A stretch of DNA of 32,205 bases, taken from an uncultured Thiodictyon sp. (GTDB lineage: Bacteria > Pseudomonadota > Gammaproteobacteria > Chromatiales > Chromatiaceae). A model generated the notes under the pieces. It saw only the letters and a list, made by a program, of their open reading frames with translations, had not been told where the DNA came from and ran no database searches. Both the position numbers and the translations under genes were made by a program. Shown in pieces: positions 1 through 32,205 of the stretch. Position 1 is the first letter of the stretch. Each line of letters starts with the position of its first letter. The stretch covers positions 1-32,205 of the forward strand of contig CAILVI010000506.1 in assembly GCA_903837595.1 (NCBI GenBank). Reading direction: 5' to 3'.

Positions 1-3552
<3,552 letters not shown>

Positions 3553-3589
3553 GAAAGGAGCGGGGGCGCCCTGTCCCCGCGGTTGGTAG

Positions 3590-3623
3590 AAAAAAAAAGC
3601 GGCCTCCGGGCCGCTTTTTTTTT
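3590..3623 (+). terminator. Intrinsic terminator of the rpo operon
   Basis: A perfect 15-16 bp stem begins with nine A and continues AGCGGCC, closes on a UCCG tetraloop (UNCG class, C-G closed), and returns as GGCCGCT followed by nine T. It lies 38 bases after the rpoC stop. Because the A-run and T-run are symmetric it could work in both directions. A smaller GC hairpin (GCGGGG...CCCCGC, 3560-3580) sits just before it. Confidence 0.95.
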
Positions 3624-3679
3624 GTGGGCGGCATTGATCCTGGAAAGTCCAGTTTCCACCGCTTCTCCGGCATTGATCG

Positions 3680-4150
3680 CTATTCGGGCCACCCGCGAAC
3701 ATTCGTCGCGGCCTGGGGAGCCGCTCCTACCCGCGTAGGAGCGGCCCCCAGGCCGCGACGGGTAGCCGCAAGGGCCAGTCTAGCGGGAGCGATAGCGAAA
3801 ACGGCACGTTCGGACGAACCCTGCATTGGCGAGACGCTGCACACCCGATCTGTCGGCGCGCCTCGCGTCCTCGCCACCCAACTCCCCCGATTAGGCCGCA
3901 CCTCGGCCATTTTCTTGTCTTGCGATTTCAACAGCCGCTCGGCCCGCGCATACACATCTTTCGCAGGCCGTGCCCGCGCTTTACCCGTGCGAAATGCGGC
4001 GAGCCGCCACTGCGCCTCCTCACGCCAGAGGCGGTCAGTCTCCCGCTCGTCCAGATCGTCGAGGCTCGCCAAAAGTCGCTCGGCGACAACTGCCCGGTCG
4101 TCGACCACCAAACCGAGGGCGCTATCCAGGCCATCTTCAAGCATTGGCAT
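3680..4150 (-). CDS. Putative addiction-module antitoxin (PF09720-like) with atypical C-terminal extension
   Basis: Residues 1 to about 75 look like the short helical 'addiction module component' family (TIGR02574/PF09720). They show the typical order: RAVVAERLLASLDDLDE, then WREEAQWRLAAFRTGKARA, then KDVYARAERLL. Members are usually about 70-80 residues and precede a RelE/ParE-type toxin. Here the frame runs on to about 156 residues, and the tail is arginine/alanine-rich, low in complexity and passes through the palindrome at 3704-3760. No RelE/ParE-like reading frame is visible on either side. The ATG at 4150 is the first in a good position; a TTG lies one codon upstream. I see no strong ribosome binding site. 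It is probably an orphan whose original 3' end was lost or replaced. The family call for the first half is fairly sure; expression and function are not. Confidence 0.6.
   Translation of the reverse strand: MPMLEDGLDSALGLVVDDRAVVAERLLASLDDLDERETDRLWREEAQWRLAAFRTGKARARPAKDVYARAERLLKSQDKKMAEVRPNRGSWVARTRGAPTDRVCSVSPMQGSSERAVFAIAPARLALAATRRGLGAAPTRVGAAPQAATNVRGWPE
3704..3760. repeat. Large palindrome (REP-like), 26-27 bp arms
   Basis: The left arm at 3704-3730 starts CGTCGCGGCCTGGGG. The right arm at 3735-3760 is its reverse complement apart from one extra base in the left arm. The loop is CCGC. Related but eroded sequences occur at 4282-4350 and 6662-6728, and a palindrome of similar style is at 25658-25729. 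This is the form expected of REP-type extragenic palindromes. Confidence 0.85.
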
Positions 4151-4281
4151 CAAATATGCGCCGTAAGAAAATTGGCCTAGATCGGGGCCGCATCAAGCGG
4201 TACTTTGAATTGTAGATCACTGGCTCAGGGTCCAAGTCTTCAAATTTAGCGTAGTAACGTCACCACGGTTGGAAATATTTG

Positions 4282-4350
4282 GCTTCGTCGCCGCCCGGGG
4301 ACCGCTCCTATGCTCGCAGCAGTGGTCGCGTGCCAGGATGCCGCGAGGAG
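4282..4350 (+). repeat. Degenerate copy of the TCGTCGCGGCC palindrome family
   Basis: The segment starting GCTTCGTCGCCGCCCGGGG, continuing ACCGCTCCTATGCT and ending TGCCGCGAGGAG resembles 6662-6728 nearly end to end, and resembles the left arm of the palindrome at 3704-3760. The arms no longer pair well, so this looks like an eroded copy. Confidence 0.55.
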
Positions 4351-4575
4351 AATTGCCTGCGTCGAGTGTGGGGCGCATGTTAGCGTGGTGCGCCGGAACC
4401 TTGCCGCATAACACACTAACTGAGCATTCGGAACGCGCGCCCTAAATATTGACAAATTGCCGTTTTTTTGATCCACTAGATTCGACCCGGCGGTTTATGC
4501 AGTAGTTCGTCCGCCGAAATCTAGGTGCAGTAGCGCATAAGAACATAGAGCAAGAGGAGCAAGAGGGGCCAGGCT

Positions 4576-4772
4576 CGAATGGCACTGACTTAAGCCGAAA
4601 GCATCTCAGAAACACTCGGTTGCGATGCGGCGAAGCGAGCGAAAAACCGTTGCGGACCTAGCCGGAGCCGGGAAACACCCCGGAAAATGCCGCTTCCACT
4701 CAAGCGACTGGTTGGCGATCCGGTTGCAGGTCGCTGATTTTTCAACGCTGCAGCTTAAGTCAGTGCCATTCG
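4576..4772. repeat. 197-bp element with perfect 20-bp terminal inverted repeats (MITE-like)
   Basis: The left end CGAATGGCACTGACTTAAGC (4576-4595) is exactly repeated as its reverse complement at 4753-4772. The 157 bases between contain no credible gene. The word GGGCCAGGCTCGA occurs in direct orientation at both outer edges (4566-4578 and 4772-4784), overlapping the inverted ends by a few bases. A third, one-base-shorter copy of the end sequence lies at 5953-5970 beyond the membrane-protein gene. Size and ends fit a non-autonomous transposable element; no transposase is present in the window. Confidence 0.7.
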
Positions 4773-5030
4773 GGCCAGGCTCGAGTTAATCTTGGCATTG
4801 CTGTCCCCAAGTGTATTCGAGCCTGGTCCCTTTTGCTTGGCCCCTTTTGCTCCGCTTTTGCTCCGAATGACACTATGGCCGCTGCAATCTCGAGATGTTG
4901 CATAGCCCTGAGCGGACTGTGTTACTCATCGGTGTCGCAGGCGCGACTCGGGCGGCTCCGAACTCCGTATTATCGCAGTCCGCACAGCAAGAGGGGCCAG
5001 ATTGATGTTCAAGGCCGCCAGGAGACCCCG

Positions 5031-5936
5031 ATGAAGCTCGTAGCAATTGCCTTAGCAGTGGTTTACTACTTCCTAATAGTTGCCTTCGGAGCCGTGCTGC
5101 TGGCCGCTGCACAATTGCGATCATCTACTGGCGCAACCTTTGACACCTGGCGCCTCAACTATGAAGCTAACCGAGCTCTCAACGAGACTTTGAGCGAGCG
5201 CTTACGAATTGCAAACGAGAAGACTCGCAATGATTCAAAGGGACAGATCGGAAGCCAAGGATGTCTCAGGTTTTTTGATGAGCACGGCCTGCTACGACCG
5301 GATCTAATCGATCCTGAAACCGCGAAATCAATTTCAGAAGCCAGGGAAAAGCACACCGACATAAGCCAACTTATTGGAGACGTGAGCTGCATTGTTAAAG
5401 GTTTTTCTTGGGTGACTTACGACATTAGCCACTACAAGATGTTAGTCGAAAGTGATTCAGCAGAGACCAGCGAGCTACGAAAATCATTGACTGGGATCAA
5501 TGAGGATTATACAGAGTTAATCAAAGGACATAACGACTTTTTAGCATTCAAGGAGATGGAAAAAGTCTGGTACTTGAGACCATTCGTGCTCGCCCCATAC
5601 GACTTGCTAGTACTGCTGCTGGTTGTATTTATGGGAGCTCTTGGAGGAGTGGTCCGCCTGCTTCGTGACTTCGGCACTGCGGACAAGCAGAATCCAGTTG
5701 ACCAGGAATACTTATTCGTACCCATGATTGGCGCCGTTGTCGCTGTTGGCGGCTACGTGCTTGCCATGACTGGCCTTCTTCTCTTATCATCGGCCAGAGC
5801 TGAAAGTTCGCTTAGCCCCTTTATGATTAGTCTTGTTGGCATCATATCGGGACTCCTCGCGAGAGAGGTCATCGATACTCTATCCGCCCGCGGCCGCAAG
5901 ATGCTGGCAGATCAGAATGAAAGCAAGCAAAAGTAG
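5031..5936 (+). CDS. Unknown inner-membrane protein with periplasmic domain (301 aa)
   Basis: I do not recognise a family with confidence. The start at 5031 (MKLVAIALAVVYYFL) is preceded by AGGAG at good spacing; the frame is open further upstream but only through repeat sequence. Residues ~3-27 form an N-terminal membrane anchor. Residues ~28-180 are charged and largely helical, with one Cys in GCLRFF and one in SCIVKG, and probably lie outside the membrane. Three hydrophobic segments follow: LLVLLLVVFMGALGGVVRLL, then the segment from FVPMIGAVVAVGGYVL, then the segment from FMISLVGIISGLLAREVI. The C-terminus is short and basic. Base composition is visibly AT-richer than the neighbours. Copies of the AGGGGCCAG repeat word lie on both sides (about 4990 and 5941). 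It is likely horizontally acquired cargo. Confidence 0.75.
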   Translation: MKLVAIALAVVYYFLIVAFGAVLLAAAQLRSSTGATFDTWRLNYEANRALNETLSERLRIANEKTRNDSKGQIGSQGCLRFFDEHGLLRPDLIDPETAKSISEAREKHTDISQLIGDVSCIVKGFSWVTYDISHYKMLVESDSAETSELRKSLTGINEDYTELIKGHNDFLAFKEMEKVWYLRPFVLAPYDLLVLLLVVFMGALGGVVRLLRDFGTADKQNPVDQEYLFVPMIGAVVAVGGYVLAMTGLLLLSSARAESSLSPFMISLVGIISGLLAREVIDTLSARGRKMLADQNESKQK

Positions 5937-5940
5937 CAAA

Positions 5941-5970
5941 AGGGGCCAGGCTCGAATGGCACTACTTAAG
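5941..5970 (+). repeat. Third partial copy of the inverted-repeat end sequence
   Basis: The sequence AGGGGCCAGGCTCGAATGGC followed by ACTACTTAAG matches 4564-4594 except for one missing G inside the CACTGACTTAAG part. It starts five bases after the stop codon of the membrane-protein gene. Together with the copies at 4564-4784 it brackets that gene. Confidence 0.75.
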
Positions 5971-6018
5971 TGCAACTACACGGGGCTAGGGGGCTAGGGT
6001 CATAGGGGGCTAGGGTCA

Positions 6019-6072
6019 GGTCTTGCAATCAAGTATCCGGGACACGATGCCAGAATGCATGATTGCAAGACC
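6019..6072. repeat. 54-nt hairpin element, copy A
   Basis: The arms GGTCTTGCAATC (6019-6030) and GATTGCAAGACC (6061-6072) are perfect inverted repeats. After one further A-T pair and an A/A mismatch the stem continues over GTAT/ATGC with one wobble. Copy B at 9355-9408 has the same length and layout with eight substitutions, two of which preserve pairing. Tandem GGGGGCTAGGGTCA-like words precede it at 5982-6018. Confidence 0.85.
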
Positions 6073-6147
6073 GCCCCCCGCTCGCTTAGGTTAACCGACG
6101 TCCCCACGGTTGAGCAAGACCCATTTGAACCCCAAGAGGTCAGCGAA

Positions 6148-6525
6148 ATGATCAATCGAACTGTGCTCGCATTTGCGGTTACGCTTGGTCTCATGACTTA
6201 TGCGGGATCGTCCCACGCATGGTGGAGCGCTCTGCTTAAGGCCGGAAGCGCGGTTGCGAGTTCCGCCGAAGCGATTACCAAGGCCGGACGTGCTGCCGCT
6301 CGCTCCGCCGAAGCGTTTACACCGCCCGCGAAGCACGCGCTTTCTGCGGCAGAGCATGGATATGATGTCTACAGTTATTTCCAGGACGACCAGTCCACGA
6401 ATGAACATCCCCGGGATTACCAACCATACGCTCCGTCGGCGCCCTATCGGCTTCTCAGTCCTATCTATACCGGATCGGATTCTTTGAAAAATGCGCCCAG
6501 GCTCGATTTACGGCAGCGAAATTGA
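6148..6525 (+). CDS. Small secreted protein of unknown function (125 aa)
   Basis: The start at 6148 is supported by AAGAGGT eight bases upstream. It begins MINRTVLAFAVTLGLMTYAG, a Sec-type signal peptide with probable cleavage after SHA, leaving a mature protein that starts WWSALLKAG. An Ala/Lys-rich helical stretch with a repeated pattern (SSAEAITKAGRAAARSAEAF) follows, then a Pro/Tyr-rich, probably disordered C-terminal half. There are no cysteines or recognisable domain. An upstream ATG in frame at 6055 lies inside the hairpin element and is unlikely to be the start. The next feature is the metallophosphoesterase remnant. Confidence 0.6.
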   Translation: MINRTVLAFAVTLGLMTYAGSSHAWWSALLKAGSAVASSAEAITKAGRAAARSAEAFTPPAKHALSAAEHGYDVYSYFQDDQSTNEHPRDYQPYAPSAPYRLLSPIYTGSDSLKNAPRLDLRQRN

Positions 6526-6661
6526 ATAAAGGGCCTTACGAGAAGGATGAGCCATGCGAGCAGAGCGAGCGACGACTTATCGAAGATGAGATTACCTATG
6601 ACTATCGCGACCCAGCCGACATCGCATCGCGGCATCCAACTCATTCCCGGTCTGGTATATT

Positions 6662-6728
6662 GCTTCGTCGCGGCCGGGGGGCCACGCCTATGCTGGCAGG
6701 GGCGGTCATGCGAGGAGGCCGCGAGGAT
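6662..6728 (+). repeat. Degenerate copy of the TCGTCGCGGCC palindrome family
   Basis: The sequence GCTTCGTCGCGGCCGGGGGG, then CCACGCCTATGCTGGCAGGG, and the ending GAGGCCGCGAGG parallel the copy at 4282-4350 along almost their whole length, including an AT-rich word just upstream. It sits directly before the remnant metallophosphoesterase gene. Confidence 0.5.
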
Positions 6729-6758
6729 AGAGTTGCCGGCTTCGAGAGCGCTAAGAAG

Positions 6759-8274
6759 ATGAGTAGCGAAGACTCCAAGAAGAGTGGAGAGGCAAGTGTT
6801 GAGTCAGTCACGCGACGGGAATTCTTGAAATATTCCACCGGCACGCTCAGCGCCTTGGCGCTGTATTCACTTCCCTTCGGGGCGGTCCGCGCCGGTAGGA
6901 AGGTTCAGAGATATCCGATCCGCCCCCAAGTCGCCACCACGCTCGAGGCCATGATCTCGTTTCCCACGACGCTGCCCGGCCTGAGCAAGCCGCAGATTTG
7001 CGAAGTCGACCAATACACGAAGTTCGGTTATGGCAACTGGACGCTTGGCTCCCCGCGGCCCCTGGTCCCACGAACTGACATCATGCCGGCCCATTACGGC
7101 AGCGCGTCGGCAGGCCGAAAGGTGAAGTTCATCCACTTCTTTAGCTTCTCCGACATCCCCATAACCGACAAGGAGGCGCCCAACCAGCTCATCCATTTTC
7201 AACAGATAGAACGCTTCGCCTACAACAACACCTCGATCTATTCTCCGGTGATGATGTACACCACGCATGTCCTGGATGCGGCGGTGCAGACAGTCAATGC
7301 GCTGCACAAGAAGAACCGCTTCGACTTCGGCCTCTCGCTGGGCGATACCTGCAACTCCACGTCGTACAACGAACTGTGCTGGTATCTCGACGTGATCGAC
7401 GGCAAGGTCATTACGCCCAGTTCCGGCGCCCATCTCGGCACCGACAGCATCGAATACCAGAAGCCTTACCAGGCGGCCGGACTGGATAGGTCCATCCCCT
7501 GGTACCAGACGATGGGCAACCACGATCATTTCTATCTCGGGTCATTTCCCGTGGCTGCGAACCCGGCGTTGGGTTTCCGGCAGTCCTACGTTGCGGATTC
7601 GGTCTGGTCCATGGCCGATATTCTGGTGCCCAACCTGCGCACCTTCCCGGTCTTGTTCAACATCGATGGCATGGCTGCCCAGCCACGGGTTTATACGGGC
7701 GTAATCGACGGTTCGAGCCCGTTCGGAAAAATCATCCAGGCCGGGCCGGCCACCGATGCGGCTTTTGCTGCCGGCGCGCCCAAGGTCGCCGCCGATCCGG
7801 ATCGACGCTCGCTGGTCAGGACGGAGTGGAAACAGGAATTTTTCCGCACGACGACCCATCCAGTCGGCCATGGCTTTCATCTGGCCGGCAAGGACAGTCC
7901 GCCTGGTTTTGCCTGTTACAGCTTCATTCCCAATCCCAAGGTGCCGCTGCGGGTGATCGTGCTGGACGACACCCAGAGGGAAGATGAGGGCTCGACGGAC
8001 ATCCATGGCCATGGTTACCTGGATGCACAGCGCTGGGCGTGGTTGCAAGCCGAGCTTGCCAGGGGTCAAGCCGACAACCAGTTGATGATTGCCGACTTTC
8101 GAGATCCACCTGAACAACGACTACAGCGTTTCCATCGTCACGGTGAACGTCGATCCGGCCGTCGCCGAGGGAACACCAGCCGCCACGTCGCGAAAGTACG
8201 CCATTGCGGTTCAACAAATCGTCCAGGCGGAACTGTCCCGTTTTTTTCACTACCGGACCACGAAAGGCAACGTC
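6759..8274 (+). pseudogene. Tat-exported metallophosphoesterase (TIGR03768/RPA4764-like), internal deletion and frameshift
   Basis: The first part (6759 to about 8090) encodes a protein with a twin-arginine-type signal (VTRREFLKYSTG), then metallophosphoesterase motifs: SLGDTCNST (GDxx), and TMGNHDHF (GNHD). The first motif, normally DxH, reads SDIPITD, so its His is Pro. At about 8088-8093 the frame passes from QLMIA straight to the family's C-terminal region (TFEIHLNNDYSVSIVTVNVD), but one frame over. The stretch that should carry the GHxH metal motif, roughly 100 residues by my memory of the family, is absent. The out-of-frame tail has no stop and runs into the amidohydrolase frame. An ATG at 6759 is the likely original start; the frame is open upstream to 6522. 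Loss of activity is nearly certain. Confidence 0.8.
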
Positions 8275-9270
8275 ATGAGACTCATCTCCATCGAAGAACA
8301 CACGATGCATCCCGGGGTCGCTGCGGCCAGCGCCGCGCGCTCAGATGAGCTGCTCCCGCATCTGGCCGACGCGTACGCGCCAGGCGAGGAACTGCCGTGG
8401 AGTCCTACCCGCAACTTGCTCGAGGACCTTGATGAAGGCCGACTGGCGGACATGGACGCTCACGGCATCGACGTGCAGGTCCTGTCGAACCTGGCGACGC
8501 AGATGTTGCCGGCGACGGGTGCAGCTGAACTCGTTCGCGAGGTGAACGATCGATTGGCCGCCGCCTGCCGACGCCATCCCGACCGCTTCTCGGCGTTCGC
8601 CTCGCTGCCAACCTCCGCGCCCGAGCAGGCACCCGACGAACTCAGACGGGCCGTGGAGGAACTCGGATTTGTCGGCGCGATGATCTTCGGCCGGACCAAC
8701 GACGAGTTCCTCTCGGCCGAGTCTTTCGACCCGATCCTCAAGACTGCCGCATATCTCGGGGTACCGATATACCTCCACCCGGGGTTCCCGGCGCGGGCGA
8801 CCATTGCCGATAACTACGAGCGCGGGCTGAAGCCGGTCGTAGCCACGCGTTTGGCCACGGCAGCATGGGGCTGGCACAGTGAAACGGGCGTCCACTTCCT
8901 GAACATCGTTCTAAGCGGCGTGCTCGACCGCTATCCAAGGCTACAGTTCATCCTCGGTCACTGGGGCGAGATGGTGCCGTGGTTCCTGGCCCGGCTCGAG
9001 GAGGGGCTACCACGAACTGTAACCGGACTCGACCGGACCATCACCGAGTACGTCAAAGAGAATGTCTACTACACGCCGAGCGGGATGTTTACCAGCGAAC
9101 ATCTCCGCTTCTGTGCGGATATCCTGGGTACCGACCGTTGCATCTTCTCGGTGGACTACCCGTTCATAGCCAACGACAGAGCGCAGTCGTTTCTCGACGA
9201 GTGCGGCCTCCCAGAGGACGTCGTCCACGCCATCGCGCACGGCAACGCCGAACGGCTGCTGGGCATATGA
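8275..9270 (+). CDS. Amidohydrolase family 2 protein (ACMSD / gamma-resorcylate decarboxylase-like), 331 aa
   Basis: This is a TIM-barrel metal enzyme of PF04909, whose characterised members are mostly non-oxidative decarboxylases of aromatic or related acids. Candidate metal and catalytic residues are in place: EEH at residues 7-9, His168 in IYLHPGFP, His229 in ILGHWGEMVPW, and Asp294 in FSVDYPF. The usual length is about 320-350. The start at 8275 has GAAAGG seven bases upstream; the same frame is open back to 8089 only because it captures the tail of the pseudogene. It may once have formed an operon with that phosphoesterase. The substrate cannot be read from sequence. Confidence 0.88.
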   Translation: MRLISIEEHTMHPGVAAASAARSDELLPHLADAYAPGEELPWSPTRNLLEDLDEGRLADMDAHGIDVQVLSNLATQMLPATGAAELVREVNDRLAAACRRHPDRFSAFASLPTSAPEQAPDELRRAVEELGFVGAMIFGRTNDEFLSAESFDPILKTAAYLGVPIYLHPGFPARATIADNYERGLKPVVATRLATAAWGWHSETGVHFLNIVLSGVLDRYPRLQFILGHWGEMVPWFLARLEEGLPRTVTGLDRTITEYVKENVYYTPSGMFTSEHLRFCADILGTDRCIFSVDYPFIANDRAQSFLDECGLPEDVVHAIAHGNAERLLGI

Positions 9271-9354
9271 CACGGGAGTTCCGGGGACAGTATGCGTAAT
9301 TCGGCCGGAATCAAGAGGTAGCCCAACTGACGGCCCACACAGGGGCCGGGCTCG

Positions 9355-9408
9355 GGTCTTGGAATCAAGCATCCCGGACACGATGCAAGAATGCGTAATT
9401 CCAAGACC
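9355..9408. repeat. 54-nt hairpin element, copy B
   Basis: The arms GGTCTTGGAAT (9355-9365) and ATTCCAAGACC (9398-9408) pair perfectly. Compared with copy A (6019-6072), position 8 changes C to G while its partner, position 47, changes G to C. Position 16 changes T to C opposite G, turning a wobble into a Watson-Crick pair. An AGGGGCCGGGCTCG word, akin to the repeats near 4565, precedes it. Confidence 0.85.
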
Positions 9409-9414
9409 TGCCCC

Positions 9415-9479
9415 CACTCCTGCCACTCCTGCTTTCTGTTTCCCACTCCTGTTTTGACCCCACTCCTGTTACACTCCTG
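9415..9479 (+). repeat. Five irregularly spaced CACTCCTG direct repeats
   Basis: CACTCCTG occurs at 9415, 9424, 9444, 9461 and 9472, ending 31 bases before the amidinotransferase start. Spacings are 9, 20, 17 and 11 bases. Several copies extend to CACTCCTGTT. It could be a degenerate tandem expansion or a cluster of protein-binding sites. Confidence 0.7.
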
Positions 9480-9510
9480 TTAGAACGCACAACAGATACG
9501 GAGCAACGTG

Positions 9511-10566
9511 ATGACAGAAACATCTTACTCCCAATCGACCGGTGGTATTGCGCTTATCCCCGGATACCGCCACAAACTCAGCTCTGCACCCATCGGGGAG
9601 TGGAATCTCTGGGGACGCCTCAGAGAGGTGGTCGTCGGCACTCCCGAAGGCACCCTCATCCCGAAGTTTGAATCCTTTCTTGAAAATGCGGTGGACCCCC
9701 AACTCGTCGACCTGATGAAAAATCACGGTGGCAAGCTGCTCAAAGACGTCTTGCCCGAGTACTATGCCACCCTCCAAGAAGAGAGCGCGGCGCTGGCCAA
9801 GGTTTTCGAGTCCCATGGTGTAAAGACTCACATCCCGCGACCTGTCACGCCTGAAGAGGTGGCCTACTCTTTCGGTTTTGGTGCATCGAACCTGTTTCCC
9901 TGCGATGTCTTCTGGTGTGTCGGCCGCAACGTCATCGAGAGCAGTTGGCGGAAGATGTACGTCCGCCCAACACGGTGGGCGGTACGCGAACACTATCTGC
10001 CCTATTTGGATGCGAGTTCATCCGCTTATCTACATGCCTGCCCCATGCCATCGCCCGGTGAAGGCCCGCTTTCCGGTGACTATTATTTTGAATGCAGCGA
10101 CATTCTCATCGTGGGCGACGGGAATGTCATTCTTGCATACGACACATCCAACTCATCGAGCAATCCTCGCGGTTGCGAATGGGCCAGGCGCATCCTCGAA
10201 GCAGACGGATTCAAAGTGACCGTCATCGAGCTTGCCCATACCGGGATCATTCATCTCTATGCGGTCATCTGCATCATTGGGCCAGGAGTTGCGATTGCCT
10301 ATGAAGGTGCTTTCCCCGGCAGAAAACTGCCCGAACCACTCAAGGGATGGGACGTCATCTGGTGTGATGAGGCGGAGGCGAAGGCGACTGCCCCCTGCGC
10401 GGTCAATATCGACCGCAAGACGGTACTCCTGCCCCGCGCTGCGCCCCGGGTGTGCGAAGCGGTTTCACAGCTCGGCTTTGATGTGATAGACATTGAATTC
10501 GCTGCTCACGCGCAAGCGGGCGGCGGCATCCGCTGCACGACCGGTGTGATTTACCGAGAGATTTAA
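9511..10566 (+). CDS. Amidinotransferase-superfamily protein (glycine amidinotransferase-like), 351 aa
   Basis: The protein resembles the arginine:glycine amidinotransferase group, which moves an amidino group from arginine to an amine through a Cys intermediate. Visible anchors are the N-terminal WNLWGRLREVVVGTPEG, Asp197 in FECSDILIVGDG, His248 in IHLYAVICIIGPG, and the C-terminal Cys342 in GGGIRCTTGVIY. These match the Asp-His-Cys catalytic set. The residue two after the His is Tyr, whereas AGAT has Asp there (HID); this may change substrate choice. Length fits the family (about 350-390). The start ATG at 9511 has GGAG ten bases upstream. A dehydrogenase gene follows after 29 bases, probably in the same transcript, so a two-step conversion of a guanidino or polyol compound is possible. 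The substrate is unknown. Confidence 0.85.
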   Translation: MTETSYSQSTGGIALIPGYRHKLSSAPIGEWNLWGRLREVVVGTPEGTLIPKFESFLENAVDPQLVDLMKNHGGKLLKDVLPEYYATLQEESAALAKVFESHGVKTHIPRPVTPEEVAYSFGFGASNLFPCDVFWCVGRNVIESSWRKMYVRPTRWAVREHYLPYLDASSSAYLHACPMPSPGEGPLSGDYYFECSDILIVGDGNVILAYDTSNSSSNPRGCEWARRILEADGFKVTVIELAHTGIIHLYAVICIIGPGVAIAYEGAFPGRKLPEPLKGWDVIWCDEAEAKATAPCAVNIDRKTVLLPRAAPRVCEAVSQLGFDVIDIEFAAHAQAGGGIRCTTGVIYREI

Positions 10567-10595
10567 TGAGTCCGACTGCCTGAACAGGAGCCATC

Positions 10596-11804
10596 ATGTC
10601 TGCGCCTCTTCCCTACCTGCCACAGCGTGTTTTCGCCGCTGAAGACGGCACACACGGCATCGTGCCGCAAGCATTGATCGCCCCGCCCAGATATGTCCAA
10701 GGCCCAAACGTATGGGAACGTCTGGGACGCTACCTCTCCCTCATTCCGAGCACCAACGCCGCCATTCTCATCTCGGCCGGCGGTCAGCGACGTGACGGGG
10801 CACGGCTGTTGCAAAGCATCCGCAGCGCCCAGATCGCTGCCACCACGGTCACCTTTCACGGCGAATGCTCCCAAGAAGAGGTGGAGCGCGTGGTCGCAGT
10901 CCTGCGCGCCAGCACCCCCGCGGTGGACTGCGTGGTCGCGGTCGGCGGCGGCAAGTGCATCGATGCCGGCAAGTGTGTCGCCGATCGGCTCGGTGTGCCC
11001 GTGGTCGTCTGCCCCTCGCTTGCATCCAATGACGCGCCATGCTCCGCGCTGTCGGTGATGTATAGCCCCGCCGGTGTCTTTGCCGACGTAGAGTATTTCC
11101 CCCACAGCCCCGCCCTGGTCGTCGTCGACACCCAAGTGATCGCGGCGGCGCCGGTCCGGTATCTGGTCGCTGGGATGGGCGATGCCATGGCCACCTGGTA
11201 TGAGGCACGCACCTGTTTACGCAATCCGCAGGCACGCTCAGTGCTGGGTGCGCGCCCGACCCTGGCGGCCAGTGCGCTGGGCGAATTATGTGCCAGGACC
11301 CTATTCGCGGACGGCGTGGCGGCCCTGGAGGCGGTCCAGCGTGGGGAGGTCACAGACGCCCTCGAACGCATTGTCGAGACCAATACGCTCTTAAGTGGTA
11401 TCGGGTTTGAAAGCGGAGGACTGGCGCTCGCTCACGCCGTCGCGCAAGGACTGACCGTACTCCCGGCGGTCCATCAGCACTATCTGCACGGGGAGATGGT
11501 CGCGATGGGACTGCTGACGCAACTGGTGGTCCAGAGCCAGGCGGACGAATTCCAACAGGTTGCAGCGTTTTTCGCAACGATCGGGCTCCCGGTCCATTTG
11601 GGCCAACTCGGGCTGGACCCGGACGACACGCCGGCGTTGCGGGCCGTGATGGAAACGGCGATGACCCTACCCTATATCGTGAATGAGCCCTTGCCCCTCA
11701 GCGTGGATACCCTGGTAGCCGCCGCCCGACACGCGCATACTTTGGGCAACGACGTCGCGCAACGCGCGGGAGACGCGCCCTATCGGGCGCTGCATTCAGA
11801 ATAA
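10596..11804 (+). CDS. Glycerol dehydrogenase-like iron-containing alcohol dehydrogenase (402 aa)
   Basis: This belongs to the group III metal-dependent alcohol dehydrogenases (PF00465, GldA branch), which oxidise glycerol or related polyols with NAD+. The nucleotide site is visible as AVGGGKCIDAGK (about 115-126) and the SLASNDAPCS loop. The three expected metal ligands are present: Asp196 in GMGDAMATWYEA, His280 in LALAHAVAQGLT, and His298 in HYLHGEMVAMG. The N-terminus is about 25 residues longer than typical GldA. It lies 29 bases after the amidinotransferase stop, with ACAGGAG upstream of the start. Its partner argues for a dedicated pathway rather than bulk glycerol metabolism; that is inference. 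Confidence 0.88.
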   Translation: MSAPLPYLPQRVFAAEDGTHGIVPQALIAPPRYVQGPNVWERLGRYLSLIPSTNAAILISAGGQRRDGARLLQSIRSAQIAATTVTFHGECSQEEVERVVAVLRASTPAVDCVVAVGGGKCIDAGKCVADRLGVPVVVCPSLASNDAPCSALSVMYSPAGVFADVEYFPHSPALVVVDTQVIAAAPVRYLVAGMGDAMATWYEARTCLRNPQARSVLGARPTLAASALGELCARTLFADGVAALEAVQRGEVTDALERIVETNTLLSGIGFESGGLALAHAVAQGLTVLPAVHQHYLHGEMVAMGLLTQLVVQSQADEFQQVAAFFATIGLPVHLGQLGLDPDDTPALRAVMETAMTLPYIVNEPLPLSVDTLVAAARHAHTLGNDVAQRAGDAPYRALHSE

Positions 11805-11911
11805 GCGGCTGGTCGCCGCCGGCACCGCGGCGTTATGCTTGGTGGCGCGCGTCGACGCCCCAGGTGCAAGGGCGTCGGCAATCGATCAGCGATGACAGCG
11901 GAGAGCAAGAC

Positions 11912-13624
11912 ATGGACCCCTTGAGGCAGCAACTCCCCAAGACCCCGACCGGTATCGACGGGCTGGACGAGATCACCAGCGGCGGTCTGCCCACCGGGCG
12001 GCCGACCCTGATCTGCGGCGACGCGGGTTGCGGCAAGACCCTGATGGCGATGGAGTTCCTGGTGCGCGGTGCGACCCGCTTCAATGAGCCGGGGGTGTTC
12101 ATGGCCTTCGAGGAGACGTCCGAAGAGCTGACCCAGAATGTCGCTTCGCTCGGCTTCGACCTCAAGGCTCTGAGCGCGCAGGGTCAACTGGCTCTGGATT
12201 TCGTGTACCTGGAGCCCAGCGAGATCGAGGAGACCGGGGAGTTCGATCTGGGCGGCCTGTTCGTGCGGCTCGGCTATGCCATCGATTCGATCGGCGCCAA
12301 GCGCGTGGTGCTCGATACCATCGAGACCCTGTTCGCCGGCCTGCCCAACCCCATGATCCTGCGCGCGGAGCTGCGCCGCCTGTTCCGCTGGCTCAAGGAC
12401 AAGGGCGTGACCGCCATTATCACCGGCGAGCGCGGCGAGGGTCAGTTGACACGGCAGGGCTTGGAAGAGTACGTGTCGGACTGCGTGATCGTGCTCGACC
12501 ACCGCCCGGTCAACCTGATCTCGACCCGACGACTACGCGTGGTCAAGTACCGCGGCTCGACCCACGGGACCAACGAATACCCCTTCCTGATCGATGAGGA
12601 TGGCATTTCGGTCCTGCCCATCACCTCGCTTGGCCTGGATCATCACGTCTCCACCGAACGGGTCTCCAGCGGCATCCCACGCCTCGACGCCATGCTCGCC
12701 GGGGCGGGCTTCTACCGCGGCACCAGTGTACTGGTCTCAGGGACCGCGGGGACGGGCAAGAGCAGTCTGGCCGGTCATTTTGCCGCGGCCGCCTGTGCCC
12801 GGGGCGAGCGCGTGCTCTATTTCGCCTTCGAGGAATCCCCCAACCAGGTCGTCCGTAATATGGGCTCGATCGGGATCGATCTGGGGCGCTGGGTCGCACA
12901 ATGCCTGCTCCAGTTCCAGGCCGTCCGCCCCACCTTTGCCGGCCTGGAGTTGCACCTGACGACCATGCATAAGGCGATCGATCGCTTCAAGCCGCACATC
13001 GTGGTCGTCGACCCCTTGAATAGCTTCATCAGCGCGGGCAATGAGACCGAGGTCAAGGCCATGCTGATCCGCCTGGTCGATTACCTGAAGATGAATGAGA
13101 TCACCGGCTTCTTCACCAGCCTGACCACCGGCGGCAGCGCGCTCGATCATACCGATGCCGCCATTTCATCCCTGATCGACACCTGGCTGCTGCTCATCGC
13201 CGTCGAGGGGGGCGGTGAGCGCAATCGCGCCCTGAGCATCCTGAAATCGCGCGGCATGGCCCACTCGAACCAGACCCGCGAGTTCCTGATCACCGATCAG
13301 GGGGTGGAGGTGTGCGATGTCTATGCCGGTCCGGGCGGGGTCTTGACCGGCTCCGCGCGGCTGGCCCAGGAGGCGCGGGAGCGGGCGGACGACGTGGTAC
13401 GGCGGCAGGACATCGAGCGTCAACAACGCGAATTGGAAAGGAAACGCGCGACCCTGGAAGCACAGATCGCCGCCCTGCGGCTGGATTTCGCCGCCCAGGA
13501 GGCCGACGCGCTGGCCCTGATTGAGCGCGAACAGGCGCGGGAGTCGCAATTGGCACAGGAGCGCATGGACATGGCCTGGAGCCGCAAGGCCGATGTGGCG
13601 AGCGATACGGAGGGTCCGCAATGA
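11912..13624 (+). CDS. kaiC: KaiC circadian-clock family ATPase/kinase (570 aa)
   Basis: KaiC is a double RecA-fold ATPase that times cellular processes by slow ATP hydrolysis and autophosphorylation. Two complete domains are visible. CI has Walker A GDAGCGKT (36-43) and the Glu pair in FEETS (67-68). CII has Walker A GTAGTGKS (277-284) and the Glu pair in FEESP (307-308). The phosphosite region reads [13 protein letters not shown], so the Ser-Thr pair of cyanobacterial KaiC1 is Ser419-Ser420. Both domains have the usual core length. After about residue 482 the protein carries an extra charged coiled coil (about 485-552) in place of the short cyanobacterial tail. The start at 11912 has GGAG ten bases upstream. 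The stop overlaps the next start (ATGA, 13621-13624). No kaiA is present. Confidence 0.96.
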
Positions 13625-13947
13625 CCCTGCTGCCCGCCGAGCCGGGCGCGGCACCGCCCCCTGACGCACCGGAGTTCTGGACCCTGCGACTCTATGTGGC
13701 TGGCCAGACCCCAAAGTCCATCACCGCCTTTGCCAACCTCCAGCGCATCTGTGAGGAGCACTTGGCCGGACGTTACCAAATCGAGGTCATCGATCTGCTG
13801 GTGCAACCCCAGCTGGCGCAGGGGGACCAGATCCTGGCGATCCCGACACTAGTTCGCAAACTACCCGAGCCGATGCGCAAGATCATCGGCGACCTGTCAA
13901 ACACGGATAAGGTATTAATTGGATTGGACCTGCTGCCGCGCGTCTGA
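13621..13947 (+). CDS. kaiB: KaiB family protein, first copy (108 aa)
   Basis: KaiB is a small fold-switching protein that binds the KaiC CI ring. After a Pro-rich N-terminus of about 18 residues the core is typical: [19 protein letters not shown], then [20 protein letters not shown], then [20 protein letters not shown], then KVLIGLDLL. The acidic tail of cyanobacterial KaiB is missing, and the protein ends LLPRV. It is translationally coupled to kaiC by a 4-base overlap. It keeps the IGDLS and VLIGLDLL signature most faithfully of the two copies. Confidence 0.95.
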
Positions 13948-14057
13948 AGCAAAGCGCCCCGCCGCCCGGAGTCCCAGCCCGCCCCCACCCGCGCCGACCT
14001 GGGCCACGCCGACAGTTGCCGGGTCCAGGCCGAACCTTACGTGAGGAACTTGTCACC

Positions 14058-14399
14058 ATGCCGACCGAAAATCCCCCAACGCCACCCCCGGCGACGGCCG
14101 ACCCAACGGTCAGCCAGCCGGCGCAGCCCTATGTCTTGCGCCTCTATGTCACCGGCGTGACGCCAAGATCGACGCACGCCATCGCCAACATCAAGACCAT
14201 CTGCGAGGAACACTTGCAAGGACGTTACCGGCTGGAGGTCATCGACCTCTACCAGCAGCCCCAACTCGCGCACGGCGAGCAGATCGTCGCCGCACCGACC
14301 CTCATCAAAGAACTGCCGCTGCCCCTGCGGCGGATCATCGGCGATCTCTCGAGCACGGAACGCGTCCTGGTCGGCTTGGATCTGCGCAAGGGTGGGTAG
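14058..14399 (+). CDS. KaiB family protein, second copy (113 aa)
   Basis: This is a second KaiB with the core LRLYVTGVTPRSTHAIANIK, then YRLEVIDLYQQPQLAHGEQI, then PTLIKELPLPLRRIIGDLSS and VLVGLDLRKGG. It is clearly homologous to the first copy but differs at many core positions, so it is an old duplicate rather than a recent one. The N-terminus has a Pro/Thr/Ala-rich stretch of about 25 residues. The start at 14058 has GAGGA about 11 bases upstream; a 110-base gap with no gene separates it from the first copy. Its TAG stop is immediately followed by the GTG start of the GGDEF/EAL gene. Confidence 0.93.
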   Translation: MPTENPPTPPPATADPTVSQPAQPYVLRLYVTGVTPRSTHAIANIKTICEEHLQGRYRLEVIDLYQQPQLAHGEQIVAAPTLIKELPLPLRRIIGDLSSTERVLVGLDLRKGG

Positions 14400-16577
14400 G
14401 TGACGCAAGCACCGGCATTGGACCCACTGGCCGCCGAGAACGAGGCCCTGCGCGCCCGCCTGGCGGAGGCCGAGGAGACCCTGCGCGCCATCCGCAACGG
14501 CGAGGTGGATGCCTTGGTTGTCTCCGGCAGCGACGGCGACCACGTCTTTACCCTCCAGGGGGCCGACTATCCCTACCGGGTACTGGTCGAGGAGATGAGC
14601 GAAGGGGCGATCATCCTGACCGCGGAGGGGGTGATCTTTTACGCCAACCGGCGCCTGGCCGAGATGCTGAAAACGCCGCTCGAACAGGTGATCGGTTCCG
14701 CCTGCGACCGTTGGATCGCCCCCGCCGACGCGGCGCCGTTCCGCGCCTTGCTCAACCGCACGAGCGCGCCCAGCCGCCAGCGCATGGAACTCACCCTGAG
14801 GGCCAGCGACGGGACCAATGTCCCCTGTTATCTCTCGGTCAGTTGCCTGCTGATCGGCGAGGTGCTGGGCTCATTTTGCGTGGTCGCCACCGATCTGACT
14901 GAGCAAAAACGCAGCGAAGCCATCCTGGCCGCGGAAAAGCTGGCGCGCCTGATCCTCGACCAGACCGCCGAGGCCATTGTGGTCTGCGACAACGCCTCGC
15001 GCATCATCCGCGCCAGCGCGGTGGCCTACCGGCTGTGCGGCGAGGACCCGCTCGATCAGCCGTTCGAGCGCGCCTTTGCCTTGGAACGGCCCGATGGCGC
15101 GGGCGTTTCGCTCGCGGACCTGCTCAGGGTCGGGGAGCAGCGCCGGGTCGAGGCCAAGCTGGAGCGACGCGGCGAGTTCTTCCATCTGGTGGTCAGCGTC
15201 GGCCCCCTAGTGGGTCCGCTGGGTGATAAGCTCGGCAGTGTCGTCACCCTGACCGACATCACCCAACGCAAGGCCGCAGAGGAGCAGATCGAGCGACTCG
15301 CCTTCTACGATCCACTGACCCGGCTGCCCAATCGGCGGCGGCTGTTGGAACGGCTGCATCAGGCGGTAGAGACTGGCGCCCGCAGCCGCAGGCCGGGCGC
15401 GCTGATGTTCATCGACCTGGACAATTTCAAGGTATTAAACGATACACTCGGACACGACGTCGGCGACCTGCTGCTCCAGCAGGCCGCCGGGCGTCTACTC
15501 GACTGCGTGCGCGAATCCGACACCGTGGCCCGCCTGGGCGGCGATGAGTTCGTGGTGATGCTGGAAGGGCTCGGCGAGCGCGCCGAGGCGGCCGCGGCCA
15601 AGGCCCAGGACATCGGGGTCAAGGTCCTGGCCGCACTCAATGAGCCCTACCAACTCGCCGATCACCGCTGTCACAGCACCGCCAGCCTCGGCATCACCCT
15701 GATCGCCGACCACCAGACGCCCGTCGAGGACCTGCTGAAACAGGCCGATCTGGCCATGTACCAGGCCAAGGCGGCCGGCCGCAACACCCTGCGCTTCTTC
15801 AATCCCGACATGCAGGCCGCACTGGAGGCCCGCAGCGCCCTGGAGACGCAGTTGCGCGACGGGCTGCGAGACGGCCAGTTCCTGCTGTATTACCAGGCGC
15901 AGGTGGACGACGCGGGGAGCCTCACCGGGGCCGAGGCACTGGTACGCTGGCAACACCCCCAGCGGGGGCTAATCACACCCTACGAGTTCATCCCGCTGGC
16001 CGAGGAGACCGGGCTGATACTCCCTCTTGGTCACTGGGTGCTGGAGAGCGCCTGCGGCCAACTGGCGGCCTGGGCGCACCAACCGCAGCGTGCCCACCTG
16101 ACCCTGGCGGTCAATGTGAGCGCCCGTCAGTTCCGCGACCCGGGATTTGTCGATCAGGTACGCACGGCACTCGCCGCGTCGGGCGCCGATCCGCACCGGC
16201 TCAAGTTGGAACTCACCGAGAGCCTGCTGCTCGAGGATGTCACGGACACCATCGCCAAGATGACCGCGCTCAAGTCGCTGGGCCTGGGGTTTTCACTCGA
16301 TGACTTCGGTACCGGGTATTCCTCACTGAGCTACCTGAAGCGCCTGCCCCTGGACCAGTTGAAGATCGACCAGTCCTTTGTCCGGGACGCACTCGACAAC
16401 CCCAACGACGCCGCAATTGTCCGCGCCATCCTGGCCCTGGCGCCCAATCTAAATCTCACGGTCATCGCCGAGGGGGTGGAGACGCAGGCCCAGCGCGCGT
16501 TTCTGATCGAGAACGGCTGCCGCGCCTTTCAGGGGTATCTGTTTGGGCGACCGGGACCGGCGGCGGCGCTGCCGTAG
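14400..16577 (+). CDS. PAS-PAS-GGDEF-EAL cyclic-di-GMP enzyme (725 aa)
   Basis: This is a probable bifunctional diguanylate cyclase/phosphodiesterase. It starts with GTG at 14400, abutting the second kaiB. Residues ~10-40 form a coiled coil ending in IRNGEVDALVV, a segment often found at the N-terminus of PAS sensor proteins linked to Kai loci. Two PAS domains follow (about 55-170 and 175-290). The GGDEF domain has intact GGDEF (about 380-384) and an RxxD inhibitory site five residues before it (RESD). The EAL domain has intact EAL (about 512), ELTES, LDDFGTGYSS (about 632) and AEGVET. No transmembrane segment is seen, so it is cytoplasmic. Both catalytic halves look active by motif. Its place in the operon suggests that Kai proteins or the PAS ligand set c-di-GMP output. 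Confidence 0.94.
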   Translation: MTQAPALDPLAAENEALRARLAEAEETLRAIRNGEVDALVVSGSDGDHVFTLQGADYPYRVLVEEMSEGAIILTAEGVIFYANRRLAEMLKTPLEQVIGSACDRWIAPADAAPFRALLNRTSAPSRQRMELTLRASDGTNVPCYLSVSCLLIGEVLGSFCVVATDLTEQKRSEAILAAEKLARLILDQTAEAIVVCDNASRIIRASAVAYRLCGEDPLDQPFERAFALERPDGAGVSLADLLRVGEQRRVEAKLERRGEFFHLVVSVGPLVGPLGDKLGSVVTLTDITQRKAAEEQIERLAFYDPLTRLPNRRRLLERLHQAVETGARSRRPGALMFIDLDNFKVLNDTLGHDVGDLLLQQAAGRLLDCVRESDTVARLGGDEFVVMLEGLGERAEAAAAKAQDIGVKVLAALNEPYQLADHRCHSTASLGITLIADHQTPVEDLLKQADLAMYQAKAAGRNTLRFFNPDMQAALEARSALETQLRDGLRDGQFLLYYQAQVDDAGSLTGAEALVRWQHPQRGLITPYEFIPLAEETGLILPLGHWVLESACGQLAAWAHQPQRAHLTLAVNVSARQFRDPGFVDQVRTALAASGADPHRLKLELTESLLLEDVTDTIAKMTALKSLGLGFSLDDFGTGYSSLSYLKRLPLDQLKIDQSFVRDALDNPNDAAIVRAILALAPNLNLTVIAEGVETQAQRAFLIENGCRAFQGYLFGRPGPAAALP

Positions 16578-16662
16578 ATCCGACCGCAGAACGTGTAAGA
16601 ACAGAGGAGCGCCCCCCGGTCGCGACACGCCGCCGCACGATCGCGTCGCGAGACCGCCACGC

Positions 16663-17541
16663 TCAGCCGCGAAAGTTCCGCAGGTAGGCAGCGAACTGCT
16701 CCCCGAGTTGCGGATGGGCCAAGCCGTACTCGACTGTCGCCTCAAGATACCCGAGCTTGCTGCCGCAGTCGTAGCGCTTGCCCTGGAAGGGATAGGCGAT
16801 CACCGTCTCATATTCGAGCAGGGCGGCAATCCCATCCGTCAATTGAATCTCGCCGCCGGCCCCGGTGTCGGTCTTCTCGAGCAGATCGAAAATTCGCGGT
16901 GTCAGCAGATAGCGCCCCACTACCGCCAGGTTCGACGGCGCATCCTCCGGAGCGGGCTTCTCAACGATGGAGATGACGCGCATGCAGCCGCCCGGCCCGG
17001 GCTCCACTTCGACAATTCCATATTGCCGGGTATCCTCCCGCGGAACCTCCTGTACGGCCAGCACACTGCACTCATGGCGCGCGTAAATGTCGGCCATCTG
17101 CGCCACCACACCCTTGCCCTCGTCGTCGCCGGTGATCAGATCGTCCGCCAGCAGCACATAGAATGGGTTATCGCCCACCACGGGTTCGGCGCAGAGTACG
17201 GCATGCCCCAGACCCCGGGGGTCGGGCTGGCGCAAATAGATACAACGCGCATGGGACGGCAGGATATTCTGGACGATACTCAACAGCTCCTTCTTACCCG
17301 CACTCTCCAACGCGGCCTCCAGCTCGTAGGCTGAGTCAAAGTGGTCTTCAATGGAGCGTTTATTACGACCGGTAATAAAGATGAGCTGATCGACCCCGGC
17401 CTTCTCGGCCTCCTCGGCGGCATACTGGATCAGCGGCTTGTCCACCACCGGCAGCATCTCTTTGGGGCTCGCCTTGGTGGCGGGCAGGAACCGCGTGCCG
17501 AGCCCGGCAACGGGGAATACTGCCTTGCGGATCTTTTTCAT
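16663..17541 (-). CDS. galU: UTP--glucose-1-phosphate uridylyltransferase (292 aa)
   Basis: The enzyme makes UDP-glucose from UTP and glucose 1-phosphate for lipopolysaccharide, exopolysaccharide and storage sugars. The N-terminal nucleotide-binding signature is complete ([20 protein letters not shown]), as are [15 protein letters not shown] and [13 protein letters not shown]. Length is typical for bacterial GalU. The start ATG at 17541 has GGAGAG about a dozen bases upstream on the minus strand. It faces the GGDEF/EAL gene tail to tail with an 85-base gap and lies downstream of lapB in the same direction, 82 bases apart. Confidence 0.97.
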
Positions 17542-17623
17542 GGCTGATCACTCTCCTACAGTTATACTCATGCGTATTGATGGGCGGCGGCAAGCGCCGC
17601 TTAGAATAGGCCGTGGGGAACGC

Positions 17624-18829
17624 TCAGGCAAGCCGCGGCTCACGCAGCACCTCATCCCCCGGGATACGCTCCGGCTGCACCGGCTGGACCGAGCCCCAGC
17701 GCTTGCAACTCGGGCACTGCCAGTGCAGCGCTCGGGCGGCAAAGCCGCAATGATCGCACTGATAGGCGCTTTGGCGCGTAAGCAGGTGCCGCACCACCTC
17801 ATGCACCACGGCGGCCCGGTAGGGGTCGGCGCCAGGCTCCGCGCCCGCTTGCAGGTCCAACAGGCGCTCCAGCGCGGCCAGGTCAACGTTCCCGGCCAGG
17901 TACTGCGTCAGGGTCTGCGCCGCCGCCGCCGGGCCACGCTCGCGCCGCAAGGCCTCGCTCAGGGCCAGGACGACCGGCCCGGACGGGCGGCTCGCTGCCA
18001 GGGTCTCCAGCACCGCGATCAGGTCAGTCCGCCCCAACTCATCCAGGGCCTGCATCAGCCCGGGAAGGACCTCGGGCACATAGCGCGCACCCTGCTCGGC
18101 GACCCGCAGGAAGAGCTCCACAGCCGCGGCCCGCTCACCGTCCGCCAACGCCATCTGCCCGGCGATGATGGTCGCACGCACGCACAGCGGGTCGACAGCC
18201 TGGGCGCGCTCCAAGGCGCGCCGGGCGGCATCCGGGTCGACGCGACGCCGGGCCTCCTCCGCTACTTCGCAGTGGTAGTGCGCGATTTCGGCATCCGGCG
18301 CACGCTCGCAGAAGGGCCGCAGCCGCTCCGCGATCTCCAGGCAGCCGTCCCAGTCGCGCTCCTGCTGGTAGATGTCGAGCAGGCCGCGCAGTGCCCGCTC
18401 GCGTTGCAGACCCAGTTCGGCCAGTTCGCGGAACAAAAGTTCCGCGCGGTCAAGCAGGCCGGCGCGCATATAGTCCTGTCCCAACTCGAACAGGGCGAAG
18501 CCGCGCTGCTCCGCGCTCAAGGTCTTGCGGGCGATGAGATTCTGGTGGATGCGGATGGCCCGATCCGCCTCGCCCCGGCGCCGGAACAGGCTCCCCAGGG
18601 CCAGGTGTATCTCCGCCGTCTCGCCGTCGACCTCAGCCAGTGCGAGGAAGACGTCGATCGCCTTGTCCGGCTGCTCGTCGAGCAGATAGTTGAGTCCGCG
18701 GAAAAAAGCCGGGCCGTCGACCGGTAGGACCCGGCACCGGGAGCGCCAGTCACGCCGCGCGAACCACCAACCGGAGGCCGCCGCCACCGGCAGCAGCAGG
18801 AACAACAGGAACTGCTGCAACTCAATCAC
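17624..18829 (-). CDS. lapB: Lipopolysaccharide assembly protein B (YciM), 401 aa
   Basis: LapB is an inner-membrane scaffold that helps FtsH control LpxC and so lipopolysaccharide level. I choose the GTG at 18829, giving VIELQQFLLFLLLPVAAASG, a single N-terminal membrane anchor as expected. Cytoplasmic TPR repeats fill about residues 50-340 (FFRGLNYLLDEQPDKAIDVF is the first). A rubredoxin-type metal site closes the protein, with Cys358, Cys361, Cys372 and Cys375 in CDHCGF...CPSCKRW. The length is close to E. coli LapB (389). The frame is open upstream to 19171, but that extension is Arg-rich and runs into the next gene's territory. The usual upstream partner lapA is not present. Confidence 0.93.
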   Translation of the reverse strand: MIELQQFLLFLLLPVAAASGWWFARRDWRSRCRVLPVDGPAFFRGLNYLLDEQPDKAIDVFLALAEVDGETAEIHLALGSLFRRRGEADRAIRIHQNLIARKTLSAEQRGFALFELGQDYMRAGLLDRAELLFRELAELGLQRERALRGLLDIYQQERDWDGCLEIAERLRPFCERAPDAEIAHYHCEVAEEARRRVDPDAARRALERAQAVDPLCVRATIIAGQMALADGERAAAVELFLRVAEQGARYVPEVLPGLMQALDELGRTDLIAVLETLAASRPSGPVVLALSEALRRERGPAAAAQTLTQYLAGNVDLAALERLLDLQAGAEPGADPYRAAVVHEVVRHLLTRQSAYQCDHCGFAARALHWQCPSCKRWGSVQPVQPERIPGDEVLREPRLA

Positions 18830-19070
18830 GACCGCACCCCGAGCGCGCAGGCGCAGGCGCAGGCGAGTTCGGGCCTCCCGCACGAAGGAGAGGCACCGAT
18901 GTCGATTCTTGGTGCAAGTACATTCACGCCGCCATGATACAGGCATCGCCGCGCGGTCGCATGGGCCGACACACGCCCGCGCTTGATCAAACCACCGCAG
19001 CGGGTGCAGGATGCGGCCCCAGAACCGCGTCGGCCCTACATCCACCGTCACCGCTTGAGGAGTCAGTCCC

Positions 19071-19508
19071 ATGCCAGCCTGCACGGACACGGTCGTCAGA
19101 CGCACCCGGCGGCTCCTGATCCTGACCCTGGCTCTCGTCCTGCCCCCTGGCGGGACCGCGGCTGCCGCCACCCCTGCCCTGCCCCCGCAAACCCAGCAGG
19201 TACTGGTCGATGCAGTGGAGGCCGCCGCCGCCCTGGACTTCTACAACGCCCGCTGCCGCAGCGACGACTCCGGCCGCCACAGTAACAACCTCAACAAGCA
19301 ACTGGTGAACAAACTGCGTCTGACCATCGTCACGGTCCAAGACGAGATGTTTCCGGAGCGCAGCTACCGCGCCGTGCAGAAGCGCCTGCTCGAACAGTCC
19401 GCCGCCATGCTGGCCGAGGGCTGCAAACCGGCCAAGGAGGCGGGGCTGCCCGAACAGCTCAGCGAGCGCTACCGCAAGGGGGTGGCAGCCATTGAGGCAC
19501 TGCCGTAG
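19071..19508 (+). CDS. Small periplasmic protein of unknown function (145 aa)
   Basis: The start at 19071 has GAGGAG at good spacing. A basic N-terminus (VVRRTRRLL) and hydrophobic core (ILTLALVLPPGG) make a signal peptide with cleavage near AAA-TPAL. The mature part is helical, with two cysteines (ARCRSDD and EGCKPAK) that could form one disulfide. There is no family I can name. It is divergent from lapB and followed by hldE after 106 bases. Confidence 0.7.
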   Translation: MPACTDTVVRRTRRLLILTLALVLPPGGTAAAATPALPPQTQQVLVDAVEAAAALDFYNARCRSDDSGRHSNNLNKQLVNKLRLTIVTVQDEMFPERSYRAVQKRLLEQSAAMLAEGCKPAKEAGLPEQLSERYRKGVAAIEALP

Positions 19509-19614
19509 CCTTGAGTAGCGCCGGTCGAGTGCGTAGCATGGCAGCCGATACCCGCGCGCCGCAGCCGCGCCCCCGCAACCCCGCCGACTGACGACCAGGA
19601 TCAAACCCAGCCCC

Positions 19615-21060
19615 ATGCGGATTACCATCCCCCCCTTCCATCAGGCCCGGGTACTCGTGGTCGGCGATGTCATGCTCGACCGCTACTGGAGCGGCGCCGC
19701 CACGCGGATCTCGCCCGAGGCGCCGGTGCCGGTGGTGCATGTGACCGCGATCGAGGAGCGACCGGGCGGGGCGGCCAATGTCGCCTTGAACATCCTCTCA
19801 CTCGGCGGCCAGGTCGACTTGCTGGGGCTGGTGGGACAGGACGAGGCGGGCGCCGCCCTAGAGAACCTGCTGCGACGCATCGGGATCGGCTGTCATCTGC
19901 AACGCCACGCGCAGGGCCGGACCTCGACCAAGCTGCGCATCCTGAGCCAGCATCAGCAATTGCTGCGCGCGGACTTCGAGGGTGGCTTGGGCGACCTGGA
20001 CCTGGGGCTCGACGACGACCAGGCGGCGGGATACGCACAGCTCGCACACGCCGCCGATGTCATCGTCCTGTCCGACTATGGTAAGGGCGCACTCGCATCG
20101 CCCAGCACACTCATCGAGCGCGCTCGCTCGCTCGACAAGTGCGTCATCGTCGACCCCAAGGGCACCGATTTTTCACGCTATCGCGGCGCTACTCTCATCA
20201 CACCTAATCGCGCCGAGTTCGAGGCCGTGGTCGGGCGCTGTGCGAGCGATGAGGAACTGGTGGAACGCGGCGAGCGCCTGCGCCACGCGACCCAATGGCA
20301 GGGGCTGCTCATCACCCGCAGCGAACAGGGGATGACCCTGCTCTGGGAGGGACAGCCGCCGCTGCACCTGCCGACGCGCGCACGCGAGGTCTACGACGTC
20401 ACCGGTGCCGGCGACACGGTGGTGGCCACCCTAGCCCTGGCGCTCGCCGCCGGTGCCCAGCCGCAGGAGGCCGTCCGCTTAGCCAACGCGGCGGCCGGAA
20501 TCGTGGTCGGCAAGCTCGGCACCGCCGCCACCACGGTGGCCGAACTGAGCCGTGCGCTGCATGCACCGGAGGCCAGCGGCTTCGGTCTGGTCAGCGAGGA
20601 CGAACTGGCGTCCGAGTTGCGGCAGGCGCGGGCGCGGGGCGAGCGCATCGTCATGACCAATGGCTGTTTCGATCTCCTGCACGCCGGGCATATCACCTAT
20701 CTGGAGCAGGCGCGGGGGCTCGGTGACCGACTCATTGTGGCGGTCAACGCTGACGCCTCGGTCGCCGCACTCAAGGGCCCCAGTCGGCCGATCAATCGCC
20801 TGGAGCATCGGATGGCCGTGTTGGCGGCACTCAAGTGCGTCGATTGGGTGGTCCCATTCACCGAGGAGACACCGGAGCGCCTGTATTGCCGGCTGCTGCC
20901 CGATATCATCGTCAAGGGCGGCGACTATACCGGCGCGGACATCGCGGGCGGACCCTGCGTCACCGCCAACGGCGGGCAGGTGGTGGTCTTGGATTTCCTG
21001 GCTGGCGTCTCGACCACCGGTATGATCAGCCGCATGGGTGAGGGCCGGAGCGACCGATGA
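19615..21060 (+). CDS. hldE: Bifunctional heptose 7-phosphate kinase / heptose 1-phosphate adenylyltransferase (481 aa)
   Basis: HldE makes ADP-heptose for the lipopolysaccharide inner core. The N-terminal ribokinase-like half (about 1-320) shows VLVVGDVMLDRYW, RPGGAANVA, and the catalytic DVTGAGDTVVA near residue 264. The C-terminal nucleotidyltransferase half (about 345-475) shows NGCFDLLHAGH with the HxGH motif near residue 356, and IVKGGDYTG. Length is standard (E. coli 477). The N-terminus aligns with E. coli without extension, so the start is sound although the ribosome binding site is weak. Its stop overlaps the start of the MntA-like gene by four bases (21057-21060). Confidence 0.97.
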   Translation: MRITIPPFHQARVLVVGDVMLDRYWSGAATRISPEAPVPVVHVTAIEERPGGAANVALNILSLGGQVDLLGLVGQDEAGAALENLLRRIGIGCHLQRHAQGRTSTKLRILSQHQQLLRADFEGGLGDLDLGLDDDQAAGYAQLAHAADVIVLSDYGKGALASPSTLIERARSLDKCVIVDPKGTDFSRYRGATLITPNRAEFEAVVGRCASDEELVERGERLRHATQWQGLLITRSEQGMTLLWEGQPPLHLPTRAREVYDVTGAGDTVVATLALALAAGAQPQEAVRLANAAAGIVVGKLGTAATTVAELSRALHAPEASGFGLVSEDELASELRQARARGERIVMTNGCFDLLHAGHITYLEQARGLGDRLIVAVNADASVAALKGPSRPINRLEHRMAVLAALKCVDWVVPFTEETPERLYCRLLPDIIVKGGDYTGADIAGGPCVTANGGQVVVLDFLAGVSTTGMISRMGEGRSDR

Positions 21061-21500
21061 CTGCTGGCTTGCCGCGTCCGGCCGACGAGCCGCCGGCCAT
21101 CGGCGCCCAGCTGACGGCGCTGCGGCAATCGCTGGCCGGCGCCGACCCCGGGCTGGTCTGCGCCTACCTCTTCGGCAGCACTGCGCGGGGCGTGGCGCGG
21201 CCGGGGAGCGATCTCGACGTCGCCGCGCTGTTCGCGTCCGACCCACCCCATACCCTGGCCGGCCTAACCCTGGACCTGGCCGACGATCTGAGCGCGGCAA
21301 CCGGGCGGCCGGTCGATCTGGTGGTACTCAATCGCGCCCCGGTCGACTTGGTGCACCGGGTGCTGCGCGACGGCATCCTGTTGCTGGACCGCGACCGGTC
21401 GGCCCGTATCCGCTTTGAGGTACGCGCGCGCAATGAATATTTCGACCTGTTGCCCTATCTCCAACGCTACCGGCGCACCGCTCCCGAGGCTCACCCATGA
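21057..21500 (+). CDS. mntA: MntA-type nucleotidyltransferase antitoxin (147 aa)
   Basis: This is a minimal nucleotidyltransferase of the type VII toxin-antitoxin class. In studied pairs MntA neutralises HepT by adding AMP groups to a tyrosine of the toxin. The active-site signature is clear: GSTARGVARPGSDLDV, with Gly40-Ser41 and Asp52/Asp54 (GSx10DxD). The C-terminal helix contains RFEVRARNEYFDLLPYLQRY. It overlaps hldE at its start and hepT at its end, both by ATGA, so all three are probably translated from one message. Module assignment is firm; activity is inferred. Confidence 0.88.
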   Translation: MTAGLPRPADEPPAIGAQLTALRQSLAGADPGLVCAYLFGSTARGVARPGSDLDVAALFASDPPHTLAGLTLDLADDLSAATGRPVDLVVLNRAPVDLVHRVLRDGILLLDRDRSARIRFEVRARNEYFDLLPYLQRYRRTAPEAHP

Positions 21501-21910
21501 CCGACGCGGAATTAGTGGCGAAGAAGCTCGCCTTTATCGAGACCTGCGTGCGGGAACTCAGCGAGCTGGCCCGTCCGGAGTTGCTCGCAACGGATATCCG
21601 CGAAGAGCGCTTTGTGGTCCATACGCTTCAGATCGCGATCCAGGCCGCACTGGATGTCGCCTCCCATATCGTCTCCGACGATCGCCTGGGGGAACCCGAG
21701 AACAACCGCCAACTCTTTGAACTCCTGGTCAAGAATGGCTGGGTGCCAAACACCCTGGCGGAGAGTCTGCGGGCGATGGTGGGCTTTCGCAATATCCTGG
21801 TCCACGGTTACCAGTCGGTGGACCCGGCACTGGTGCGCGAGGTGGTGGAGCATCGACTCGATGACCTGCTCGCCTATTGCCTGGCGATTCGCGAACGGCT
21901 CGCGCGCTAA
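21497..21910 (+). CDS. hepT: HepT-type RNase toxin (DUF86, 137 aa)
   Basis: HepT is a HEPN-fold RNase toxin. The catalytic RX4HXY motif is intact as RNILVHGY (Arg98, His103, Tyr105), and the tyrosine is the residue modified by MntA in characterised systems. The protein is all-helical and of the usual length. It overlaps the antitoxin gene by four bases. A perfect 11-bp hairpin lies 64 bases after the stop. Confidence 0.9.
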   Translation: MTDAELVAKKLAFIETCVRELSELARPELLATDIREERFVVHTLQIAIQAALDVASHIVSDDRLGEPENNRQLFELLVKNGWVPNTLAESLRAMVGFRNILVHGYQSVDPALVREVVEHRLDDLLAYCLAIRERLAR

Positions 21911-21973
21911 AATCACGGGCCGCAATTGCTGCTGCGGGCACGCAAACCCCCGGCGCGCACCGCCTGGCACAAG

Positions 21974-21998
21974 CGTGACACCGCAAAGCGGTGTCACG
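21974..21998. other. Perfect 11-bp hairpin downstream of hepT
   Basis: CGTGACACCGC (21974-21984), loop AAA, GCGGTGTCACG (21988-21998). There is no T-run after it, so as a terminator it would be of the non-classical kind. It could also be an mRNA stabilising element or an operator. Confidence 0.55.
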
Positions 21999-22034
21999 AG
22001 TGCAAACCAACCCTGCTATCGGAGCATCCGCGTT

Positions 22035-22703
22035 ATGAACTGCTTCATCGTCTACTGGCACCCTGAGCCACAGAGCTTCAACGGCGCCCTGCTGGCCGCC
22101 ACCCGCGAGACCCTGACCCAGGCGGGCCACCCGATCAGGGTCTCAGACCTGCACGCGATGGGCTTCAATCCCGTCTCCGGCCGTCACAACTTCACCAGCG
22201 TCAAGAACCCGGATTTTTTCAAACAGCAGCTCGAGGAACTCTACGCCAGCGAAGACAATGGCTTCGCCCCCGAGATCGAGAGTGAATTGAAGAACCTGGA
22301 GTGGTGCGACCTGCTGATCCTCCAGTTCCCACTCTGGTGGTTCGGGATGCCGGCCGTGCTCAAGGGCTGGGTGGACCGGGTGTTCGCCATGGGGCGCACC
22401 TACGGCGGCGGACACTTCTATGAAAACGGTGTATTCCAGGGCAAACGGGCCATGCTCAGTCTCACCACCGGCGGTCCGCAGGGCGCCTATGAACCGGGCG
22501 GGTTCAACGGCGACCTGACCGGCATCCTAAGGCCGCTGAACCGCGGCATACTGCGTTTTGTCGGCTTCGACGTCTTGGCACCCCAGGTCTGCTATGGACC
22601 GGCCCACCTGACAACGCCGGAGCGCACCCAGGCACTCGCGGACCACGCGCAACGGCTGCGCGGACTGCACCTGGAGGACCCGATCGACGTGGGCATCTAT
22701 TAG
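22035..22703 (+). CDS. NAD(P)H:quinone oxidoreductase / flavodoxin-like fold (222 aa)
   Basis: This is a flavin-dependent NAD(P)H oxidoreductase of PF02525 (MdaB/NQO2-like group), which reduces quinones or similar acceptors by two electrons. Key marks are the N-terminal FMN-phosphate loop region YWHPEPQSFNGAL, the strongly conserved LQFPLWWFGMPAVLKGWVDR, and LSLTTGGPQGAY. The start at 22035 (MNCFIVYW) has GGAG 10-14 bases upstream. Its stop overlaps the stop of the convergent DUF2939 gene by two bases. Confidence 0.9.
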   Translation: MNCFIVYWHPEPQSFNGALLAATRETLTQAGHPIRVSDLHAMGFNPVSGRHNFTSVKNPDFFKQQLEELYASEDNGFAPEIESELKNLEWCDLLILQFPLWWFGMPAVLKGWVDRVFAMGRTYGGGHFYENGVFQGKRAMLSLTTGGPQGAYEPGGFNGDLTGILRPLNRGILRFVGFDVLAPQVCYGPAHLTTPERTQALADHAQRLRGLHLEDPIDVGIY

Positions 22704-23182
22704 CGGATGATGTCCGTGATCTTCCAGTCGGTCCCTTCCAGGGTGAGGCGCACATGGGTCGGGTTGTGGCCCAGGTCGCCGATGCGGATCAGGAAGCGGT
22801 TGTAAGACTCGAAGAAGGCGAAATCGATCCCACTCAGGAGGAAGGGTGGGTTCTGGTGGGTCGCCTCAGCGACTGACTGGCGCAGGGTCTCGCGCACCCA
22901 GGGCACCGTGATCGCCTGATCCAGCGCCGAGTCGCCCAGCCGCTCCAGGTTTTGCCGAATCCAACCCATGGTGCTCTTGGGGTCGACCGGGGGCAGCAAC
23001 TGGTCGGCACCGGCCGCCACCCGGGTCTTGAAGTTATGGCGGATGGCCGGCAGATCGACCAACTTGGCAAGTTCCGCGGTATCCTCCTGGCCCAAGGCAC
23101 TGTCCAGCCTGAAGACTGAGTAATAGGGCCAGACGCCGAAGGCAATCAGGACAAACAGCAGCAGATAGACGAGATACCGCAT
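22700..23182 (-). CDS. DUF2939-like membrane-anchored protein (160 aa)
   Basis: The start ATG at 23182 gives MRYLVYLLLFVLIAFGVWPY, an uncleaved anchor or signal segment. The exported part has the look of DUF2939: YYSVFRLDSALGQEDTAELA, then LVDLPAIRHNFK, and a C-terminal beta-rich stretch THVRLTLEGTDWKITDI. The function of the family is unknown. It is convergent with the quinone reductase and divergent from cca. Confidence 0.75.
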   Translation of the reverse strand: MRYLVYLLLFVLIAFGVWPYYSVFRLDSALGQEDTAELAKLVDLPAIRHNFKTRVAAGADQLLPPVDPKSTMGWIRQNLERLGDSALDQAITVPWVRETLRQSVAEATHQNPPFLLSGIDFAFFESYNRFLIRIGDLGHNPTHVRLTLEGTDWKITDIIR

Positions 23183-23376
23183 GACGGGAACCACCCAAGA
23201 CGAATGACAGAGGCGCCATTCTAGCGCCCCGGCGCGGCCCCTGCGCCCCCGCTGCCGAGACCGTCGCAGATTCCCGACCAGCGGCGGTCCGCATCCCACC
23301 GTCTGGCCTATAATCGTCACCCCACCGCAGCGTCTGCCCTATACTTATTGCCCCATCCCATCCGCACGAGGTCGCC

Positions 23377-23466
23377 ATGGACACCCTGACCCAGACCCTT
23401 GCATTGACCCGCGGCGCCAGTTGCGCGAGCGGTATCAATCGCTGCGCCAAGGCCCCCAGGGTCTGA
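23377..23466 (+). CDS. Possible short leader reading frame upstream of cca (29 aa)
   Basis: An ATG at 23377 follows ACGAGGTCGCC, a good ribosome binding site, and reads MDTLTQTLALTRGASCASG before stopping at 23464-23466, five bases before the cca ATG. Two AT-rich promoter-like words lie upstream (TATAAT at 23309-23314 and TATACT at about 23340). In the cca frame the same DNA reads RRQLRERYQSLRQGPQGLIP, which looks as protein-like as the leader frame. It could be a leader peptide or an ancestral N-terminus broken by a frameshift. Confidence 0.25.
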   Translation: MDTLTQTLALTRGASCASGINRCAKAPRV

Positions 23467-23471
23467 TCCCC

Positions 23472-24761
23472 ATGTCCGCCCTTCCCCACCCCCCGGTGGC
23501 GGACCCCGCCGCCGACCTTCAGGTCTACCTGGTCGGAGGGGCCGTGCGCGATCGGCTGCTCGACCGCGTCCCCGGCGAATGGGATTATGTGGTGGTCGGC
23601 GCGACCACCGACGACCTGCTGCGCCGCGGTTTCAAGCAGGTCGGCCGGGACTTCCCGGTCTTCCTGCACCCCCTGACTAAGTCCGAATACGCACTGGCCC
23701 GGACCGAACGCAAGACCGCCCCCGGCTACCGGGGTTTTGTGGTCCACGCGGACCCCGCGGTCACCCTGGAAGAGGACCTGCGCCGGCGCGACCTCACCAT
23801 CAACGCCTTGGCCGTGGCCCCGGACGGCCGCCTCATCGACCCCTTCGGCGGCCTTGCCGACCTTGAGACGCGCGTCCTGCGCCACTGTTCCCCTGCCTTC
23901 AGCGAGGACCCGGTGCGCATCCTGCGGGTCGCCCGTTTCGCCGCCCGTTTCGCCCACCTGGGCTTCCAGGTCGCCCCGGAAACCATGGAGTTGATGCGCG
24001 GGATGGTCGCCGCCGGGGAGGTGGATGCACTGGTCCCCGAGCGCGTCTGGCAGGAACTGGCCAAGGCCTTGGGGGAGGAGCGGCCCGCCCGCTTTTTCGA
24101 GGTCTTGCGCGACTGCGGCGCACTGGCCCGCCTGCTGCCGGAGTTGGACCGCCTGTGGGGCGTGCCCCAAACCGCGAAGTGGCACCCCGAGATCGACACC
24201 GGCGTCCACGTCATGCTGGTCGTGGACATGGCCGCGCGCCTCTCTCCAGACCTGGAGGTCCGCTTCGCCGCCCTCTGTCACGACCTGGGCAAGGGCAATA
24301 CCCCCGCGGACATCCTGCCCCGTCACCACGGGCACGAGGAGCGCAGCGTCGAGCTGCTGGAGGCGGTCTGTGATCGCTTGCGCGTCCCCAATCACTGCCG
24401 CGCGCTGGCCCGCATCACCGCCCGCGACCACGGGCTGGTCCACACGGTCGACCAACTGCGCCACGCCACCGTCCTGGATCTACTGGAGCGCACCGACGCC
24501 TTTCGCCGCCCTGCCCGCTTCCGGCAGATGCTCATCGCCTGCGAGGCCGACTACCGCGGGCGCGGCGGCTGTGCCGAGCGGCACTACCCCCAGGCCGAGA
24601 CCCTGAGCCGACTGCGGGACGCCGCCGCCGCGGTGGATCTGCAGGCCATCGCCGCCGCGACCGAGCCGCAGCTCATCCCGCAACAGGTCCGCCAGGCGCG
24701 CATTGCGGCGATCCGACAGGCGCGCTCTGGGCAGGACCAAGCCACACTCCCAGACGATTGA
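23472..24761 (+). CDS. cca: Multifunctional CCA-adding tRNA nucleotidyltransferase (429 aa)
   Basis: The enzyme adds or repairs the 3' CCA of tRNA. The class II nucleotidyltransferase head is complete: VYLVGGAVRDRLL, then GEWDYVVVGAT, then EEDLRRRDLTINALA and EDPVRILRVARFA. The C-terminal HD phosphohydrolase domain is present, as in the long gammaproteobacterial form: RFAALCHDLGKGNTP (about 268) and HHGHEERS. The ATG at 23472 adds about 18 residues before the catalytic head compared with E. coli. A TTG at 23421 could extend it by 17 more. The ribosome binding site for the ATG is weak, so the start is less certain than the function. Confidence 0.95.
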   Translation: MSALPHPPVADPAADLQVYLVGGAVRDRLLDRVPGEWDYVVVGATTDDLLRRGFKQVGRDFPVFLHPLTKSEYALARTERKTAPGYRGFVVHADPAVTLEEDLRRRDLTINALAVAPDGRLIDPFGGLADLETRVLRHCSPAFSEDPVRILRVARFAARFAHLGFQVAPETMELMRGMVAAGEVDALVPERVWQELAKALGEERPARFFEVLRDCGALARLLPELDRLWGVPQTAKWHPEIDTGVHVMLVVDMAARLSPDLEVRFAALCHDLGKGNTPADILPRHHGHEERSVELLEAVCDRLRVPNHCRALARITARDHGLVHTVDQLRHATVLDLLERTDAFRRPARFRQMLIACEADYRGRGGCAERHYPQAETLSRLRDAAAAVDLQAIAAATEPQLIPQQVRQARIAAIRQARSGQDQATLPDD

Positions 24762-24830
24762 GCCGGAGACGTTGCGGTCACGATACCGCCGCGCGCTGAT
24801 CGCCGATAGTCACAGTGACCCGATCGCCGG

Positions 24831-25472
24831 CTAGTGCTCGCCTTTGGTCCGCAGCAGCCCCGCCAGCCGGTTGCCCTGCTTTTGCGGACCGCCGCGGGGA
24901 AACAATCGGTGCAGGGCGGCGCTGCTGCCCGCCTCCCGGCCCCACGCCTGGCTGAAGTGCCGGACCATGTTCCGCACCGTTGCCTGGGTGCCGGCCCGCG
25001 CGAAGTGTTCACGCAGGTAACGGATCAACTCCCAGTGGGCATCGGCAAGCCGCAGCCCCTCCGCGGCGGCCAGTGCCCGGACAAAGGACTCCGACCAGGT
25101 GGCCGGGTCTACCAGATAGCCTTCCGCGTCGGTGAGCACCGGCTGCCCGTCGACCTCCAGGGTGCGGGTCTGCATGCTGGGATAGGCGTTGCTGCCCCTG
25201 GGCAGGTGACCGCCCAACCCCTGAGAATCGTCGGGCGCTTGAGTGCTCGACCAGATGTCCACCTGGACCTCGCCCGCCAGTTGCCCGTGATAACGCTCCA
25301 CCCCGTCCACCAGGACCTTGCCGCTGGCCGCGGGTAGATCGAAGCGGGCGCGGCCCTCCCGGTCGGTGGGCACCGGCGCCGTGCAGTGCCCGTCCGCATC
25401 CAGACAGAGTGCCACCGGCACCCGCTTGAGCGGGGTCTGATCGAGCTTCATACGCAGGCACACGGTAATCAT
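24831..25472 (-). CDS. DsrC/TusE-like protein with an extra N-terminal domain (213 aa)
   Basis: The C-terminal ~105 residues match the DsrC/TusE fold: LTDAEGYLVDPATWSESF, then LADAHWELIRYLREHF, then QATVRNMVRHF, and LFPRGGPQKQGNRLAGL. DsrC and TusE carry sulfur on C-terminal cysteines, normally near AGLPKPTGCV. Here the chain ends LLRTKGEH, with neither cysteine, so it cannot relay sulfur in the known way; it may be a regulatory member. Residues 1 to about 85 form an unrelated, probably beta-rich domain with transthyretin-like features (VPVALCLDADG, TDREGRARFDLPA, GKVLVDGVERYHG). The start ATG at 25472 has GAGAG upstream. It is convergent with cca. The C-terminal assignment is solid; the role is not known. 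Confidence 0.8.
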   Translation of the reverse strand: MITVCLRMKLDQTPLKRVPVALCLDADGHCTAPVPTDREGRARFDLPAASGKVLVDGVERYHGQLAGEVQVDIWSSTQAPDDSQGLGGHLPRGSNAYPSMQTRTLEVDGQPVLTDAEGYLVDPATWSESFVRALAAAEGLRLADAHWELIRYLREHFARAGTQATVRNMVRHFSQAWGREAGSSAALHRLFPRGGPQKQGNRLAGLLRTKGEH

Positions 25473-25657
25473 GGCAGGGGCTCTCGCGGGTGGGACAAAC
25501 TGGACCCGAACGCGCCGTAGCGTGTTCCGGCCGGCCAGGCATGGATGCTGCCCGCAACGATGCCGCCAAGGGGCGCCGGCGGCTTTGATGTAAGTCAACC
25601 GGGTAGATCTAAACCGATGGTGTCGAAGCTTTGCCGTGAAAGTCAGGCCGGGCCCCG

Positions 25658-25729
25658 GTGGGAGTGGCTGTAGCCGCGACGCGACCTCACAAGCGGCCGC
25701 AGCCTCGTCGCGGCTAAAGCCGCTCCCAC
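25658..25729. repeat. Imperfect palindrome, 24-bp arms (REP-like)
   Basis: The left arm at 25658-25681 starts GTGGGAGTGGCTGTAGCCGC. The right arm at 25706-25729 (CGTCGCGGCTAAAGCCGCTC then CCAC) is its reverse complement with two mismatches. The 24-base loop includes a GCGGCCGC palindrome. It lies between the DsrC-like gene and the STAND fragment. Confidence 0.85.
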
Positions 25730-25738
25730 GCACGCCGT

Positions 25739-26122
25739 TCATCGTCCGGGGTGGCTGGTCTTGCTGCCACGGCCGTTAGCCGGTCCAGCGTGCCGGGGCC
25801 AATAATTTCGCAAACCGCCTCCGATATCTCCGGTTCCGGACGGACCGGCCATCAGTACCTGGAAGGCCGGCCACAGGTCCTTCTCCAGCAGCGCCTCGCG
25901 CCCGAAGAAGCGTTCCGCATCCTTTTCCTGGAAGCTGTCCAGACCGAGATAGGGGTTGGGAATGGCGGGTGACGGCGCAGCGCCCGGAGCCACCGGGACG
26001 GTCGCCTCGCCAAAGCCCTGCTTGTAGTCGACGATGTACCAGCCGACCACGGCCAGCGCCCGGCCGCGCATCCGGTCGTAATAGGCGTGCAGTTCCTGTC
26101 GTTCGCGTTGCCAGTCGGTCAT
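25739..26122 (-). pseudogene. Remnant of a STAND-type NTPase (nSTAND1-like) gene
   Basis: Residues ~55-85 read NPYLGLDSFQEKDAERFFGR, the entry motif of nSTAND1 NTPases that often carry WD40 repeats. A Walker A-like AGPSGTG follows, but it continues DIGGG instead of KS/T, and the chain dissolves into unrelated sequence and stops. The complete proteins have many hundreds of residues after this point. The lead-in (MTDWQRERQELHAYYDRM, then LAVVGWYIVDYKQG) looks genuine and the ATG at 26122 is plausible. What remains is therefore the 5' end of a longer gene, cut near the P-loop and ending close to the palindrome at 25658-25729. Confidence 0.6.
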
Positions 26123-26202
26123 GCCGGTCGTGCTCCTTGGGCGGGCAGGTTATCGACGCCTTATTACCACAACTTTTGCGACTGCGGAATACGAAGGCTG
26201 GC

Positions 26203-26838
26203 TCAACCCCGCCGCTTGAACCAGCCCGTGAGGCTCAGCCGCTCGCGGATGGCGGGCATCACCTCGTGCTCGAAACGGGCACTCAGGAAGGTGACCAGGG
26301 TGCCGCCGATGGGGGCCACGGTTTCATAGTGATCGGGACGGTCCGGATCGGTATAGACCCGCAAGGTCCCGCCGTCCGCGGGTTGCCAGTCCGGGTTGAG
26401 GTACAGGATCGCGGTCAGGGTGCGCAACTCGACACCGCGGAACTGGTCCAGATGGCGGCGATAGAAGGACCCCGGCGGATAGCTGGCCAGATGGCCCTCG
26501 AAGCTGAAGAGCCCGAGCATGAGGTCGCGGTTCAGCGTCTGGCGCAGGTCCTCGAGCCGGGCCATGTAGGCACCGATGGCCCCCTCGCGGGCGGCGGGGT
26601 CCAGCCAGTAGACCCGGTCGGAGCGGATCTCAGAGCGGACCAGCAGGTCCTCACCGCGACCGATCCCGGCGGGTTTGAAGGCGCCTTGGGCGCGGAGTAC
26701 CGCAGCCTCGGCCCGGATGGACAGGACCTCACCACTGGACACAAAAAAGGGGGTCACGCACCAGCCGGGGCCGGCCAGGGCATCGGCAATGCCGGTGTAT
26801 CGGTCGAACTCGCTCGCGGGTGGGACAATCGTTGTCAA
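26203..26838 (-). CDS. 2OG-Fe(II) oxygenase, prolyl-4-hydroxylase-like (211 aa)
   Basis: This is an iron- and 2-oxoglutarate-dependent hydroxylase of the SM-20/PHD2-type group. The double-stranded beta-helix core has the iron ligands His129 and Asp131 in YRRHLDQFRG and His191 in FEHEVMP. Arg200 in RERLSLTGWF is the likely 2-oxoglutarate anchor. Other marks are TAILYLNPDW and GGTLVTFLSARF. The start is TTG at 26838, supported by GGAG nine bases upstream; no ATG stands at the expected N-terminus. The substrate is unknown. Confidence 0.88.
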   Translation of the reverse strand: MTTIVPPASEFDRYTGIADALAGPGWCVTPFFVSSGEVLSIRAEAAVLRAQGAFKPAGIGRGEDLLVRSEIRSDRVYWLDPAAREGAIGAYMARLEDLRQTLNRDLMLGLFSFEGHLASYPPGSFYRRHLDQFRGVELRTLTAILYLNPDWQPADGGTLRVYTDPDRPDHYETVAPIGGTLVTFLSARFEHEVMPAIRERLSLTGWFKRRG

Positions 26839-26997
26839 GTGACAGGGCTCCGTGTAGATGATGGGCTTCGCTTGCCTCGACCCATCTTACTACCAAACCC
26901 GCGACTCCCCCGGTACTCAACGTGGAGCGCTTCGTGAGGTAAGGCCGCGATCCCTTGAGCGGTCAGCGACTCGCAGAGCGCTACCGCCAAGCACGTT

Positions 26998-27591
26998 CTA
27001 CTGGAACGCCGACTCTGCCTTTGGCTTCGGCCGCGGCGTCCAGACGTCACCCCATTGATAGGGCTTGGCGCGGCCGAGCGGGAGATAGCCGAAGACGATC
27101 TCACCCTTGGTACCGTCGTTCAGAGTCAGTTGGCCGATGCCGTTGGCCCCGGTCTGATCGCGGACGGTCTCGGCCCAGCCGGCGCGGCCGTCGTCGCAAT
27201 AGACGTCGTAGAGCGGGGCACGGGACCCGCCAAACAGGCTGTAAGAACCCCGACAGGCATTGGTTCCGCTGGCGACGCGGAAGCTACCCGCGACGGGACT
27301 GGACTGGTAGGTCCCAAGATAGAGCGCACCCTGCATTGCCACGGCGAAGGGCCCCGAGCTGGAGTGACCCCGCGGCATGGGATCGGCGTGCGGCCCATCG
27401 AAATAGTCCAGGACCTGGCTCACGCAGGCGGGGTAACCCTCCAGCTCCACGCCACGGCAGAGCCGCTCGGCATAGTCATCGGGCGAGACGTAGGTCACGA
27501 GCCCCCCAATGTGGCCGGGCAGGAAGGACCCACAGCCACCTAGGAGGGCGGCCACGGCCAGGCACGCGGTAACCAGGACGGGTCTCTGCAT
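26998..27591 (-). CDS. Putative lipoprotein of unknown function (197 aa)
   Basis: The start ATG at 27591 begins MQRPVLVTACLAVAALLGGC, a lipoprotein signal with lipobox LGGC. The mature part has several cysteines in possible pairs (LCRGVELEGYPAC, NACRGSY and VYCDDGRAGW) and a beta-rich C-terminus (GEIVFGYLPLGRAKPYQWGD). I do not recognise the family. It is divergent from the Cys-rich lipoprotein at 27862, with a 270-base gap between them. Confidence 0.75.
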   Translation of the reverse strand: MQRPVLVTACLAVAALLGGCGSFLPGHIGGLVTYVSPDDYAERLCRGVELEGYPACVSQVLDYFDGPHADPMPRGHSSSGPFAVAMQGALYLGTYQSSPVAGSFRVASGTNACRGSYSLFGGSRAPLYDVYCDDGRAGWAETVRDQTGANGIGQLTLNDGTKGEIVFGYLPLGRAKPYQWGDVWTPRPKPKAESAFQ

Positions 27592-27861
27592 GGTTGTTGC
27601 TCTCAACGGATAGCCCCCAGTCTAGCCGCCGCCCCGGGGATCGCGGCCGGCCCCGTGCGGCGACGCAACCGCCCGGGACCGGACATTGCCAGTGTACCCG
27701 CTTCCGCCAGCGGGGTGTAATGCCGCGCCGCGGATGGCCCGCCCAATGCCTGCCGCGGCGGGTCAATGGATGGGTGCGTTGGCCCAGCGTTCGGGCTAGA
27801 GTTATCATCGTTGGGACCTCCAAGCCCCCCAGTGCATGCCCATCAGAGCGGGATCACCCAG

Positions 27862-28260
27862 ATGAGTCCAACCCCCTGTACCCGAAGCCCGGATCCCGCA
27901 ACCGGTGGCGCGCGCCCCCGCCCGGGCGTCGCGTGGGTCATCGCCGCGGCCCTCCTGCTGACGCTTGCGGGCTGCGCGCAACTCGCGAGCACCAGCCAGC
28001 GCATCAGCAAGCAGGTCGCGGAGGCCCCCTGCGTCGGTCGCTGCCGCGAAACCAAAGATCGCTGCGACGACAACGCCCGTTTCGAGTACCAACAGTGCCA
28101 GGCCGGCTACAACACCGCCCAACGCGATTACCGCCGGTGCAACACCGCAGACTGGGACCCATGCGGCTACCCCTGGTGGTCGTGCAGCCAGAACCTCTAC
28201 GGCTACTGTACCAATCGCTACCGGGAATGCCGTCTAGCCTGTCGCAGCCCACGGGGCTGA
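27862..28260 (+). CDS. Cysteine-rich lipoprotein of unknown function (132 aa)
   Basis: The N-terminus has a long polar lead, then the hydrophobic stretch VAWVIAAALLLTLAGC with lipobox LAGC. The mature chain has ten further cysteines in about 80 residues. Their order is near mirror-symmetric: CxxxCx6C at the start (CVGRCRETKDRC) and Cx6CxxxC at the end (CTNRYRECRLAC), with four cysteines between. Aromatic residues cluster in the middle (CGYPWWSC). This suggests a compact, disulfide-stapled helical hairpin. The start ATG at 27862 is chosen to give a lipoprotein signal. A hairpin follows the stop. No family is recognised. Confidence 0.7.
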   Translation: MSPTPCTRSPDPATGGARPRPGVAWVIAAALLLTLAGCAQLASTSQRISKQVAEAPCVGRCRETKDRCDDNARFEYQQCQAGYNTAQRDYRRCNTADWDPCGYPWWSCSQNLYGYCTNRYRECRLACRSPRG

Positions 28261-28269
28261 AACGGTTCG

Positions 28270-28293
28270 CGGGCGGTCGCTCACGACCGCCCG
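28270..28293. terminator. GC-rich hairpin after the Cys-rich lipoprotein gene
   Basis: CGGGCGGTCG, loop CTCA, CGACCGCCCG: a perfect 10-bp stem nine bases after the stop codon. There is no T-run, so it is only a possible terminator. A tandem GCTTTCCGGTT pair lies just after it at about 28308-28330. Confidence 0.45.
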
Positions 28294-28422
28294 ACTGACC
28301 GACGGTCGCTTTCCGGTTGCTTTCCGGTTGCCGCGCGTGCTCTATTGTGCAATGCAACAAAGGGCCGGAATACAGTCGCCAGCCCGGCCCTCAGCCCAAC
28401 TGCCGAACCGGCAGGGACCCCC

Positions 28423-29193
28423 ATGTACACACCCACACCCACAGAACACGAGGCGCAACTCGCGGACTCCCGTTTGTCGCCACTGCATCTGCGCATCCGG
28501 CCCTCAGGCCGCACCGACCGCGAGCGTCTGGACCAGTGCTTCCGCACCCTCTCACCCGAATCCAGTCGGCTGCGCTTCTTTGCCACCAAGCGCGCCTTGA
28601 GCGACAAAGAACTCGACTTTTTTTCCGGCGCCGACGGTGGCGAGCATATCGCGCTGGCCGCCATCCGGCTCGACGATCAAGGGCAGGAACTGGAGGCCCT
28701 GGGGTTCGTGCGTTGTGTCCGCCTGGCACCGGGAGGACCCTGCGCCGAGTTCTCCATCACCGTATTGGACGCGCAACAGGGGCAGGGCTTGGGCACCGCC
28801 CTTGCTGAGGCACTGATGCAGGCCGCCCAGGTCGCCGGCATCCGGCAGCTGTGCTTTGAGGTGCTGGCCGACAATATGGCGATGCGCAAGCTCGCCCGCC
28901 GTATGGGCGGGACACCCCGGCGGATGGAGGATGGCACGCTCGAGTTCGACTGCGCCTTGACGCCCGCCCCGGCGCCGACCCCACCGCCGGAGGCAGTCGC
29001 CGCAGCACCGACACCTGCATCGACGCCGCCCCCCTGCAATCCGGGCTGGGTGCTACCCTGGTTCGCCGACCCGCATGATCTGGTCGAGGCTTGGTTCCAC
29101 GGCATCGACCAGACCTTGGGGCTGGCACAACGGGCGCAGACGGGGCTCTTGCGCTGGTGGGGCATCCCTATCCCTGTGGAATACACGCCTTGA
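28423..29193 (+). CDS. GNAT-family acetyltransferase with C-terminal extension (256 aa)
   Basis: Residues ~20-180 form a GNAT fold that transfers an acetyl group from acetyl-CoA. The CoA-binding motif is QQGQGLGTALAEAL (118-131), preceded by EFSITVLDA and followed by the typical CFEVLADNMAMRKLARRMG. The early LRIRPSGRTDRERL and LSPESSRLRFF resemble the domain found in acetyltransferases of the Pat/acyl-CoA-synthetase-linked type. A Pro/Ala-rich linker (181-208) and a short helical tail with WVLPWFADPHDLVEAWF follow; the tail is unusual and might bind a partner or a membrane surface. The start at 28423 has AGGGA at good spacing. The substrate is unknown. Confidence 0.85.
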   Translation: MYTPTPTEHEAQLADSRLSPLHLRIRPSGRTDRERLDQCFRTLSPESSRLRFFATKRALSDKELDFFSGADGGEHIALAAIRLDDQGQELEALGFVRCVRLAPGGPCAEFSITVLDAQQGQGLGTALAEALMQAAQVAGIRQLCFEVLADNMAMRKLARRMGGTPRRMEDGTLEFDCALTPAPAPTPPPEAVAAAPTPASTPPPCNPGWVLPWFADPHDLVEAWFHGIDQTLGLAQRAQTGLLRWWGIPIPVEYTP

Positions 29194-29218
29194 CGCCGCC
29201 TGACTGGAGATAACGAAA

Positions 29219-30202
29219 ATGACACCGCACTGGCGCACCACGCATACCACCTGGTTCAGATCCCTGGCCCCATCCATCGTGTTATCGCTGTGTACGCTGG
29301 CCGCCACCGGGACCCTCGCCGATTTTCAAGCGGGTGTAGCCGCGCACAACCGGCAGGATTATGCGACAGCATTGCGCGAATTTAGTTCAGCCGCCGGGCA
29401 GGGCGATGCCGCCGCGCAATACAACCTCGGCCTCATGTACGCGCAAGGCCAAGGCGTAGCACAGAACAAAAAGCAAGCGGCTGCCTGGTACCGCAAGGCC
29501 GCCGCGCAGGGTCATGCTGCGGCGCAATACAACCTCGGTCTCATGTACAACAACGGCGAAGGCGTGGCACCGGACAAGCAGCAAGCGGTGACCTGGTATG
29601 GCAAGGCCGCCGCGCAGGGCGATGCCGCCGCGCAATTCAACCTCGGCCTCCTGTACTACCACGGCGACGGCGTGGCACAGGACCAGCAGCAAGCGGCGAC
29701 CTGGTTCCGCAAGGCGGCCGAGCAGGGCCATGCCAAGGCGCAACACAACCTCGGTGTCATGTACGAGAACGGGCAAGGCGTGGCACAGGACAAGCAACAA
29801 GCGGCGGCCTGGTACCGCAAGGCCGCCGAGCAGGGCGATGCCGCAGCACAATTCAACCTCGGTCTGCTCTACGAGATCGGCGAAGGCGTGGCACAGGACC
29901 ATCAGCAAGCGGCGACCTGGTACCGCAAGGCCGCCGAGCAGGGCCAAGCCAAAGCGCAATCGAACCTCGGTGTCATGTACGAGAACGGCCGCGGCGTAGT
30001 ACAGGACAAGCAGCAAGCAGCGGTCTGGTACGGCAAGGCCGCCGAGCAGGGCAATGCCGCGGCGCAATTCAGACTCGGTGTCATGTACTACCAGGGTGAA
30101 GGCGTCACCAGGGACCAGCAGCAGGGGCTGACCTGGTTGCGCAAGGCCGCCGCGCAGGGCTTCGCCGAAGCCCAATCGGCACTGAAAGAACTCGGCGAAT
30201 AG
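29219..30202 (+). CDS. Exported Sel1-like repeat protein (327 aa)
   Basis: After a signal peptide (about 1-35, ending near TGTLA) the protein is built of seven complete 36-residue Sel1 repeats and an eighth partial one. Each repeat follows KAAxQGxAxAQxNLGxMYxx then GxGVAxDxxQAxxWYR. Such alpha-solenoids bind proteins in the periplasm or at the surface. The start ATG at 29219 has GGAG ten bases upstream. It lies 25 bases after the acetyltransferase stop, so the two may share a transcript. A frame-shifted stretch after the stop (to 30290) still reads like a Gln/Ala-rich protein tail. Confidence 0.92.
   Translation: MTPHWRTTHTTWFRSLAPSIVLSLCTLAATGTLADFQAGVAAHNRQDYATALREFSSAAGQGDAAAQYNLGLMYAQGQGVAQNKKQAAAWYRKAAAQGHAAAQYNLGLMYNNGEGVAPDKQQAVTWYGKAAAQGDAAAQFNLGLLYYHGDGVAQDQQQAATWFRKAAEQGHAKAQHNLGVMYENGQGVAQDKQQAAAWYRKAAEQGDAAAQFNLGLLYEIGEGVAQDHQQAATWYRKAAEQGQAKAQSNLGVMYENGRGVVQDKQQAAVWYGKAAEQGNAAAQFRLGVMYYQGEGVTRDQQQGLTWLRKAAAQGFAEAQSALKELGE
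29387..30190 (+). repeat. 108-bp tandem repeats encoding Sel1 units
   Basis: The word CGCAAT or a close variant recurs at 29415, 29523, 29631, 29739, 29847, 29955 and 30063, exactly 108 bases apart. Similarity at the DNA level is high between units, especially the fourth to sixth, which suggests recent unit duplication or gene conversion. Confidence 0.9.
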
Positions 30203-30421
30203 CCGCGCCACCCAGCAGCTGCGATACCAGGCGCAACAACCGCAGGCCGACGCTTCAGCGGGCGCCGCCGCCGCGGCGCCGACACCCTAGGGATTTCGAC
30301 GCTCGCTTGCGAACGCCGGCACCGCCAACTTAAGTGTCCTAAGACCTTCCATAGGCCCGCTTCGGCCACCATCTGGTTAAGACCTGGGCCGCTTCGAGCC
30401 CCCAATCCCGAGGAGACAACG

Positions 30422-30634
30422 ATGTCTGACCGAGTGTATAAGCTGGTTGAGGTCGTCGGTACATCCAGCACCGGCACCGATGAGGCCATTCACAATGCCA
30501 TCACCACGGCGGCCAAGACCATCCGGCACATCGACTGGTTCGAGGTTGTCAAGACCAGCGGCCATGTGGTGGACGGTAAGGTCGCCCACTTCCAGGTCAC
30601 CCTGAAGGTCGGCTTCCGGCTCGAAAGTGACTGA
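30422..30634 (+). CDS. Dodecin family flavin-binding protein (70 aa)
   Basis: Dodecins are 12-subunit cages that store or buffer flavins. The whole chain fits the family: VYKLVEVVGTSSTG, then ITTAAKTIRHIDWFEVV with the conserved Trp that stacks on flavin, then KVAHFQVTLKVGFRLE. Length is standard. The start has GAGGAG at good spacing. A CBS-domain gene follows after 38 bases. Confidence 0.95.
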   Translation: MSDRVYKLVEVVGTSSTGTDEAIHNAITTAAKTIRHIDWFEVVKTSGHVVDGKVAHFQVTLKVGFRLESD

Positions 30635-30672
30635 CGCGTGAGGCCGGCCATAGTTGAGATGGAGGAGGAACC

Positions 30673-31101
30673 ATGAAAAGTGTAGCTCACATTCTAAACG
30701 AGAAGGGTAGCCAAGTCTGGTGCATTAGCCCCGCAGCAACCGTCTACGACGCGCTCGCCCTCCTGGCTGACAAGAACGTCGGTGCCCTGCTGGTAACCGA
30801 GACGTCCGGCCCGGTGGGGCTCCTGTCGGAGCGGGATTGCGCCCGTAGCGTGATCCTCAAGGGCCGCACCTCCCGCGACACCCTCGTGCGGGAGATCATG
30901 ACCCACAAAGTCCTGTGCGTCACCCCGGATCAGCCGGTGGAGGAGGCGATGGCACTCATGACCGAGCATCGCGTGCGCCATCTGCCGGTCATCGCGGGGG
31001 GCGCGGTGCTGGGCATGGTCTCCATCGGCGATCTGATCAAATCGGTCATCGCCGAGCAGCAGTTCATCATCACGCAATTGGAGCACTACATCAGCGGGTG
31101 A
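30673..31101 (+). CDS. CBS-domain pair protein (142 aa)
   Basis: The protein is a stand-alone tandem CBS module, a fold that senses adenine nucleotides. The two repeats are visible as TVYDALALLADKNVGALLV with GLLSERDCAR, and PVEEAMALMTEHRVRHLPV with GMVSIGDLIK. The start has a strong GGAGGAGG ribosome binding site. A short helical tail (QQFIITQLEHYIS) is typical of this subgroup. It is probably co-transcribed with dodecin. Confidence 0.93.
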   Translation: MKSVAHILNEKGSQVWCISPAATVYDALALLADKNVGALLVTETSGPVGLLSERDCARSVILKGRTSRDTLVREIMTHKVLCVTPDQPVEEAMALMTEHRVRHLPVIAGGAVLGMVSIGDLIKSVIAEQQFIITQLEHYISG

Positions 31102-31199
31102 GCGACCCCCCATCACCTCAACGTCGGCACGAGGCGGCGCCTGCTTGGCCTATGCGCCGTCATTGCCGAGCGCGACACCGCACCCATCTCCTGTGCGCG

Positions 31200-31718
31200 C
31201 TAGCGCTTGGCCAATAGCGGGTTGTTTGCTGCCAGCAAGTCGATGCTTTCCTGGCTCACCAGGGGCGCACGCAGCAGGCGCGCCAGCCCCGCGCCGCCCT
31301 GCGCCATGATCCGTGAATGATTGCGGATAAACAGCGAGCGGGCGACCGGGGCGATCAGCTTCATCCACCACCGGGTGCTGCGCACCTGCCAATCATAATG
31401 AACGATACTGACCGTGCCTTGGCGAGTGAATTGCCAGCGGCCAACCCCTTCAAGGTCGCCCGCGGCGGCGCCCTCAATAGCCACCAGGTTTTCGATGCGG
31501 GTGACGCGTACCGCGAATACCATGCGATAGGGCAAGGACCCTTTCCAGACATAGCGCCGGACATTGTTGATGCCATCAACATCACCGGCTGCCACCTCTT
31601 CCACCTTCTGGACGCCCGGCCACCAATCCGGCCAGCGCAGGGAATCTTCAATGGCCAGGAATACTTCTTCCAGCGGTGCTTCAATGCGCCAGATCGTCAG
31701 CAAGTGATAGTCCGCCAC
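31200..31718 (-). CDS. SRPBCC-family (START-like) protein (172 aa)
   Basis: The sequence fits the polyketide cyclase/START-like fold, which binds a hydrophobic ligand in a deep cavity: LLTIWRIEAPLEEVFLAIED, then WPDWWPGVQKVEEV, then RRYVWKGSLPYRM and VHYDWQVRSTRWWMK. A helical C-terminus includes NHSRIMAQGGAGLARLL. Length is a little above the family average. The start ATG at 31718 has AGGAGG upstream on the minus strand. The ligand is unknown. It is convergent with the CBS gene. Confidence 0.85.
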   Translation of the reverse strand: MADYHLLTIWRIEAPLEEVFLAIEDSLRWPDWWPGVQKVEEVAAGDVDGINNVRRYVWKGSLPYRMVFAVRVTRIENLVAIEGAAAGDLEGVGRWQFTRQGTVSIVHYDWQVRSTRWWMKLIAPVARSLFIRNHSRIMAQGGAGLARLLRAPLVSQESIDLLAANNPLLAKR

Positions 31719-32105
31719 GGGACCTCCTGCGAGTCCTGCTCGGTGGTAACAGCGCGCCGGCCCGGGTAGTCAGGCGCCGGAAGCGCAAGCTTATCAGGTC
31801 TTGAGAAAATCCGGCAGGCCGGCCTTGAATGGGTTAGGGATGCGTGGCCTTGGGTTGGCGCAGGCGCGACGCTAACCATCTCAGCAAATAACATATTGTT
31901 CATGCTGCCGTTATCCCAGAGCCGACGGCCCTTTGCCCCCCGCAGGTGAAAAAACACTGCGCAATGTTCGTTGGCACACCGACCCAGCCAGACCCCCGCC
32001 CTACCCTCTGAGCCGACTCGAGCGAGAGGGTCACGGGAAGCAGTTGGATCAAGGAAGAATTCGGGCAACCAATGGCATCACCAGACTGTACCCCTGGGAG
32101 AAGGA
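31719..32105. other. Intergenic interval without recognised genes
   Basis: Reading frames on both strands exist but none shows a ribosome binding site together with family resemblance. I see no tRNA-like fold or long inverted repeat. It separates the divergent SRPBCC gene from the partial gene at the right edge. Confidence 0.6.
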
Positions 32106-32205
32106 ATGGTTCCGTACGATGTGTACCTGAAGGGTTATGCCGCATTGAAAGTTGAAGCACCCATCAGCATTCACTTCGAATACGATCTGGGCGGGGCCGA
32201 TACAG
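32106..32205 (+). CDS. Start of an unidentified gene, cut by the window end
   Basis: The ATG at 32106 has GGGAGAAGGA directly upstream and opens MVPYDVYLKGYAALKVEAP, which stays open to the last base. Only 33 codons are visible, so no family can be assigned. Confidence 0.45.
   Translation, partial: MVPYDVYLKGYAALKVEAPISIHFEYDLGGADT

What the first reader, a model, noticed from the sequence alone, without database searches (positions are those of the whole stretch)
11912..16577. Kai timing module wired to a dual-motif c-di-GMP enzyme
kaiC, two kaiB genes and a PAS-PAS-GGDEF-EAL gene lie head to tail with overlapping or abutting junctions (ATGA; TAG|GTG). KaiA is absent. In many bacteria outside the cyanobacteria, KaiBC neighbours are histidine kinases; here the only output-like gene is a predicted c-di-GMP enzyme with intact GGDEF, RxxD and EAL motifs. 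The arrangement suggests day/night or hourglass control of c-di-GMP, for example over motility or biofilm in a phototroph.
Basis: partly seen in the sequence, partly recalled or inferred. Interest (0 to 1): 0.7.

Follow-up and report, generated by a model that had tools for sequence, protein, structure and literature searches.

The report
Kai timer genes with c-di-GMP output
A purple sulfur bacterium carries timekeeping genes in a row with an enzyme gene for a common bacterial signal molecule, and the start of that enzyme looks like a conserved adapter that in other microbes joins the same timer genes to quite different outputs.

Summary
The operon is real: kaiC, two kaiB genes and a PAS-PAS-GGDEF-EAL gene lie head to tail; one correction is a 113-bp gap between the kaiB genes. 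The genome has no KaiA match and has reaction-centre genes. KaiC is of the KaiA-independent Rhodobacter sphaeroides type. Of 32 such family loci, 17 are followed by GGDEF-EAL, 12 by a histidine kinase, 1 by neither, 2 are cut. The kaiCBB/GGDEF link is already in print (PMC5944118, PMC3164672). What seems new is the enzyme's first ~54 residues (called NTE here) plus PAS1. NTE follows kaiB in 80 of 84 kaiB-bearing loci and 0 of 9 kaiB-less ones with enough sequence. All 46 near-full-length NTE matches in three genome samples lie beside kaiB; 26 of these were not in the profile. Behind it the output varies: kinase, GGDEF-EAL, HD-GYP, sigma-54 activator, or nothing. One MAG fuses KaiB to NTE-PAS-GGDEF-EAL. 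Best reading: NTE-PAS is a Kai-reading adapter, here driving a c-di-GMP enzyme. Binding, enzyme direction and rhythm are untested.

The parts
11912..13624 (+). kaiC (570 aa), R. sphaeroides KaiC type; CII site region reads [10 protein letters not shown] (Ser-Ser)
   Evidence: PRK09302 734.5 bits; best solved relative 8dba/8fwi/8db3, E 1.6e-208, aligned 8-558 to 5-554; site string
13367..13621 (+). C-terminal extension of KaiC, presumed coiled-coil tail (approximate start, by alignment)
   Evidence: aligned with the tail of 8dba; in that protein the C-terminal extension forms the dodecamer coil (PMC10076222, abstract and passages)
13621..13947 (+). kaiB1 (first-type KaiB)
   Evidence: PF07689 96.4 bits; first-type 205.3 vs last-type 154.3 bits
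13948..14060 (+). 113-bp gap between kaiB1 and kaiB2
   Evidence: coordinates
14061..14399 (+). kaiB2 (last-type KaiB); stop TAG at 14397-14399, in the same reading frame as the next gene
   Evidence: PF07689 90.9 bits; last-type 199.1 vs first-type 164.2; in-frame single stop
14400..16577 (+). fourth gene, NTE-PAS-PAS-GGDEF-EAL, 725 aa
   Evidence: Pfam PAS, GGDEF 166.7 bits, EAL 251.2 bits
14424..14585 (+). NTE, the kaiB-linked N-terminal element (residues 9-62)
   Evidence: profile A4; near-full-length matches beside kaiB in every case found
14589..14912 (+). PAS1 (residues 64-171)
   Evidence: PF08448 E 1.1e-14; modelled PAS fold, mean pLDDT 87.4
15300..15785 (+). GGDEF domain; RxxD at 15510-15521, GGDEF at 15537-15551
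15849..16553 (+). EAL domain; EAL motif at 15933-15941; the catalytic-type residues checked are intact
16663..17541 (-). convergent nucleotidyltransferase gene that bounds the unit
   Evidence: PF00483 E 1e-29

Best explanation
The locus is a KaiA-less Kai timer of the R. sphaeroides type with its own output protein. KaiC and KaiB would respond to the day/night energy state, as reported for R. sphaeroides. The head of the fourth protein (NTE helix and hairpin plus PAS1) would read the KaiB or KaiB-KaiC state, and the GGDEF-EAL module would turn this into a change of c-di-GMP. Shown: the gene row, its conservation, the near-exclusive link of NTE to kaiB, different output domains behind one head, one KaiB-NTE fusion, intact catalytic motifs. 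Inferred: NTE-KaiB contact, direction (synthesis or breakdown), daily rhythm, and the target behaviour.
For: Domains and motifs. RsKaiC-type KaiC with tail. GGDEF-EAL in 17 of 32 window-type family loci, histidine kinase in 12, neither in 1, cut by contig ends in 2. NTE in 80 of 84 kaiB-bearing and 0 of 9 kaiB-less loci with at least 2500 bp downstream. Near-full-length NTE matches beside kaiB: 33 of 33 in 194 family genomes, 10 of 10 in 398 phylum genomes, 5 of 5 in 385 genomes of another class; 46 distinct, of which 20 are themselves rows of the profile and 26 are not. Three loci keep kaiB plus NTE-kinase without kaiC in the fetched stretch (L182, L184, L185). Natural fusion KaiB-NTE-PAS-GAF-GGDEF-EAL (L129). 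L048: head 64-72% identical to GGDEF-EAL relatives, C-terminus best to a kinase at 46%. R. sphaeroides KD131, the strain of the solved KaiBC, has NTE on its downstream kinase (E 6e-16 in a small search).
Against: The AlphaFold model of the natural fusion gave no confident KaiB-NTE contact (pTM 0.47). All 9 kaiB-less loci fall in one 13-row group of the KaiC tree, and two kaiB-bearing loci of that same group (L138, L161) also lack NTE, so the kaiB/NTE association in that table may be one lineage event; L061 and L141 are the other kaiB-bearing loci without NTE. Among 24 single-kaiB loci with NTE the kept KaiB is first-type in 14 and last-type in 10, so no single KaiB paralog is the obligate partner. 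The profile was built only from kai-linked proteins, so remote NTE relatives elsewhere could be missed; five partial matches lie away from intact kaiB. One relative has a frameshift in the fourth gene (L043). Many named loci, the fusion included, are metagenome bins. No expression, binding or enzyme data.
Confidence: 0.6

Rival explanations
1. NTE-PAS is an input module: PAS senses redox, oxygen or a ligand and passes this to the Kai proteins, while the attached enzyme or kinase is a second branch.
For: Among the 50 Foldseek matches shown, the modelled NTE-PAS1 resembles sensor PAS domains such as FixL and DosP. PMC5520375 and PMC10931921 (passages) mention the suggestion that the R. sphaeroides kinase carries a redox signal to KaiBC. 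Stand-alone NTE-PAS proteins without an output exist (14 loci).
Against: Output domains vary behind the head, which is odd if the head only feeds the clock. Cofactor-binding residues were not tested.
Confidence: 0.2
2. Plain operon hitch-hiking: co-expression only, with NTE a general N-cap of PAS proteins and no contact with Kai proteins.
For: Gene order alone cannot show contact; NTE is predicted as a simple helix and hairpin; no confident contact in the fusion model.
Against: NTE beside kaiB in 46 of 46 near-full-length matches, fused to KaiB once, and truncated in the one lineage whose kaiC-kaiB shrank to a remnant (L194).
Confidence: 0.15
3. c-di-GMP turnover feeds back on the Kai proteins rather than serving as output.
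For: Altering c-di-GMP shifts the period and phase in S. elongatus (PMC13001216, passages).
Against: The same passages report no effect of c-di-GMP on the KaiB-KaiC binding rhythm and no consistent effect on KaiC phosphorylation in vitro; the same slot holds kinases or a sigma-54 activator elsewhere.
Confidence: 0.05

Closest known systems
R. sphaeroides KaiBC (KaiC2 subgroup; PDB 8dba, 8fwi, 8db3)
   Same: KaiC of near-equal length with the tail, Ser-Ser sites, kaiC-kaiB followed by an NTE-PAS protein; no KaiA per PMC10076222
   Different: One kaiB and an HWE histidine kinase there; two kaiB genes and GGDEF-EAL here
kaiCBB plus diguanylate cyclase of Thiodictyon syntrophicum Cad16 (PMC5944118, passage seen)
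   Same: Same gene set in a Chromatiaceae bacterium; the authors suggest synchronised flotation
   Different: The passage says nothing of NTE, output exchange or wider spread
kaiC contexts of De Luca et al. 2011 (PMC3164672, section 17 read)
   Same: States that kaiC-kaiB clusters outside cyanobacteria almost all have a histidine kinase or GGDEF/EAL protein immediately downstream
   Different: Its RtaNt head belongs to kaiB-less kaiC-kinase pairs; NTE is not described in that section
SasA and CikA of cyanobacteria (domain make-up recalled, partly)
   Same: Proteins that read the Kai state and drive an output
   Different: SasA has a KaiB-like N-terminal domain and CikA a pseudo-receiver; NTE is a predicted helix and hairpin before PAS, and the window protein has no KaiB-like Pfam match

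Membership tests
KaiC2 / RsKaiC-type KaiC | Two RecA-like KaiC domains | tested here: met
   PF06745 two stretches, 361.9 bits; PRK09302 734.5 bits; the cyanobacterial-type equivalog TIGR02655 is below its cut-off, 358.4 against 546.25
KaiC2 / RsKaiC-type KaiC | Two serines at the phosphorylation site and a C-terminal extension of about 50 aa | tested here: met
   [10 protein letters not shown]; end-to-end alignment with 8dba; definition from PMC10076222 (passage)
KaiC2 / RsKaiC-type KaiC | Dodecamer and KaiA-independent autophosphorylation | not testable with these tools
   needs protein
KaiB | KaiB domain | tested here: met
   PF07689 96.4 and 90.9 bits; both NCBIfam KaiB equivalogs are below their cut-offs (PRK09301 107.2 and 104.5 against 110; TIGR02654 99.5 and 99.6 against 145.3)
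KaiB | Fold switching and binding to KaiC CI | not testable with these tools
   -
KaiABC circadian oscillator | KaiA present | tested here: not met
   0 matches in the own genome; S. elongatus rings as control
GGDEF-EAL c-di-GMP enzymes | Intact GGDEF, I-site RxxD and EAL catalytic residues | tested here: met
   window and 14 of the 15 relatives in A1 keep GGDEF and RxxD (L057 does not); EAL residues checked kept in 16 of 16
GGDEF-EAL c-di-GMP enzymes | Measured cyclase or phosphodiesterase activity | not testable with these tools
   -
SasA-type Kai output kinase | KaiB-like domain plus histidine kinase | tested here: not met
   No KaiB or kinase domain in the fourth protein

The most novel reading that the evidence does not exclude
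NTE-PAS is an undescribed, widespread Kai-reading adapter, found in bacteria and, by metagenome bins, in archaea, that plugs one KaiA-free timer into interchangeable outputs: phosphorelay, GGDEF-EAL, HD-GYP, sigma-54 transcription, or a stand-alone partner. Its docking partner is KaiB or the KaiB-KaiC complex, making it a third kind of Kai reader beside SasA and CikA.
Probability: 0.5. Interest if true: 0.82.

Novelty: new variant of a known kind. Interest (0 to 1): 0.66.

Why it matters
How Kai timers outside cyanobacteria pass on time is open (my reading of the papers seen). The R. sphaeroides KaiBC timer is solved structurally, but I saw no tested output for it. The NTE head gives a short, defined, testable candidate for the docking element, present in that very strain, and predicts that c-di-GMP, kinase and transcription outputs are alternatives on one socket. 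In this organism, with reaction-centre and gas-vesicle genes, it would give a direct path from day/night energy state to c-di-GMP.

Tried and rejected
Chance neighbour: rejected, the order recurs across genera and phyla. Glycerol-dehydrogenase-like gene upstream as part of the unit: not conserved; among 28 family window-type relatives with at least 1500 bp upstream of kaiC, a homologue in the fetched stretch was found in 1 (L042, a 123-aa reading frame), and the gene before it in none. KaiB-NTE docking by AlphaFold on the natural fusion: inconclusive; the first alignment for it (A5) looked misaligned and was replaced by A6. Foldseek of NTE-PAS1: the 50 matches shown are generic PAS domains. 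PDB sequence search with the head: best E 0.51. NTE on plasmids by single-sequence tblastn: no match at E 0.01, although an R. sphaeroides plasmid does carry an NTE by profile, so that search is too insensitive to count as a control. Exclusive KaiB2-NTE pairing: not supported. Promoter/terminator scan: 1 promoter-like site on the other strand against 0.5 expected; 8 terminator-like sites against 2.6 expected, none on the + strand just after the operon; one + strand site lies just before kaiC at 11814-11832.

Dropped before counting: four named loci (L102, L103, L111, L119) that duplicate family loci; two of 62 family kaiC matches (G016, G071) never fetched; L073 left out of the 108 as a contig-end fragment; cut loci and the 4 kaiB-without-NTE loci left out of the count of output changes.

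Literature: 10 searches, PubMed Central open-licence papers only. No description of the NTE head turned up in their listings or in the passages read, but no search targeted its sequence motif and most subscription papers are not held, so its novelty is not established.
Full report
What is there. On the + strand lie kaiC (11912-13624), kaiB1 (13621-13947), kaiB2 (14061-14399) and a PAS-PAS-GGDEF-EAL gene (14400-16577), followed by a convergent nucleotidyltransferase gene. kaiC and kaiB1 overlap by ATGA; 113 bp separate the two kaiB genes; kaiB2 ends TAG and the next gene starts GTG at once, in the same frame. The assembly (7.79 Mb, 576 contigs) has no KaiA match, 66 GGDEF domain matches, two reaction-centre matches and eight gas-vesicle matches. 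It bears the same genus code as G142, whose contig length and kaiC position equal those of Lamprocystis purpurea DSM 4197, so the window is from a Chromatiaceae phototroph (inference).

KaiC. The best solved relatives are R. sphaeroides KaiC entries (8dba, E 1.6e-208), aligned over residues 8-558 including the C-terminal extension. The phosphorylation region has two serines. By PMC10076222 (abstract and passages) these features mark the KaiC2 subgroup, whose tail forms a 12-helix bundle, a regulatory part later superseded by KaiA. So the absence of KaiA is expected.

Conservation. KaiC was found at E <= 1e-60 in 45 of 194 family genomes, 62 matches; 60 of the 62 were examined, counting the window. 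Of 32 loci with KaiC at least 48% identical to the window's, 17 are followed by GGDEF-EAL (one of these, L043, frameshifted), 12 by a histidine kinase, 1 (L061) by neither, and 2 are cut by contig ends. On a quick KaiC tree of 108 loci the window sits in a group of 20 (SH-aLRT 100): 16 GGDEF-EAL, 1 kinase, 2 cut, 1 without. GGDEF-EAL against other outputs needs at least 7 changes on that tree with cut and kaiB-without-NTE rows left out (41 of its 105 inner branches are weak), and at least 9 on a tree of the heads, of which well-supported branches force 4. Among the 16 proteins of alignment A1 (all family GGDEF-EAL loci but L043), 15 keep GGDEF and RxxD and all 16 keep the EAL residues checked; of the 22 GGDEF-EAL loci, the GGDEF pattern is missing in L057 and L121, and the late EAL-domain pattern AEGVE in L129.

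Already in print. PMC5944118 (passage) reports a diguanylate cyclase beside kaiCBB in Thiodictyon syntrophicum and suggests synchronised flotation. PMC3164672 (section 17) says kaiC-kaiB clusters outside cyanobacteria almost all have a kinase or GGDEF/EAL protein downstream.

The shared head. GGDEF-EAL and kinase versions share about 54 residues before PAS1 (consensus xLxxENxxLRxRLxEAEETLxAIRxGEVDALVVSGxxGxQVFTLxGAxxPYRxL). Of 80 named loci (the best 80 of 578, many of them metagenome bins whose phylum labels may be wrong), 76 were counted after dropping 4 duplicates: 57 have NTE, 9 have neither kaiB nor NTE, 3 have kaiB without NTE, 7 are too short. Outputs over the 108 loci (32 family, 76 named): histidine kinase 40, GGDEF-EAL 22, stand-alone protein of 232-242 aa 14, HD-GYP 3, sigma-54 activator 2, no kaiB and no NTE 9, kaiB without NTE 4, cut 13, disrupted 1. 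Pfam was run on 13 of these proteins; the rest were classed by profiles made here. HD-GYP motifs and the 14 complete stand-alone frames. Of 93 loci with at least 2500 bp downstream, NTE is present in 80 of 84 with kaiB and 0 of 9 without; Fisher p 7e-10, not corrected for relatedness. All 9 sit in one 13-row group, and two kaiB-bearing loci of that group lack NTE too, so this table alone could reflect one lineage.

Is NTE special to kaiB? Profile A4 over 194 family genomes gave 36 matches: 33 near full length (at least 47 of 54 positions), all beside kaiB (29 at fetched kaiC loci; 4 more in L182-L185); of 3 partial ones, one is at a kai locus and two (L186, L187) are not. Over 398 genomes of the phylum: 12 matches, 10 near full length, all beside a KaiB match although only 38 of 398 genomes have KaiB; of two partial ones, one (L194) lies beside a shrunken kaiC-kaiB remnant and one (L195) has none. 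Over 385 genomes of another class: 6 matches, 5 near full length, all at kaiC-kaiB loci; one partial match, in a LysR-like gene, is not. Two matches (G000, G874) occur in two sets; 46 distinct near-full-length matches remain, all beside kaiB. Caveat: the profile was built from kai-linked proteins only.

Evidence for a direct link. L129, a metagenome bin, fuses KaiB in frame to NTE-PAS-GAF-GGDEF-EAL. In the window, L042, L043 and L045 a single stop codon in the same frame separates kaiB2 from the fourth gene. L182, L184 and L185 keep kaiB with NTE-kinase but no kaiC in the 16 kb fetched. In L048 the head matches Chromatiaceae GGDEF-EAL proteins best (64-72%) while the C-terminus matches kinases best (46%), an output exchange behind a kept head. 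In L194 NTE is truncated where kaiC-kaiB shrank to 78 aa. R. sphaeroides KD131, source of the solved KaiBC, carries NTE on its downstream HWE kinase (E 6e-16, for a small search).

Which KaiB? First and last kaiB are distinct paralogs, told apart in 124 of 124 cross-validated cases over 62 two-kaiB loci (related loci fall in both halves). The fused KaiB and the three lone ones are last-type; but among 24 single-kaiB loci 14 keep first-type (one of them L129, whose second KaiB is the fused one, and one near tie, L113) and 10 last-type, so exclusive pairing is not supported.

Structure. The NTE-PAS1 model (mean pLDDT 87.4) is a long helix, a two-strand hairpin and a PAS fold; the Foldseek matches shown are generic PAS domains. 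The fusion model has no confident KaiB-NTE contact (pTM 0.47).

Mechanism offered. Kai state is read by NTE-PAS and converted to c-di-GMP change by GGDEF-EAL. The reading step, the direction and the daily rhythm are inference. Confidence 0.6 for this as output; the input-sensor rival has 0.2.

Noticed in passing
G000:C471 (L079:1134-6225): A second kai locus of another KaiC type in the same genome is also next to a PAS-GGDEF-EAL gene, without NTE: GGDEF-EAL (733 aa), a 365-aa protein with no Pfam match, kaiB, kaiC.
   Followed up: partly
L074, L075, L077, L078, L083: Divergent kaiC (about 40%) with kaiB followed by GGDEF-EAL genes that lack NTE: a separate Kai/c-di-GMP arrangement; L076 and L101 look similar (Pfam on L074, L083, L101).
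   Followed up: partly
L049 with L182; L054 with L185; L052 with L184: Genomes with two NTE proteins: kaiC-kaiB-GGDEF-EAL at one locus (cut at a contig end in L052) and a lone last-type kaiB with NTE-PAS-kinase at another, which suggests one timer with two outputs.
   Followed up: partly
L203: Stand-alone NTE-PAS (218 aa) followed by a separate GGDEF-EAL gene (496 aa); the kaiB between kaiC and it has an internal stop.
   Followed up: no
L136, L142, L147, L149, L153, L156, L157, L159, L178: Window-type kaiC, mostly in Ignavibacteria bins, with neither kaiB nor NTE downstream.
   Followed up: no
G000:C327 (L081:8302-8631): Another kaiB in the same genome, among histidine kinase and response-regulator genes without kaiC in the stretch fetched.
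   Followed up: no
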